A stretch of DNA of 64,000 bases from an uncultured Isoptericola sp. (GTDB lineage: Bacteria > Actinomycetota > Actinomycetes > Actinomycetales > Cellulomonadaceae). The stretch spans positions 186,001-250,000 of the forward strand of contig CANMFP010000002.1 of assembly GCA_947497265.1 (NCBI GenBank), given 5' to 3'. Shown piece after piece: positions 1-64,000 of this stretch. The notes under the pieces were generated by a model that saw nothing but the letters and a program-made list of their open reading frames with translations, searched no databases and was not told the DNA's origin. Both the position numbers and the translations under genes were made by a program. Numbering within the stretch: position 1 is the first letter of the stretch; the number at the start of each line of letters is the position of its first letter.

Positions 1-264
1 GACGACCTTGAGCACCAGGACGTCACGGAAGCTGTAGAGCCGGTGGGTGCCGGAACCGCTGGCCGACCGGATCGACGGTTCGACCAGTCCGGTCCGCGCC
101 CAGTAGTCGAGCTGTCGATAGGTGATCCCCGCAACCCGGCAGGCGGTCGTGCCGCGGTATCCGGTGCCGCCGTCCTGCTCCGTGAGGTCCTCACCGAAAA
201 GAAGCCCCTGGGCGCCGGTCGGCGCTGCGCCGGTCTCGACGCTCGCCTCACCGCTGCTGTTCAC
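1..264 (-). CDS. MerR-family transcriptional regulator, N-terminal part (cut by window edge)
   Basis: A GTG start at 264 follows a strong GGAGG four bases upstream. The visible 88 codons hold an unstructured acidic leader of about 35 residues, then a MerR-type winged helix-turn-helix with GITYRQLDYWARTGL at about residues 48-62 and a GTHRLYSFRDV wing. The rest lies outside the window. In actinobacteria a second MerR gene usually follows the bifunctional nuclease gene in the garA cluster (Rv1830 position), and the order here matches. It probably acts as a cytoplasmic DNA-binding regulator; its targets cannot be read from the sequence. The class is clear, the exact orthologue is inferred from position. 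Confidence 0.87.
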   Translation of the reverse strand, partial: MNSSGEASVETGAAPTGAQGLLFGEDLTEQDGGTGYRGTTACRVAGITYRQLDYWARTGLVEPSIRSASGSGTHRLYSFRDVLVLKVV

Positions 265-342
265 TGTGCCTCCAAGATGTCGACTCCACGCTAGGACCGC
301 CCCTGGGGGCCGTCAACGACGTAGCGCTCGAGAGGTTCGGCG

Positions 343-392
343 TGTCGCGGGACGGTGCTGAACCGTGACATGTCGCGGAGCGCTGAACCGTG
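343..392 (-). repeat. Imperfect tandem repeat in the leader of the second MerR gene
   Basis: Two copies of a 22-25 base unit lie at 343-367 and 371-392. Each begins with TGTCGCGG and ends with GCTGAACCGTG on the plus strand. They sit about 80-130 bases ahead of the GTG start at 264, where a promoter or operator for this regulator would lie. Autoregulation is inferred only. Confidence 0.5.
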
Positions 393-440
393 GCCTTGAA
401 CTTCCGGTAGAGGGTTCCTCCACACCATAACCCCCAACCT

Positions 441-995
441 TCAGGCTGAACCTGAGGGTGGAGGTGGTGTGTCGTCGCCCGGTTCGGTGGGCCCCTCGGG
501 GGTGGTGAAGTCCTCGGCGGTGACGTGGTCGAGGAAGTCGCGAAACTTCTCGACCTCCTTCTGCTGGTCGAGGTCGACGACCTCGACGCCGGCGGCCGCG
601 ACCACCTCGGCGGAGCACAGCACCGGGCTCTCGGTCCGCACGGCGAGAGCGATCGCGTCGGAGGCCCGCGAGTCGAGCCGGACGCCGGTGGACAGGACCA
701 GCTCGGCGAAGAAGATCCCGCCGTCGAGCGCGACGATCTCGACCCGGTCGAGGTCGACGCCCACGGCGCCGAGCAGGTCGCGCAGGAGGTCGTGCGTCAT
801 CGGCCGCGGCGTAGCGACGCCGGCCTGCGCCATCGCGATCGCGGAGGCTTCGCGGGCGCCGATGACGATGGGCACGGCGAGCTCTGCCGCGGTGTCGAAG
901 AGCAGCACCACGATCTCCTGGTCCCGCTGCTGCTGCCGCACCCCGAGCACCTCGACCGGCACCATCGGGGCCTCGGCCTCGTCGTCGCTCTCCAC
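441..995 (-). CDS. Bifunctional nuclease family protein (DUF151)
   Basis: The 184-residue protein has the compact DUF151/BFN domain over about residues 12-140, including VLLFDTAAELAVPIVIG and RLDSRASDAIALAVRTESP, which are typical of the family. The acidic, proline-rich C-terminal tail is probably disordered. Plant members are reported to have DNase and RNase activity; the bacterial role is uncertain. The gene sits between two MerR genes, the usual actinobacterial arrangement (Rv1829 equivalent). The GTG start has no ribosome binding site, but a TAATAC element lies nine bases upstream, so translation may be leaderless. Confidence 0.9.
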   Translation of the reverse strand: MESDDEAEAPMVPVEVLGVRQQQRDQEIVVLLFDTAAELAVPIVIGAREASAIAMAQAGVATPRPMTHDLLRDLLGAVGVDLDRVEIVALDGGIFFAELVLSTGVRLDSRASDAIALAVRTESPVLCSAEVVAAAGVEVVDLDQQKEVEKFRDFLDHVTAEDFTTPEGPTEPGDDTPPPPSGSA

Positions 996-1004
996 GCGTC
1001 AACG

Positions 1005-1010
1005 GTATTA
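1005..1010 (-). promoter_or_regulatory. Candidate -10 element for leaderless nuclease mRNA
   Basis: TAATAC on the minus strand ends nine bases before the GTG start at 995, and there is no Shine-Dalgarno between. This spacing puts the transcription start at or next to the start codon. No convincing -35 is visible. Confidence 0.45.
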
Positions 1011-1055
1011 CGGCACGAGGTCGCACGCTCTGGAAGTCGTGCCGTCGGCAAGGGC

Positions 1056-1802
1056 TCAGCCGAGGGACGAGGTTCCTTCGCGGACCCAGGCGCTGTGCAG
1101 CCGGGCGACGAGGTCACCGAGCTCGTCGGCGAGGCTTGCCGCGTGCGCGCGGCCGTCCGACGTCTGCTGGCTGCGGTACGGAGCGACGACCTGGTCGACG
1201 AGGCCGACGTGGCGGTCGGCCGACGAACGCAGCGGCCGCAGGTGCCGGGGCTCGATGCCGTGCTCGGCCAGCCGGGTGGCGAGCCGCACCACCTCGGGCG
1301 CTCCGGCATCGAGATATCCCGAGGACGTGCGCAGCAAGCCTGCGGTGATCAGGGACCGGACGAACTCCGGCGGGGTGCTGGTCGCGTCGCAGACCGACTC
1401 GACGGTCCAGCGGCGACGGGCCGCGTCGGTCTCCCCCGCGACCGGCGGGGCGAGGCGCGGGGCAGGACCGGGGGCGGGCTCGCCGGCGTCCATCGCGGCG
1501 AGCCGTTCCTTGATGACCTTCAACGGCAGGTAGGAGTCGCGCTGCTCCGCCAGGACGAAGCGCAGCCGTTCGACGTCGGCAGGGCTGTACTGGCGGTAGC
1601 CGGCCGGCGTACGCACGGGCGTGATCAGCCCCTGCTCCTCGAGGAAGCGCAGCTTGGAGTGCGAGACGGACGGGAAGTCGCCGCGCAGCAGCGCGAGGAC
1701 CTCGGAGATCCGCATCGAGGCCTGCCTCGAGATCCCGCGCGGCCAGGGCTCCGGGGCGTCGTCGGGCTCCGGGACCGGCTCGATCCCGGCCCCGAAGGTC
1801 AC
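1056..1802 (-). CDS. ftsR: MerR-family regulator of the FtsR/Rv1828 type
   Basis: The 248-residue protein has a MerR DNA-binding domain at about residues 30-100 (MRISEVLALL, SKLRFLEEQGLITPVRTPAGYRQYSP), a proline-rich linker, and a second helical domain with LLRTSSGYLDAGAPEVV. This two-domain plan fits the actinobacterial Rv1828/FtsR family, which in Corynebacterium activates ftsZ. The GTG start overlaps the garA stop as GTGA, so the two genes are translationally coupled. The name rests on family and synteny with garA. The true start could also be the internal ATG about 30 codons in, but the overlap favours the upstream one. Confidence 0.85.
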   Translation of the reverse strand: MTFGAGIEPVPEPDDAPEPWPRGISRQASMRISEVLALLRGDFPSVSHSKLRFLEEQGLITPVRTPAGYRQYSPADVERLRFVLAEQRDSYLPLKVIKERLAAMDAGEPAPGPAPRLAPPVAGETDAARRRWTVESVCDATSTPPEFVRSLITAGLLRTSSGYLDAGAPEVVRLATRLAEHGIEPRHLRPLRSSADRHVGLVDQVVAPYRSQQTSDGRAHAASLADELGDLVARLHSAWVREGTSSLG

Positions 1803-2272
1803 GAGACCGGCGCCTGGTCGTCCCGCGGCGCCTGCGGGCTCGCGTGGAAGGACATGCGGAACTTGCCGATCTGCACCTCGTCGCCCGTGGTGAGCTTCGC
1901 GGCGTCGATGCGGTCGCGGTTGACGTACGTGCCGTTCAGCGACCCGATGTCGCGCACCACGAACCGGTCGCCCTCACGGACGAACTCCGCGTGCTTGCGC
2001 GAGACGGTCACGTCGTCGAGGAAGATGTCCGCCCGCTCGCTGCGCCCCGCGATCGTCCGGTCGGAGTCCAGGAGGAAGCGTTCGCCGACCGCGCCGGAAC
2101 CGTACTGCACCACCAGCAGGGCGGAGTGTCTCGGCAGCGCGGCCACCGCCGCGCCCTCCTCGGCGGTCAGAGGGATCCGGGGAGCCTGCTCCTCCGCGGG
2201 CGCACCGAGCCTACCGAGGTGGGCCGTCGTGTCGACGCCCGTCTCGTGCGGGATTGCGCGGGGGTCCGTCAT
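1799..2272 (-). CDS. garA: FHA-domain regulator of glutamate/2-oxoglutarate metabolism (GarA/OdhI type)
   Basis: The 157-residue protein carries a C-terminal FHA domain (about 60-145) with the phosphothreonine-binding signatures GRSERADIFLDD, VSRKHAEF and GSLNGTYVN. GarA/OdhI in its unphosphorylated form inhibits 2-oxoglutarate dehydrogenase and acts on glutamate enzymes; phosphorylation of an N-terminal ETT motif by PknB/PknG switches it off through self-binding. Here the N-terminus shows VDTTAHL near residue 14 in the place of ETTS, so the two threonines are kept but the glutamate is aspartate. The AGGAGG upstream of ATG at 2272 supports this start. It heads a short unit with ftsR. Confidence 0.9.
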   Translation of the reverse strand: MTDPRAIPHETGVDTTAHLGRLGAPAEEQAPRIPLTAEEGAAVAALPRHSALLVVQYGSGAVGERFLLDSDRTIAGRSERADIFLDDVTVSRKHAEFVREGDRFVVRDIGSLNGTYVNRDRIDAAKLTTGDEVQIGKFRMSFHASPQAPRDDQAPVS

Positions 2273-2376
2273 CAGTCCTCCTGGCTGGGTCGGCCGGTCC
2301 GACGTGCGCCGTCGTCCGTCAAACCTACCCTCTCACCGGTCGTGGCGGGAAGCCGCACGAAGCGTCGCGGCGCGAC

Positions 2377-3540
2377 TCATCCCTCGGGTCCTCGGGGCGT
2401 GGCGTACTGCGGCTCGGGCGGTTCGCGCACCGCGGTCACCTCGACCTCGTCGTGCTCGGTGATCGTGGCCTCGGCCCCGGCGGTGCGCAGGGTCGCCAGA
2501 GCACCGCCGGGGATCTCCAGCGCGGGGCTGAGCGTCGACGGGTCGCCGATGACGGTCCACCGGTACGGCGGGTCGAGCGCCTGGCCGTCGACGACGATCC
2601 CCTCGTCCGTGTCGCTGAACCACGTCGAGGTCACCAGGCGGATGCCGTCGAGCTCGACCACCTCCGCGCCCGCGTTGCGCAGCTCCTCGAGCACGTTGAA
2701 CATCTTCGAGGCGTCCAGGAGGCCGCCCCGGTCGCGCACCACGATCTCCACGCCGGGTCCGACGGCGGGCAGGCGGCCCGACAGGATGCCCTCGGCGCCG
2801 GCGCGCTCCTCGGCCAGGTCGACCGCTGCCTGCGCCTGGCCGCTGCCCGACTGCAGCTCGTCGCGCGTCCCGGAGAGCTCGGCGACCTGCTCGGCCAGCT
2901 GTTCGGAGCGTTGCGTGACCTCGTCCAGGAGCCGCACGAGGTCGTCCTGGCGCGCGGACGACAGCGGGTCCTGAGCGGACTGCTGCACCTGGACGACGAG
3001 GGCGAAGCCCAGCGCGGCACACAGCACCGCGGCCAGGAGCTGCGACCGGTTGGCGCGCGGACGCATCGCACCGACCAGGGCTCGCCACCCGTCGGGCGGC
3101 GGCACGGCCGACGCGGCGCCGTCGTCGCCCCGCTCGTCCGCGTCGTGTCCTGCGGCGAGGTCCGGCACCTCAGGCACCGCCGGGACCGCACCCGTGCCCG
3201 GGCCGGGCCACGTCCCGGGGACGCTCGGGCTACCCGCGGAGGACGGCGAGCCCGCGCCGCGCTCGCGCGACTCCTCGGCGACCTGCGGGCCGGTGATCGT
3301 GGCCACGGGGACGGACAGGTCGAGGGGGTCCGGCGGGCCGGAGTGCTCGGCGGGACCGGCATCCTCGGCCCGGTCCGGCCCGTCGGCCTCCTCGGGGGCG
3401 CTCTGCGCGGAACCCGCCCCGTCCGGGGTCGCACCGGAGCCCGACGCGTCTCCCCCGCCGACCGGCGACGCATCGTGCTCGGCCTGCGGCTCGGGAGGTG
3501 TGTCCGCCGAGCCGTCGTGCTCGCGGCGTTCGTCGCTCAT
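2377..3540 (-). CDS. DUF881 membrane protein (second of a pair)
   Basis: The 387-residue protein has a long acidic, proline-rich cytoplasmic region (about 1-155), one membrane helix (LLAAVLCAALGFALVVQV, near 170), a short coiled coil rich in E and Q, then the periplasmic DUF881 domain with GPGVEIVVRD and LRNAGAEVVELDG. The family is typical of Gram-positives and is paired with the small basic protein; the function is not established. The ATG at 3540 follows the sbp stop by two bases; a GTG two codons earlier, overlapping the stop, is an alternative. The same DUF881-sbp-DUF881 order occurs in mycobacteria (Rv1823-Rv1825). Confidence 0.85.
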   Translation of the reverse strand: MSDERREHDGSADTPPEPQAEHDASPVGGGDASGSGATPDGAGSAQSAPEEADGPDRAEDAGPAEHSGPPDPLDLSVPVATITGPQVAEESRERGAGSPSSAGSPSVPGTWPGPGTGAVPAVPEVPDLAAGHDADERGDDGAASAVPPPDGWRALVGAMRPRANRSQLLAAVLCAALGFALVVQVQQSAQDPLSSARQDDLVRLLDEVTQRSEQLAEQVAELSGTRDELQSGSGQAQAAVDLAEERAGAEGILSGRLPAVGPGVEIVVRDRGGLLDASKMFNVLEELRNAGAEVVELDGIRLVTSTWFSDTDEGIVVDGQALDPPYRWTVIGDPSTLSPALEIPGGALATLRTAGAEATITEHDEVEVTAVREPPEPQYATPRGPEG

Positions 3541-3542
3541 GC

Positions 3543-3875
3543 TCACGCCCTGAACAGGTGCCGTCGGATCGCTGCGGCGTTGGAGAAGATCCGGATGCCG
3601 AGCACGACCACCACCGCCGTCGACAGCTGGGAACCGACGCCCAGCTGGTCGCCCAGGAAGACGATGAACGCCGCCACGAGAACGTTCGACAGGAACGACA
3701 CGACGAAGACCTTGTCGTCGAACAGCCCGTCGAGCTTGGCGCGCAGCCCCCCGAAGAGCGCGTCGAGCGCCGCCACCACGGCGATCGGCAGGTACGGCTG
3801 CAACGCGACCGGCACCGTCGGGTGCAGGACCATCCCTGCCACGACACCGATCACCAGCCCGACCACGGCGATCAT
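3543..3875 (-). CDS. sbp: Small basic membrane protein (Sbp, DUF1290)
   Basis: The 110-residue protein is almost wholly membrane: helices at about 1-17, 27-45 and 60-100, with the family motif HPTVPVALQPYLPIAVVAALDA. The ATG at 3875 overlaps the upstream DUF881 stop as ATGA and has AGGAGG six bases before it, which decides this start against longer frames. It lies between two DUF881 genes, so the three probably form one membrane complex. No catalytic function is known for the family. Confidence 0.9.
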   Translation of the reverse strand: MIAVVGLVIGVVAGMVLHPTVPVALQPYLPIAVVAALDALFGGLRAKLDGLFDDKVFVVSFLSNVLVAAFIVFLGDQLGVGSQLSTAVVVVLGIRIFSNAAAIRRHLFRA

Positions 3876-4738
3876 GGAATCTCCTCCTGGCTCTCGTCCA
3901 CGTCCGGCTCCACCGGTTCTGCGTAGCGCAGACCCTGCCCACCCACGCTCGGCAGGTCGATCTCGTCCACCGTGGCCATGCTCGACCCGATGCCCCACTC
4001 CGAGGACAGGTACTGGGTGTACGCCGGAGCGCCGGTCCGAGCGTACGCGGCCTGCATGTCCTCCGGGTCACCGACGGCGCGTACCACGTACGACGGGCCC
4101 GGCAGCGGCACCAGGTCGACGAGGATCGCCTCGCCCGCGTGCCGGATGGCCGACAACGACGTCAGCCGCTGGCCCCCCACGCTGACGGCCTCGGCACCCG
4201 AGGCCCACAACGCGTTGACGACCGTCTGCAGGTCGACCGCCTGGACTCGCGTGTCCGAGGCCGCGACGTCCGGGTCCAGGTCCGCGTCGCTGTCGCTCAG
4301 GGTGAGCTCCAGGCCCGGGCCGGACACCGCCGTGGCGCCCGTCACGACGCCGTCCAGACGCAACCGGTCCAGCAGCCCCTGGTCCGCGGCAGACAGCGCC
4401 GCCGACTGCAGCTCCTCGATCTCCTCGTTGAGCGCGACGGTCTGCGCCCGCAGCTCGTCCGCCGACTGCTGCCGCTCGGAGATCTCCTGCTCCAGCAGCT
4501 CACGGGCCGACGGCCCGTCGGACGGCGCCCTGAGCTGCTGCGCGGCCGCCACCGTCATGAGGCCCAGCAGCACGGCGACCAGCAGCAGCAGGAGCGTCCC
4601 CGCCCCCCGCGCAGGGGCCTCACCCGCCGCACGACGGCGGGCGGCCTCGGCGTAGCCCGCGTCCAGCGGCTTCTCCATGACCTCGACCAGGAGCGTCATG
4701 GACGCGTCCGGCCGTTGGTCCGGCGGTACCCGGGTCAT
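3872..4738 (-). CDS. DUF881 membrane protein (first of a pair)
   Basis: The 288-residue protein has a cytoplasmic N-terminus, one membrane helix (TLLLLLVAVLLGLMTVAAA at about 48-66), a predicted coiled coil (about 78-120, many E/Q/L), and an extracytoplasmic DUF881 domain with GPGLELTLSD, NALWASGAEAVSVGG and PLPGPSYVVRAVG. It overlaps the pgsA-like gene upstream (ATGA) and sbp downstream (ATGA), so it belongs to one translation-coupled unit. The function is unknown; single-pass topology with a coiled coil suggests a partner in the cell envelope. Confidence 0.85.
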   Translation of the reverse strand: MTRVPPDQRPDASMTLLVEVMEKPLDAGYAEAARRRAAGEAPARGAGTLLLLLVAVLLGLMTVAAAQQLRAPSDGPSARELLEQEISERQQSADELRAQTVALNEEIEELQSAALSAADQGLLDRLRLDGVVTGATAVSGPGLELTLSDSDADLDPDVAASDTRVQAVDLQTVVNALWASGAEAVSVGGQRLTSLSAIRHAGEAILVDLVPLPGPSYVVRAVGDPEDMQAAYARTGAPAYTQYLSSEWGIGSSMATVDEIDLPSVGGQGLRYAEPVEPDVDESQEEIP

Positions 4739-5334
4739 CCCGGGCCCTCCTGACGATCACCCTGCTGCAGGACCAGCCGGCGCGTCTGCACGACGTAGTG
4801 CCAGCCGGCCAACCAGTACAGCCCGATGCCCCACCAGGCGAACGCCCAGCCCACCGCGTGGGAGACGGTGCCCACCGCCCCCGGCGTCTCGGCGAGGAGC
4901 AGCAGCGGGAAGGCGTACAGCAGCGCGAACGTCCCGGCCTTGCCGGTCATGCTCACCGCCAGCGGACCGTAACCGTGCCGAGCGAGGACCGGGGCGAGAC
5001 AGGCCAGCAGCACGTCACGCAGCACCACCAGGGTCAGCACCCACCACGGCACCACGCCGCGCCACAACAGCCCGACGAGCGTGACCAGGATGAACAACCG
5101 GTCCGCCGCGGGGTCCAGCATCTGACCGAGCTTGGTCACCTGGTTCAGCCGCCGCGCGAGGAACCCGTCGAGCCAGTCGCTGGCGCCGGACACCGCCAGC
5201 ACCACCAACGCCCACACGTCCTCGCCCGAGACGATGAGCACGGCGAACACCGGGACGAGCGCCAGGCGCGCCATGCTCACGACGTTCGGCACCGTCCACA
5301 CGGCTGCGTCGCCCTGCCCTGCCTGCACGATCAC
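4735..5334 (-). CDS. pgsA: CDP-alcohol phosphatidyltransferase (PgsA-like)
   Basis: The protein is about 199 residues with several membrane helices. It carries the full CDP-alcohol transferase signature D-x2-DG-x2-AR-x8-G-x3-D-x3-D at residues 53-78, seen as SDWLDGFLARRL followed by GQMLDPAADR. Such enzymes transfer a phosphatidyl group from CDP-diacylglycerol to an alcohol, here perhaps glycerol-3-phosphate. Position next to DUF881/sbp/garA matches Rv1822 (pgsA2) of mycobacteria. The GTG at 5334 is chosen because the Rossmann-free N-terminus (VWTVPNVVSMARL) follows directly; a GTG six bases later is possible. The exact acceptor alcohol is not decided by sequence. Confidence 0.82.
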   Translation of the reverse strand: MIVQAGQGDAAVWTVPNVVSMARLALVPVFAVLIVSGEDVWALVVLAVSGASDWLDGFLARRLNQVTKLGQMLDPAADRLFILVTLVGLLWRGVVPWWVLTLVVLRDVLLACLAPVLARHGYGPLAVSMTGKAGTFALLYAFPLLLLAETPGAVGTVSHAVGWAFAWWGIGLYWLAGWHYVVQTRRLVLQQGDRQEGPG

Positions 5335-5558
5335 CGCCTGTGTCCACCGAGTCCCCTGCCGCGCACATCCTACGCAGGACCGGGCAGAGCCTGCGGCAGT
5401 GGGCAAACTCACCGGGCACCTCACCACCGCCCGGCGCTCGCGACCCGTAGGATGGGGCCAATCCATCGGAGTTCGTCGTCCTCCCGCGTGTTCGTAGGCC
5501 CTGGCAGTCGATCAGACAGCCAGCCAGGTGCAGGTGTGTGTACGGGACCGAGCGACCG

Positions 5559-5576
5559 CCGTGCCGCAAGGCACGG
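5559..5576 (+). other. GNRA-capped hairpin in the helicase leader
   Basis: A perfect 7-bp stem, CCGTGCC and GGCACGG, is closed by a GCAA tetraloop. It lies 42 bases before the ATG of the DEAD-box helicase in a leader that may exceed 150 bases. Long structured leaders are common on cold-induced helicase mRNAs; a regulatory role here is inferred. Confidence 0.5.
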
Positions 5577-5617
5577 CAGGACTCCCACCCCGCACCCGAC
5601 GAAACGGTCACTTCGCC

Positions 5618-7438
5618 ATGAGCACCCCTGACTCCACGCTGCCCACCGAGGCCCAGGTCACCTTCGCCGACCTCGACCTTCCCGCACAGCTGCAGAAGGC
5701 CGTCGACGACCTCGGCTTCACCACCCCCTCCCCCATCCAGGCCGAGGCGATCCCCGCCCTCCTGGCCGGCCGCGACATCACCGGCGTCGCCCAGACCGGC
5801 ACCGGCAAGACCGCCGCCTTCGGCATCCCGCTGCTCGCCGCCGTCGACCCCGCCGCCGACGTCTCCCGCGGGCACGTCCAGGCCCTCGTCCTGGCCCCCA
5901 CCCGCGAGCTCGCCATGCAGGTCGCCGACGCCGTCGAAAGCTTCGCCGCCCACATGCCCGGCGTCCGGGTGCTGCCCGTCTACGGCGGCGCGCCCTACGT
6001 GCCCCAGCAGCGCGCCCTGCGCGACGGCGTCCAGGTCGTCGTCGGCACGCCCGGCCGGATCATGGACCACCTCGAGCGCGGGTCGCTCCACCTCGACACC
6101 GTCAAGTTCCTCGTCCTCGACGAGGCCGACGAGATGCTCCGCATGGGCTTCGCCGAGGACGTCGAGAAGATCTTCGGCCAGGCGGCCACCGAGCGGCAGG
6201 TCGCCCTCTTCTCCGCGACCATGCCGCCCGCCATCCGCGCGGTCGCCGACACCCACCTGAACAACCCGGTCCAGGTCGCCGTCTCGCGCCAGTCCAGCAC
6301 CGTCACCGCCGTCGAGCAGACGTACGCCGTCGTGCCGTTCCGCCACAAGGTCGGTTCCCTCGTGCGCGTCCTCGCCACCTCGGAGGCCGACGCGACCATC
6401 GTCTTCACCCGCACCCGTGCCGCCGCCGAGGAGGTCGGGGTCGCCCTCGTCGAGCGAGGCGTCTCCGCCGCGACCATCTCCGGCGACGTCGCCCAGAAGG
6501 AGCGCGAGAAGATCGTCGAGCGACTGCGCAACGGCTCCCTCGACGTCCTCGTCGCCACCGACGTCGCGGCCCGCGGGCTCGACGTCGACCGCATCGGCCT
6601 GGTCGTCAACTTCGACATCCCCCGCGAGCCCGAGGCCTACGTGCACCGTGTCGGGCGCACCGGCCGCGCCGGACGCACCGGCCGCGCGCTGTCGTTCGTC
6701 ACCCCCCACGAGCGCGGCAAGCTCAAGCACATCGAGCGCACCATCCGGGCCAAGCTCACCGAGGTCGAGATCCCCTCCCCCCGCGACGTGTCGGCACACC
6801 GGGCACGCACCATCCTCGGCACCGTGCCCGCACGCCTCGAAGCCGGCCGCCTCGATCTCTACACCGAGCTCCTGAGCGAGCACCTCGCCCCCCGCGAGGA
6901 CGGCACCGCACCGGACGCCGCGCAGGTCGCGGCCGCGCTGCTGGCGCTCGCGGTCGGCGACGACGGCCCCGCGCACCGTGCCGCCCAGGAGGAGCACGAG
7001 CGGGAGCGCGCCGAGGTCAAGGGCGGGCGCACCCGCGAGACGCACCGGGCGGAGCGTGGCGACCGGGACGGCGACCGCACGCGTCGCCACCCGCGGGCCG
7101 ACCGTGACGGCCGTGGCGAGTCGGGCCGCGGCATCCGCCGTCCGGCCGAGGGCACCCGCTACCGCATCGCCGTCGGGCACACCCACGGTGCCCAGCCGCG
7201 CGGCATCGTCGGTGCGCTGACGAACGAGGGTGGTCTGCGCGGTGGCGACATCGGCAAGATCGACATCTTCGGCAACTTCTCCCTGGTCGACATCACCAAG
7301 CCGCTGGACGACGCGACGATGAACCGCATCGGCCGCGCCAACGTCGCCGGTCGGCAGCTGCGGATCTCGGTCGACAAGGGCGCCCCGGAGCGTCGCGCAC
7401 CCCGCACGGAGCGCCGACCGGCGCACGCCGCGCACTGA
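5618..7438 (+). CDS. deaD: DEAD-box ATP-dependent RNA helicase with DbpA-type RNA-binding domain
   Basis: The 606-residue cytoplasmic protein has all the helicase motifs: Q motif GFTTPSPIQ (33-41), motif I AQTGTGKT (58-65), PTRELA, TPGR, DEAD in VLDEADEM, SAT, and HRVGRTGRAGR. After the RecA lobes comes a charged linker of R, E, D and H (about 480-530) and a C-terminal DbpA/CsdA RNA-binding fold (YRIAVGHTHGAQPRGIVGAL). It probably unwinds structured rRNA or mRNA in ribosome assembly and cold adaptation. The ATG at 5618 fits the family N-terminus; no clear Shine-Dalgarno precedes it. It faces the PH-domain gene tail to tail with only 10 bases between. Confidence 0.95.
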   Translation: MSTPDSTLPTEAQVTFADLDLPAQLQKAVDDLGFTTPSPIQAEAIPALLAGRDITGVAQTGTGKTAAFGIPLLAAVDPAADVSRGHVQALVLAPTRELAMQVADAVESFAAHMPGVRVLPVYGGAPYVPQQRALRDGVQVVVGTPGRIMDHLERGSLHLDTVKFLVLDEADEMLRMGFAEDVEKIFGQAATERQVALFSATMPPAIRAVADTHLNNPVQVAVSRQSSTVTAVEQTYAVVPFRHKVGSLVRVLATSEADATIVFTRTRAAAEEVGVALVERGVSAATISGDVAQKEREKIVERLRNGSLDVLVATDVAARGLDVDRIGLVVNFDIPREPEAYVHRVGRTGRAGRTGRALSFVTPHERGKLKHIERTIRAKLTEVEIPSPRDVSAHRARTILGTVPARLEAGRLDLYTELLSEHLAPREDGTAPDAAQVAAALLALAVGDDGPAHRAAQEEHERERAEVKGGRTRETHRAERGDRDGDRTRRHPRADRDGRGESGRGIRRPAEGTRYRIAVGHTHGAQPRGIVGALTNEGGLRGGDIGKIDIFGNFSLVDITKPLDDATMNRIGRANVAGRQLRISVDKGAPERRAPRTERRPAHAAH

Positions 7439-7448
7439 GCGAGGCAGG

Positions 7449-7913
7449 TCAGGGGCTGTCGGGGGCCTCGCCGAGCTGACGGGCCAGTGCCTGCAGCCGG
7501 CGGGCCTCCGCCATCCCCCGCTCGCCGTCGGCACGCTGGATCCCCATGACGGCCAGCGTGCCGCCGTCGGCGAGGTCGAGGATCACCCACGGGTCGTTCA
7601 CCGTCAGCCGGACGGCGACCACCTCGGGCCACGCGACGCGCCGTCTGCGGACGATGTTGCGCACCGTGAGCCCTTCGGCGTCAGGCTTCGCGTGCACGCC
7701 ACCCAGCCGCCAGAGCAACCACACCGCGAAGATCGCGAAGGCGACGAGCGAGACGCGCGTCCCGGCACCGAGCAGGACGCCCTGCTCGGCGAACAACGCC
7801 ACGAGCAGGCTCCCGCCCGCGGCGACGACGCCCGTCACGACGACCGCGACGCGCGTCCACCACGGACGGAAGGTCCGGAACCGGTCCTGCTGCTGCGTGC
7901 CGTCGTCGCTCAT
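7449..7913 (-). CDS. PH-domain membrane protein
   Basis: The 154-residue protein has two membrane helices (about 19-42 and 50-69) followed by a short bacterial PH-like domain with GLTVRNIVRRRRVAWPEV, NDPWVILDLADG and GIQRADGER. The gene starts three bases after the hisG stop, so it should be co-transcribed with hisE and hisG; a similar membrane protein follows hisG in mycobacteria (Rv2120c). The family has no assigned function. Confidence 0.8.
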   Translation of the reverse strand: MSDDGTQQQDRFRTFRPWWTRVAVVVTGVVAAGGSLLVALFAEQGVLLGAGTRVSLVAFAIFAVWLLWRLGGVHAKPDAEGLTVRNIVRRRRVAWPEVVAVRLTVNDPWVILDLADGGTLAVMGIQRADGERGMAEARRLQALARQLGEAPDSP

Positions 7914-7916
7914 CGT

Positions 7917-8765
7917 CTACAGACGGCTCGCGTGGATACGGGTCACCAGGATGCCGCGCGCTCCGACGTCGTACAGCGCGTCCATGACCCGGTTGGTCTC
8001 CGAGCGCCGCACCATCGAGCGCACGGCGGCGGACTGCCCGTTGTGCAGGGGTGACACCGTGGGCGACTCGAACCCCGGCGTGACGGCCACGGCCGCGTCG
8101 AGCAGCTCGGTCGGCACGTCGTAGTCCAGCAGGACGTACTCCCGCGCGGTGATGACACCCTGCAGCCGACGGGTGAGGATGTCGATCCCGTTCGGGACCT
8201 CGTCGCCGGACCGGCGGATGAGCACGGCCTCGGAGCGCAGGATCGGCTCGCCGAAGACCTCGAGCCCGGCGGCCCGCAGCGTGGTGCCGGTCTCGACGAC
8301 GTCGGCGATCACGTCGGCGACCCCGAGCCGTACCGAGCTCTCCACCGCGCCGTCGAGGTGGACGATGGCCGCGGGCTCGACGCCCTGCCGCGCCAGGTAC
8401 CGCCGCACGATCGTGGTGTACGACGAGGCGACACGCTTGCCGGCGATCTGGGCGACCTCCTCGATCGTCCCGGCGGGAGCGGCGAACCGGAAGGTCGACC
8501 CGGCGAATCCGAGCGGGAGGTGCTCCACGGCGTCGGCGTCGGAGTCGAGCATCAGGTCGCGCCCTGTGATCCCGACGTCCACGGTCCCCGCACCGACGTA
8601 GACGGCGACGTCCCGCGGACGCAGGAAGAAGAACTCGACGCCGTTGTCGGCGTCGGCGAGCACGAGCTCGCGGCTGTCGCGGCGCTGGCGGTAGCCGGCC
8701 TCGCGCAGCATGTCGGTGGCTGGAGCGGAGAGCGAGCCCTTGTTGGGGACGGCGATGCGGAGCAA
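7917..8765 (-). CDS. hisG: ATP phosphoribosyltransferase, long form
   Basis: The 282-residue enzyme catalyses the first step of histidine synthesis, joining ATP and PRPP to phosphoribosyl-ATP. The N-terminus [13 protein letters not shown] and the central [21 protein letters not shown] and [20 protein letters not shown] are characteristic. The C-terminal 70-80 residues ([24 protein letters not shown]) are the ACT-like domain that binds histidine in the long, feedback-inhibited form. It lies 94 bases after hisE, in the same direction. Confidence 0.96.
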
Positions 8766-8859
8766 CGGGTTACCTCGTTCGGATCGGGCGGGACGACGGC
8801 GATGGTGCGGATCGGAGCGCGCGCTGCGGTCCGGTGTCGGGCGACACCGGACCGGGCGC

Positions 8860-9123
8860 TCACAGATGCGCGTACACGTCGTCCAGCGTGAGCCCCTTGG
8901 CGATCATCAGCACCTGCAGGTGGTAGAGCAGCTGCGAGATCTCTTCCGCCGCAGCCTCGTCCGGCTCGTGCTCGGCGGCCATCCATACCTCGGCGGCCTC
9001 CTCCACGACCTTCTTGCCGATCGCATGGATGCCGGCGTCCAGCTGAGCCACGGTCCCCGACCCCGCGGGTCGGGTGCGGGCCTTCTCGGACAGCTCGGCG
9101 AACAGGGAGTCGAAGGTCTTCAC
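8860..9123 (-). CDS. hisE: Phosphoribosyl-ATP diphosphatase
   Basis: The 87-residue all-helical enzyme hydrolyses phosphoribosyl-ATP to phosphoribosyl-AMP, the second step of histidine synthesis. It shows the MazG-like metal site [13 protein letters not shown] and [14 protein letters not shown]. It is a stand-alone HisE, as in most actinobacteria, and lies directly upstream of hisG. The GTG start is preceded by TACGCT six bases upstream, which would give a leaderless mRNA; a GGTGGG is also present, so this is not decided. Confidence 0.95.
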
Positions 9124-9272
9124 CCCACCAGCGTAGACGTCGACCCCGGTCGTCCATGCTTCGTCCCGGTGCGCGGGACGGAGGTCACAGGTGTCATATC
9201 GGCGCTTGGCACACTATTTTCGTGGAAGGAACAGAACTCCCCTGCTGCGGAGATGCTCGCTGATCCCCCGCC

Positions 9273-9935
9273 TCAGTGCGTGTGCTTGCTCGCCAGGTCC
9301 CGGAGCACGTCGATCTCCGCCGGGACGTCGTCCGCCCCGAACACCGCGGATCCCGCGACGAAGACGTTCGCCCCGGCGTCGGCCGCCCGCTCGATCGTCT
9401 CCCGCGACACTCCCCCGTCGACCTGGATGTGCACGTCGAGCCCCGACTCGCTGACGGCACGGCGTGCCCGCCGGATCTTGGGCAGGGTCCCCTCGATGAA
9501 GGACTGGCCGCCGAACCCGGGCTCGACCGTCATCACCAGGATCAGGTCCACCTCCGCCAGCAGGTCCAGGAAGGGCTCCACCGGGGTCGCAGGGCGCAGG
9601 GCGACGCCCGCCCGGGCACCCAGCCGGCGCAGCTCGCGTGCGAGCCGCACAGGCGCCCGTGCGGCCTCGGCGTGGAACGTGACCGTCGCCGCGCCCGCCT
9701 CGGCGTAGGCGGGCGCCCAGCGGTCGGGGTCCTCGATCATGAGATGCCCGTCGATCGGCACCGGAGAGATCTGCACCAGCCGCTCGAAGACCGGCAGGCC
9801 GAGCGTCAGGTTGGGCACGAAGTGGTTGTCCATGACGTCGACGTGCGCGGCGTCCGCCGTCGCGATGACCTGGAGGTCACGCTCGAGGTTCGCGAAGTCG
9901 GCCGACAGGATGCTCGGGTTGATCAGGGCTGCCAT
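9273..9935 (-). CDS. rpe: Ribulose-phosphate 3-epimerase
   Basis: The 220-residue TIM barrel interconverts ribulose-5-phosphate and xylulose-5-phosphate in the pentose phosphate pathway. Family motifs are [28 protein letters not shown] (metal-binding H and D), [24 protein letters not shown] and QVDGGVS. The ATG at 9935 begins the conserved [13 protein letters not shown]. In many actinobacteria rpe directly follows rsmB; here 3.8 kb of accessory genes lie between them. Its downstream neighbours are hisE and hisG. Confidence 0.96.
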
Positions 9936-9985
9936 GGCTACCAGCCTAGAGCCGGGCGCCGGTCGGCACGTCCCGGCTCGCCCGC

Positions 9986-11131
9986 TCAGGGACCACGTCG
10001 GGCGTTGAGCCGGGCGGCCTGGCGCACCAGGTGATCGCGCTCCGGCAGGCTGGACGCCGCCCGCGCGGCGTCGGCGTAGAGCCGTGCCGCGGTCGCCGGG
10101 TCCCCGTCTCGCTCGTGCAGGTACGCGGCCGCCGCGGTGAACCGCGGCAGGGCAGGGTCGAGTTCCTCCAGCGCGGCGAGGCCGGCTCTCGCGCCGTCGG
10201 CCTCGCCCACCGCGACGGCCCGGTTGAGCCTGGCCACCGGGCTGTCCCTGACCCGCAGGAGCTCGTCGTACCACTCGACGATCTGCACCCAGTCGGTCTC
10301 CTCGGCCGTCCGGGCATCCGCGTGGAGCGCGGCGACGGCGGCCTGAGCCTGGAACTCGCCGAGCCGGTCCCGCACGAGCGCCGCCTGGAGGATCTCGACC
10401 CCCTCGGCGATCAGGCGTGCGTCCCACCGCCCGCGGTCCTGGTCGGCGAGGGGCACCAGGCTCCCGTCGGCCCGGGTCCGGGCGGCACGGCGGGCGTGGT
10501 GGAGCAGCATGAGGGCGAGCAGTCCCGAGACCTCCGGATGGTCGACCTTCGCGCGGAGCTCGCGCGTGAGGCGGATCGCCTCGGCGGCCAGGTCGACGTC
10601 GCCCGAGTACCCCTCGTTGAAGACGAGGTAGAGGACACGCAGGACGGTCGCCACGTCACCCGCACGGTCCAGCCGGACACCGGCGACCGTGCGCTTGGCA
10701 CGGCTGATGCGTTGCGCCATCGTCGCCTCCGGCACCAGGTAGGCCTCGGCGATCTGCCGCGTCGTCAGCCCGCCGACGGCCCGCAGCGTCAGGGCGACCG
10801 CCGAGGCGGGTGAGAGGGCGGGATGCGTGCAGAGGAAGTACAGCCGGAGCGTGTCGTCCGTCGATCCTCCCGGGCCCGGCGGCGGCTCGGCCCCGACCCG
10901 GGTCTCGCGCTGCCGACGGGACGCGTCCGCGCGGACCATGTCGAGGAACTTGCGCCAGGCGACCGTGACCAGCCACCCCTGCGGGTCCCGGGGCGAGCCG
11001 TGCGGCCACCGGCGCACGGCCTCGACCAGCGCCTCCTGGACGGCGTCCTCTGCCGTCGCGAAGTCGGCTCCGCGACGGCAGAGGACGCCGATCACCGTGG
11101 GCGTGAGCGCCCGCAGCAACGCTTCGTCCAC
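9986..11131 (-). CDS. ECF42-type RNA polymerase sigma factor with C-terminal TPR-like extension
   Basis: The 381-residue protein starts at GTG 11131, four bases after the DGPF gene stop and downstream of a GGAG. Residues about 1-155 hold sigma regions 2 and 4 ([57 protein letters not shown]). The remaining 220 residues are a helical DUF6596/TPR-like extension ([40 protein letters not shown]). This architecture next to a DGPF gene defines the ECF42 group, which lacks a classical anti-sigma factor and is controlled through its own C-terminus. It probably transcribes the DGPF operon; the inducing signal is not known. Confidence 0.93.
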
Positions 11132-11135
11132 CGGC

Positions 11136-11543
11136 TCACTCCATGACGGTCGGCGGTTCGGTGAGGAACGGCCGCAGCTCGAGCCACTCGTGGATCGGAC
11201 GGCCCCCCGCACCGGGCGCCGCCGACAGCTCCCCGGCCAGCTCCACGGCTCGTTCCTGGCTCTCGACGTCGATCACCATCCAGCCCGCGATCAGGTCCTT
11301 GGTCTCCGGGAACGGGCCGTCGGTCACCGGCTGCCGCCCCTCGCCGTCGTACCGCACGAACATGCCCTCCGGGGAGAGAGCGTGACTGTCGACGTACTCG
11401 CCGGTGCCCTCGAGCCGGGCCGCGAAGTCGTTCATGTACTGGACGTGCGCGGAGACCTCGTCGGGCGTCCACCGGTCCATCGGCACGTCGTTGACCGAGG
11501 CCGGCGCACCCCGGTAGTGCTTGAGCAGCAGGTACTTCGCCAT
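11136..11543 (-). CDS. DGPF-domain (YCII-related) protein
   Basis: The 135-residue protein is a ferredoxin-fold YCII/DGPF protein: MAKYLLLKHYRG at the N-terminus, the name-giving TDGPF at about residues 81-85, then WMVIDVESQERAVELAGEL. DGPF proteins are the conserved partners and targets of ECF42 sigma factors; their biochemical role is unsettled. The ATG at 11543 has GGAGCG upstream. The gene is first in a two-gene unit with the sigma factor. Confidence 0.9.
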   Translation of the reverse strand: MAKYLLLKHYRGAPASVNDVPMDRWTPDEVSAHVQYMNDFAARLEGTGEYVDSHALSPEGMFVRYDGEGRQPVTDGPFPETKDLIAGWMVIDVESQERAVELAGELSAAPGAGGRPIHEWLELRPFLTEPPTVME

Positions 11544-11591
11544 CGTTCGCTCCTTCGTCGTGGCGGCCGTCGTGGCCGCTCTCGTCCCGGG

Positions 11592-11618
11592 GACGGAGCC
11601 GAGCCGGCGTTCTCGACA
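11592..11618 (-). promoter_or_regulatory. Candidate ECF42-dependent promoter of the DGPF-sigma operon
   Basis: On the minus strand TGTCGA (11613-11618) is followed after exactly 17 bases by CGTC (11592-11595). Published ECF42 target promoters carry TGTCGA at -35 and a CGA/CGTC-like -10. The site would give a leader of about 40 bases before the DGPF ATG. Positive autoregulation is inferred. Confidence 0.7.
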
Positions 11619-11662
11619 TCCGGTCACGCATCATCCTGACCGGGCCCCGGTACTCTCGCGCC

Positions 11663-12181
11663 GTGGACACACCCGCCGCCCGGCCGCTCGTCCGTCCCGC
11701 CACCCCGGACGACCTGCCTGCCGTCGCCGCGATCCTCGAGCCGTACGTGCTGGGCACCGCCGTGACGTTCGACGAGGATCCTCCTGGGGTCCCGGCCTGG
11801 GAGGCCCGGCTGGACGACCTGCACGACCGTGGGCTGCCGTTCCTCGTCGCGGAGGTCGACGGCGTCGTCGTCGGGTACGCCTACGCCGCTCCGTGGCGTC
11901 CGAAGGCGGCGTACCGGCACACCGTCGAGACGACGGTCTACCTCTCCCCCGCGGTGCAGCGGCGCGGGGTCGGCACCCGGCTGCTCTCCGCGCTGCTCGA
12001 CGCGTGCTCCTTGGCCGGAGTGCGCGAGGTCGTCGCCGTCGTCGCGGACGACCCGGCAGCAGCAGGATCGCTGCCGCTGCACCGCCGCCTCGGCTTCGAG
12101 GTGGCCGGCGTGCTGCGCGACGTGGGGGTCAAGCACGGGCGCAGCGTCAGCACGATGCTGCTGCAACGCTCCCTCCACTGA
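11663..12181 (+). CDS. GNAT-family N-acetyltransferase (phosphinothricin acetyltransferase-like)
   Basis: The 172-residue enzyme has the GNAT fold with VRPATPDDLPAVAAI at the start, the PAT-like TFDEDPP, and the acetyl-CoA-binding loop VQRRGVGTRLLSALL at about 104-118, ending with HRRLGFEVAGVL. It resembles the phosphinothricin/methionine sulfone acetyltransferase branch, so a small amine substrate is likely; the true substrate is unknown. It is transcribed divergently from the DGPF gene. The GTG start has TACTCT six bases upstream and no ribosome binding site, which suggests a leaderless mRNA. Confidence 0.88.
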   Translation: MDTPAARPLVRPATPDDLPAVAAILEPYVLGTAVTFDEDPPGVPAWEARLDDLHDRGLPFLVAEVDGVVVGYAYAAPWRPKAAYRHTVETTVYLSPAVQRRGVGTRLLSALLDACSLAGVREVVAVVADDPAAAGSLPLHRRLGFEVAGVLRDVGVKHGRSVSTMLLQRSLH

Positions 12182-12184
12182 CGC

Positions 12185-13465
12185 TCAGCCCACCGACGTC
12201 CGCAGGACGTCCGTGTGGTCGACGACGGTCCGCCAGGCCTCGGCCGGGACGCCCGGGTGCCGGCCGCGGTCGATCTCGTCCAGCGCGGTCCTGAGGTCGT
12301 CGAGCGTCCGCGCGACGACGCGTTCGGCACGACGGCGCGGCAGGCCCCACGAGACGCCCTCCGCGACGAGGTGGTCCCCCGTGATCGAGTCCATGTCCCG
12401 CTCCCCCGCGACGTCCATCGCGAAGACGCGCGAGGCGTGGGAGTGGTGCAGGTGCATCGAGACGTCGTAGGCGGGAGCGAGCGCGACGGTGCCGTCCTCG
12501 CGGCGGAGCAGCGAGATGTTCTTCGCATGGGCGTCGGTGTTCCCGAGCGCGAGGTTCAGCGCGGTGAGCGCCAGCAGCCGGTCCGGCCTGGCGCCGTCGT
12601 CGCGCAGGACCTGGGCGATCCGGGCGAGCGACGGCAGGGCGCGCCCGTGCTGGAACTTGCGCTCCGGGTCGCGGGTGTTGATGCCGAGCGCCTGGGCGGA
12701 GTCCTCCTGGTGGATGCGTCGCAGCCCGCCGGGCACGCCGTCGTCGGGCACCCGGTCGTAGCGGGAGACGACGATGCAGCGCATGTCGCCGAACGTCTCG
12801 ACGCGCGCGTCGACCGTCGTCAGGCCGATGCGACGGGCGAGGTCGAGCGAGGCGGCCTCGGTGTCGACGAGGTCGGCGGTGGGCGATCCCGCGGCGCGGG
12901 CGACCTTGAGGATGTGGGTGGTCGGCTGCTCCGGGGAGGCCCGCCACCACCCGCCGTCGGCGTGGACGAGGCCGATCTTCGGCTCCATCCCGGGCAGCGA
13001 GCTGGTGAGACGTTGCGTGCGGCCCTGCCCTCCGGCACGGGCGACGCTCGCACGCAGGAGTGTGGCGATGCCCGCCCCGTCGAGCGGCTGGTCGCTGACG
13101 GTGCCCGATCGCGGCGCGGCACCGACGGGGACGAACTCGAGCGCACCGACGGTGTCCCCGCCGTAGGCACTGAAGAAGCCGACGACGTCCTCGGGGTCGA
13201 CTCCGGCGTCCATGGCCATGTGGTCACGGACGCGCCCTTCGGGCATCAGCCCGTCGAGCCACGCGGTGACGCGGGCAGGCGGCGGAGGATCGTCCGGGTC
13301 CATGGGCAGGAGGTGGGAGAGCACCCGGGCGCCGTAACCCCAGCGGACGACGGCGTCGGGGTCCCAGGTGAGCTCGACGCGGGGTGCGGCACGACCCACG
13401 TCGAGCGCGGTGAAGCGCGCAACGCGACTGCCGTACAGCCAGGCGTCCAGCTCAGGCGTCAGCAT
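12185..13465 (-). CDS. hipA: HipA-family serine/threonine kinase toxin
   Basis: The 426-residue protein has the N-terminal HipA couple domain, the LTSSLPGMEPKIGLV glycine-rich segment that fits the SxxG-x-pK ATP-binding motif, the catalytic loop GNTDAHAKNISLL, and the metal-binding APAYDV. HipA toxins phosphorylate glutamyl-tRNA synthetase or related targets and cause dormancy, held in check by HipB. The gene overlaps hipB by 14 bases, so the two are coupled. All key catalytic residues are present, so it should be active. It faces the GNAT gene tail to tail with a 3-base gap. Confidence 0.93.
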   Translation of the reverse strand: MLTPELDAWLYGSRVARFTALDVGRAAPRVELTWDPDAVVRWGYGARVLSHLLPMDPDDPPPPARVTAWLDGLMPEGRVRDHMAMDAGVDPEDVVGFFSAYGGDTVGALEFVPVGAAPRSGTVSDQPLDGAGIATLLRASVARAGGQGRTQRLTSSLPGMEPKIGLVHADGGWWRASPEQPTTHILKVARAAGSPTADLVDTEAASLDLARRIGLTTVDARVETFGDMRCIVVSRYDRVPDDGVPGGLRRIHQEDSAQALGINTRDPERKFQHGRALPSLARIAQVLRDDGARPDRLLALTALNLALGNTDAHAKNISLLRREDGTVALAPAYDVSMHLHHSHASRVFAMDVAGERDMDSITGDHLVAEGVSWGLPRRRAERVVARTLDDLRTALDEIDRGRHPGVPAEAWRTVVDHTDVLRTSVG

Positions 13466-13703
13466 CGGCCGTCCGCTCCTCCAGGCGTACGTCGATGCCG
13501 AGCTCGTCGAAGATCTCGAAGAGCCGTGTGATGTAGAGGTTCCCGACGCCGGACTCCACCTCGGAGACGTACTGCCGGGTGAGGCCGAGCTCGTCCGCGA
13601 GCGCCACCTGGCTGAGGCCGCGTCGTCGGCGCGCCTGCTGGACGAAGCGTCCGAGGTCGCGTGGTCCTCGTGGCTGGGTCCAGCGGGACGGTTCGCCGGG
13701 CAT
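13452..13703 (-). CDS. hipB: HipB-family antitoxin, Xre-type HTH
   Basis: The 83-residue protein is a single Xre helix-turn-helix domain (RRRRGLSQVALADELGLTRQ, then YVSEVESG) followed by GVGNLYITRLFEIFDELGID, the typical HipB end that helps dimerise and bind HipA. It should neutralise HipA and repress the operon by binding the inverted repeats upstream. The ATG at 13703 has GGAGGA six bases before it. Confidence 0.93.
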   Translation of the reverse strand: MPGEPSRWTQPRGPRDLGRFVQQARRRRGLSQVALADELGLTRQYVSEVESGVGNLYITRLFEIFDELGIDVRLEERTADADA

Positions 13704-13727
13704 GGCTCCTCCGATGACAGGCTATTC

Positions 13728-13774
13728 TGGCAGAAACGTTCTGCCACTTTATCCTGGCGAACGCCAGATGGCAA
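13728..13774 (-). promoter_or_regulatory. hipBA promoter with two inverted-repeat operators
   Basis: On the minus strand -35 TTGCCA (13769-13774) and -10 TAAAGT (13746-13751) are separated by exactly 17 bases. One inverted repeat, TGGCAGAA-N3-TTCTGCCA (13728-13746), covers the start of transcription; a second, CTGGCG-AA-CGCCAG (13754-13767), fills the spacer. The centres are about 23-24 bases apart, near two helical turns. This is a textbook layout for HipB autorepression. Confidence 0.82.
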
Positions 13775-13784
13775 GGAATACCTG

Positions 13785-15326
13785 TCAGCCCGTCCGGCGC
13801 AGCAGCGTCAGGTGCATCGCGTCGGTGCCGTGCACGTGCGGCCAGAGCTGCACGTCGAGCCCGTCCGCGCCGCCGCCGTCGGCCCCCAGGTCGATCTCGG
13901 CGTGCGGGACGAGCACGTCACGCACCGCGGCACGGGCGTCGAGGCGTTCGACGTCGTCGCGCCGGCGCAGCACGTCGTCCACCACGAGGCGGGTCTCGGC
14001 CAGGTGGGGCGAGCACGTCACGTACGCCACCACTCCCCCGGGCCGCACGGCGTCGAGGGCGGAGGCGAGCAGCTCGCCCTGCAGCCCGGTGAGCGTGCCG
14101 AGGTCGGCGGGCGTGCGCCGCCACCGGGACTCGGGTCGCCGGCGCAGCGCACCCAGGCCGGTGCACGGCGCGTCGACGAGCACGCGGTCGTAGGCGCCGG
14201 GTTCGTCGGAACCCACCTCACGGCCGTCCCCGGTACGCACAGCCTCCACCGCCTCCTGGGGCACGGCGCGCAGCCCCTGGCGTACGAGACGTGTGCGGTG
14301 CGGCTGGACCTCGTTGGCCACGAGCCGGGCGCCCTGCCGGGCCGCGAGCGCCCCGAGGAGCGCGGCCTTGCCGCCCGGTCCGGCGCACAGGTCGAGCCAG
14401 CGTTCGTCGCGGCCCTCGAGCGGCGTGGCAGCCAGCGCGAGGGTGACGAGCTGGGACCCCTCGTCCTGCACGCCGGCGCGTCCGTCGGCCACCGGCTCGA
14501 GGGCGGCAGGGTCGGTCCCGGAGGCGAGCACCTGTGCCGTGGGTGCCCAGCGGCCGGGCGTGAGGCGCACGTCGGTCTCCGCGCTGCCGGTCAGCTCGTC
14601 GGGTCCGACCAGCCCGGGCCGCACGACGAGCGTGACGCGCGGTGCGGTGTTGTCGGCCTGCAGCAGGTCGGCGAGCTCGGCCACGGAGCGTCCGGAGCCG
14701 TGCAGGGCCTCGCGCAGGGCGCGGGTGATCCACACGGGGTGGGAGCCGGTCAGCGCGAGCGCGGTGGTCTCGTCCGGGGCTTCGGTGCGCAGCCGGTCGA
14801 GCCAGTCGTCGAGGCTCGTGCGCCCGACGGCGCGCAGGACGGCGTTGACCATCTGCGCCGGGCCTGCGCCGACGCGGTCGCGGCACAGCCCCACCGTCTC
14901 CGAGACGGCGGCGTGGGCGGGCACCCGCATGCCGAGCACCTGGTGGGCGCCCAGGCGCAGCACGTCGAGGACCTCGGGGTCGAGCCGGTCCAGGGGCCGG
15001 TTGACGCAGTGGGCCAGGATCGCGTCGTAGCGGCCCTGCAGGCGCAGGGTGCCGTAGGCGAGCTCGGTGGCGAACGCGGCGTCCCGGCCGGTGATGCGGC
15101 GCTCGCGCAGCAGCGGCGGGAGCACGAGGTTGGCGTAGGCGTCCGAGGCGTCGACCTCGCGCAGCACGTCGTAGGCGGCGGTGCGGGCCGGGTCGGTCGC
15201 CCGGCGGCGCTGCGAGGGTGCCTGGGAGGTGCGGTGTCCTTGGCTGCGGGAGCGGGCCGCACCGCGCTGGCGGCCGCGCGCGTCCCGCCGGTCGCCGTCC
15301 CGGTCCTCGTCACGGTGGGCGTTCAT
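13785..15326 (-). CDS. rsmB: 16S rRNA m5C967 methyltransferase RsmB
   Basis: The 513-residue enzyme begins with a basic disordered tail of about 45 residues, then a NusB-like RNA-binding domain (about 45-190), then the SAM-dependent methyltransferase with [18 protein letters not shown] (SAM loop), [19 protein letters not shown] (motif IV, PC) and [12 protein letters not shown] (motif VI, the catalytic cysteine). It methylates a cytosine of 16S rRNA. The ATG overlaps the fmt stop as ATGA, the normal fmt-rsmB pairing. It ends the long train that starts with pyrR. Confidence 0.95.
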
Positions 15327-16282
15327 CGCATGCCTCCCAGGGCTGCGTCGGCGGCGAGCACGGCACGGCCGGCGCCGCGTGCCCAGTCGGCTGCCGGCAT
15401 CGGCCGCTTGCCGACCGGCTGCACGTCGCCGAGGGCGACGGCGTGCGTGGCGGTGCCCACCAGCACCTCGGTCCTGGTGGCACGTACCCGGCCTGGTCCG
15501 AGGTCGGTGACCTCGGGCCGCGGGCGCACGGGTCCGACGCCGAGACGTGGCCCGGGCGTGTCGTCGTCGGCCGGGAGGGTGGTCCACGCGCCGGGGGCCG
15601 GCGTGACCGCACGGATGCGCCGGTCGACCGCGAGCGCCGGCTCGTCCCACTGCACCAGGGCGTCCTCACGGGTGATCTTGGGGGCGACCGAGGCGCCCTC
15701 GGCGGCCTGCGGCCGGGGTGCGAGCCGGCCGGCGCCCAGCGCGTCCAGGGTCGCCACGAGCAGCTCCGCACCGGAGACTGCGAGCCGGGCGAGCAGGTCG
15801 CCGGACGTGTCGCGGGGGCGGACGGTCTCGGTGGCGGTGCCGAGGACGGGTCCGGTGTCCATGCCCTCGTCGAGCAGGAACGTGGTGGCGCCCGTGACCT
15901 CGTCGCCGGCGAGGATCGCGTGCTGCACCGGGGCGGCACCACGCCACGCGGGCAGCACCGAGAAGTGCAGGTTGACCCACCCGAGGCGGGGCACGGCCAG
16001 GACGTCGGGGCGCAGCAGGTGCCCGTAGGCCACCACGGGGGCGACGTCGACGTCGAGGTCGCGCAGGCGGGCGACGAAGTCCTCCCCGCGGGGCACGTCC
16101 GTGATCACCTCGATGCCCGCCTCCTCGGCGGCGACGCGCACGGGGCTCGGCACGAGGCGGCGACCACGTCCGGCACGGGCGTCGGCCCGGGTCAGGACGG
16201 CGGCCACCTCGTGCTGGGAGTCGATCAGCGCACGCAGCGCGGGGACGGCGGGTTCCGGGGTTCCGGCGAAGAGCAGACGCAC
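15323..16282 (-). CDS. fmt: Methionyl-tRNA formyltransferase
   Basis: The 319-residue enzyme formylates initiator methionyl-tRNA with 10-formyltetrahydrofolate. [20 protein letters not shown] opens the Rossmann half; [19 protein letters not shown] carries the catalytic Asn-His pair and the SLLP-like loop; [10 protein letters not shown] holds the catalytic Asp. The C-terminal beta-barrel tRNA domain follows from about residue 205. Nine bases separate it from the HAD gene upstream, and it overlaps rsmB downstream. Confidence 0.96.
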
Positions 16283-16291
16283 CGCACAAGT

Positions 16292-16933
16292 CTAGGGCCG
16301 GCGCCGCACCGGGACGCCGAGGTCGGCGAGCGCCGTCCGCAGCGCGGGCGTGCCGGTGAAGTGCACGGCCTGGAACCCGACGGTGCGGGCGGCCTCGACG
16401 TTGCGGGCGGTGTCGTCGACGAAGACGGTGCGCCCCGGGTCGACGGCGAAGCGTCCGGCGGCGAGGCGGAAGATCGCCGGGTCCGGCTTGGCGACGCCCA
16501 CCTGGCCGGAGACGATGACGTCACCCAGCCGACCGATGGCGGGTGCGGCCGGCACCGCGTGGTGGAAGGTGTCGGCGGCCCAGTTGGTCAGCCCGTACAG
16601 GCGCAGCCCGAGCTCGTCGAGCTCGTCGACGAGCTCCGCCGACCCGGGCACGGGGCCGGTGAGGGTGCCGGGGTACGCGGTGCGGTAGCGCTCGGCGTAC
16701 GCGGCGAGGTGCGGTCGGGTGGCCTCCAGGTGGGCGACCGCCTCGGACCACGTGCGGCCCGCGTCCTGGGCGTGGTTGAACGCGGCGAAGTCGACGTCGG
16801 CCATCCAGTCGTCGACGGCGGCGCGGTCCAGGCCGTCGAACGCCCCGTAGGGGTCCCATCCCACCAGCACGTTGCCGAGGTCGTAGATCACGGCCTCGAC
16901 CGGGCCGCGGGCGGTCGCGGGGTCGGTCGCCAT
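16292..16933 (-). CDS. HAD-superfamily (IA) phosphatase, YihX-like
   Basis: The 213-residue protein has HAD motif I as IYDLGNVLVGWDP (nucleophile Asp at about 17), motif II GLTNW, motif III in GVAKPDPAIFRLAAGR (Lys), and motif IV VFVDDTARNVEAA. The DxGNV form and helical cap place it near YihX-type sugar-phosphate phosphatases; Asp replaced by Gly two residues after the nucleophile is normal for that group. The substrate is unknown. Its ATG overlaps the priA stop by one base, so it is coupled to priA. Confidence 0.85.
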   Translation of the reverse strand: MATDPATARGPVEAVIYDLGNVLVGWDPYGAFDGLDRAAVDDWMADVDFAAFNHAQDAGRTWSEAVAHLEATRPHLAAYAERYRTAYPGTLTGPVPGSAELVDELDELGLRLYGLTNWAADTFHHAVPAAPAIGRLGDVIVSGQVGVAKPDPAIFRLAAGRFAVDPGRTVFVDDTARNVEAARTVGFQAVHFTGTPALRTALADLGVPVRRRP

Positions 16934-19092
16934 CAGAGCATCTCCGCGGGGTCGAGCTGGACACGGGCGCTGCCGCCCTCGCGGCGGGCGGCGCGCACAG
17001 CCATCGAGGCGCGCAGCTGGTGGGCGAGCTCGGTGCCCTGGGCGAGCGGGACGCGCACCACGACACGTACCGCCGGCTCGAGCCGGGTGCCGTCGTCGGG
17101 CAGGTCGACCGGGCCGAGCACGGCCTCGGGCGTGGCGAGCCCGACGCGGGCGACGACGGCGCGTACCGCGTCGACCTGACCGGTGACGGCGGCGACGCGC
17201 ACGGCGGGCGGCAGGTCCAGCTCGCGGCGCTCGTCCAGCTCGCGCTCGGCCAGCCCTGGCGCGTCGAAGCGCACGAGGGCGCTGGTCGGGGCCGGCGCGG
17301 CGTCACCCACCAGCAGGACCTGCCCCTGGGGTGCGGGTCGCACCAGGGCGGCGGCGGCGAGCCAACGGTGCGCCGCCTCGGTGGCGGTGGCCAGGCCGGT
17401 GCCCGCCGTGGCGACCGCTGCGTCGAGCAGCAGCGCGGCGGCGTACCCGTCCTCGGCCACCGGTTCGGCGCCGGGAGTGGCCACCACGAGCGCCCGGGCC
17501 GCGTCGACGTGGTCCAGCACACCGCCGGGCGCGGAGGACGCCGACACCCGCACCGGGACGCCGGGGAAGGCGCGCCCCAGCTCCTCGGCCGTGCGCTCCG
17601 AGCCGACCCGCACGGCCCGCACCCGGTCGTGCCCGCACTCGGTGCAGCGCCACCCCCCGGCGAGCCGGCCGCACCAGGTGCACTGCGGCGTCGCGCTCGC
17701 CCCGCGCAGCCCCAGCGGGCCGTGGCAGTGCTCGCAGCGTGCCGCCGTCCGGCACCGCGCGCACGCCACCACCGGCAGGTAGCCGGTCCGGGGCACCTGG
17801 ACGAGCACCGGGCCGTGGGCCAGCGCGTCGCGGGCGGCCCGCCAGGCCGCGCTCGGCAGCCGCGCGGCCGCACCGGCGCCCTCGCGGGCCAGCTCCACGG
17901 ACGTCAGGGCGCGCACCCGCGGCGCCCGGGAGCGTACGACGTCGCGCGGGGCGCCGATCTCCTGCGCCCAGCCGTGCGCCAGCAGCGCCTGCGCCTGGAC
18001 GGTCCGGCCGGGCGAGCCGAGCAGGAACGCCGCGCCCTGCAGCTCGCTGCGCAGCGCCAGGACCTCCCGGGCGTGCGGGTACGGGGCGTGCGGCTCGGCG
18101 AGCGTCTCCTCGCCGTCGCCCCACAGCACCACGAGGCCCAGGTCCGGCACGGGGGCGAACATCGCCGCGCGCGTGCCGACCACCGCCGCCGCCAGACCGT
18201 GCCGTGCGTGCAGGAACGCCCGGTAGCGCGGCGCGGGGCCGTCGTCGGCCTGCAGCCGCACCACGTCGGGCACGCCCGCGACGGCCAGCGCGGCGCACAC
18301 CCGGTCGACGTCGCGGGCGTCGGGCACCACCACCAGGGCGCGACGCCCGCCCGCCAGGCACGCGCGCACGGTGTGCGCCACGGCGGCCGCCCAGTGCGGC
18401 GTGCGCGCCGGACCCTCGGGGCCGGCCGCCAGGCCCGGCAGAGGCGTCCACACGGCCCGCGGAGCCTGTCCGGCCAGCACCCGGCGGCTGAACGCCTCCC
18501 CGCCCCGGTACGGCGCCCACACGCCCGCCCAGCCGTCACCGTCGGACGGGAAGGCAGGAGGCGGTGCCTGCCCGTCGTTCGTCTGCTCGGCGAGCGCGGC
18601 CAGCACCTCGGCCTCGACGCGGGCGTGCCGCGGTGGCACCGCGAGGCGCAGCACGTCCGACAGCGTCCCCGCGTACCGCTCGGCCACCCGGCGTGCCAGC
18701 GCCAGCACCTCCGGGGCCAGCACGGGATCGGGCGAGACGACACGCCGCAGGGCCACCAGCCGCCCGTCGTGGTCGGACGTCGCCGCGCGGCCCACGAGGT
18801 AGCCACCGACCTCCTGCGGGCCGAACCGCGCGCGCACCCGCACGCCCGGCACGGCGTCGTCGGCCAGCGGGGCGGGGACCAGGTAGTCGAACTCGCGGTC
18901 GAGGTGGGCCGGGGCCAGGTCGAGGACCACCCGGGCCACCGGGTCGACGGCGGCCGGACCGGCAGGCTGCTTCGCGCGGCCGCGCCTGCGGGGCGCCGGG
19001 GCCGCCGGCACGTCGTCGAGCCCGAGCAGCGCGGGCTGCTCGGGCTCGTCAGCGGTCGTCACGGGACCATGCAACCACGCACCGGCGCTCAC
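16933..19092 (-). CDS. priA: Primosomal protein PriA homologue lacking helicase motifs
   Basis: The 719-residue protein keeps the N-terminal 3'-DNA-binding domain ([21 protein letters not shown] appears split over about 48-68) and the zinc-binding region with eight cysteines ([13 protein letters not shown], then [16 protein letters not shown]). Where a true PriA has the Walker A GKT and a DEAH box, this protein shows no GKT and only [10 protein letters not shown]. This is the known actinobacterial form, annotated as probable replication restart protein without helicase activity. It likely works as a structural factor in primosome loading. The GTG start overlaps the metK stop as GTGA. Confidence 0.9.
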
Positions 19093-20303
19093 ACCGCGGC
19101 GCGCAGCGCGTCCACCCGGTCGGTGCGCTCCCAGGTGAAGCCGTCGAGCTCACGACCGAAGTGCCCGTAGGCCGCCGTGGTGGCATAGACGGGACGCAGC
19201 AGGTCCAGGTCGCGCACGATCGCCGCCGGGCGCAGGTCGAACACCTCGCCGATGGCCGCGCTGATGCGCTCGGGTGCGACCGTCTCGGTGCCGAACGTCT
19301 CGACGTACAGACCGACCGGGTGCGCCTTGCCGATCGCGTACGCCACCTGCACCTCGCAGCGCCGCGCCAGACCCGCGGCCACGACGTTCTTGGCCACCCA
19401 CCGCATGGCGTACGCGGCCGAGCGGTCGACCTTCGAGGGGTCCTTGCCGGAGAAGGCCCCGCCGCCGTGCCGAGACATCCCGCCGTAGGTGTCGACGATG
19501 ATCTTGCGACCCGTCAGCCCGGCGTCGCCCTGCGGCCCGCCGACGACGAACTTGCCGGTCGGGTTGACGATGAGGCGCACGTCGGACGTCGCCAGGCCCA
19601 CGGACGCGGCCACCTCGTCGACCACGGGGTCGATCACGTGGTCGGCCACCTCGCGGAAGAGCTTGTCCTGCTCGATGTCGGCGTCGTGCTGGGTGGACAG
19701 CACCACCGTGTCCAGGCTCACCGGCCGGTCGCCGTCGTAGCCGATCGTGACCTGCGTCTTGCCGTCGGGCCGCAGCCCCGCCACCGCACCGGACTTGCGG
19801 ACCTCGGCCAGCCGCTCCGCGAGGCGGTGCGCCAGCCAGATCGGCAGCGGCATCAGGGACGGCGTCTCGTCGGTGGCGTAGCCGAACATGAGCCCCTGGT
19901 CGCCCGCGCCCTGCGCGTCGAGCAGGTCGTCCGCCGTGGCCTCTGCGGCGCGGGTGCGGCGCTCGAGGGCGGTGTCGACACCCTGGGCGATGTCCGGCGA
20001 CTGCTGCCCGATGGACACCGACACCCCGCACGAATCACCGTCGAACCCGATCACCGAGGAGGTGTAGCCGATGCCTCGGACCACCTCGCGCACGATCTGG
20101 GGGATCTCGACGTACGCCTCGGTGGTGACCTCGCCGGCCACGTGCACCAGCCCGGTGGTCACCATGGTCTCCACCGCCACCCGCGAGTGGGGATCCTGCG
20201 CGAGGAGCGCGTCCAGGATGGCGTCGGAGATCTGGTCGCACACCTTGTCCGGGTGACCCTCCGTCACGGACTCGGACGTGAAGAGGCGCAGCGCATCGCT
20301 CAT
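19089..20303 (-). CDS. metK: S-adenosylmethionine synthetase
   Basis: The 404-residue enzyme makes SAM from methionine and ATP. Signatures present are [34 protein letters not shown] (methionine/ATP loop) and [19 protein letters not shown] (P-loop-like), with the divalent and potassium site residues in place. It lies 75 bases after coaBC and overlaps priA. I see no SAM riboswitch in the short gap; a small palindrome is there instead. Confidence 0.97.
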
Positions 20304-20368
20304 GCCGCCCAGCCTACGTCCCCGGATGCCGTAGACCCAGCAGATCCACCCGAAAACGTCTCACAGCA

Positions 20369-20381
20369 TGAGAACGTCTCA
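20369..20381. promoter_or_regulatory. Palindrome at the coaBC-metK junction
   Basis: TGAGA-ACG-TCTCA forms perfect 5-bp arms and overlaps the coaBC stop codon. The 11-mer AACGTCTCACA also occurs twice, at 20355-20365 and 20373-20383, an 18-base spacing. The site lies 66-78 bases ahead of the metK ATG and could be an operator for metK. No known regulator motif is recognised. Confidence 0.4.
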
Positions 20382-21614
20382 CATGTCGGTCAGAATCTTG
20401 GCCACAGCGTCCCAGAGCCCGTCCGCGACCTCGCGCTTGGAGCCCGCGACGGCGGCCACCGTCTCGCCGTGCGCGTCCAGCACCGTCACGTCGTTCACGT
20501 CCGTGCCGAACCCCAGGTTCTCGCCCACCGCGTTCACGGCCAGCAGGTCGGCGCCCTTGCGCCGTGCCTTCGCGCGCCCGTGCTCCAGGACGGAGGTCCC
20601 GTCGCCGCCGGTCTCGGCCGCGAAACCCACCACGACCTGGTCGGCGCGGAGACGATGCGCAGCCAGCTCGGCCAGGATGTCGGGATTCTCCACCAGCTCG
20701 ATCGGGGCGGGCGACGAGCCCGCGACCTTCTTGATCTTGGCCCGCGGCGGAGCGCTCGGACGAAAGTCCGCGACGGCCGCCGCCATGACGACGGCGTCGG
20801 CGCTCTCGGCCGCGGAACGCACGGCCTCGCGCAGCTCGGCCGTCGAGCCGACCGCCCGCACCGAGACGCCGGCGGCGACCAACGGTGCCGTCAGGTCCGC
20901 GGCCAGGTTCGCCGCGACGAGCGTCACCTGCGCGCCCCGTGCCGCGGCCGCCTGCGCCAGCGCGACGCCCTGGCGTCCGCTGGACCTGTTGCCGATGAAG
21001 CGCACCGGGTCGATCGGCTCGCGCGTGCCACCGCCGGACACCACGACATGCCGGCCGGCGAGGTCGTGCCGGACGGAGGCGTCCGCCCCTACCGCCGCAG
21101 CCTCCAGCGCCGCACGAGCGATGTCCTCGGGCTCGGGCAGGCGGCCCGCGCCGGTGTCGGCGCCGGTCAGCCGACCGCTGGCCGGCTCGATGACGTGCAC
21201 GCCCCGGCCGCGCAAGGTCTCGACGTTCGCCCGCGTGGCCGGGTGCTGCCACATCTCGGTGTGCATGGCCGGGGCCATCACGACCGGGCAGCGGGCGACC
21301 AGCAGGGTCGAGGTGAGCAGGTCGTCCGCGCGGCCGGCCGCGGCCCGGGCCAGCAGGTCCGCGGTGGCCGGTGCCACCACGACCAGGTCGGCCTCCTGGC
21401 CGAGCCCGACGTGCTGGACGCCCGGGACGTCGTCGAACACCTCGGTGCTGACGGGCTCGCCCGAGAGCGCCTCGAACGTCGGCGCGCCTACGAACCGCAG
21501 CGCGGCAGCGGTCGGCACCACGCGCACCGCGTGCCCCTGCTCGCGCAGGAGCCGCAGCAGAAGCACCGCCTTGTAGGCGGCGATGCCGCCGCTCACTCCG
21601 AGCAGGATCCTCAT
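20379..21614 (-). CDS. coaBC: Bifunctional phosphopantothenoylcysteine decarboxylase / synthetase
   Basis: The 411-residue enzyme performs two steps of coenzyme A synthesis. The N-terminal flavoprotein CoaC domain (about 1-185) shows MRILLGVSGGIAAYKA, the catalytic His in GVQHVGLG, VVAPATADLLA and APAMHTEMW. The C-terminal CoaB domain starts near HVVVSGGGTREPIDPVRFI and contains NRSSGRQGVALAQAA. The flap reads GRLTGADTGAGRLPE, without the cysteine that the E. coli enzyme has there. It is placed between rpoZ and metK, the conserved actinobacterial order. Confidence 0.95.
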   Translation of the reverse strand: MRILLGVSGGIAAYKAVLLLRLLREQGHAVRVVPTAAALRFVGAPTFEALSGEPVSTEVFDDVPGVQHVGLGQEADLVVVAPATADLLARAAAGRADDLLTSTLLVARCPVVMAPAMHTEMWQHPATRANVETLRGRGVHVIEPASGRLTGADTGAGRLPEPEDIARAALEAAAVGADASVRHDLAGRHVVVSGGGTREPIDPVRFIGNRSSGRQGVALAQAAAARGAQVTLVAANLAADLTAPLVAAGVSVRAVGSTAELREAVRSAAESADAVVMAAAVADFRPSAPPRAKIKKVAGSSPAPIELVENPDILAELAAHRLRADQVVVGFAAETGGDGTSVLEHGRAKARRKGADLLAVNAVGENLGFGTDVNDVTVLDAHGETVAAVAGSKREVADGLWDAVAKILTDM

Positions 21615-21635
21615 CGCGGCGCGCCGGGGGCCGGC

Positions 21636-21983
21636 TCAGACGATCTCGTCGCCGGCGGCCTGCTCGGAGTCCACGACCTCGACGCCCTCGGGGAGCGACG
21701 GCGTGCTCGGCTGCTCAGGAGCCGGCTCGGCGGGCTCCGCCGTGAGCAGGCCCTGGTTGATCTCGCGCATCGCGATCGACAGCGGCTTCTCCTGGATGCG
21801 GGTGTCCACCAGCGGCCCGACGTTCTCCAGCAGGCCCTCGTTGAGCTGGGCGTAGTACGCGTTGATCTGACGGGCACGCTTGGAGGCGTACAGCACCAGG
21901 CCGTACTTGGACTCGCTGTGCGTGAGCAGGTCATCGATCGGCGGGTCGGTGATGCCGATGGGCTGGGGCACGGTTCCGGCCAT
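21636..21983 (-). CDS. rpoZ: RNA polymerase omega subunit
   Basis: The 115-residue protein has the omega core over about residues 12-75: [30 protein letters not shown] and [15 protein letters not shown]. Omega helps fold and stabilise the beta' subunit. The acidic C-terminal tail of about 35 residues is common in actinobacteria. The ATG at 21983 is eight bases after GGAG and starts [10 protein letters not shown]; a GTG three codons earlier overlaps that GGAG and is less likely. Confidence 0.95.
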
Positions 21984-22010
21984 GAGTGTCACTCCAAGCA
22001 GACGTACGGA

Positions 22011-22030
22011 CCGGTGGCGGGGGCCACCGG
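22011..22030. terminator. GC hairpin between gmk and rpoZ
   Basis: CCGGTGGC and GCCACCGG form a perfect 8-bp stem with a GGGG (CCCC on the minus strand) loop. There is no T-tract, so it may be a weak terminator, an attenuator or simply leader structure ahead of rpoZ. Confidence 0.4.
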
Positions 22031-22037
22031 AAGTTCA

Positions 22038-22048
22038 GGGGGGGGGGG
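22038..22048. repeat. Homopolymer of eleven G
   Basis: Eleven consecutive G on the plus strand (C on the coding strand) lie between the gmk stop and the rpoZ start, next to the hairpin. It is the longest single-base run I noticed in the window and is prone to slippage or sequencing error. Confidence 0.8.
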
Positions 22049-22076
22049 AAGTCGTCGCCCAGTCTACCCGCCGCGA

Positions 22077-22724
22077 TCAAGCAGACCGGGAGGTCGCGGG
22101 TGCGCCGTCCTGGGCTCGCACGCCCAGCAACCGCGCCAGCTCGTCCGTGGCCCGCGTGACGTCGTCGTTGACGATCGTCACGTCGAACTCGGGCTCGGCC
22201 GCCATCTCCACCGCGGCCGTGGCCAGCCGGCGCTCGCGCTCGGCAGAGCTCTCGGTCCCCCGCCCCACGAGCCGGCGCACCAGCTCCTCGTGGCTCGGCG
22301 GGGCCAGGAACACGAACTGCGCGTCGAGGCCCGCCGCACGCACCGCGTCGCGCACCTGCCGGGCACCCTGGAGATCGATCTCCAGCAGGGTGGGACGGCC
22401 GGCGGCCAGATGCTCGGCGACCGGGCCGCGAGGGGTGCCGTAGCGGTGGCGGCCGTGCACCACCGCCCACTCCAGCATCTCCCCCGCGGCGACCATCCGG
22501 TCGAACTCCTCCGGCTCGACGAACAGGTAGTGCACACCGTGCACCTCGCCCGGTCGTGGTGGCCGCGTCGTGGCCGAGACCGACAGCCACACCTGCGGGT
22601 AGCGGGCGCGGATGTCGGCCGAGACGGTGCCCTTGCCGACGGCCGTGGGTCCGGCCAGCACGGTTAGCCGTGCCGGCCCTCGCAGGGCGTCGTCGTCAGG
22701 AGCGGCGCCTCGGGGAGCCGGCAT
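22077..22724 (-). CDS. gmk: Guanylate kinase
   Basis: The 215-residue enzyme phosphorylates GMP to GDP. It has the P-loop [16 protein letters not shown], the GMP-binding [44 protein letters not shown] and the [10 protein letters not shown] region, ending with the lid and [14 protein letters not shown]. The ATG at 22724 lies 22 bases after the mihF stop; no clear ribosome binding site is visible, and a TTG overlapping the mihF end in the same frame is an alternative. The mihF-gmk-rpoZ order is standard in actinobacteria. Confidence 0.95.
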
Positions 22725-22746
22725 GCCGGCAGGTGATGCGGAAATC

Positions 22747-23058
22747 TCAGCCAAACCTCTCGATGAGCGCCTGGGCCTGATGCGGCCCGAGGCCACGGAC
22801 ACGGCGGGTCTCGGCGATCCCGATCTCTTCCATGATCGCCCGAGCCTTCACCTTACCGACTCCGGGGAGCGACTCCAGCAACGAGACGACCTTGAGCTTG
22901 CCCACGACGTCGTCCGCCTGGCCCTGCTCGATCACCTCCCGCAGCGACCCCTGGGAGTACTTCAGACGGTTCTTGATCTCCGCCCGGACGCGTCGTGCCT
23001 CGGCCGCCTTCTCGAGGGCCGCCGCACGCTGTTCCGGGGTGAGTGGAGGAAGGGCCAC
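22747..23058 (-). CDS. mihF: Integration host factor, actinobacterial type
   Basis: The 103-residue nucleoid protein has a basic N-terminal helix ([20 protein letters not shown]), a helix-hairpin-helix-like [20 protein letters not shown] and the C-terminal [15 protein letters not shown]. Actinobacterial IHF binds DNA without strong sequence preference and, in mycobacteria, is essential. The GTG at 23058 is chosen because AGGTGA lies five bases upstream; the ATG three codons earlier has no such site. It lies between pyrF and gmk, the expected place. Confidence 0.93.
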
Positions 23059-23239
23059 GCAAGTCACCTACTCAATCGAACCGACAGGACGTACTGCTCA
23101 CTCGAAAGTAGCCACGACCTGCGGCGGCGGCAATCGCTGGGGCCTCCTGCGGCGCGACGAACGCCAGATTCCACCCCGCATAGCGACTCAAACGCGGCGA
23201 ACCGGGCGTGCCGTGTGACTCTTCCGACATCACCGCCGG

Positions 23240-24129
23240 TCAGGGCCGCGCGCGCAGCGCCGCCCGGACCTCCGCCGTCGACCGCTGCGCGGCACGCAGC
23301 AACGCCGTCGGGTCGGGACCCGCCGCAAGGACCCCGCGCGAGGACGAGGCGAGCACGTTGCGGCGCACCGCACCGAACACGTCGGCCAGCTCACGCTCCC
23401 CCGCTCCCTGGGCTCCGACGCCCGGGGCGAGCAGCGGGCCGCCGACCGCCTCGAGGTCGGCCCCGGTGCGCCGCGCCGCGTCGCCGATCGTCGCGCCGAC
23501 CACCAGGCCGACAGAACCCATCGGCAGACCGGCCGACACCGCCGGGGCGTTGAGCGCCGACGCCTGGGCCGCGACGTTCGCCGCGACGCTGACCCCGTCC
23601 GGACCGACGGCGTGCTGCACCTCGTGACCCTCCGCGTTCGAGGTCAGGCACAGCACGAAGATGCCCCGGCCCGTGGCCGCCGCGAGATCCGCCGCGGGGG
23701 CCAGGGACCCGAAGCCGAGGTACGGCGAGAGCGTCACCGCGTCACCGGCGAGCGCGGAGCCGTCGGCGAGGAACGCCTCGGCGTACCCGCCCATCGTCGA
23801 GCCGATGTCACCGCGCTTGGCGTCCACGATCGTCAGCGTGCCCGCCGTCCGCGCGGCGGCGACCACCTCCTCGAGGGCGGCCACCCCCGGGGAACCGTGC
23901 CGCTCGAAGAACGCCGCCTGCGGCTTGAGCGCCGCCACGTGGCCGCCCAGCGCCTCGACGACGCGCAGGCCGAACCGACGCACGCCCTCGGCGTCGTCGG
24001 GCAGCCCCCAGTCGGCCAGCAACGACGGGTGCGGGTCGATCCCCACGCACAACGGGCCGAGCTCGTCCATCGCGGCCGCGAGCCGGGCCCCGAACGGGAG
24101 CCGCGCGGCACGCGGCACGCTCGCGGCGC

Positions 24130-24133
<4 letters not shown>
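23240..24133 (-). CDS. pyrF: Orotidine-5'-phosphate decarboxylase, class 2
   Basis: The 297-residue TIM-barrel enzyme makes UMP from OMP, the last step of the pathway encoded here. [12 protein letters not shown] and the active-site [20 protein letters not shown] mark the long (class 2) form. The GTG start overlaps the carB stop as GTGA. It is the last pyr gene of the operon; 181 bases then separate it from mihF, long enough for a separate mihF promoter. Confidence 0.96.
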
Positions 24134-27509
<3,376 letters not shown>

Positions 27510-27510
<1 letters not shown>

Positions 27511-28790
27511 CAGTTCTCCTTGTCGCCGGAGCCGCCGGCCAGCAGCGCGAGGGCGCTGGCAGGCACGGTCACGGGCTCGCGGGTGGTCATGAGCTCGACG
27601 AAACGGTCGAACAGGTAGGCGCTGTCGTGCGGTCCGGCAGCGGCCTCCGGGTGGTACTGCACCGAGAAGGCCGGCAGGTCGAGCGCGGTGAGTCCCTCGA
27701 CCACCTGGTCGTTGAGACCCACGTGGGACACGATCACGCGGCCGTACCGGGCTCCTTCGGCGCCCTGGTCGTCTCGCTCCAGGTCGTAGGGCGCGGTGCT
27801 CACCGCGTCCAGCGGGGCGTCGACGGCGAACCCGTGGTTCTGGGCGGTCACCTCCACCTTGGCGGTGGTCCGGTCCATCACGGGCTGGTTGATGCCGCGG
27901 TGACCGTAGCCGAGCTTGTAGGTGCCGTAGCCCAGCGCCCGGCCGAAGAGCTGGTTGCCGAAGCAGATGCCGAAGAACGGGATCCGCCGGTCGAGGACCT
28001 GGCGCAGGAGGTCGATCTCGGCGGTCGCCGCCGACGGGTCGCCCGGGCCGTTCGAGAAGAACACGCCGACCGGGCTCCCGGCAGGCAGCAGCGCCTCCAC
28101 CTCGGCGATGGTGATCGACTGCGGCACCACGTGCACGCGCACGCCGCGCTCAGCCAGCCGCGCCGGTGTCATCGACTTCATCCCCAGGTCGACGGCCACG
28201 ACGGTCGCGACCGCGTCCGACCCCTCGGGCAGGCCGCGTGGCTCCACCGTGTAGGCCTCGGGGGTCGTGACCTCGCGGGCGAGGTCTGCGCCCGCCATCG
28301 GCGGCGCGTCCTGCACCTGCGCGACGAGGTCGTCGACGGCACGCTCGACGCCGTCGCGCAGCAGGTCGTCGCCGGAGAAGATCCCGGCGCGCATCACGCC
28401 GCGCTCGCGCAGGTGACGGGTCACGAACCGGGTGTCGACCTCGGCGATCCCGACGACACCCTGCTCGGCGAGCTCGTCGGCCAGGTCGCCGCGCGAGCGC
28501 CAGCTCGAGGTGCGTCGTGCCGGGTCGCGCAGGACGTAGCCCGCGACCCAGATCCGGTGGGACTCGGGGTCGTCGTCGTTCACACCGGTGTTGCCCACGT
28601 GCGGGGCCGTCATCACGACGATCTGGCGGTGGTACGACGGGTCGGTCAGCGTCTCCTGGTAGCCGGTCATCCCGGTGGAGAAGACGATCTCGCCGACGGT
28701 GGTGCCGCGTGCGCCGTAGGCGACGCCGCGGGCGACCGTGCCGTCCTCGAGGACGAGGACCGCCGGGTCGGTGCTGGTGCTGGAGGTCAC
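27510..28790 (-). CDS. carA: Carbamoyl-phosphate synthase small subunit
   Basis: The 426-residue glutaminase subunit has the N-terminal CPSase domain ([19 protein letters not shown]) and a class I glutamine amidotransferase domain with the nucleophile in [16 protein letters not shown] and the His-Glu pair in [13 protein letters not shown]. It delivers ammonia to CarB. It overlaps the PH-domain gene upstream (ATGA) and carB downstream, so the operon is translationally coupled. Confidence 0.97.
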
Positions 28791-29341
28791 TTCGTGTCCT
28801 TCGTGCTCGGGGTGGACGGGGTGATGAGGGAGCTGGCCGCCTCGACGAGCCGCGCCCTGTCGGCCGTGTAGCGCGGACGCAGCCCGGTGTCGAGCAGCGT
28901 CGCGTCGGTCTCGCCGTCGGACGGCACGGACCAGGTCAGGACGACCAGCCCGTCACCGCCGACGTACTTGCCGGCCATGCCGGGGGCGGTGCCGACGTCG
29001 AAGAGCGTGGCCGCCGGGACGAGCAGCGGCGGGTTGCCGTCGCGGTCGACGACGATGCCGCCGTCGAGGACCGTCACCTCGGCCGCGCTGCGGTCGCCGA
29101 GACCGTGGGTCCCCACGCGGGCGAGCCAGTCGCCCGCCAGGGTGCTGGAGACGTAGGTCGCCTCGAGGGGGCCGAGCCGGAGCGCGCCGAGCGCGCCGTC
29201 CGCACCAGGCACCTCGGGAGGCCTCGGCACGAGGTGCCTCGTGCGCGCGGCGATCCGGCGCCGACCGGTCAGCACGAGCAGCAGCAGCGCCAGGCCGAGC
29301 ACGATCCAGATCCCGACCGCCACGGGCATCGGCAGGTTCAT
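28787..29341 (-). CDS. Single-pass PH-like domain protein of the pyr operon
   Basis: The 184-residue protein starts with a membrane helix ([20 protein letters not shown], about 5-24), then a basic stretch and a PH-like beta domain ([26 protein letters not shown]). It overlaps pyrC and carA by four bases each. The same gene sits between pyrC and carA in mycobacteria (Rv1382). The function is unknown; its fixed place suggests a link to the pyrimidine operon's membrane association, but that is inference only. Confidence 0.83.
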
Positions 29342-30665
29342 CGCGCACCCACCACGTGGGCGTCGACCGGTGCCCCGTCGAGCACGGTGGCCCGTCCCCG
29401 CAGGAAGGTGGCCACGACCCGGCCGGGCAGCTCGCGCCCACGGAACGGGGTGTTGCCGCTGGCGGTCGCCTGCTCGGCGCCGTCGACCGTGCGCGTCGCC
29501 GCCGGGTCGACGAGGGTGAGGTTGGCGGGCTCGCCGACCGCGATCGGCCGTCCCTGCGTGGCCTCGACCCGGCCGATGCGGGCAGGGTTGGCGGAGAGCA
29601 CCCGGGCGACGTCCGCCCAGGTCAGCCGGCCCGTGTCCACCATGGTCTGCTGGACCACGCTCAGCGCGGTCTCCAGACCGGTCATGCCGAACGCCGCGGC
29701 GCCCCACTCGCAGTCCTTGTCCTCGCGCGTGTGGGGTGCGTGGTCGGTCGCCACGATGTCGATCGTGCCGTCGGCCAGGCCCTGTCGCACCGCCTCGACG
29801 TCGGCCGCCGTGCGCAGCGGGGGGTTGACCTTGAAGGTGGGGTCGTAGGTGCGGGCCAGCTCGTCGGTGAGGACCAGGTGGTGCGGCGTGACCTCTGCCG
29901 TGACGTCGATCCCGCGTGACTTCGCCCACCGGATGATCTCGACCGAGCCGGCCGTGGACAGGTGGCACACGTGCAGGCGGGAGCCGACGTGCTCGGCGAG
30001 GAGCACGTCACGGGCGATGATCGCCTCCTCGGCGACGGCGGGCCAGCCGGTCAGGCCGACCTGGGAGGAGACGACCCCCTCGTTCATCTGGGCGCCCTCG
30101 GTGAGGCGGGGTTCCTGGGCGTGCTGCGCCACCACGCCGTCGAACGCCTTGACGTACTCCAGCGCCCGGCGCATCAGGACCGGGTCGTGCACGCACTTGC
30201 CGTCGTCGGAGAAGACGCGGACGCGCGCCGCGGAGTCCGCCATGGCCCCCAGCTCGGCCAGCCGCACGCCGTCGAGACCGACGGTCACGGCACCGACCGG
30301 GTGGACGTCGGCCCAGCCGGCCTGCTCGCCGAGGCGGTGCACCTGCTCGACGACGCCGGCGGTGTCCGCGACCGGGGAGGTGTTGGCCATCGCGTGCACC
30401 GCGGTGAAGCCCCCGACGGCGGCCGCCCGGGTCCCCGAGGCCACCGTCTCGGCGTCCTCGCGCCCCGGCTCACGCAGGTGGGTGTGCAGGTCGACGAGCC
30501 CGGGAAGGAGGACGTGGTCGACGGCGTCGACCACCGTCGCACCCTGGACCGTGGCGGTGCCCGCCGCGGTGATCTCGGTGACGACACCGTCGGCCAGGAC
30601 GACGTCGACCGCGTCTCCGTCGAGGGGACGCGCGCCCCGCAGGACGTACGTGGTGGGGTCGGTGC

Positions 30666-30669
<4 letters not shown>
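29338..30669 (-). CDS. pyrC: Dihydroorotase
   Basis: The 443-residue zinc amidohydrolase closes carbamoyl aspartate to dihydroorotate. Zinc ligands are in [12 protein letters not shown] (His-x-His) and later His residues, and the loop [20 protein letters not shown] contains the catalytic Asp. It is the type I form usual in actinobacteria. The GTG start overlaps the pyrB stop as GTGA. Confidence 0.96.
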
Positions 30670-32304
<1,635 letters not shown>

Positions 32305-32355
32305 TGTTAAAGGGGGTCTGTCCCGCTCACTGTAACCCGCTGGTCCGGGGACGAG

Positions 32356-32388
32356 GCAGCCGACGACCAGCATGTGGTCGTCGGCTGC
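32356..32388 (-). terminator. Long perfect hairpin after nusB
   Basis: Fourteen perfect base pairs (GCAGCCGACGACCA with its complement) enclose a 5-base loop. It begins 40 bases after the nusB stop and lies upstream of the pyr leader. There is no T-tract, which is common for actinobacterial terminators. It would separate the nusB unit from the pyr operon. Confidence 0.75.
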
Positions 32389-32427
32389 GTCACACCGGCG
32401 TCCCCGGCACGCCGAGCTCCGCGCCCG

Positions 32428-32844
32428 TCAGGCGAGCAGGGTCGGCTTGATCTCGAGGAGGCGCCCCAGGAGGCCGTTGACGAAGGCCGGAGAGTCGTCG
32501 GTCGACAGCTCGTGGGCCAGGTCCACGGCCTCGTCCACCGCGACGGCGTCCGGGATGTCGTCGTTGAAGATCAGCTCGAACGTCCCCACCCGCAGCAGCG
32601 CGCGGTCGACCGCTGGCATCCGGGCGATCGTCCACCCGCGCGAGTAGGTCTCGAGCAGCTCGTCGATGCGCTCCCGGTGCGCGACGACACCCTCGACGAG
32701 GTCGACGGTGTACTGCGGCACCGAGGCTTCGGCGTGCGGCTCGATGACGCGGTCCTGCAGCAGCACGAGCGGGTCGACACCCCGTGCCTCCGACTCGAAG
32801 AGGATGTCGGCGGCCCGCTTGCGGGCCTTGGTGCGGGAGGCCAT
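32428..32844 (-). CDS. nusB: Transcription antitermination factor NusB
   Basis: The 138-residue all-helical protein opens with SRTKARKRAADILFESEARG and contains YSRGWTIARMPAVDRALLR and DIPDAVAVDEAVDLAHELS, all standard NusB segments. It binds boxA RNA with S10 for rRNA antitermination. It starts one base after the efp stop, so it should be co-transcribed with efp. Confidence 0.96.
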   Translation of the reverse strand: MASRTKARKRAADILFESEARGVDPLVLLQDRVIEPHAEASVPQYTVDLVEGVVAHRERIDELLETYSRGWTIARMPAVDRALLRVGTFELIFNDDIPDAVAVDEAVDLAHELSTDDSPAFVNGLLGRLLEIKPTLLA

Positions 32845-32845
32845 G

Positions 32846-33409
32846 TCAGTCGTTCACACGGCCGAGGTACGAACCGTCACGGGTGTCGACCTTGACCTTG
32901 GTGCCCTGGTCGAGGAACAGCGGCACCTGGATCTCCGCGCCCGTCTCGAGGGTCGCCGGCTTGGTGCCGCCCGTGGAACGGTCGCCCTGGAGCCCCGGCT
33001 CGGTGTAGGTGATCTCGAGCACGACGGACGACGGCAGCTCGACGTAGAGGGGCTGGCCCTCGTTCGACGCGATCATGATGCTCATGCCCTCGAGCATGTA
33101 GTCCTTGGCGTCACCGACGGTGGCGGCCGGCACCATGATCTGGTCGTAGGTGTCGGTGTCCATGAACACGAAGTCGGTGCCGTCCATGTACAGGTACTGG
33201 AAGTCGCGACGGTCGACGTTCGCCGTCTCGACCTTGGTGCCCGCGTTGAACGTCTTGTCGACGACCTTGCCCGAGAGCACGTTCTTCATCTTGGTCCGGA
33301 CGAACGCGCCCCCCTTGCCCGGCTTGACGTGCTGGAACTCGAGGATCGACCACAGCTGCCCGTCGATGCGCAGCACGGTGCCGTTCTTGATGTCGTTGGA
33401 GGTAGCCAC
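32846..33409 (-). CDS. efp: Elongation factor P
   Basis: The 187-residue, three-domain protein relieves ribosome stalling at polyproline. The conserved tip is [20 protein letters not shown], with the Lys in PGKGGA at the position modified in other phyla. [20 protein letters not shown] marks domain II-III. Nothing here encodes EpmA/B, so it may work unmodified, as in other actinobacteria. It lies immediately upstream of nusB. Confidence 0.97.
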
Positions 33410-33496
33410 GTTCTTGTCTGTCCTCGGCGGTGTCTCGGGGTCAGGCGGTGAGCCTGTCGGAAAAGCGTGCGGCGCCCACGATAGGCCCGGAACATC

Positions 33497-33868
33497 CTAC
33501 AGCGCGCCGACGACTGCGTGCCCGGCCAGCCCGAGTGCCGCCGCCCACACCAGGGACGCGAGGGTGCCGACGACGAAACGCTCGCCCGCGACGGGGTGCT
33601 CGCGCAGCTCCGGCAACCGGCCCAGCGCCTTGACCGCCACGACCACCGCGACGCCCTCGGGATAGCCGGCCAGGATCGTCCCGGTGATGGAGAACCGTTC
33701 CAGCAGGCCGAGCCAGGTGCCGTTGCCCAGCACGGCCAGCGCCTCGGCCCGTGCCGTCTGTCCGGACTCGGCGTGCCGGAGCACCAGCGGGACGAGCCAT
33801 GCGCCGAGCCCCACGCTCAGGGCCAGCACGGCTGCCGAGATGCCCGCGATCGCCAGGCCAGTCGCCAC
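33497..33868 (-). CDS. Small membrane protein downstream of satD
   Basis: The 123-residue protein has three predicted membrane segments (about 7-29, 60-80 and 100-120) and the central loop GNGTWLGLLERFSITGTILAG. It starts with GTG, seven bases after GGAG and three bases after the satD stop, so it is co-transcribed. I do not recognise the family. In streptococci a satD gene is followed by a membrane protein gene (satE), and this may be the counterpart; that is inference. Confidence 0.72.
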   Translation of the reverse strand: MATGLAIAGISAAVLALSVGLGAWLVPLVLRHAESGQTARAEALAVLGNGTWLGLLERFSITGTILAGYPEGVAVVVAVKALGRLPELREHPVAGERFVVGTLASLVWAAALGLAGHAVVGAL

Positions 33869-33871
33869 CAG

Positions 33872-34573
33872 TCACTCCTCGTCGTCGTGCGGTCCGTCCG
33901 GACGGTCGTCCACGGCGGTCGCTGCGGCGTCCGCCGCCCGCAGCAGGCGCCCGGCGAGCGGCCTCGACGCCAGCTCCTCGGCCCACAGTGCGGTCCGCAG
34001 CCGTTGGCTGACGGCCTGCTCGCTCACACCGAGCCGCGCGGCGGTCGCCCGTTGCGGGGCATCCACCCCTTCGTGCTCGGCGAGCGTATCGACGGCCTCC
34101 CACCCGGCGTCGGACCGACGCGCCGCTACGGCACCCAGGAGCCGCAGCAGCGCCTGGGCGTCCCTCGCGATGGTGGCCGCGGGCTCGTCCTGGGGGCCGA
34201 CGACGGCGATCGGCGCCGAGCTGCCCCGACCTTTCGCGTCCTCGACGGCCGCGCGGGCCCGGACGAACGCGGGCCCGGCGGCGGCACGGGAGCTCGTGGG
34301 CAGGGGCTCGTCCACCCCGCCGACGCCGACGCCGACCGACCAGCCACCGTCGCGCAGGAGGTCGGCGATCAGACCTACCGCCACCCGCGCGCCGTCGTCG
34401 TCGGCCGCGAGGACGCCCTGGACCTCGTCGCCGACCGTCCGCTCGAAGGGCAGGACGAGGGCGGCATCTGCACCACGGTCGGCAGAGATCCTCGCCCGCA
34501 GGCGCTCGAGGAGGGCGGGCACGAGGTCCCCGCGCGTGGTACTCGACTTCTGGTCGACAGTGAGGACGATCAT
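33872..34573 (-). CDS. SatD-like regulatory protein
   Basis: The 233-residue protein begins IVLTVDQKSSTTRGDLVPAL and has FERTVGDEVQGVLA, which match the SatD family, and a C-terminal helix-turn-helix (TAARLGVSEQAVSQRLRTAL, about 180-200). The combination suggests a DNA-binding regulator that senses an unknown signal through its N-terminal domain. The ATG has no ribosome binding site; TAACCT lies six bases upstream, so the mRNA is probably leaderless. Two matching palindromes cover the promoter. The family's biochemical role is not established. Confidence 0.75.
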   Translation of the reverse strand: MIVLTVDQKSSTTRGDLVPALLERLRARISADRGADAALVLPFERTVGDEVQGVLAADDDGARVAVGLIADLLRDGGWSVGVGVGGVDEPLPTSSRAAAGPAFVRARAAVEDAKGRGSSAPIAVVGPQDEPAATIARDAQALLRLLGAVAARRSDAGWEAVDTLAEHEGVDAPQRATAARLGVSEQAVSQRLRTALWAEELASRPLAGRLLRAADAAATAVDDRPDGPHDDEE

Positions 34574-34575
34574 CC

Positions 34576-34623
34576 ATCAAGGTTACATCCTTGATTGCTC
34601 TCTATCAAGGATCGAAGCTTGAT
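34576..34623 (-). promoter_or_regulatory. satD promoter with two identical-geometry palindromes
   Basis: Two copies of ATCAAG-N8-CTTGAT lie at 34576-34595 and 34604-34623, exactly 28 bases apart. On the minus strand -35 TTGATA (34603-34608) and -10 TAACCT (34580-34585) are 17 bases apart. One palindrome overlaps the -35, the other the -10. The SatD-like HTH protein is the obvious candidate to bind here; that is inference. Confidence 0.82.
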
Positions 34624-34633
34624 CAGCGCCGCT

Positions 34634-35098
34634 CTAGCCCCTGACCTTGTGTGCAACCGCACTCAGGGCGAGACGGTACGAGTCGAAACCGAACCCTGCC
34701 ACGGTCCCCGTCGCGATGCCCGCGACGACGGAGTAATGCCGGAAGGACTCGCGCGACGCCGGGTTCGACAGGTGGACCTCGACGAGAACGAGCCCCGAGG
34801 TGGTCACCTGCGCGGCGGCGTCACGCAAGGCGTAGCTATAGTGGGTAAAGGCTGCAGGGTTGAGCACAACGTTGGAGCGGGTGTCCACGGCCTCGTGCAA
34901 CCAGCCCACCAGGGTCGACTCGTCGTCGGTCTGGCGCACCTGGACGGCGAGGTCCAGGTCGCTCCCCCAGTGCGCCGCCTCCCGCTCCAGGTCGGCCATG
35001 GACGCGTGGCCGTAGATCTCCGGCTCTCGCACCCCGAGGCGCCCGAGGTTGGGACCGTTGAGGATCATCACGCGTGCGGCACCTTCGTCGACTGTCAT
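34634..35098 (-). CDS. aroQ: 3-dehydroquinate dehydratase, type II
   Basis: The 154-residue enzyme dehydrates 3-dehydroquinate to 3-dehydroshikimate. VMILNGPNLGRLGVREPEIYG carries the catalytic Tyr and Arg region; NPAAFTHYSYALRDA and VEVHLSNPASRESFRHYS hold the conserved Asn, His and Arg. The ATG at 35098 begins a 12-residue lead into the first strand. It is cut off from aroB, aroK and aroC by the accessory genes between 35.2 and 43.7 kb. Confidence 0.94.
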   Translation of the reverse strand: MTVDEGAARVMILNGPNLGRLGVREPEIYGHASMADLEREAAHWGSDLDLAVQVRQTDDESTLVGWLHEAVDTRSNVVLNPAAFTHYSYALRDAAAQVTTSGLVLVEVHLSNPASRESFRHYSVVAGIATGTVAGFGFDSYRLALSAVAHKVRG

Positions 35099-35197
35099 GG
35101 GCGCGAGCGTACTCACCCGGTGCTGACGGCCGCCCGCCCGACACGACGTCGTGCATCTCTTGACCTCAACCCGACTCGAGGTTCGATCCTGTCACTC

Positions 35198-36586
35198 ATG
35201 ACTGAGACCGGAGAGCACGCGGCTGACGACTCGCGCCGCTCCCTGCCCGAGCCCGGCATGCTCGACCCCCGCGCCCAGCGCACCGTCCTGGTCGGGATGG
35301 TCGCGCTGCTCTCGCTCGGCGCGTTCGAGGCGCTCGCCGTCTCCACCGCGATGCCGGTACTGGCCGCCGACCTCGACGGGCTGCCCCTGTACACCTACGG
35401 CTTCGCCGCGACGGCCGTCGCGAGCGTGGGTGGGATGCTCGTCGCCGGACGGTGGGCCGACCGCGCAGGACCCGCCGCACCGCTGTGGACGGGAACCGCA
35501 CTGTTCGTCGCCGGCGTGCTCGTGGTGGGGCTCGCCCCCTCGATGGAGGTGGTGATCGGAGGGCGGCTCCTGCAGGGAGCCGGGTTCGGCGTCATGGACG
35601 TGACCCTCTACGTGCTGGTGGCTCGGATCTTCCCCACGGCACGCCGCCCCGCCGTCTTCGCGGTCTTCTCCGCCGCATGGGTGGTGCCCGCCCTCGTCGG
35701 GCCCCTGGTGGCCGGTCTCGTCACGGAGCACCTGGGCTGGCGCTGGGTGTTCCTGGCCGTGCCCGTGCTCGCCGTGCCCGCGGTGCTCTGGTTGCGGCCG
35801 GGACTCGCCGCGGCGCACGCAGGTGCCGGTGGTCCCGACGGCTCCGAACGTGATGCCGGCGGGGGCACGGCATCGGCCTCACCGGAAGATGTCGCCCTGC
35901 GCGCCGGCGACCTCGTGCGCAGCGTGCTGCGCGTCGGGGCCGGGCTCGGCGCTGTCGTGGCCTCCCGCGCACTGGTCGCAGGCGCCTTCATGGGGGCCGA
36001 GGTGCTCCTGCCCCTCGCGCTGGTGCACGAGCACGGCCTGAGCCCAGCACTTGCCGGCACCGTGCTGACTCTCGGTGCCATCGGGTGGTCGGTCGGTTCG
36101 TGGGTGCGGGGCCACGGCCTGCACGGCCTCACGCCCACCGGATGGCTACGGGTCGGTGGCACGCTGCTCGCAGCGGGCATCCTCGGCGCGGCCCTCCTGG
36201 CGGTGCCGTCCGTCCCCGTGGCCGTCGGCGTCGTGCCGTGGACCCTGTCCGGGCTCGGCATGGGGATCTGCTACCCGACGCTCAGCATGCTGACCCTCGA
36301 GCTCGCCCCCGCACGCAGCAGAGGGCTGGCGATGTCGGCCCTCCAGGTCTCCGAAGCGCTGGCGACCGCAGCCGCCCTCAGCGGTACCGGTGCCCTGCTG
36401 TGGTCACTGCACGACACCTGGGGGCTCACGGCCTACGCCATCTGCCTGGCCCTGGCGGGAACGCTCGCCCTCACGGCCGCCGCGCTGGCAGGCCGCACCC
36501 GACCGCCTGCCCACAAAGCCCTCGCTCCCTCGACGTCTCCACGAGAGGCTGACGACGAGAACGCCGCCCCCGCACGGTCGTCCTGA
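35198..36586 (+). CDS. Major facilitator superfamily transporter
   Basis: The 462-residue membrane protein has 12-14 predicted helices. Helix 1 is VLVGMVALLSLGAFEALAVS; the loop AGRWADRAGPAAPLW fits the MFS signature between helices 2 and 3; a charged insert (about 215-240) lies between the halves. It resembles drug/proton antiporters, but the substrate is unknown. It starts a plus-strand pair with the FAD oxidoreductase 35 bases downstream. The ATG at 35198 is the first suitable start after the aroQ divergence. Confidence 0.87.
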   Translation: MTETGEHAADDSRRSLPEPGMLDPRAQRTVLVGMVALLSLGAFEALAVSTAMPVLAADLDGLPLYTYGFAATAVASVGGMLVAGRWADRAGPAAPLWTGTALFVAGVLVVGLAPSMEVVIGGRLLQGAGFGVMDVTLYVLVARIFPTARRPAVFAVFSAAWVVPALVGPLVAGLVTEHLGWRWVFLAVPVLAVPAVLWLRPGLAAAHAGAGGPDGSERDAGGGTASASPEDVALRAGDLVRSVLRVGAGLGAVVASRALVAGAFMGAEVLLPLALVHEHGLSPALAGTVLTLGAIGWSVGSWVRGHGLHGLTPTGWLRVGGTLLAAGILGAALLAVPSVPVAVGVVPWTLSGLGMGICYPTLSMLTLELAPARSRGLAMSALQVSEALATAAALSGTGALLWSLHDTWGLTAYAICLALAGTLALTAAALAGRTRPPAHKALAPSTSPREADDENAAPARSS

Positions 36587-36621
36587 CCGGCACCATCCAC
36601 CCGAACGACCTGGAGGTCCGC

Positions 36622-38010
36622 ATGTCCAGCTCCCTGACCCCGTCCGCCCTGCGCGCCGCCCTCGACGGTACCGCCGACGTGCTGACCCCGGAGACCGACG
36701 GCTTCGACGCCGCGCACCAGATCTTGCTCGGCGGTGTCGACGCCGTGCCGGGCGCCGTCGTCCGTCCCTCCGACACCGAGGGCGTCGTCCGCGCCGTCCG
36801 CTTCGCCGCCGACCACGGGCTCGAGCTCGCGGTGCGTTCTGGCGGGCACTCGGCCCTCGGGCGCGGTCGGGAGGACGGCGCGCTGGTGCTCGACGTCCGC
36901 GGCCTCGACGCGGTCCGGGTCGACCGCGCCGCCCGGACCGCGACCGCCGGAGGCGGGGTCACGGCCGGCGTCTACACCACCGCGACGAGCGAGCACGGGC
37001 TCGTCACGCCCTTCGGCGACACGGGTACCGTCGGTGTCGCCGGGATCACGCTCGGTGGCGGGGTCGGCTTCCTGTCCCGTCGCCTCGGCATGACCATCGA
37101 CTCGCTCCGCGCGGCCGAGGTCGTCACGGCCGACGGTCAGGTCCGGGTCGCCTCCGCCGAGTCACACCCCGACCTGTACTGGGGCCTGCGGGGCGGTGGC
37201 GGCAACCTCGGTGTCGTCACGGAGCTGACGTTCGACACCTACGAGCTCGGCACCGTGGTCGGCGGACCGCTCGTCCTGCCGGCGACACCGGCCTCCGTGG
37301 CCGGTGTCATCTCCACGCTGCGGGCGGCGCCGCGCGAGCTGGCGGCCATCGTCATGGTCATGGTGGCCCCGCCGATGCCGTTCTTGCCCGAGGAGGTCCA
37401 CGGCAGGCTCATCGCCATGGTCAACCTCTGCTGGTCCGGCGACGTCGACGACGCCGAGGCGGCCGTCGCGCCCCTGCGTGCGCTCGGCGAGCAGGCGGGC
37501 GGGGTGGTCGCCGACATGGTCGCTCCCGGCCCGTACCCGGGGCTGCTCGTCGGCCCGGAGGGACCGCCCATGGCGATGCGCAACCGCTCGTTCTTCACCG
37601 ACGACCTCGACGAGCCCGCCGCCGCCGACCTCCTGGCCGCCCTGGAGTCGAGCACCGCCATGATGCGGGCGGTGCAGCTGCGGGTCCTCGGCGGCGCGGT
37701 CGCCGACGTCCCGGTCGACGCCACCGCCTTCGCCCACCGCGACGCCGCGATCACCGGCGTCGTCGCCGCGGCGGAACGGACGTCCGTCGAGGTGGCCGAG
37801 CACGCCGACTGGATGTCCGGCCTCGCCGACCGGCTGCGGGCCGGTCGGTCGGGCGCGTACGCCAACTTCGTGCCCGACGGCGACCCGGCGCGGCTCGCCG
37901 ACGTCTACCCGGGAGACACCGGGCGCCGGCTCGCGGCGGTGAAGAGGACGTACGACCTGCACAACCTGTTCCGCGGCAACCTCAACGTCGAACCGGCTCA
38001 GGCCTCCTGA
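36622..38010 (+). CDS. FAD-binding oxidoreductase, PCMH/BBE type
   Basis: The 462-residue enzyme has the PCMH-type FAD domain: VVRPSDTEGVVRAVRFAADH, ELAVRSGGHSALG with the His that usually binds FAD covalently, GGVTAGVY and TLGGGVGFLSRRLGM. The C-terminal BBE motif (YANFVPDGD, YDLHNLFRGNLNV) is present. The second covalent cysteine found in bicovalent oxidases is not seen; that place reads PFGDTGTVGVAG. Substrates could be sugars or secondary metabolites. GGAGGT lies four bases before the ATG. Its 3' end overlaps the next gene on the other strand by 13 bases. Confidence 0.88.
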   Translation: MSSSLTPSALRAALDGTADVLTPETDGFDAAHQILLGGVDAVPGAVVRPSDTEGVVRAVRFAADHGLELAVRSGGHSALGRGREDGALVLDVRGLDAVRVDRAARTATAGGGVTAGVYTTATSEHGLVTPFGDTGTVGVAGITLGGGVGFLSRRLGMTIDSLRAAEVVTADGQVRVASAESHPDLYWGLRGGGGNLGVVTELTFDTYELGTVVGGPLVLPATPASVAGVISTLRAAPRELAAIVMVMVAPPMPFLPEEVHGRLIAMVNLCWSGDVDDAEAAVAPLRALGEQAGGVVADMVAPGPYPGLLVGPEGPPMAMRNRSFFTDDLDEPAAADLLAALESSTAMMRAVQLRVLGGAVADVPVDATAFAHRDAAITGVVAAAERTSVEVAEHADWMSGLADRLRAGRSGAYANFVPDGDPARLADVYPGDTGRRLAAVKRTYDLHNLFRGNLNVEPAQAS

Positions 38011-38942
38011 GCCGTCGTCGACCCGGTCGCCGTCGGCCCCAGTGCACCGACTGCCTCCTCGGCGGTGACGAGGTCGGCCATCGTCACGCAGCGGCCGGGC
38101 GCGACGTCCACGACGCGCTCGGCGGCCAGCGCGGTGAGCAGGCCGGTGGCCCGCGACTGCCCGGACCCGACCGCGGCCAGCTGCCGACCGTCCCTCCGGA
38201 CGGTCGCCTGGAGACTCCAGGCGTCCGAGCCGATCGGCGGCGCTCCGCCGATGAGTCGCCTCCCCCGCCCGAGCCCGCCGACGATCGCCACGGCTGCGGT
38301 CGCCGTGGCACTGGAGAACGTCAGCCACGACCGGACGACGAGATCGTCCCTCAGCACGTGGTCGGCCAGATCCGCGCGCAGGTGGGTGCGACGTCGCCCG
38401 TCGGGCCCGACGATGCGTCGCCGCTCGTGCAGGTTGCGCACGTGCCCGCCCTCGGGCGGCGCGTGCAGCGCGGTGCCGACGAGGCCCTCCGTCCACGCCA
38501 CCGCGGCCGCCCCGTGCTTCTCCCCGGATCCCAGCATCACGGCCAGGTCGACCTCGTCGCCGCGGCGCGCTCCCGTCGCGGAGATCAGGACCGTGGACAG
38601 TCCTGGCACGAGCCCGGCACCGAGCACCGCGGACACGCCAGCAGGAACCGCCGCACGGAGGCCGACGAGATACGAGCTGGACGCGCTGATGTCCACCAGG
38701 GCCGCGCCTCCCAGCACCCCGGCGATCCGAGCGTCCTCGATGCCCGAGGCGTTGACCACCACGTCGTGCCCGGCAGCGGCACGGCCGAGCTGGTCCCGGC
38801 CGTCGCTCGCCGTCAGGTCGACGAGAGCGCCGCCGTCGGCCCCCGACCGGCCCGCTGGGGTGACGTCGTGCCCGACCGCCCGCAGCGCGTCCACGACATG
38901 TCGCCCGACCGCGCCACGGGCGCCCACGACCAGTGCTCTCAC
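37998..38942 (-). CDS. NAD(P)-binding saccharopine dehydrogenase-like protein
   Basis: The 314-residue protein begins VRALVVGARGAVGRHVVDAL, an N-terminal Rossmann GxxGxxG, and continues like saccharopine dehydrogenase/short Rossmann proteins (VVVNASGIEDARIAG, LGAGLVPGLSTVLI). The GTG at 38942 is six bases after TTTGGAG and is preferred to the ATG two codons earlier, which abuts that site. It is divergent from a TetR gene with two palindromes between, so it is the likely target of that repressor. The substrate is unknown. Confidence 0.75.
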   Translation of the reverse strand: MRALVVGARGAVGRHVVDALRAVGHDVTPAGRSGADGGALVDLTASDGRDQLGRAAAGHDVVVNASGIEDARIAGVLGGAALVDISASSSYLVGLRAAVPAGVSAVLGAGLVPGLSTVLISATGARRGDEVDLAVMLGSGEKHGAAAVAWTEGLVGTALHAPPEGGHVRNLHERRRIVGPDGRRRTHLRADLADHVLRDDLVVRSWLTFSSATATAAVAIVGGLGRGRRLIGGAPPIGSDAWSLQATVRRDGRQLAAVGSGQSRATGLLTALAAERVVDVAPGRCVTMADLVTAEEAVGALGPTATGSTTAQEA

Positions 38943-38950
38943 GAGCATCT

Positions 38951-38996
38951 CCAAACGTTCAGTTGGAACGCGACCATATCCCAACCGATCGGTTGG
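38951..38996. promoter_or_regulatory. TetR operators in the divergent promoter
   Basis: CCAACCGATCGGTTGG at 38981-38996 is a perfect 16-bp palindrome. CCAAACGTTCAGTTGG at 38951-38966 matches it at 13 of 16 bases. Their centres are 30 bases apart. The perfect site lies directly upstream of the TAGGAT -10 (39001-39006) for tetR; the weaker one covers the translation start of the divergent gene. Confidence 0.85.
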
Positions 38997-39012
38997 AGTC
39001 TAGGATGTGCAC

Positions 39013-39588
39013 ATGCCCTGGGACACCGCCCGCACCCGCGAGCGCCTGCTGGACGCGGGCAGCAGGCAGTTCGCCGCTACCGGGTTCGCCGGCACGTCGG
39101 TCGCCGACATCGGCCGCGACTCGGGGGTGAACAAGGAACGCCTGTACGCCTACTTCGGCAGCAAGCGGAAGTTCTTCGACCAGGTGCTGGCCCACCGGCT
39201 CGACGGGCTGCTCGACGACCTCGAGGTCCCGGGTACCGGGCCGGAAGCGGTCGGCGCGTGGGCCGGGCTCCTGTGGGACCGCTACGTCGCCGACCCGGAC
39301 GTCGCCCGCCTGCTCGCCTGGGAGGGTCTCGAGCTCGACGGACCCGCCGCCGCCGCGCACCGGACGTCGGCGTGCGCCGACGTCACGAGGCGTCTGCAGG
39401 ACGCCCTGCCCACCGCCGACGAGAAGGCCGCCCGCCACCTCCTGCTGTCGGTGATCACCCTGGTCACCGGCGCATGGACGCTGGCGGGCCTCACGGCGCT
39501 CGTCACACCCGACGACGACAGGGACGACAGGCGCGCCGCCACGGTCCGTCACGCCGTCGTCCTGGCGCGGGCCGTTCAGGCTCCCTGA
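39013..39588 (+). CDS. TetR-family transcriptional repressor
   Basis: The 191-residue protein has the N-terminal TetR DNA-binding domain: TRERLLDAGSRQFAATGFAG, then VADIGRDSGVNKERLYAYFGSKRKFF (HTH at about 28-50, written here in two parts because of the limit). The C-terminal ligand domain is not specific. The ATG at 39013 has TAGGAT six bases upstream and no ribosome binding site, so it may be leaderless; a GTG at 39007 is an alternative. It likely controls itself and the divergent oxidoreductase. Confidence 0.9.
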   Translation: MPWDTARTRERLLDAGSRQFAATGFAGTSVADIGRDSGVNKERLYAYFGSKRKFFDQVLAHRLDGLLDDLEVPGTGPEAVGAWAGLLWDRYVADPDVARLLAWEGLELDGPAAAAHRTSACADVTRRLQDALPTADEKAARHLLLSVITLVTGAWTLAGLTALVTPDDDRDDRRAATVRHAVVLARAVQAP

Positions 39589-40013
39589 GCCGTCCAGCCC
39601 GTCCACCGGTCGACGTGCACCCTGACCACCGGGCCGGTGGGGCGGCGCTCGCGGTACGGCGGGTAGCGGCCCGAGAGCGCGTCCAGCGCGATCTCGCGGG
39701 CCGGGCCGTCGTGCTCGACCGAGGCGGGCCCGTCCGCACGGACCCACCACAGGCGCGCCCAGTCCTCGTCGTAGGCGTCGACCAGCAGCGCGGCCCGGGG
39801 GTTCGCGGCGAGGTTGCGCAGCCGCCGCAGGTCGGTGGTGGACTTGGGCTTGTGGTCGACGGCGGACACGAGCTGCGTGCCGTCCTGGCCACCGAGCAGG
39901 GCGAAGGTGACCGGGACCAGGTGCGGAGCGCCGTCCGCGTCGGCCGTGGCGAGCACGGCGCGCCGTGCCCCGGCGAACCGGCGACGGCACTCGGCGACGT
40001 CGAGGGCGGGCAC
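39576..40013 (-). CDS. PPOX-class F420-dependent oxidoreductase (TIGR03668-like)
   Basis: The 145-residue protein has a split-barrel flavin fold: RRAVLATADADGAPHLVPVTF, SAVDHKPKSTTDLRRLRNLA and AALLVDAYDEDWARLWWVRA are typical of this F420-binding subgroup. The exact reaction is unknown. Its 3' end overlaps the TetR gene by 13 bases tail to tail. Nothing else in this block encodes an F420 biosynthesis enzyme. Confidence 0.82.
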   Translation of the reverse strand: MPALDVAECRRRFAGARRAVLATADADGAPHLVPVTFALLGGQDGTQLVSAVDHKPKSTTDLRRLRNLAANPRAALLVDAYDEDWARLWWVRADGPASVEHDGPAREIALDALSGRYPPYRERRPTGPVVRVHVDRWTGWTAQGA

Positions 40014-40018
40014 CGCCG

Positions 40019-40372
40019 CTACGCCCGCATCGCGTCGATCTCGTCCCGTCGCAGCCGCACGAGCCGGTCGATCACCGCGTCGGGCAGCGGGCGGTCCAGC
40101 GGGAAGCCGATCGAGCCCTTGGTGACGTGGAAGCCTTCGAGGTCGGCGACCACCGCCTCGATCACGGGCGGGCTGAACGGGTAGACGCCGATGTGCTTCT
40201 TCGTCCGCATCACGCTGATCAGCGGGCTGTCCCGGTACCGGAGGGCGGGCATGCCGTAGCCGGCCCCCTCCTGGGCCTGCGGCACGATCGTGCGGGCCCG
40301 GTCGAGCACCCGCCGTACGGCCGACGCCTCCGGCTCCTCGAGGGACTCGACGTACTCGCTCACCTGGCCCAT
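40019..40372 (-). CDS. DUF1801-family protein
   Basis: The 117-residue protein has the DUF1801 (frataxin-like YdhG) core: EYVESLEEPEASAVRRVLD, GAGYGMPALRYRD, KKHIGVYPFSPPVIEAV and KGSIGFPLDRPLPDAVI. Some relatives are called iron chaperones; a role here is not shown. GGAGG lies one base before the ATG at 40372, so a GTG three codons later is also possible. It is five bases upstream of the PPOX gene, in the same direction. Confidence 0.83.
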   Translation of the reverse strand: MGQVSEYVESLEEPEASAVRRVLDRARTIVPQAQEGAGYGMPALRYRDSPLISVMRTKKHIGVYPFSPPVIEAVVADLEGFHVTKGSIGFPLDRPLPDAVIDRLVRLRRDEIDAMRA

Positions 40373-40425
40373 GCCTCCATCCTGAGCCACCGTGGCCGTC
40401 CGCGCCGGTCCGGGGTGCCCGTCCC

Positions 40426-41802
40426 TCAGGCCTCGGCCGGGTCGGTGACGACCAGCATGAGCACCAGGCCCGCCAGGATGACGGCCACGATGGCCAGCAC
40501 GCCCCAGATCGTGGCGCCGGTCAGCGCGATGACGAGGCCCCACAGCGCCGGTGTCAGGAACGACACCGCGCGACCCGTCGTCGCGTACAGGCCGAAGATC
40601 TCCGACTCCTGGCCGGCGGGGGTCAGCCGGGCGAGGAAAGACCGTGAGGCCGTCTGCGCCGGTCCGACGAAGCAGGTCAGGGCCAGCCCGGCGACCCAGA
40701 AGACGATCCCGCCCAGCGTGTGCAGCGCCACGACGACGATGCCGCAGGTCACCAGCGCGGCGAGCGACCAGACGATCACCCGGCGGGCGCCGAGGCGGTC
40801 GTCGAGGCGCCCGGCGACGATCGTGCTGGCCCCCGCCAGCAGGTTCGCCACGATGCCGAACGCGATCACCTGGTCGGGTGCGAAGCCGAACGACACGGCC
40901 GCCACGATCGCCCCGAAGGTGAAGACACCGGCCAGCCCGTCGCGGTAGACCGCGCTGGCGAGCAGGAACCAGAACGTGGTGCGCGACGTCCGGAACAGCG
41001 CGACGACGTCGTGCCACAGCTCGACGTACCCGGCGAAGAAGCCCACCCTGGGGCGGTCGCCCGCGGGCGGGGCCTCCGGGACGTTCCGGAACAGGGGCCA
41101 GGCGAAGGCGACGGCCCACACCCCGCAGCCGACGGCGATCGCCCGGTAGCCGAGCCCGTCGTCGGTCGGCATGCCGAAGAAGTCGAATGCCTGGGCGACG
41201 ACGACCACCAGCAGCGCGACGATGCCGCCCACGTAGCCGAGACCCCAGCCGAGACCGGAGACCCTGCCGACGGTCCGCGGTGTGGAGACCTGGGTGAGCA
41301 TGGCGTTGTAGTTCACGCCGGCGATCTCGCTGGCCACGCTGCCCAAGGAGATCAGCGCGGCGCCGAGGACGAAGTAGGCGGGGTCGGCACGGACGAACCC
41401 GAGCCCGAACATGCACACGACCAGAAGGATCGTGCCCGCGCCCAGCCAGGCCTTGCGCCGTCCCGTGACGTCGGCCCGGCGGCCGAGCACCGGGGCGAGC
41501 AGCGCGACGAGCACCCCGCCCACGGCGATCCAGGCACCCAGCGCGCTCGTCAGGCCCGCGAGCGCCCGGGTGTACTCCGGGGCGTCCGAGCCGAGTGCGA
41601 CGACCGCGGGGTCGAGGAACGACTCGCCCGTGAGGTAGAGCGCGGTGAAGACGAAGGTGAGCACCACCGTGTTGAAGGGTTGCGTGGCCCAGTCCCACAG
41701 TGCCCACGACCGCACCCGGCGGCGGCGCTCGGCCGGGGGCAGCGCGTCGACGGGGTGCGAGGAGTCGTGGTCCGACGGCTTCGTCGGCGGGGCGTCGCTC
41801 AT
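40426..41802 (-). CDS. MFS transporter, UMF1/Atg22-like
   Basis: The 458-residue membrane protein begins with a polar tail, then RVRSWALWDWATQPFNTVVL, a start that is typical of the UMF1 family related to fungal Atg22. Twelve or so helices follow, with SEIAGVNYNAMLTQVS and GPAQTASRSFLARLTP. Atg22 exports amino acids from the vacuole; the bacterial substrate is unknown. It may share a unit with the DUF1801 and PPOX genes downstream, 53 bases away. Confidence 0.88.
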   Translation of the reverse strand: MSDAPPTKPSDHDSSHPVDALPPAERRRRVRSWALWDWATQPFNTVVLTFVFTALYLTGESFLDPAVVALGSDAPEYTRALAGLTSALGAWIAVGGVLVALLAPVLGRRADVTGRRKAWLGAGTILLVVCMFGLGFVRADPAYFVLGAALISLGSVASEIAGVNYNAMLTQVSTPRTVGRVSGLGWGLGYVGGIVALLVVVVAQAFDFFGMPTDDGLGYRAIAVGCGVWAVAFAWPLFRNVPEAPPAGDRPRVGFFAGYVELWHDVVALFRTSRTTFWFLLASAVYRDGLAGVFTFGAIVAAVSFGFAPDQVIAFGIVANLLAGASTIVAGRLDDRLGARRVIVWSLAALVTCGIVVVALHTLGGIVFWVAGLALTCFVGPAQTASRSFLARLTPAGQESEIFGLYATTGRAVSFLTPALWGLVIALTGATIWGVLAIVAVILAGLVLMLVVTDPAEA

Positions 41803-41901
41803 GGGCGCCGAGTCTGCCGCATCCGGGTGAACGGCGGGTAGCGCCGCGCGGTCGGTCCCGTCGCAGGGCGCCGGGCCGCGATGTCGGCGTACGGTACCCA
41901 C

Positions 41902-42897
41902 GTGCCAGCGCTGCCCGACGTCCCGCCGCCCGACGAGCTCGCCTGGGAGCCCGACCCGCTGCTCGACGGCTTCGTGTCCGCTCCTCTCGGCCCCGCGACG
42001 CTCGTGCGGCGTGCCGGGCGCCCGTCCGCGCCGCGCGGTGCCGTGCTGCACGTGCACGGGTACAACGACTACTTCTTCCAGGACCACCTGGCGGACGCCC
42101 TGCACGAGGCGGGGTACGCCTTCTACGCGGTGGACCTGCGGCGCGCCGGGCGCTCGCTGCTGCGCCCGGCCGACGACGCCGGTGCCGAGGCGGGGATCCC
42201 ACCGCACTTCACGACGTCGCTGCAGGAGCTCGGGGGCGACCTCGACGCGGCGCTCGCCCGGGTGCACGCCGCCGAGCCAGGGCTGCGCGTGGCCGTGCAC
42301 GCGCACTCCACCGGTGCGCTGACCACGTCGATGTGGTCGCACGCGCGCGGTGCGAACGGCCCCGACGCCGTCGTGCTGAACTCGCCCTTCCTGGACCTGG
42401 CCGGCTCGTGGCTTTCCCGGCAGGTGAACACCGGCGTGCTGGGAGTGCTGGGCAGGCTGCGCCCCCTGGCGGTCGTGAGCACCCACCCCTCGGTCTACGC
42501 CACGTACCAGCACGTGGACAACGGGGGCCGGTGGTGGTTCGACACCGACCTGAAGAAGCCCGAGGGGCAGCCCGTCCGTGCCGCGTGGCTGCGGGCCGTG
42601 CGGCGCGCCCAGCTGCGCCTGGCCCGGGGTCTCGACATCCCCGGCCCGGTCCTGGTGGCGCGGGCCGCGTCCTCCGGCCCGGACAGCCCCGACAACCCGG
42701 GCCTCGACCGGCAGGACACGGTGCTCGACACCCGGCAGATCGCCCGGCTCGCGCCGCGGCTCGGCCCCGACGTCACCCAGGTCGTCGTCGACGGCGGCGT
42801 GCACGATCTGACGCTCTCGGCGGACGGCCCGCGCCAGGAGTACCTCGGGACCCTCGTGCGCTTCCTCGACGATCGGCTGCCGGCGGTGGCCGCATGA
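41902..42897 (+). CDS. Alpha/beta hydrolase (serine lipase/lysophospholipase-like)
   Basis: The protein is about 331 residues. The oxyanion-hole strand is VLHVHGYNDYFFQ, the nucleophile elbow is VHAHSTGAL (Ser in AHSTG), and the catalytic His lies in DGGVHDLTLSADGP near the end. It resembles monoglyceride lipase/lysophospholipase proteins. GTG at 41902 has TACGGT six bases upstream and fits a leaderless mRNA; ATG at 41881 is an alternative. It overlaps the GDPD gene by four bases, so the two may act together on phospholipids. Confidence 0.82.
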   Translation: MPALPDVPPPDELAWEPDPLLDGFVSAPLGPATLVRRAGRPSAPRGAVLHVHGYNDYFFQDHLADALHEAGYAFYAVDLRRAGRSLLRPADDAGAEAGIPPHFTTSLQELGGDLDAALARVHAAEPGLRVAVHAHSTGALTTSMWSHARGANGPDAVVLNSPFLDLAGSWLSRQVNTGVLGVLGRLRPLAVVSTHPSVYATYQHVDNGGRWWFDTDLKKPEGQPVRAAWLRAVRRAQLRLARGLDIPGPVLVARAASSGPDSPDNPGLDRQDTVLDTRQIARLAPRLGPDVTQVVVDGGVHDLTLSADGPRQEYLGTLVRFLDDRLPAVAA

Positions 42898-43700
42898 CCG
42901 GCGCGTCGCCCTCGGGGCACCCGTACTTCGGGCGGCCCGGGCCCACCGGCCGTCCACCGGTCGCGGCGCTGGCGCACCGCGGCTTCTCGCACGGGCACGC
43001 GAACCTGGAGAACTCGATGGCGGCCTTCGCGGCGGCCATCGACCTCGGCTACCGGTACGTGGAGACCGACGCCCACGGCACGCGCGACGGCGTCGCGGTC
43101 GCCCTGCACGACGAGTCCCTGGACCGCACCACCGACGGTTCCGGCCTGGTGGCCGACCTGCCGTGGGACGAGGTCCGCCGGGCGCGGATCGGTGGCACGG
43201 AGCCGGTGCCGCTGCTGACCGACGTGCTGGGCACCTGGCCCGGGCTGCGCGTCAACATCGACATCAAGGGCGACTCGGGCATCGAACCGGTCGTGGCGGC
43301 GATCGAGGCGACGGCGAGCCACGACCGCGTGTGCGTCACGTCCTTCTCGCCGCGCCGCCGTCGGGCCGCGCTGGATCGCTTGTCCCGGCCTGTGGCCACC
43401 AGCGCGGGGCGCGGTGAGGTGATCGGGTTCCTGGTGGGCGCCCGGGCGGGGCTCCGCCCGGTGGTGGGACGCGCGCTGCGGCGGGTGGACGCCCTGCAGG
43501 TGCCGGTGGTCGAGGACCGCGTGACCGTCGTCGACGCGCGGACCGTGGCCGCGGCGCACCGGGCGGGGCGGGCCGTGCACGTCTGGACGGTCAACGAGCC
43601 GGCCGAGATGCACCGGCTGCTCGACCTGGGGGTGGACGGGCTGGTCACCGACCGTGCCGACCTGCTGCGCGACGTGCTCCGCGCCCGCGGCCAGTGGTGA
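42894..43700 (+). CDS. Glycerophosphodiester phosphodiesterase
   Basis: The 268-residue enzyme has the GDPD barrel: ALAHRGFSHGHANLENSMAA (HRG and E-N), YVETDAHGTRDGVAVALHD (metal-binding E-D and catalytic H-D), LRVNIDIKGD, HVWTVNEPAEMHRLLDLG and GVDGLVTDRADLL. It hydrolyses glycerophosphodiesters to glycerol-3-phosphate and an alcohol. The ATG overlaps the hydrolase stop (ATGA), which supports a joint role in lipid turnover. No signal peptide is seen, so it is cytoplasmic. Confidence 0.92.
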   Translation: MTGASPSGHPYFGRPGPTGRPPVAALAHRGFSHGHANLENSMAAFAAAIDLGYRYVETDAHGTRDGVAVALHDESLDRTTDGSGLVADLPWDEVRRARIGGTEPVPLLTDVLGTWPGLRVNIDIKGDSGIEPVVAAIEATASHDRVCVTSFSPRRRRAALDRLSRPVATSAGRGEVIGFLVGARAGLRPVVGRALRRVDALQVPVVEDRVTVVDARTVAAAHRAGRAVHVWTVNEPAEMHRLLDLGVDGLVTDRADLLRDVLRARGQW

Positions 43701-43716
43701 CCGCGCCGCGCACGGG

Positions 43717-44859
43717 TCAGGCGCCGAGCTGGACCGGGACCCCCGCGTTGCCCGACGGCGGCTCCTTCGAGATCTCCGCGTAGGCGGCGGCGAGCACCGT
43801 CGGGTCCGGCCCTTCGAGGCGGACCGGTCGGCCGACGTCGTCCAGGACGACGAAGCGCAGCAGGTCGCCGCGGGCCTTCTTGTCGCGGCGCATCGCCGCG
43901 AGGAGCTGGTCCCAGCGGTCTCCGCGGTAGGTGGTGGGCAGGCCGACGGCGGTGAGGATCTCCCGGTGCCGCTCGACGACGGCGTCGTCCAGCTTGCCAC
44001 CGAGCCGGCCGAGCTCGGCCGCGAAGACCATGCCGACGGCCACGGCGGCGCCGTGCCGCAGCTGGTAGCGCTCGACCAGCTCGATCGCGTGCCCGAGCGT
44101 GTGGCCGTAGTTGAGGATCTCCCGCAGCCCCTGCTCGGTGAGGTCCTCGGACACCACCCGGGCCTTGACCCGCACCGAGCGCTCGATGAGCTCGGTCAGC
44201 ACGGCCCAGGTCTCCTCGGTCGCGTCGGCGCCCGCCCACTCCCGCAGTCCGTCAGCGTGCTCGGCGACCAGCTCCAGGATGCGCTCATCGGCGATGAAGC
44301 CGGTCTTGATCACCTCGGCCAGGCCGGCTACCAGGTCCCAGCGGTCGAGCGACTCCAGGGCTGCCAGGTCGCACAGCACGCCGGCCGGCGGGTGGAAGGC
44401 GCCCACGAGGTTCTTGCCCTCGGCCGTGTTGATCCCGGTCTTGCCGCCCACCGCGGCGTCGACCATGGCGAGCAGCGTGGTCGGCACGTGCACCACCGTG
44501 ATGCCGCGCAGCCAGGTGGCCGCCACGAACCCGGCAAGGTCCGTCGTCGCGCCGCCGCCCACCGCCACGATCGCGTCGGAACGCGTGAAGTCGGCCTGTC
44601 CCATGACCTGCCAGCAGAAGGCGGCCACCTGCGCCGTCTTCTGCTCCTCGGCGTCGGGCAGCTCCGCGGCGAACGCCTCGTAGCCCTGGGCGACCAGGTC
44701 CTCGCGGACCGCCTCCCCGGTGGCCTCCAGCGAGGCGGGGTGCATGACCAGCACCCGGCGCACGTCCGGGCCCAGGAGTCCGGGAAGCTCCCCGAGGAGG
44801 TGCCGTCCGACCACGACGTCGTAGTGCCTGTCGCCGTTCACCGTCACGCGGACCGTCAT
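43717..44859 (-). CDS. aroB: 3-dehydroquinate synthase
   Basis: The 380-residue enzyme turns DAHP into 3-dehydroquinate. It shows the NAD-binding AIVAVGGGATTDLAGFVAAT, HVPTTLLAMVDAAVGGKTGI (typical of DHQS), and the zinc ligands in LNYGHTLGHAIE. It is the last of aroC-aroK-aroB, overlapping aroK by four bases. Its 3' end faces the GDPD gene with a 16-base gap. Confidence 0.96.
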   Translation of the reverse strand: MTVRVTVNGDRHYDVVVGRHLLGELPGLLGPDVRRVLVMHPASLEATGEAVREDLVAQGYEAFAAELPDAEEQKTAQVAAFCWQVMGQADFTRSDAIVAVGGGATTDLAGFVAATWLRGITVVHVPTTLLAMVDAAVGGKTGINTAEGKNLVGAFHPPAGVLCDLAALESLDRWDLVAGLAEVIKTGFIADERILELVAEHADGLREWAGADATEETWAVLTELIERSVRVKARVVSEDLTEQGLREILNYGHTLGHAIELVERYQLRHGAAVAVGMVFAAELGRLGGKLDDAVVERHREILTAVGLPTTYRGDRWDQLLAAMRRDKKARGDLLRFVVLDDVGRPVRLEGPDPTVLAAAYAEISKEPPSGNAGVPVQLGA

Positions 44860-45383
44860 GCCTGTACCTCCTGGTGGATCGTCTCGGCCATCTCGTGCGC
44901 CGAGCGCCCGTCCGAGTGCACGCGCAGCGTGGCCAGCCGTTCGTAGGTGGGGCGGCGGGCCTCCATGAGCTCGGCCCAGCGCGCCCGGGGGTTGCCGACG
45001 AGGAGCGGCCGGGCCTGGTTGAACCCCACGCGCGGAGCAGCCTGGGCGAGCGACACGTCCAGGAAGACGACGACGCCGCCGCCCGCCGCGTAGCCGGCCA
45101 GCGCGCTCTGGGTGTGGGAGTCCATCACCGCGCCACCGCCGAGAGCCAGCACGCCCGGGTGCATGGCGAGCGCCGTCGTGACGGCCTCGCGTTCCAGCGC
45201 GCGGAAGTGCGGCTCGCCATCCTCGACGAAGATGTCCGCGACACTCTTGCCCGCCTGCTCCTCGACGTCGGCGTCGGTGTCCCGGAACCCCGTGGACAGC
45301 CGCCGGGCGAGAATGGTGCCGACCGTTGTCTTGCCACTGCCGGGCGGGCCGATCAGGACCAGGCGTGGCTGTGCCTCCGTCAT
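44856..45383 (-). CDS. aroK: Shikimate kinase
   Basis: The 175-residue P-loop kinase phosphorylates shikimate. The nucleotide loop is [19 protein letters not shown] (about 12-30); the shikimate site has [12 protein letters not shown] with the key Asp pair, and [11 protein letters not shown] is the typical GGG motif. The ATG overlaps aroC by four bases, and the stop overlaps aroB. Confidence 0.96.
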
Positions 45384-46597
45384 CGCAGCAGCTCCGGGAT
45401 GGACGCGAGGTAGGCCTCGGCGTTGCGCCGGACCTCGGCCACCGAGTCGCCGCCGAACTTCTCCAGCGCGGCCTGCGCCAGCTCGAGCGCCACCATCGCC
45501 TCGGCGACGACGGCGGCCGGCGGCACGGCGCAGACGTCCGAGCGCTGGTGGTGGGCCGTCACGGCCTCGCCGGTGGCGACGTCGACGGTGGCCAGGGCAC
45601 GCGGCACGGTGGAGATCGGCTTCATGGCCGCCGAGACGCGCACCACCTCGCCGTTGGACATGCCGCCCTCGATGCCGCCCGCCCGGTTGGAGCGACGCCG
45701 GATCCGGCCGTCGGCGTCGCGCTCGATCTCGTCGTGCGCCGCCGAGCCGCGACGCTGCGCCGTCCGGAACCCGTCACCGACCGCGACACCCTTGATCGCC
45801 TGGATGCCCATGAGCGTGGCGGCCAGGCGCGCGTCGAGACGGCGGTCGGAGTGGGCGTAGGTCCCGAGCCCGGTGGGTACGCCGTAGGCGAGCACCTCCA
45901 CGACCCCGCCGAGCGTGTCACCGTCCTTGCGGCACGCGTCGATCTCCGCGACCATCGCCTCGCTCGTCGCGGCATGGAAGCAGCGCACCGGGTCGGCGTC
46001 GAGCGCCGCGACGTCCTCGGGCGTCGGCAGGTCGGCGTCCTCGGGGACCTCGACGGGACCGATGGACGTCACGTGGCTGACCAGGCGGACGCCGAGCGCC
46101 TGCTCCAGGAACTTCGCCGCAGCCACGCCGAGCGCCACCCGCGTGGCCGTCTCGCGGGCGCTGGCGCGCTCCAGCACGGGGCGGGCGTCGTCGAACCCGT
46201 ACTTGCGCATGCCCACCAGATCGGCGTGACCGGGACGGGGGCGGGTCAGCGGACGGTTGCGGGCGATCTCGCGCTCATCACCGGTACCGGCGTCGACCTT
46301 GAGCGCCTCCGGCGGGACCGGGTCGGCGGACATCACCTCGACCCACTTGGGCCACTCGGTGTTGCCCACCTCGATCGCGAGCGGGCCGCCCTGCGTGACG
46401 CCGTGGCGCAGGCCGCCCAGGACGCGCACGGCGTCCTGCTCGAACTTCATCCGCGCGCCACGGCCGTAGCCGAGGCGGCGGCGGGCCAGAGCGTCCTGGA
46501 TGTCGGAGGTGACGAGCACCACCCCCGCGGGCAGACCCTCCATCACTCCCACCAGGGCCTGACCGTGCGACTCTCCCGAGGTCAACCAGCGCAGCAT
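45380..46597 (-). CDS. aroC: Chorismate synthase
   Basis: The 405-residue enzyme converts EPSP to chorismate using reduced [23 protein letters not shown] is the family start; [34 protein letters not shown] and [15 protein letters not shown] are characteristic. It is the head of aroC-aroK-aroB. The 76 bases to aroE could hold a promoter, though none is clear. Confidence 0.97.
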
Positions 46598-46673
46598 GGT
46601 CGCGATTCTTTCACGCCCGTCCCGGGCTCCGGGACGCGTGGCCGGATGCCGGACGTCGCGCCGGACGGTCCCG

Positions 46674-47555
46674 TCAGGCGGCCTCGGCGGTCAGCGCGCC
46701 CTGCAGGGCAGCGTCCATCGCGGCCACAGGGCCGGGACGGCCGGTCATGAGGCGGACCTGCTCGACGGCCTGGTGCAGCAGCATGCGCTCGCCGCCGACG
46801 ACGGTCCCGCCGGGCGCGGCCCATGCCTGTGAGAGCGCGGTGGGTCGCGGATCGTAGACGACGTCCAGCAGCACGCCGGCCGGGCGGTCGCCGCGCAGGC
46901 GCAACGTGTCCGCCACGGGGTCGGCGGCGTGCGCGGGCATGGTGGCGACGACGACGTCGGCGCGGGCCAGGGCTGCCGGCGCGGCGACGGGCTCGAGCAC
47001 CTCGAAACGGGGCGTGACACCCATGCGCTCCGCCGCCTCCTGCAGCCCGGAGGCCCGGGCCAGGCTGCGCACGAGCACGAGCGGGGTGGTGCAGCCGAGC
47101 TCGCCGAGCGCGGCCAGCGTCGAGGCGGCGGTCGCTCCCCCACCGAGCACGACGGCGTCGCGCACCGGCGTACGCCGGGTGCCGTGCCGCTCTGCCAGCC
47201 CCTCACGGATCGCCTCGACGAGCCCGTGGACGTCCGTGTTGGTCCCGGTCAGCGTGATGCCGCCCTGCGACGGGCCGACCAGGACGGTGTTGACGGCACC
47301 GACCGCCCGAGCCAGCGGGTCGACGTGGTCGACCATGTCCATCACGGCGTGCTTGAGCGGCATGGTCACGCTGAGGCCCGCCCAGCTGAGGTCGAGTTTC
47401 TGCACGACGTCCGGCAGGCGCTCGACCGTCGTGTCGACGGCCGTGTACTCCCAACCTTCCAGACCGAGGGCGTCGTAGGCGGCGGTGTGCAACACCGGGG
47501 ACAGGGAGTGGCCCACGGGGTGGCCGATGACGGCCGCGCGTCGGGTCGCGGTCAT
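46674..47555 (-). CDS. aroE: Shikimate dehydrogenase
   Basis: The 293-residue enzyme reduces 3-dehydroshikimate. [20 protein letters not shown] and the catalytic Lys in [12 protein letters not shown] are clear, with GTNTDVHGL for substrate and [17 protein letters not shown] for NADP. Its shikimate loop reads SVT rather than the usual NVT. The ATG lies two bases after the mltG stop, so it follows mltG in one unit. Confidence 0.95.
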
Positions 47556-47557
47556 CG

Positions 47558-48709
47558 TCAGTTGTTCTCCGCCTGCCAGGCTTGATACTCGGACTTGAAC
47601 TGCTCGAACTCGGAATAGTTGTCCGTGAACTTCGTCTCGCCAGTGTTCAAGTTCACGGTGACGTACCAAATCCAACCACCTTCGGGCGGATCGATGACCG
47701 CCTCGACCGAAGCCACGCCAGGATTGCTGATCGGCGTCGGCGGAAGACCGACCTGCTGACGAGATGCGTAGGGAAAGTCGCTGTCGTTGAACTCCGACAC
47801 GGTGATCTGGTCCGCGGGCTTCTGGCGTCCGTAGGCGTCGACGGCGTCCATGCCAAGCGGTGACCCTCGGTCGAGGCGGTTCTCGATCACTCGCGCTACC
47901 TCACCCCGGTATCCGTCAGGTGCTTCCTTCTCGACGATGGACGCCTTGGTCAGCACGTCCTGCCGGTCACCCTTGTCGACCCCCAGCGAGTCCAGCTCGG
48001 CCTTGGTCTGGTCGATCATCGTCGACAGCAGGTCGGTGACCTCGTCGTCGGGCTGCACGTTGTAGGTCTTGGGGAACAGCCAGCCCTCGGCGTTGCCGTC
48101 GGCCGCCTTGGGCAGCCCGATGGCCTTCGGGTCGGCCAGCGCCTCCTCGATCGCCTCGCGCGAGAACTCCGTGATCGACGCGACGCGGTCGACAACCTGC
48201 TCGACGGTGTAACCCTCGGGGATCGTGACCTCGGTCTCGACCTTCTCGTTCGTCAACAGGGCCTCGACGGCACCCGAGGCGCTCATCTGCGTGTGGAGCT
48301 CGTAGGTGCCCGGTTGGATACCCGCGGCGCCCGGCGCCGACTCGAAGGCGTCGTTGAAGGCGCCGACGCTGGCGACGACGTCCGCCTCGGCGAGCACCTG
48401 TCCCATCTGCGACCCGGTCGCCCCCTCGGGGATGACGACTTGCACCGGGTCCGCGCCAGGACCCTCGTAGTCCTCCGGCGCACCGTTGAACAGCGCCAAG
48501 TCGAAGCCGTCCAGCGAGCTGCTGAGCCGGTCCCAGAAGATGTAGCCGCCGGCTCCCAGGAGGCCGAGCAGGACCACCATGATGACGGCGGTGCGCTGCT
48601 GGCGACGGCGCCTGCGCTTGCGTGCGGCACGCTTGCTCGCGGAGGAGCGGGCCCGCGACGGGGGTGCCGTCGGGCGCTGTGCCGTCGAGGGCTCGAAGAG
48701 GTCCGTCAC
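47558..48709 (-). CDS. mltG: Endolytic murein transglycosylase MltG
   Basis: The 383-residue protein has a basic cytoplasmic tail (about 20-38), one membrane helix (AVIMVVLLGLLGAGGYIF, near 41-58), a LysM-like domain and the YceG catalytic domain with the active Glu in KASIVEKEAPDGYRGEVA and the NRLDRGSPLGMDAVDAYG segment. It cuts nascent glycan strands outside the membrane. The order alaS-ruvX-mltG-aroE is conserved in actinobacteria. Confidence 0.95.
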   Translation of the reverse strand: MTDLFEPSTAQRPTAPPSRARSSASKRAARKRRRRRQQRTAVIMVVLLGLLGAGGYIFWDRLSSSLDGFDLALFNGAPEDYEGPGADPVQVVIPEGATGSQMGQVLAEADVVASVGAFNDAFESAPGAAGIQPGTYELHTQMSASGAVEALLTNEKVETEVTIPEGYTVEQVVDRVASITEFSREAIEEALADPKAIGLPKAADGNAEGWLFPKTYNVQPDDEVTDLLSTMIDQTKAELDSLGVDKGDRQDVLTKASIVEKEAPDGYRGEVARVIENRLDRGSPLGMDAVDAYGRQKPADQITVSEFNDSDFPYASRQQVGLPPTPISNPGVASVEAVIDPPEGGWIWYVTVNLNTGETKFTDNYSEFEQFKSEYQAWQAENN

Positions 48710-48754
48710 GCCGGAATCATCCTTCGGGTCGTCCGTGCAGTGGTCACCTGTCGC

Positions 48755-49255
48755 TCACGCATCGACGTGCTCGCCAGCCCGGTCCGCCGTGGTCCGCTCC
48801 ACATCGAGTGCATGTTGCAGAATGATAACGGCTGCGGCCTGATCAATCACGGGTCTGTGCTGGGAAGTTTTCTTTCCTGCCGCCCGCAGGTGGGCGTGAG
48901 CCGTCACCGTGGTCATTCTCTCATCCACCAGGTGGACGGGGACAGGATCGATCGCGCGGGCGAGTCGCGCGGCGAAGCCTCGGGCGTCCGCCGTCGCCGC
49001 ACCCTCGTGGCCGGACAGGTGCCGCGGGAGCCCGACGTAGACGACCGCCGCGAACCTCTCGGACACCTCGTGCGCGATCCGGGCGATGTCGGGGGTGACA
49101 GCCGAGCCACCATCCGCTGTCGTCGGCACCTTCAGCACGCGCGGGACCGTCTCCACCGGGGTGGCAATCAGACCGTCGGGATCGGAGCCGGCCAGGCCGA
49201 TGCGGGCCTTGCCGACATCCACACCGAGCCGGGCTCCGCGGGGAAGATCAGGCAC
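48755..49255 (-). CDS. ruvX: Holliday junction resolvase-like RuvX/YqgF
   Basis: The 166-residue RNase H-fold protein has LGVDVGKARIGLAGSD (catalytic Asp), VVYVGLPRHLSGHEG, LVDERMTTVTAH and VIDQAAAVIILQHAL. It is implicated in pre-16S rRNA 5'-end processing. The GTG at 49255 is taken as the start because it overlaps the alaS end by eight bases and leads directly into the first strand. Confidence 0.93.
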   Translation of the reverse strand: MPDLPRGARLGVDVGKARIGLAGSDPDGLIATPVETVPRVLKVPTTADGGSAVTPDIARIAHEVSERFAAVVYVGLPRHLSGHEGAATADARGFAARLARAIDPVPVHLVDERMTTVTAHAHLRAAGKKTSQHRPVIDQAAAVIILQHALDVERTTADRAGEHVDA

Positions 49256-51959
49256 CGACGGCCTCGCGCACCGCAGCCGACACGCCCTCGAGGGCCGCCG
49301 GCACGGCGGAAGCGTCCGAGCCACCCCCCTGCGCGAGTTCCGGCTTGCCGCCGCCGCCGCCGCCGAGGGTCTTCGCCGCGGCCTTGACGAAGTCACCGGC
49401 ACGCAACCCGGCGTCGCGGGCACCGGCGTTCGTCGCGACCACCACCAGCGGGCGGTCGGCCGCGACGCCCGCCACGGCCACCACTGCCGGGTCCGCGTCA
49501 CCGAGCCGGCCGCGCACGTCGAGCGCGAGCGCCCGCAGGTCGTCCGCGGTACCGACCGTGCCGGCGTCGTGCGCCACCACCCGGACCTCGCCGAACCGCG
49601 GCGCGTCGGAGGCCAGCGCGCCCGCCGCGGCCAGGAGCTGTCCCTGCCGCATCGCGGCAAGCTCCTTCTCCGTCTCCTTGAGGCGCGCGACCAGCGAGCC
49701 GACACGTTCCGTCAGCTCGTCGGGGCGCGCGTTGAGCATGCCGGTGAGCTGACCGACCAGGGCGTGCTCCTTGGCGTGGAAGCCGTAGGCGCCGTCGCCC
49801 ACCAGCGCGTCCACCCGGCGCACCCCGGACCCGATCGAGGACTCGCCCAGCAGCGCCACGCGCCCGAGCTCTCCGGTGGCACGCACGTGGGTGCCACCGC
49901 ACAGCTCGCGTGACCAGTCGCCACCGATCGAGACGACCCGCACGTCGTCGCCGTACTTCTCTCCGAACAGCGCCATCGCGCCCAGCTCCCGGGCGGCGGA
50001 CAGCGACATCGTCGCGTCCGTCACCTCGAGGTTCTCCGTGAGCCGGGTGTTGACCCGCTGCTCGATCTCGGAGAGCACCGACGACGGCACGGACGACGGC
50101 GAACGGAAGTCGAACCGGATCCGGCTCGGCGCGTTCTCCGAGCCCGCCTGCGTCCGGTCCGGGCCGACCATCTCGTGCAGCGCCTTGTGGATCATGTGCG
50201 TCGCCGAGTGCGCACGGCTGATCGCCACGCGGCGCTCCGTGTCGATCGTCGCGGTACCCGGGTCGCCCAGGGTCACCGTCCCCTCGACCAGGCGGCCCCG
50301 ATGCACCGACAGGCCCGCCACCGGGCGCTGGACGTCGTCGACCTCGACGATCGCGCCGGAGTCCAGCGCGATCGTCCCCTGGTCGGCGAGCTGACCGCCG
50401 GCCTCGGCGTAGAAGGGGGTACGGTCCAGCACGACCTCCACGTCCGCGGGCGCGGTGGCCGTCGGCTCCGGGACGCCGTCCACGAGGAGCCCCTCGACCT
50501 GCACCGCCGCCTGGACGTCGGTGTATCCCAGGAACTCGACCGGCGCGGCCAGGGCCTTCTGCAGCCCTTCGTAGGCACGCAGGTCGGCGTGCCCGGTCTT
50601 CTTCGCCAGGGCGTCGGCCCGAGCACGCTGCTTCTGCTCGGCCATCAACGAGCGGAAGGCCTTCTCGTCCACCTGGACGCCCTGCTCGGCGGCCATCTCG
50701 AGCGTCAGGTCGATCGGGAACCCGTAGGTGTCGTGCAGGCGGAACGCCTCGCCACCGCCCAGCACGGCGGGGCCGCCGTCGGACTCCTGCTTGGCCCGCG
50801 AGACCGCGGTGTCGAGGATCGTCGTCCCCGAGGCCAAGGTGCGCCGGAAGGCGTCCTCCTCGCCGTACGCCACGTCGCTGATCCGCGCGAAGTCGGTCTC
50901 GAGCTCGGGGTAGGAGGCCTTCATCGCGTCCTTCGACACGGGCAGCAGCGCGGGGAGCGCCTGGTCCTCGACGCCGAGGAGCCGCACGGAGCGCACCGCA
51001 CGCCGGATCAGCCGCCGCAGCACGTACCCCCGCCCCTCGTTGGACGGGCTCACGCCGTCCCCGATGACCATGAGCGCCGAGCGCACGTGGTCAGCCACGA
51101 CGCGCATCCGGACGTCGTCCAGACGAGCCTCCGGGGTGTCCGCAGCGTTGTACCTCTTGCCCGACAGCTCCTCCACGGTCGCGATGACGGGGTAGACCTC
51201 GTCGATCTCGTAGAGGTTCTCCTTGCCCTGCAGCAGGTAGGCGATCCGCTCGAGGCCCGCGCCCGTGTCGATGCTCTTGTGCTCGAGCTCGCCGAGCAGC
51301 GGGTAGTCCTTGCCCTGGCCCTCACCGCGCACGAACTGGTCGAAGACGAGGTTCCAGAGCTCCAGGTAGCGGTCGCCGCCCGGATCCACGTTGCCGCCCA
51401 CGGCCTCGGGTCCGTAGGCCGGGCCACGGTCGTAGTGCCACTCCGCGCAGGGGCCGGCCGGACCCGGCTGCCCGGTGTCCCAGAAGTTCTCCTCGCGCGG
51501 CAGGCGCACGATGTGCCGCGGGTCGATCCCGACACCCTTGGTCAGGGCGTCGTAGGCCTCGTCGTCCTTCTCCCAGATCGTGACCCACAGCCGGTCACCG
51601 TCGAGGCCGTAGCCACCGGCCGCCTGCTCGGAGGTCAGCAATTCCCACGCGAAGTCCACCGCCTCGCGCTTGAAGTAGTCGCCGAACGAGAAGTTGCCGT
51701 TCATCTGGAAGAACGTGCCGTGCCGCGTCGTGTGGCCCACGTTCTCGATGTCGTTGGTGCGCAGGCACTTCTGCACGCTCGCGGCACGCGGCCACGGAGG
51801 GGTCTCGGTCCCGAGGATGTAGGGGATGAAGGGCACCATGCCGGCGATCGTGAAGAGGATCGTGGGGTCCGGCGAGACCAGGGGGACGCTCGGCACGATC
51901 TCGTGCCCCTTCGACTCGAAGTAGTCGAGCCAACGCTTGCGGATCTCGGCGGTACGCAT
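49248..51959 (-). CDS. alaS: Alanyl-tRNA synthetase
   Basis: The 903-residue enzyme starts MRTAEIRKRWLDYFESKGHE and contains ASVQKCLRTNDIENVGHT and the class II core. The editing domain shows SRAHSATHMIHKALHEMVG (HxxxH zinc site) and SRELCGGTHVRATGELG (Cys and His zinc ligands). The C-terminal oligomerisation domain with LGGGGGGKPELAQGGG completes it. It overlaps ruvX. A likely promoter with GATAAT lies about 60 bases upstream. Confidence 0.97.
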   Translation of the reverse strand: MRTAEIRKRWLDYFESKGHEIVPSVPLVSPDPTILFTIAGMVPFIPYILGTETPPWPRAASVQKCLRTNDIENVGHTTRHGTFFQMNGNFSFGDYFKREAVDFAWELLTSEQAAGGYGLDGDRLWVTIWEKDDEAYDALTKGVGIDPRHIVRLPREENFWDTGQPGPAGPCAEWHYDRGPAYGPEAVGGNVDPGGDRYLELWNLVFDQFVRGEGQGKDYPLLGELEHKSIDTGAGLERIAYLLQGKENLYEIDEVYPVIATVEELSGKRYNAADTPEARLDDVRMRVVADHVRSALMVIGDGVSPSNEGRGYVLRRLIRRAVRSVRLLGVEDQALPALLPVSKDAMKASYPELETDFARISDVAYGEEDAFRRTLASGTTILDTAVSRAKQESDGGPAVLGGGEAFRLHDTYGFPIDLTLEMAAEQGVQVDEKAFRSLMAEQKQRARADALAKKTGHADLRAYEGLQKALAAPVEFLGYTDVQAAVQVEGLLVDGVPEPTATAPADVEVVLDRTPFYAEAGGQLADQGTIALDSGAIVEVDDVQRPVAGLSVHRGRLVEGTVTLGDPGTATIDTERRVAISRAHSATHMIHKALHEMVGPDRTQAGSENAPSRIRFDFRSPSSVPSSVLSEIEQRVNTRLTENLEVTDATMSLSAARELGAMALFGEKYGDDVRVVSIGGDWSRELCGGTHVRATGELGRVALLGESSIGSGVRRVDALVGDGAYGFHAKEHALVGQLTGMLNARPDELTERVGSLVARLKETEKELAAMRQGQLLAAAGALASDAPRFGEVRVVAHDAGTVGTADDLRALALDVRGRLGDADPAVVAVAGVAADRPLVVVATNAGARDAGLRAGDFVKAAAKTLGGGGGGKPELAQGGGSDASAVPAALEGVSAAVREAVGA

Positions 51960-52017
51960 GATGTCCTTCGTGATGTGGTCGTTGGTGCCCGACGACGGTC
52001 GGGCAGGCCCTGCCAGG

Positions 52018-52047
52018 ATTATCCCCCGAGGCGGGCAGGGCTCAGAA
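52018..52047 (-). promoter_or_regulatory. Candidate alaS promoter
   Basis: On the minus strand -10 GATAAT (52018-52023) is 18 bases from -35 TTCTGA (52042-52047), which overlaps the stop of the upstream gene. GCCCTGCC (52007-52014) and GGCAGGGC (52034-52041) form an inverted repeat around the -10, which could be an operator or a weak hairpin. Confidence 0.5.
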
Positions 52048-52428
52048 CGAATAACCGAGCTCGTCCTCGTCGGCCGCGATCTCGGCCTCCGGGTCGGCGG
52101 TCGCGGCAGCCGACGACGGCGACGCGTCACGGGCCGCGTGGCGCCCGTGTGCCCCCTGGCGCGCGGCACGCACCTCGTCCGGGTGCACCTGGCCATCCGC
52201 CAGCAGTGCCGCCACGAGCTCCGCCTCGCGCGCGTCGCGGGCCGCACCGAACTCGGTCCGGAACGACGACAGGAACGTGCCGGTACGGCGAGACGCCGTC
52301 CGGCCGAGCTCCGAGGCGCGGTCGGCGACGGCTTCCGGGGTGTACCGCGCGACGACCCGGCGTCCCTGACGGACGGCGACGACCGTGATCGTGACGCCGA
52401 CACCCACCCAGAACAGGCGGCGGATCAC
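52042..52428 (-). CDS. DUF6167-like single-pass protein
   Basis: The 128-residue protein begins MIRRLFWVGVGVTITVVAVR, a membrane anchor, followed by a helical, charged stretch with TPEAVADRASELGRTASRR and an acidic tail. Proteins of this type are found between the DUF948 gene and alaS in Micrococcales and Streptomyces. The function is unknown. It overlaps the upstream gene by four bases. Confidence 0.78.
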   Translation of the reverse strand: MIRRLFWVGVGVTITVVAVRQGRRVVARYTPEAVADRASELGRTASRRTGTFLSSFRTEFGAARDAREAELVAALLADGQVHPDEVRAARQGAHGRHAARDASPSSAAATADPEAEIAADEDELGYSF

Positions 52429-52808
52429 CGCACGTCACCGCCGTCGTCGGCGGACTGCCTCCGCCACGCCTTGCCGAACGCCTGCCGTACGCCGTAGGAG
52501 AACGCCGCCACCTTGATCAGCGGGCGTCCCAGGGTCGATGCGTACAGACCGGCGAGCGCCGAGACGTTCTCGCTCACCTCCGCCGCGGACGTCGTGATCG
52601 TGTCGACCTTGACCAGCTGCTCGTTGGTCGACGCGACCGTGGTGGCCGCCTCGTCCAGGATCGGCACGGAGTGCTCGGTCAGCTCGCGGATGGATCGCGA
52701 GGTCTCGTCGAAGGCTCTGCCCAGCTTCACGAGCGGGACGGCCAGGAAGCCGACGAGCAGCACGAACGCGAAGGCGGCGACCAGCCCTGCCACGTCCCCA
52801 GCGGACAT
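52425..52808 (-). CDS. DUF948-domain membrane protein
   Basis: The 127-residue protein has an N-terminal membrane helix (VAGLVAAFAFVLLVGFLAVP, about 6-25), then long amphipathic helices (LGRAFDETSRSIRELTEHS, DEAATTVASTNEQLVKVD), the DUF948 pattern that resembles chemoreceptor-like coiled coils. The function is unknown. It is coupled to the DUF6167-like gene and lies upstream of alaS. Confidence 0.83.
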   Translation of the reverse strand: MSAGDVAGLVAAFAFVLLVGFLAVPLVKLGRAFDETSRSIRELTEHSVPILDEAATTVASTNEQLVKVDTITTSAAEVSENVSALAGLYASTLGRPLIKVAAFSYGVRQAFGKAWRRQSADDGGDVR

Positions 52809-52854
52809 CTGTCATCTCCTCGATCGGGTGCTGGGCCACCCTATCCGAGAACGA

Positions 52855-52890
52855 CGGACGCCCCGCTCCCTGAGGGGGGCGGGGCGTCCG
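52855..52890. terminator. Strong hairpin after rpsD
   Basis: Two 12-base arms, CGGACGCCCCGC and its complement, pair perfectly; three more G-C pairs and one wobble extend the stem to a TGAG loop. It starts 19 bases after the rpsD stop. No T-tract follows on the minus strand, as is often seen in actinobacteria. Confidence 0.85.
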
Positions 52891-52908
52891 GCCGGCATGC
52901 TGGTGGTG

Positions 52909-53535
52909 TCAGCGGGCGTAGAACTCGACGACCAGCTGGACCTCGCACGTCACGGGGACCTCGGCACGCTTCGGGGCGCGCGTCAGCGTGGCCGACAGCT
53001 TCTCCAGGCTGACGTCCAGGTAGCCCGGGAGCTGCGGCAGGACGTCGCGGTGCGCGCCGGCGGCAGCGACCTGGAACGGCGTCGTGGTCTGCGACTTGGG
53101 CTTGACCTGAAGGGTCTGGCCCGGCTTCACGCGGAACGACGGGCGGTCCACGATCTTGCCGTCGACGAGGATGTGGCGGTGCGTGACCGCCTGGCGGGCC
53201 TGCAGGATCGTGCGGGCGAAGCCGCTGCGCAGGACGAGCGCGTCCAGGCGGGTCTCGAGGTCCTCGACCATGACCTCACCGGTCAGGCCGGGGTTCTTGC
53301 GGGCGACCTCGTAGACCTTGAGCAGCTGCTTCTCGCGGAGCGCGTACTGCGCGCGCAGACGCTGCTTCTCCCGGAGCCGCACCGCGTAGTCCGACTCGGT
53401 GCGGCGGCGAGCACGGCCGTGCTCGCCCGGGGGGTAGGGGCGCTTCTCGAAGTGCTTGACGGCCTTCGGGGTCAGCGGGATGCCGAGCTTGCGGCTGAGG
53501 CGCACCTGGCGGCGCGACTTGGTGACAGCAGTCAC
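52909..53535 (-). CDS. rpsD: 30S ribosomal protein S4
   Basis: The 208-residue protein starts [20 protein letters not shown] and has the S4 RNA-binding domain at about residues 95-160 ([38 protein letters not shown]). It is a primary 16S rRNA binder. It stands alone, away from the alpha operon, which is usual in Micrococcales. The 152-base leader may be structured. A -10 TAGCAT at 53685-53690 overlaps the end of rarA. Confidence 0.97.
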
Positions 53536-53687
53536 AGTTGCTTCCTGTCCTGTCGTTGGATGGTGAGGTCACACCCGAGGCGTCCTGCGGCGTGAGCCGA
53601 GGGTGTCGGGTGCGGGACCAGCCGTCGGAGCGAGGTGCTCGCAGGGCCGAGGTCCCAGGTGGTCGCCGTGAGGGCAACCCCACCATG

Positions 53688-55094
53688 CTACCTCACGCTC
53701 TCCCCGCCGGAGAGCAGCCCACGGATCCGCTCCAGACGCTCCGAGATCTGCCGTTCGTACCCCCGATCGGTCGGTTCGTAGTAGCGCCGTCCCACGAGCT
53801 CGTCGGGCAGGTACTGCTGGGCGGCGACGCCGTGCGGCTGGTCGTGGGAGTAGACGTAACCCTTCCCGTGCCCGACCGACTCGGCACCGGCGTAGTGCGA
53901 GTCCCGCAGGTGCGCCGGCACGACACCGACCCGGCCCGCGCGCACGTCCTCCAGGGCCGCTCCGATCCCGGCGTACGCCCGGTTCGACTTGGGCGCCGAC
54001 GCCAGGTGCACCACGGCCTCGGCGAGCACGATCCGACCCTCGGGCATCCCGATGAGCTGCACGGCCTGCGCTGCCGCCACCGCCGTCTGCAGCGCGGACG
54101 GGTCCGCCATGCCGACGTCCTCCGCGGCCGAGATCACGAGACGCCTGGCGATGAACCGCGGGTCCTCCCCCGCCGCGACCATCCGGGCCAGGTAGTGCAG
54201 GGCGGCGTCGACGTCGGACCCGCGGATCGACTTGATGAACGCGGAGATCACGTCGTAGTGCTGGTCGCCGTCACGGTCGTAGCGCACGGCCGCGACGTCG
54301 ACGGCGCGCTCGACCGCGGCGAGATCGACCACGACCGCGTCGCCCCGCCCCGTGTCGCCGTCGGCCGGGGCGTCGCTCAGCACCGCGCCGGCCGCGGCCT
54401 CGAGGACGGTCAGCGCCTTGCGGGCGTCCCCGCCGGCCATCCGCACGAGCTGGTCCTCGGCGTCGTCGGTGAGCACCACGGCGGCGCCCAGCCCTCGGTC
54501 GTCCGCCACGGCGCGGCGGACCAGCGTGCGCACGTCCTCAGCGGTGAGCGGCTTGAGGGTCAGCAGGAGCGACCTGCTCAGCAGCGGCGAGTTGACGGAG
54601 AACGACGGGTTCTCGGTGGTGGCCGCCACGAGCGTCACCCAACGGTTCTCGACGCTGGGCAGCAGGGCGTCCTGCTGGGTCTTGGAGAACCGGTGCACCT
54701 CGTCGATGAAGAGGACCGTCTCCTCGCCACCCGTGGCCAGCCGGCGGCGGGCGTCCTCGATGACCTGCCGGACGTCCTTGACGCCCGCGGTCACGGCGGA
54801 GAGCTCCACGAAACGGCGCCCGGAGCTGGTGGCCACCAGGTAGCCGAGGGTCGTCTTGCCCACTCCCGGCGGTCCCCACAGGATCACGGAGCCCGGAGCG
54901 GCGCGGCGCGCCGAGTCGTCGGCAGGCTCGACCAGCCGGCGCAGCGGCGAACCAGGCACGAGCAGGTGGGACTGGCCCGTCACCTCGTCGAGGGTGGACG
55001 GGCGCATGCGGACCGCGAGCGGTGCACCCGGACCCGGCCGCGTGGTCACCGGGGTGCCGTGCTGACCGGTGATCGCGGAGTCGAACAGGTCCAT
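53688..55094 (-). CDS. rarA: Replication-associated recombination protein A (MgsA/RarA ATPase)
   Basis: The 468-residue AAA+ ATPase has Walker [18 protein letters not shown] (about 74-90), Walker [22 protein letters not shown], the ATTENPSF sensor and the C-terminal MgsA fold with [20 protein letters not shown] and [20 protein letters not shown]. It acts on stalled replication forks. It is transcribed towards rpsD; upstream it is divergent from the flavin monooxygenase. Confidence 0.94.
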
Positions 55095-55240
55095 GCCCCC
55101 AGCCTACGGAGGACCACCCACACCCGCGGGCACGCCGCACGGGGACAGCCTGCGCCGGCCTCGGGATCGCACCGACGTCTGGCGTCGGCCGCGGTCGATG
55201 GCCGACACTCGACATGACGTCGTCGTTCGAGGGGGCTCCC

Positions 55241-56665
55241 ATGCAGACCCGCGTCATCGTCGTCGGTGCCGGACCCACCGGGCTCCTGCTCGCGGGCGAC
55301 CTGGCCGCCGCCGGCACCGAGGTCGTGCTCCTCGAGAAGCGCTCTGCGGCGCTCAGCAACCTGTCTCGAGCCTTCGCGGTGCACGCCCGCTCCCTCGAGC
55401 TGCTCGACGCCCGCGGACTCGCCGACGACCTGGTCCGCACCGGTCGCACCGTGCGCGACCTCCGGCTGTTCGACCGGCTCCGGCTGAACCTGGACGACCT
55501 GCCCGGCAGGTTCCCGTTCGTCCTGGTCACCCCGCAGTACGAGGTGGAGCGCCTGCTGCGCCGTCGCCTGGACGAGCTCGGCGTGCACGTCCGCCACGAC
55601 ACCGAGGTCACAGGCATCACCCAGGACGCTGACGCGGTCACGGTCCGGGCGACGACCCCCGAGGGGGCCACGACCTTCCGCGCCGACCACCTGGTGGGGA
55701 CGGACGGCGTGCGGTCCACCGTGCGGCAGGCCGTCGGTGTCGAGTTCCCCGGCGAGACCGTGATCCGCTCGATGGTGATCAGCGACGTCCGGCTCGCGCG
55801 GCCGCCGTCCGACACGCTGACGGTCTCCGCCCGCGACGACGCCCTCGGGTTCCTCGTCCCGTTCGGCGACGGCTGGCACCGGTTCATCGGCTGGTCCGGC
55901 GAACGCGACCCCGACGAGCCGGTCGACCTGGACGAGATCCGGGATCTCGCACGCGCCACCCTGGGCGACGACCACGGCATGCACGAGGTGCGCTACGCGT
56001 CCCGGTTCGCCGCCGACGAGCGGCAGGCCACGACCTATCGCGCGGGTCGGGTCTTCCTCGCGGGTGACGCCGCGCACGCCCACAGCCCGGCCGGTGGGCT
56101 CGGTATGAACACCGGCCTGCAGGACGCCGCGAACCTGGCGTGGAAGCTGGCCGCGGTGCACCACGGGGCGGACGAGTCCCTGCTCGACTCCTACGAGACG
56201 GAGCGCTATCCGGTGGGCCGGCAGGTGCTGCGGGCCAGCGGGACGATCCTGCGGCTGGCCACCCGCCCCGGTCGCGCGGTGGCCTGGGCGCGCCGCCTGC
56301 TGACGGCCGTGGTGTCCCACGTGACACCGGTCCGACGGCGAGCGGTGCTGATGATCTCGGCGATCGGCGTCGCCTATCCACCGCCCGCCGGGGCGCACCG
56401 ATCCGTCGGGCGCCGCGTGCCGGACCTCCCGCTGGTCCCCGGTGAGCACGGCGACCGGCTCGCCGAGGCGCTGCGCGAGGGCCGCTTCGTCCTCGTCCGA
56501 CCGCCGTCGGCCGCTGCCGGCCCGGCCGTGACATCCTCGGACCCGCCGGCCGTGGCCGGCGAGGTCTCGACCGCGGACCGCGTGGTCGTCCGTCGGGCGG
56601 ACCAGCACCGCAGCACGCTGCTGGTCCGTCCCGACGGCTACCTGGCCGCGGTCGTGCCCGGGTGA
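55241..56665 (+). CDS. FAD-dependent aromatic monooxygenase (PheA/TfdB class)
   Basis: The 474-residue enzyme has the three flavin signatures: TRVIVVGAGPTGLLLAGDLA (GxGxxG), LVGTDGVRSTVRQAVG (DG motif) and VFLAGDAAHAHSPAGGLGMN (GD motif). The C-terminal 90 residues look like the thioredoxin-like domain of polyketide hydroxylases. It should hydroxylate an aromatic compound with NAD(P)H and oxygen; the substrate is unknown. GGGGG lies five bases before the ATG at 55241, which favours it over the ATG nine codons upstream. It is the only plus-strand gene between rarA and aspS. Confidence 0.88.
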   Translation: MQTRVIVVGAGPTGLLLAGDLAAAGTEVVLLEKRSAALSNLSRAFAVHARSLELLDARGLADDLVRTGRTVRDLRLFDRLRLNLDDLPGRFPFVLVTPQYEVERLLRRRLDELGVHVRHDTEVTGITQDADAVTVRATTPEGATTFRADHLVGTDGVRSTVRQAVGVEFPGETVIRSMVISDVRLARPPSDTLTVSARDDALGFLVPFGDGWHRFIGWSGERDPDEPVDLDEIRDLARATLGDDHGMHEVRYASRFAADERQATTYRAGRVFLAGDAAHAHSPAGGLGMNTGLQDAANLAWKLAAVHHGADESLLDSYETERYPVGRQVLRASGTILRLATRPGRAVAWARRLLTAVVSHVTPVRRRAVLMISAIGVAYPPPAGAHRSVGRRVPDLPLVPGEHGDRLAEALREGRFVLVRPPSAAAGPAVTSSDPPAVAGEVSTADRVVVRRADQHRSTLLVRPDGYLAAVVPG

Positions 56666-56674
56666 GCCGGCAGG

Positions 56675-58465
56675 TCAGGCCTCCGGCCGGCCCGTCGTCT
56701 CCGGCTCCGCGTCCACGCCGGCCTCCTTGCGCTGCTCCGCCGAGATCGGCGCCGGCGCCTTGGTCAGCGGGTCGTAGCCGCCGCCCGACTTCGGGAAGGC
56801 GATGACGTCGCGGATCGACGGCGACCTCGTCAGCAGCGCCACGATCCGGTCCCAGCCGAAGGCGATCCCGCCGTGCGGCGGCGCGCCGAACTTGAACGCG
56901 TCCAGGAGGAACCCGAACTTCTCCTGCGCCTCCGCCGGGCCGATGCCCATGACGTCGAAGACCCGCTCCTGCACGTCACGCTGATGGATACGGATCGATC
57001 CACCGCCGATCTCGTTGCCGTTGCAGACGATGTCGTAGGCGTAGGCCAGCGCCTCCCCCGGGTCCGACTCGAAGCGGTCGAGCCACTCCGGCTTCGGCGA
57101 GGTGAACGCGTGGTGCACCGCCGTCCAGGCGGAGTCGCCCAGCGCCACGTCCCCCTCGGCGGCAGCCTCCCCGGTGGGCTTGAACAGCGGGGCGTCGACG
57201 ACCCACACGAACGCCCAGGCGTCGTCGTCGATCTGCCCCGTCCGCTCGGCGATCTCCACCCGGGCCGCGCCGAGCAGTGCGCGGGAGTCCGCCGTCCTGC
57301 CGGCGGCGAAGAACACGGCGTCGCCGGGCCGCGCACCGGTGGCGTCGGCGAGGCCGGCCCGCTCGGCGTCGGAGAGGTTCTTCGCGACCGGGCCGCCGAG
57401 CGTGCCGTCCTCGGCGAACGTCACGTAGGCCAGACCGCGAGCGCCGCGCTGCTTCGCCCAGTCCTGCCAGGCGTCGAACTGGCGCCGCGGCTGCGACGCG
57501 CCGCCGGGCATCACGACGGCGCCGACGTACTCGTTCTGGAACACGCGGAACGGCGTCTCGGCGAAGTAGTCGGTGAGCTCGACGAGCGGGTTGGCGAACC
57601 GCAGGTCCGGCTTGTCGGTGCCGTACAGCCGCATCGCCTCGGCGTAGGTGATCCGCTCGATCGGGGTGGGCACCTCGACGTCGACGAGCTTCCACAGCGC
57701 GACGAGGAGCTCCTCGGTCAGCGCGATGACGTCGTCCTGGTCGACGAAGCTCATCTCGACGTCGAGCTGGGTGAACTCCGGCTGGCGGTCGGCACGGAAG
57801 TCCTCGTCGCGGTAGCAGCGGGCGATCTGGTAGTAGCGCTCGACACCGCCGACCATGAGGAGCTGCTTGAACAGCTGCGGCGACTGCGGCAGCGCGTACC
57901 AGGAGCCGGGCGAGAGGCGGGCCGGGACCAGGAAGTCGCGGGCGCCCTCCGGCGTGGATCGCGTCAGCGTCGGCGTCTCGACCTCGATGAACTCGTGACC
58001 GTCCAGGACCCGGCGGGCAGCCTGGTTGACCTGCGAGCGCAGCCGCAGCGCCGCGGCAGGTCCGGGTCGGCGCATGTCCAGGTAGCGGTGCGCGAGCCGG
58101 GCCTCCTCGCCGATCTGCTCGGTCTCGGCCAGCGCCGTCGAGACCTGGAACGGCAGCGGCGCGGACTCGTTCAGCACCACGACCTCGGTGGCGATGACCT
58201 CGACCTCACCCGTGGCGAGGTTCTCGTTCGCGTTGCCCTCGGGACGGCGGGACACCTCGCCGGTGACCTGCAGCACGAACTCGGCGCGCAGCGGGTGCGC
58301 CACCGACTCGTCACGGATGACGACCTGGGCGATGCCGGAGGCGTCGCGCAGGTCGATGAAGGCCACTCCTCCGTGGTCCCGGCGGCGATCGACCCAGCCC
58401 GTGAGGGTGACGGTCTGGCCGATGTGCTCGGCCCGCAGTGAGCCGGCCGTGTGGGTGCGGAGCAC
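56675..58465 (-). CDS. aspS: Aspartyl-tRNA synthetase
   Basis: The 596-residue class II enzyme has the N-terminal OB anticodon domain ([20 protein letters not shown]), the catalytic core with [20 protein letters not shown] and [20 protein letters not shown], a GAD insert and motif 3 [14 protein letters not shown]. The GTG at 58465 has AGGA eight bases upstream. Whether it is the discriminating or non-discriminating type is not clear; no gatCAB is in view. Confidence 0.97.
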
Positions 58466-58588
58466 GAAGTGGTCCTTTCGAACGGGATCGTTGTCGGCCG
58501 CCGGAGCCTCACGGCGTCCCGGCGTGGGCGCGCGCGACGCCCGTGCCATCCTACTGGGGCACCGCACCGCCACCGCGAGGAGATTCCC

Positions 58589-59062
58589 ATGGCCCGCCAG
58601 ATCGCGACCAGCACCACCGTGTCCCGCGAGGACCTCGTCGACTTCCTGCGGGCGCGCCGCAACGGTGTGCTCGTGACGACCCGTGGCGACGGCCGTCCTC
58701 AACTGAGCCCGGTCACCTACGGCGTCGACCCCGCCGGGCGGGTCGTGGTCTCGACGTACCCGGAACGCGCGAAGGTGGCGAACCTGCGCAAGCGCCCGCA
58801 GGCGTCCTTCATGTCCCAGGGCGAGGACTTCAACGACGCCTGGGTGCAGGTGGACGGCATCGCGGAGGTGCTCGACCTCCCGGAGTCCGTCGAACCGCTG
58901 GTCGAGTACTACCGGGCAGCGGCGGGCACCGAGCACCCGGACTGGGACGAGTACCGCGCCGCGATGGTCACGCAGGGCAAGTCGGTGGTGCGGATCACCA
59001 TCGAACGGTGGGGTCCGATCGCGACCGGCGGGTTCCCCGCGCGGCTGGCCGACGACGACTGA
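58589..59062 (+). CDS. PPOX-class F420-dependent oxidoreductase
   Basis: The 157-residue split-barrel protein has [40 protein letters not shown] and [19 protein letters not shown], which fit the TIGR03618-type F420/flavin proteins. The substrate is unknown. GAGGAGA lies six bases before the ATG. It is divergent from aspS, with 123 bases between. Confidence 0.84.
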
Positions 59063-59115
59063 GGCGCTCGTCACCATCGGTGCACGGGGTGCTGTGCCCG
59101 TCGTAACCTCGGCTC

Positions 59116-59475
59116 ATGCGGTGGATTCCTGATCCGACGTGGCCGGTGCTGGTGCTGGCACTCGTCACGGCCGTCGACGCCGTCATGTGCGTCAGGCCGG
59201 CAGCGTTCATCGCGCAGTGCTTCCGCGACGTGAACTTCCCGGAGCGGTGGTGGTGGGTCACGCCGTGGGTCAAGGGTGCCGCAGCCCTCGGGCTGGTCGC
59301 CGGTCTCCGGATCCCGGTGCTCGGCTCCGTCACGTCGGTCGCACTGGTGGCCTACTTCGTCGTCGCGATGACCTTCCACGTCCGGGCACGCGATCTCGGC
59401 CGCAACTTCTTCGTCAACGCCACCGGGATGCTGCTCCTGTGCCTCTTCGTCCTGTGGTTCTCGTTCATCCGGTGA
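59116..59475 (+). CDS. DoxX-like small membrane protein
   Basis: The 119-residue protein has four predicted membrane helices (about 9-25, 48-64, 68-88 and 100-118) and the central CFRDVNFPERWWWVTPWVKG. It resembles the DoxX-like group, which has no agreed function. The ATG has TAACCT six bases upstream and no ribosome binding site, so it seems leaderless. Confidence 0.75.
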   Translation: MRWIPDPTWPVLVLALVTAVDAVMCVRPAAFIAQCFRDVNFPERWWWVTPWVKGAAALGLVAGLRIPVLGSVTSVALVAYFVVAMTFHVRARDLGRNFFVNATGMLLLCLFVLWFSFIR

Positions 59476-59540
59476 CGGCGCCGACTGCCGTCGGCGGGCG
59501 GGCAGGCTGGACGCGCCAGCGCGGACGCGCGCTGGACCGT

Positions 59541-61184
59541 TCAGAAGAGCACCTGCTCGACACCCGCGCCGGCCACCTCGAGCCCGCTGCCGTCGCGAGG
59601 CATCCCCGCGACGGCCCCTCGTGCGGGTGCCTCGACCATCGACCCGGCGGGATAGTCGCCCTCGTCGTGCGGACGGAGCTCGCCGTGCCGGCCGGTGGCA
59701 CCGGACCCTGATCGGTGCCCGGACCGGCCGAACCCGCGCTCGTCGAGCAGGGGACGGACCCGGTCCCACAGCCACTCGCGGTAGCCCTTCAGTGCGTACG
59801 TCCCCCGCGTGAAGACCCGTTCGTACCCGGCCACCAGGTGCGGGTGGTCCTGGGCGAGCCACTCGAGGTACCACTCGCGCGTCCCCGGCTTGAGGTGCAG
59901 CGGGACGACCGTGACGCCGGTCGCGCCGGCGTCGGCCACGGCGTCCAGCAGGCGTCGCAGATGGTCGGTGGAGTCGGTGAGCCAGGGCAGGACGGGCGCC
60001 ACCATGACGCCGCACGGCAGTCCGGCGTCGCGCACCGCGCGGACGAGGTCGAGCCGGGCCCGGGGCGTCGGCGTCCCCGGTTCGACCGCCTGCTGGAGCT
60101 CTTCGTCGACGAACGCCAGCGAGACGCCGAGGCCCACCTCGACCCGCTCGGCCGCGTCGGCGATCAGAGACAGGTCACGGCGCAGGAGCGTGCCCTTGGT
60201 GAGGATCGAGAACGGCGTGCCCGAGTCCGCGAGCGCCGTGATGATGCCCGGCATCAACCGGTAGCGCCCCTCGGCACGTTGGTACGGGTCGGTGTTGGTC
60301 CCGAGCGCGACCGCCTCACGCCGCCACGAGGGTCTGGCCAGCTCGGCGCGCAGCACGTCGTCGACGTTCGTCTTGACCACGACCTCGGAGTCGAATTCCT
60401 TGCCGGCGTCCAGGTCGAGGTACTCGTGCGTCGGGCGGGCGAAGCAGTTGTGGCTGATCACACCGTTGGCGACGAAGTCACCGGTGCCGGTCGTGATGTC
60501 GACCATCTCCTGCTCGAACCCGAGATTCTCGACGCTGACCACCCGCAGGCCGGCCCACGACGTGACGGTGTCGCCGACGACCTCCAGCGGCCGCGCGGAC
60601 GCAGGCGTCGCGGCACCCCGAGGACGGCGGCCGCCGCATCCCATCAGGTGGTCGCCCTGCGTCAGGGACGGTCGCTGCGCCCCACCGGGCCGCTGCCTCG
60701 CGACGTGCTTCCACCCGTCACCGCGCGCAAGGAACCGGTGTTCTCCACTGGCGACCAGCTCGGTCCCGTCGGCAAGGACGACCCGGTACGCCGTCCTCAC
60801 GGTCGGCCATCTCGCGAGCACCTGCGTCGTGACGTAGCGCCTGCCCTCGCCGTCCGGCTCGGTGCCCACGATCTGGTCGCCGACCATGACGTCACGGATC
60901 GGCTTCTGCCGGCCGTCGGCCAGGAGGACCAGCGTCTCCGGATCCAGACAGTAGCGGCACGCATGACTGCATCCCCGGTACGGGTTGACCGTCCAGCCGA
61001 ACGGCATGCGGGACGCCGCCGGAACCTTGGACAGCGCGCTCTTGGCCAGCACCTCGTGGAATGTGATCCCGGCGAACTCCGGCGTACGCACGCTGCGCAC
61101 CAGGCCCGCACGGGCCAGGTCGGTCCGGTCCAGCCCGGGCAGGGCGCCGTCGTCGGCGGTGACCGATTGCGCGTCCCATCTCAC
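59541..61184 (-). CDS. Rv2578c-family radical SAM protein interrupted by an intein
   Basis: The 547-residue precursor contains a radical SAM protein of the SplB-like Rv2578c family and a 168-residue mini-intein. The cluster motif reads GCSHACRY (Cys72 and Cys76) and, after the intein, CFARPTHEYLD (Cys247). When the intein is removed these join to CxxxCxxC, and the mature protein has 379 residues. ALGTNTDPYQRAEGRYRLM and SILTKGTLLRRDL follow in the barrel. The enzyme's reaction is unknown. The GTG start overlaps the upstream gene as GTGA. Confidence 0.93.
   Translation of the reverse strand: MRWDAQSVTADDGALPGLDRTDLARAGLVRSVRTPEFAGITFHEVLAKSALSKVPAASRMPFGWTVNPYRGCSHACRYCLDPETLVLLADGRQKPIRDVMVGDQIVGTEPDGEGRRYVTTQVLARWPTVRTAYRVVLADGTELVASGEHRFLARGDGWKHVARQRPGGAQRPSLTQGDHLMGCGGRRPRGAATPASARPLEVVGDTVTSWAGLRVVSVENLGFEQEMVDITTGTGDFVANGVISHNCFARPTHEYLDLDAGKEFDSEVVVKTNVDDVLRAELARPSWRREAVALGTNTDPYQRAEGRYRLMPGIITALADSGTPFSILTKGTLLRRDLSLIADAAERVEVGLGVSLAFVDEELQQAVEPGTPTPRARLDLVRAVRDAGLPCGVMVAPVLPWLTDSTDHLRRLLDAVADAGATGVTVVPLHLKPGTREWYLEWLAQDHPHLVAGYERVFTRGTYALKGYREWLWDRVRPLLDERGFGRSGHRSGSGATGRHGELRPHDEGDYPAGSMVEAPARGAVAGMPRDGSGLEVAGAGVEQVLF
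60447..60950 (-). other. Mini-intein without homing endonuclease (residues 79-246 of the radical SAM protein)
   Basis: The intein starts with Cys79 in CLDPETLVLLADGRQ (block A) and ends GVISHN before Cys247 (block G, HN plus C). Block B is ELVASGEHRFLARG with the conserved His, and block F is LRVVSVENLGFEQEMVDI. At 168 residues it has no room for a homing endonuclease; the middle (about 160-200) is a short G, R and P-rich linker. All splice residues (Cys1, block B His, penultimate His, final Asn, Cys+1) are present, so splicing should be active. Confidence 0.93.
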
Positions 61185-61765
61185 GCCGCTATTCGAACAC
61201 GAGTTCTATCGGAGGTCAACGGCACGGTGGCCATCGCGGGTGCGTGCGGCGTCGGGCCCGGACGGTACCCCTTGAGGTCCCCGCGGAACACCACGTCGCC
61301 CGGCACACGGAGCAGCGTCTGGGGGCTGACCTTCCAGCGCGGCATCCCCAGGTCGCAGACGCCTGCGTCACGCAGGACGTGGTAGACGAACTCCGAGCAC
61401 ACGAACCGCGTGCTGTCCTCGGAGCCCTGCCCGAGCAGCCCGGCGTGGTTGTAGGAGTACGCGTCGCTGTCCACGGTGAACCGCGCGATGCTCGCTTCGA
61501 CCGCGACGCGCTGCCGCGGCGTGGCCGGGACCTCGATCACCGCGCCCGGCAGCACCGGCATGCGCCGATACAGCTCGTCGTCGAGCCGCTCCCGCTTGAA
61601 GCACCCGACGAACGGGTTGCCCGCGCGGCGGCGGCCGAAGCTGAACATGTGCTCGAGGCCCGGGTCCAGCGCGAGCGCAGCATGCGTGAACTCGGCGCCG
61701 GTGGCCCACCGGATCGCTCGGGACAGGACGGTGGTGCTGCGCGACAGGACGACGTAGACGTTCAC
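61181..61765 (-). CDS. Permuted papain-fold (NlpC/P60-like) protein
   Basis: The 194-residue protein has FTHAALALD (the conserved His) near residue 27, then STRFVCSEFVYHVLRDAG (the catalytic Cys) at about 119-136, in the His-before-Cys order of permuted papain-fold proteins such as YiiX. It may be a thiol hydrolase or acyltransferase with an unknown substrate. No signal peptide is evident. The GTG start follows TATCGT by seven bases, suggesting a leaderless mRNA. It overlaps the radical SAM gene by four bases. Confidence 0.7.
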   Translation of the reverse strand: MNVYVVLSRSTTVLSRAIRWATGAEFTHAALALDPGLEHMFSFGRRRAGNPFVGCFKRERLDDELYRRMPVLPGAVIEVPATPRQRVAVEASIARFTVDSDAYSYNHAGLLGQGSEDSTRFVCSEFVYHVLRDAGVCDLGMPRWKVSPQTLLRVPGDVVFRGDLKGYRPGPTPHAPAMATVPLTSDRTRVRIAA

Positions 61766-61823
61766 GCGACGGACGATATGTCAGCATCGGTCACATCGGG
61801 CCAGGTCAGCGCAAGAATCAGGG

Positions 61824-62018
61824 GTGAACTCAGGGACGGCTCAGGGTTCGCACGACACCCTTGGCCTCACCGTCCGGCGCACGCCCATGGGACTGGAGCT
61901 CGACGTCACGGAAGGTTCTGCCGTCTTCGTCTGCCCCAAGGGCGACGCCCACGGACCCGCCTCGTTCGCGTGGTTCACCGACCCGGCAGGCAACGTGCTC
62001 GCGCTCATCCAGGCCTGA
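61824..62018 (+). pseudogene. VOC (glyoxalase-like) relic with internal deletion
   Basis: The 64-codon frame begins near DTLGLTVRRTPMGLELDV and VFVCPKGDAHGPA, the early half of a common VOC protein, and then jumps to FAWFTDPAGNVLALIQA, its last segment. About 40-50 residues that normally lie between (the TVLNFPV to GI region) are missing, and the true N-terminus before DTLGL is also absent. It is therefore most likely a deleted, non-functional copy. A GTG at 61824 is the only start in frame; no ribosome binding site is clear. Confidence 0.65.
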
Positions 62019-62044
62019 CGCCGAGCCGTCCGTACGGTCCCCGC

Positions 62045-63883
62045 TCAGCGGGACGTGCGTGCGCGCCGTGCGCGCAGGGCCACAGCTGCCGAGACGGCCA
62101 GGAAGAGGCCCGCCACCACGCCGGTCACCGCGGCCGGGACCGCGAGCGCCGCGTCACCGGCCTGAACCTCGGAGAGCATCCGCGCGGAACGGACCCCGAG
62201 GAACCAGCCCGCCGCGAACACCAGCCAGTTCCATCGGCCGAGCCTCGCGTGCGCCAGGTCGCCGAGACGGGCCATCCGGCCCGTCAGCGCCGACCAAGCA
62301 CGCACCACCGGGGCGACGCGCGCGGGCGGTCGCGGGATCGCGTCGGGGCCTCGTGGCGGCAGCGGAATCGTGAGATCGTCGGCGACGCGCCGGTCGATGC
62401 TTGCGGCGACCACGTCGGCCGACAGCCCTTCGTGGACGGTCGGTTCGACGGCGACGCGGAACCCGTCGGCGCCGACGAGCACCCGGCCGCCGTCCGGGCG
62501 GGTGAGCAGTGCGACGCAGTCGGCGAAACGCACGGTGGCCGCGCCGTCCGGCGTCACGACGCTGGCCCCCTCGCGGCCGACGACGAGCGCGACGCCAGGT
62601 GCCACCAGCGACGGGTACCGTTCGCCGTCGACGGTGTCCCGCGACCACACCAGGGCCGGCTCGACCCCGGCCCAGTCGAGACGACCTCCGGGCGTCTGGA
62701 TCAGGGCGTCGTCCCAGACCCGCTGAGCCACGGCCCGCACGTCCTCGAGCGACACGGCGTCGAGCGTCGCACGTCGTTCCTCGACCGAGACCACAGGCGC
62801 CCCCAGCAGGAGGTCGGCCGCGACCGTCGGCAGCATCGCGGCGCCCAGGTGAGGCACGTCGCGCTCGCGGTGCAGCGTCGAGCGCGCCGCGTCCAGGTCC
62901 GCCTCGGAGAGGCCGCCGCCGCGGAGCGTCGCGAGCACGTCCACGAACTCCCCGACCACCGCGTCCTGCCTCTCGGGCAGCGCGTCGGCGTAGAGAGTGA
63001 TCACCGCGGCCGAGGCGTCGCGGACGGAGTAGTCCGCCTCGGTCGCGTAGGAGAGTCCTGTCCGCCGCCGCAGCCGGTCGAACAGCGCACGGGAGGCCAC
63101 CCGGGTGAGCACGACCGCCGCGGGCGACCTGTCCACGACCGCATCCAGCACGACGGCCCCGTCCGCACCGGCGAACGACGCCGGGGTGACCTCCAGGGCG
63201 TTCGTCGGGACCGGCGGAGCGATCCGCGCCCCGCGCGGCAGGCGCAGGTCGAGCCCGGCGGGCACCGCGGCGGTGGTGAGGTGAACCACCGCGTTCTCGG
63301 CCGTGAACCGCTCCTCGGCCCAGTCGCGCACCTGCTCCTCGGTGAGCCGCCGGACGCCCAGCTCGTCGAAGCCGCTCAGCCCGTACCCCCGGGGCCCGTG
63401 ACGCCAGGCGCGCAGCTCCCCGCCGACGCCGCGAACCGAGCCGGACGCCTCCGTGCGCAGCACCTGCTTCTCCAGGGGCAGCCGGGCGACGGGCAGGTCT
63501 CGCAGCGCGGCACAGACGGCGTTGAGGTGCGCGACCACCTCGTCGACCGCCCCGGTCGCGTGAAAGGTCGTGTACATGGCGCCCGTCACACCGTTGTGGT
63601 GCACGTCGACGGGCTGGTCGGAGTGCAACGCCAGGTGCTCGACCAGGTGGGTGATCCCTGCGGTCGCCAGCGTCTCGTCCGCGCGACCCACCCGGAACGT
63701 CAGAGCGCCGGTCACCGGCCCGTCGCGGTGCGCGTGCAGGACCGGGACGTCGTCGACCACCGACCACGAGATCACTCCCGCCAAGGGCGCCAGACGTCGT
63801 CCGAGGTCCTCGGACATCGGGGCCCCGGACGGTGCTGCGGCAGTCTCGGCGACGTCGGGCGCTCCGGTGCGGTCGGTGCTCAC
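62045..63883 (-). CDS. M16-family zinc peptidase with C-terminal membrane anchor
   Basis: The 612-residue protein has the inverted zinc motif ITHLVEHLALHS (HxxEH) near residue 80 and EKQVLRTEASG further on as the likely third ligand. It carries two M16-like halves and, at about 540-610, two membrane helices (NWLVFAAGWFLGV, AVTGVVAGLFLAVSAAVAL). M16 enzymes usually work in pairs or as a fused clam shell; this one is joined to a membrane tail. Substrate unknown. The GTG at 63883 overlaps the upstream gene as GTGA. Confidence 0.8.
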   Translation of the reverse strand: MSTDRTGAPDVAETAAAPSGAPMSEDLGRRLAPLAGVISWSVVDDVPVLHAHRDGPVTGALTFRVGRADETLATAGITHLVEHLALHSDQPVDVHHNGVTGAMYTTFHATGAVDEVVAHLNAVCAALRDLPVARLPLEKQVLRTEASGSVRGVGGELRAWRHGPRGYGLSGFDELGVRRLTEEQVRDWAEERFTAENAVVHLTTAAVPAGLDLRLPRGARIAPPVPTNALEVTPASFAGADGAVVLDAVVDRSPAAVVLTRVASRALFDRLRRRTGLSYATEADYSVRDASAAVITLYADALPERQDAVVGEFVDVLATLRGGGLSEADLDAARSTLHRERDVPHLGAAMLPTVAADLLLGAPVVSVEERRATLDAVSLEDVRAVAQRVWDDALIQTPGGRLDWAGVEPALVWSRDTVDGERYPSLVAPGVALVVGREGASVVTPDGAATVRFADCVALLTRPDGGRVLVGADGFRVAVEPTVHEGLSADVVAASIDRRVADDLTIPLPPRGPDAIPRPPARVAPVVRAWSALTGRMARLGDLAHARLGRWNWLVFAAGWFLGVRSARMLSEVQAGDAALAVPAAVTGVVAGLFLAVSAAVALRARRARTSR

Positions 63884-64000
63884 ACCTTCGCCCGTCGTCG
63901 GCCGGGCCGCGCGCCCTGCCACAGGTACCGCGCCGCCAGACCCGTCGCCGCCAGGAGCACGACCAGACGGACGACCGCGCCCGGCTCGCCCCGGGACACC
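63880..64000 (-). CDS. C-terminal end of an upstream membrane protein (cut by window edge)
   Basis: The last 39 codons of a frame running in from beyond 64000 encode VVRLVVLLAATGLAARYLW, a membrane helix, followed by a basic tail QGARPGRRRAKV. Its TGA overlaps the M16 GTG by four bases, the coupling style used throughout this window. The family cannot be told from this fragment. Confidence 0.5.
   Translation of the reverse strand, partial: VSRGEPGAVVRLVVLLAATGLAARYLWQGARPGRRRAKV

Follow-up and report, generated by a model that had tools for sequence, protein, structure and literature searches.

An intein that sits exactly on a predicted cluster-binding cysteine of a radical SAM enzyme raises the question of whether its splicing is conditional and, if so, whether such control is adaptive or simply follows from the insertion site. 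We analysed such a case in a window of 64,000 nucleotides from an uncultured Isoptericola sp. (assembly GCA_947497265.1, contig CANMFP010000002.1, positions 186,001-250,000 of the forward strand). Positions below are those within this window, whose own copy of the gene is locus L001. The value of this natural system lies in the presence of empty, long and mini forms in one genus, together with a splicing nucleophile at an iron-sulfur ligand position.

The precursor gene and its intein

The precursor scored 801.4 bits against NF038136 (NCBIfam "intein-containing Rv2578c family radical SAM protein"; cut-off 700) and 528.5 bits against NF038135, the model of the intein-free Rv2578c family (317 positions; cut-off 430). 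The latter alignment spreads over residues 1-485, which implies an insert of about 168 residues, and the two results together exclude a chance match. A preliminary description of this DNA had named the host as an Rv2578c-family radical SAM protein and had held that intein-containing members of the family were known; the scores bear out the former and the very name of NF038136 the latter. An intein in an Rv2578c radical SAM protein is, thus, a recognised kind that already has a named family. We saw no essential difference from that family; NF038136 has 574 positions, compared with 485 matched residues in our precursor, and presumably derives from longer inteins. On homology only, the encoded enzyme is a putative [4Fe-4S]/SAM-binding radical SAM protein; a likeness to spore photoproduct lyase in Pfam stayed under the cut-off (13.8 vs 27). 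The C-terminal tail of the C-extein is also present in the intein-free L002 of the same genus. The GTG start of the gene shares GTGA (61181-61184, minus strand) with the TGA stop of an upstream 194-aa ORF, an overlap that suggests translational coupling between the two; the upstream protein had no Pfam match at E 0.001. The features of the locus are collected in Table 1.

Table 1. Features of the intein-containing radical SAM locus (positions in the window)
Feature	Position	Strand	Basis
Gene of the 547-aa precursor (Rv2578c-family radical SAM protein plus intein), starting with GTG	59541-61184	minus	ORF and profile matches
N-extein, residues 1-78, carrying C72 (60969-60971) and C76 (60957-60959)	60951-61184	minus	read from sequence
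C72-xxx-C76-xx-C79, full CxxxCxxC in the unspliced precursor	60948-60971	minus	read directly
Mini-intein of class 1 spanning residues 79-246 (168 aa), without homing endonuclease	60447-60950	minus	empty homologues, alignments
Block B, residues 146-149 (SGEH), Ser replacing Thr of TxxH	60738-60749	minus	alignment
Block F aspartate, residue 229	60498-60500	minus	alignment
Block G end, His245-Asn246	60447-60452	minus	read from sequence
Cys247, +1 residue, third cluster cysteine after splicing	60444-60446	minus	sequence and homologues
C-extein (residues 247-547) with the main part of the radical SAM domain and a C-terminal tail	59541-60446	minus	sequence, Pfam

The insert has the parts of a class 1 intein, namely Cys1, a block B (T/S)xxH, a block F Asp, and His-Asn before Cys+1. 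Indeed, C1, S68, H71, D151, H167 and N168 (intein numbering) were invariant in all 60 inteins of our alignment A4. In block B, Ser stood in 60/60 of these inteins where the textbook motif has Thr, and Gly was found in L048 (from a separate set of 40). General intein models fell below their cut-offs on the precursor (TIGR01445, 23.9 vs 24.5; Pfam Intein_splicing, 22.4 vs 35.8; Hom_end_hint, 21.4 vs 32.1). The boundaries given in the preliminary description, with HN followed by Cys247, agreed with the sequence and with intein-free homologues: 30 empty loci, which lack residues 79-246, read CxxxCxYCFAR uninterrupted.

A model of the intein alone (mean pLDDT 92.9) is predicted to have the fold of a Hint domain. 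The Foldseek matches listed were intein or Hint domains, with the BIL2 domain 6y75 first, followed by DnaB, gp41-1 and RecA inteins within the top 20. A profile of the intein gave 27 matches in the PDB, gp41-1 and DnaB first; the whole precursor had no match to PDB sequences at E 0.01. When residues 81-250 of the AlphaFold precursor model were divided into 17 blocks of ten, 12 had an average pLDDT of at least 90. Confidence fell under 50 at residues 72-75 and 249-264, so that the extein loops flanking the motif are not reliably placed and no statement on cysteine geometry is possible.

According to the preliminary description, the cluster motif is broken until splicing (Cys72, Cys76, then 168 foreign residues), and splicing creates CxxxCxxC. 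Neither point survived. The precursor reads C72-SHA-C76-RY-C79; its third cysteine is the intein nucleophile, C79, which fills the third position, and the linear motif is present both before and after splicing, with C79 swapped for C247. The intein-free homologues do support the description in assigning the third ligand position to the +1 residue, Cys247. Judged from these residues, the precursor would not be short of a ligand, the splicing nucleophile itself being the predicted third one, and splicing would exchange this cysteine for C247 while bringing the rest of the enzyme adjacent. Strict dependence of enzyme maturation on splicing is likely, because 168 residues lie between the motif and the remainder of the domain. 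The Pfam Radical_SAM match covers only residues 280-407 of the precursor; in L002 it covers residues 66-239, motif included (54.7 bits; cut-off 29.5).

Class 1 inteins splice by an N-S shift, acyl transfer to the +1 residue, Asn cyclisation and an S-N shift. In the precursor, C79 would attack the Tyr78-Cys79 bond, the acyl group would be transferred to C247, Asn246 would cyclise, and Tyr78 would finally be joined to Cys247. The predicted product is an enzyme of 379 residues that carries C72/C76/C247. We infer that splicing does take place and that, until then, the enzyme has no activity.

Spread and probable decay of the insertion

To place the insertion among its relatives, we took 73 whole-genome loci, L001 included; 43 had an intein and 30 were empty. 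One insertion site is common to all 43 inteins, and each of these loci has Cys at -7, -3 and 1 and reads HN|C at the downstream junction. In a class-wide search NF038135 matched 177 of 394 genomes (158 over the cut-off) and 6 of 14 control genomes (none over the cut-off). Among the 150 class-wide matches listed, 31 span at least 1371 nt, and every one of these holds an intein at the site. The nearest named records, among the matches listed, were Isoptericola species.

Within the genus, 18 genomes comprised 5 empty loci, 5 with inteins of 348-350 aa and 8 with inteins of 155-209 aa. The extein of the empty L002 is 94% identical to that of the window's copy, and these two form a clade of three with L036 (SH-aLRT 99); an empty locus nested with two mini-inteins requires loss, or a separate history, at this point. 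On an extein tree of 69 loci, in which one family supplies 23 of the 28 empty rows, the intein or empty state needs at least 6 changes, as against a mean of 22.0 after shuffling (0/500 shuffles were as low). This clustering indicates that inheritance outweighs recent transfer in the sample: among these 69 loci the presence of the intein is mostly inherited, and although gains or losses did occur, their number is small. Distances between exteins and between intein cores were partly correlated (Spearman 0.50 over 78 non-independent pairs) in the 13 genomes of the genus that have the intein, a result compatible with either transfer or fast evolution.

The long forms scanned carry an endonuclease that the window's intein lacks. 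LAGLIDADG_3 exceeded its cut-off of 22.5 in both long forms scanned (L038, 37.0 bits; L044, 33.6 bits), and a Pfam scan found no LAGLIDADG match in the 168-aa intein under study or in the 209-aa intein of L037. The element of the window is, therefore, a mini-intein and not a full-length homing intein. The L037 intein (positions 1932-2558 of its locus, plus strand) retains only the flanks of the endonuclease; it is possibly a half-deleted homing form, a candidate intermediate between homing and mini-intein. Forms that resemble the empty, homing, partly deleted and mini stages all occur in this one genus, and this pattern is consistent with the decay of a homing element into mini-inteins.

The allele is widespread: at least 583 stretches were confirmed when 84,980 species genomes were scanned, and the window's intein is one more member. 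Our named loci are the best 80 of these at least 583 stretches. All 80 have host Cys at -7 and -3, intein Cys 1 and then HN|C, and L113 has Phe, not Tyr, at -1. The titles of four of the best 80 point outside Actinomycetota: L122, L109 and L152, which are metagenome bins (Betaproteobacteria, Omnitrophota and Trueperaceae, respectively), and L125, titled as an unverified "Bacillus" record. The first three hold a homologous intein at the same cysteine of a PA0069-like radical SAM protein, beyond the Rv2578c family. L122 (2240-3886, plus strand) scored 432 bits against the PA0069-family model NF033668 (cut-off 360) and 450 against NF038136, under the cut-off of 700; L109 and L152, both cut short, scored 113 and 108 for PA0069 vs 93 and 61 for Rv2578c. 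NF038136, a model that includes the intein, gave all three their highest scores, yet under its cut-off. The trimmed actinobacterial loci L117, L119, L133 and L140 also stayed under the cut-offs of NF038135 and NF038136, and the Rv2578c label of the remaining named loci comes from the extein residues on either side of the insertion. In a tree of weak resolution (6 of 57 branches starred), the inteins of L109, L122 and L152 branch within the rest, so that the intein has probably passed from one sister enzyme family to another at this one cysteine.

We also looked for vectors. Viral contigs gave 31 pattern matches, none of which was confirmed by tblastn; phage records gave 7 matches with identities of 31-34%, six to terminases of Gordonia phages and one to a P-loop protein of a Vibrio phage, and plasmid records 3 at 31% identity (all from Streptomyces plasmids), none of them the allele. 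The source genome itself holds two further weak intein matches, both in one ORF (L155; contig C19, 301-3237, minus strand). By eye this ORF is dnaB-like and has two intein-like inserts, the second longer and the first seemingly starting with Ala. Class 3 inteins begin with Ala, and L155 resembles the DnaB of M. smegmatis, which has two inteins.

Homing endonucleases favour codons that are unable to change, and the best explanation for the choice of site is that the element homed into a part of the gene with no freedom to drift. Anatomy, conserved catalytic residues, empty sites and endonuclease-bearing relatives support one reading, to which we give a probability of roughly 0.85: that the insert, a class 1 mini-intein of canonical type, is the shortened descendant of a LAGLIDADG homing intein and is fixed at the codon for the third [4Fe-4S] cysteine. 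Against this reading count the sub-threshold scores of the general intein models, the empty L002 in a clade with mini-inteins, and the strong clustering of intein presence on the extein tree.

Is splicing conditional?

MoaA is a radical SAM enzyme, and the insertion site of its intein in Pyrococcus abyssi is presumably the third CxxxCxxC cysteine, as we judge from the -3 spacing. Redox control of splicing at our locus, which the preliminary description put forward, is plausible by analogy with that intein. Two reviews report for P. abyssi (work of Callahan et al. 2011) that a disulfide between Cys-3 and Cys1 of the MoaA intein blocks splicing; according to the earlier review, its importance in native hosts had yet to be demonstrated. 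The redox idea has, then, already been proposed for another radical SAM enzyme. In CxxxCxxC the second and third cysteines stand exactly as far apart as positions -3 and 1, and the precursor therefore shares a pair of the MoaA type.

Such a pair might have evolved as a switch, in which oxidation would form a C76-C79 disulfide, block the first step and so confine production of an oxygen-sensitive enzyme to a reducing cell. Cys-3 and Cys1 do occur together in all 80 of the best named loci and in all 43 intein-bearing whole-genome loci, the reviews report the identical pair for MoaA, and the modelled intein matches 3nzm, the structure of a DnaE intein that has a redox trap in its N-extein (Foldseek E 2.8e-5, rank 42; profile E 6e-4). 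However, Cys-3 belongs to the enzyme. All 30 empty relatives have it, and because they do, the conserved cysteines at -7, -3 and +1 are uninformative on regulation. The intein is absent from 5 of the 18 genus genomes, one of them the 94% identical L002; by eye, -1 is Tyr and -2 variable with or without an intein; and C1 is the sole intein cysteine conserved in at least 90% of the 60 A4 inteins. An internal cysteine is absent from the intein in 51 of the 79 named loci parsed. We found no evolutionary signal for redox control in the empty relatives or in the 18 genus genomes. The alignments thus point to a C76/C79 pair owed to the insertion site, with no evidence of evolved control, and we consider an evolved switch unlikely.

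Slightly less probable still is that the cluster cages the intein, such that iron-sulfur machinery, or a single Fe or Zn, loads C72/C76/C79 before splicing and ties up the nucleophile. Splicing would then wait for an empty, reduced site, after which C247 would become the third ligand, and Fe-S supply, not a disulfide alone, would gate maturation. The full set of three cysteines in the precursor would allow this; in the open-licence literature we found nothing on an intein of an Rv2578c-family radical SAM protein or on cluster assembly via an intein nucleophile. On the reading that we prefer, splicing should pause whenever C76 and C79 form a disulfide or C72/C76/C79 bind a metal or cluster, as a by-product of the site; our data gave no evidence that the host exploits such a pause.

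Intein and extein are both constrained. In 12 pairs with the intein in both members, dN/dS was 0.11-0.49 for the intein and 0.06-0.17 for the extein, and the intein value was the higher in 11 of the 12. The figure of 0.49 belongs to the window's intein paired with that of L036 and, from the alignment, is perhaps due to a free linker. It is very improbable that the insert is an inactive relic, past splicing and in a dead gene: the higher dN/dS of the intein and the Ser for Thr in block B could be taken for decay, but every catalytic position is retained, the Ser is common to the 60 A4 inteins (the Gly of L048 belongs to the other set), and extein values this low with an intein on both sides indicate an enzyme still under selection while the intein is present.

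Comparison with known systems

Among solved structures, the DnaB and gp41-1 inteins (4o1r, 1mi8, 6frg, 6qaz) are among the nearest by both profile and fold; they sit, however, in other hosts and at other sites, and their identity to the window's intein is 21-24%. A close parallel in another enzyme is the PA0069-family radical SAM protein of L122, which has a homologous intein at the same cysteine, although its host belongs to a sister family. In the M. smegmatis DnaBi1 intein, zinc binds the initiating cysteine, and splicing is inhibited by H2O2 and by zinc, according to two reports (PMC6195587, PMC7360933). There, too, the catalytic cysteine is a target of redox and metal, which offers a precedent for metal control, but DnaBi1 is of class 3, with a disulfide partner within the intein. 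The P. abyssi MoaA intein differs in being archaeal, in residing in a different enzyme family and in having a reported disulfide, whereas that of our precursor is a candidate one; the two are alike in combining Cys1 with a cysteine at -3, C76 and C79 in our precursor.
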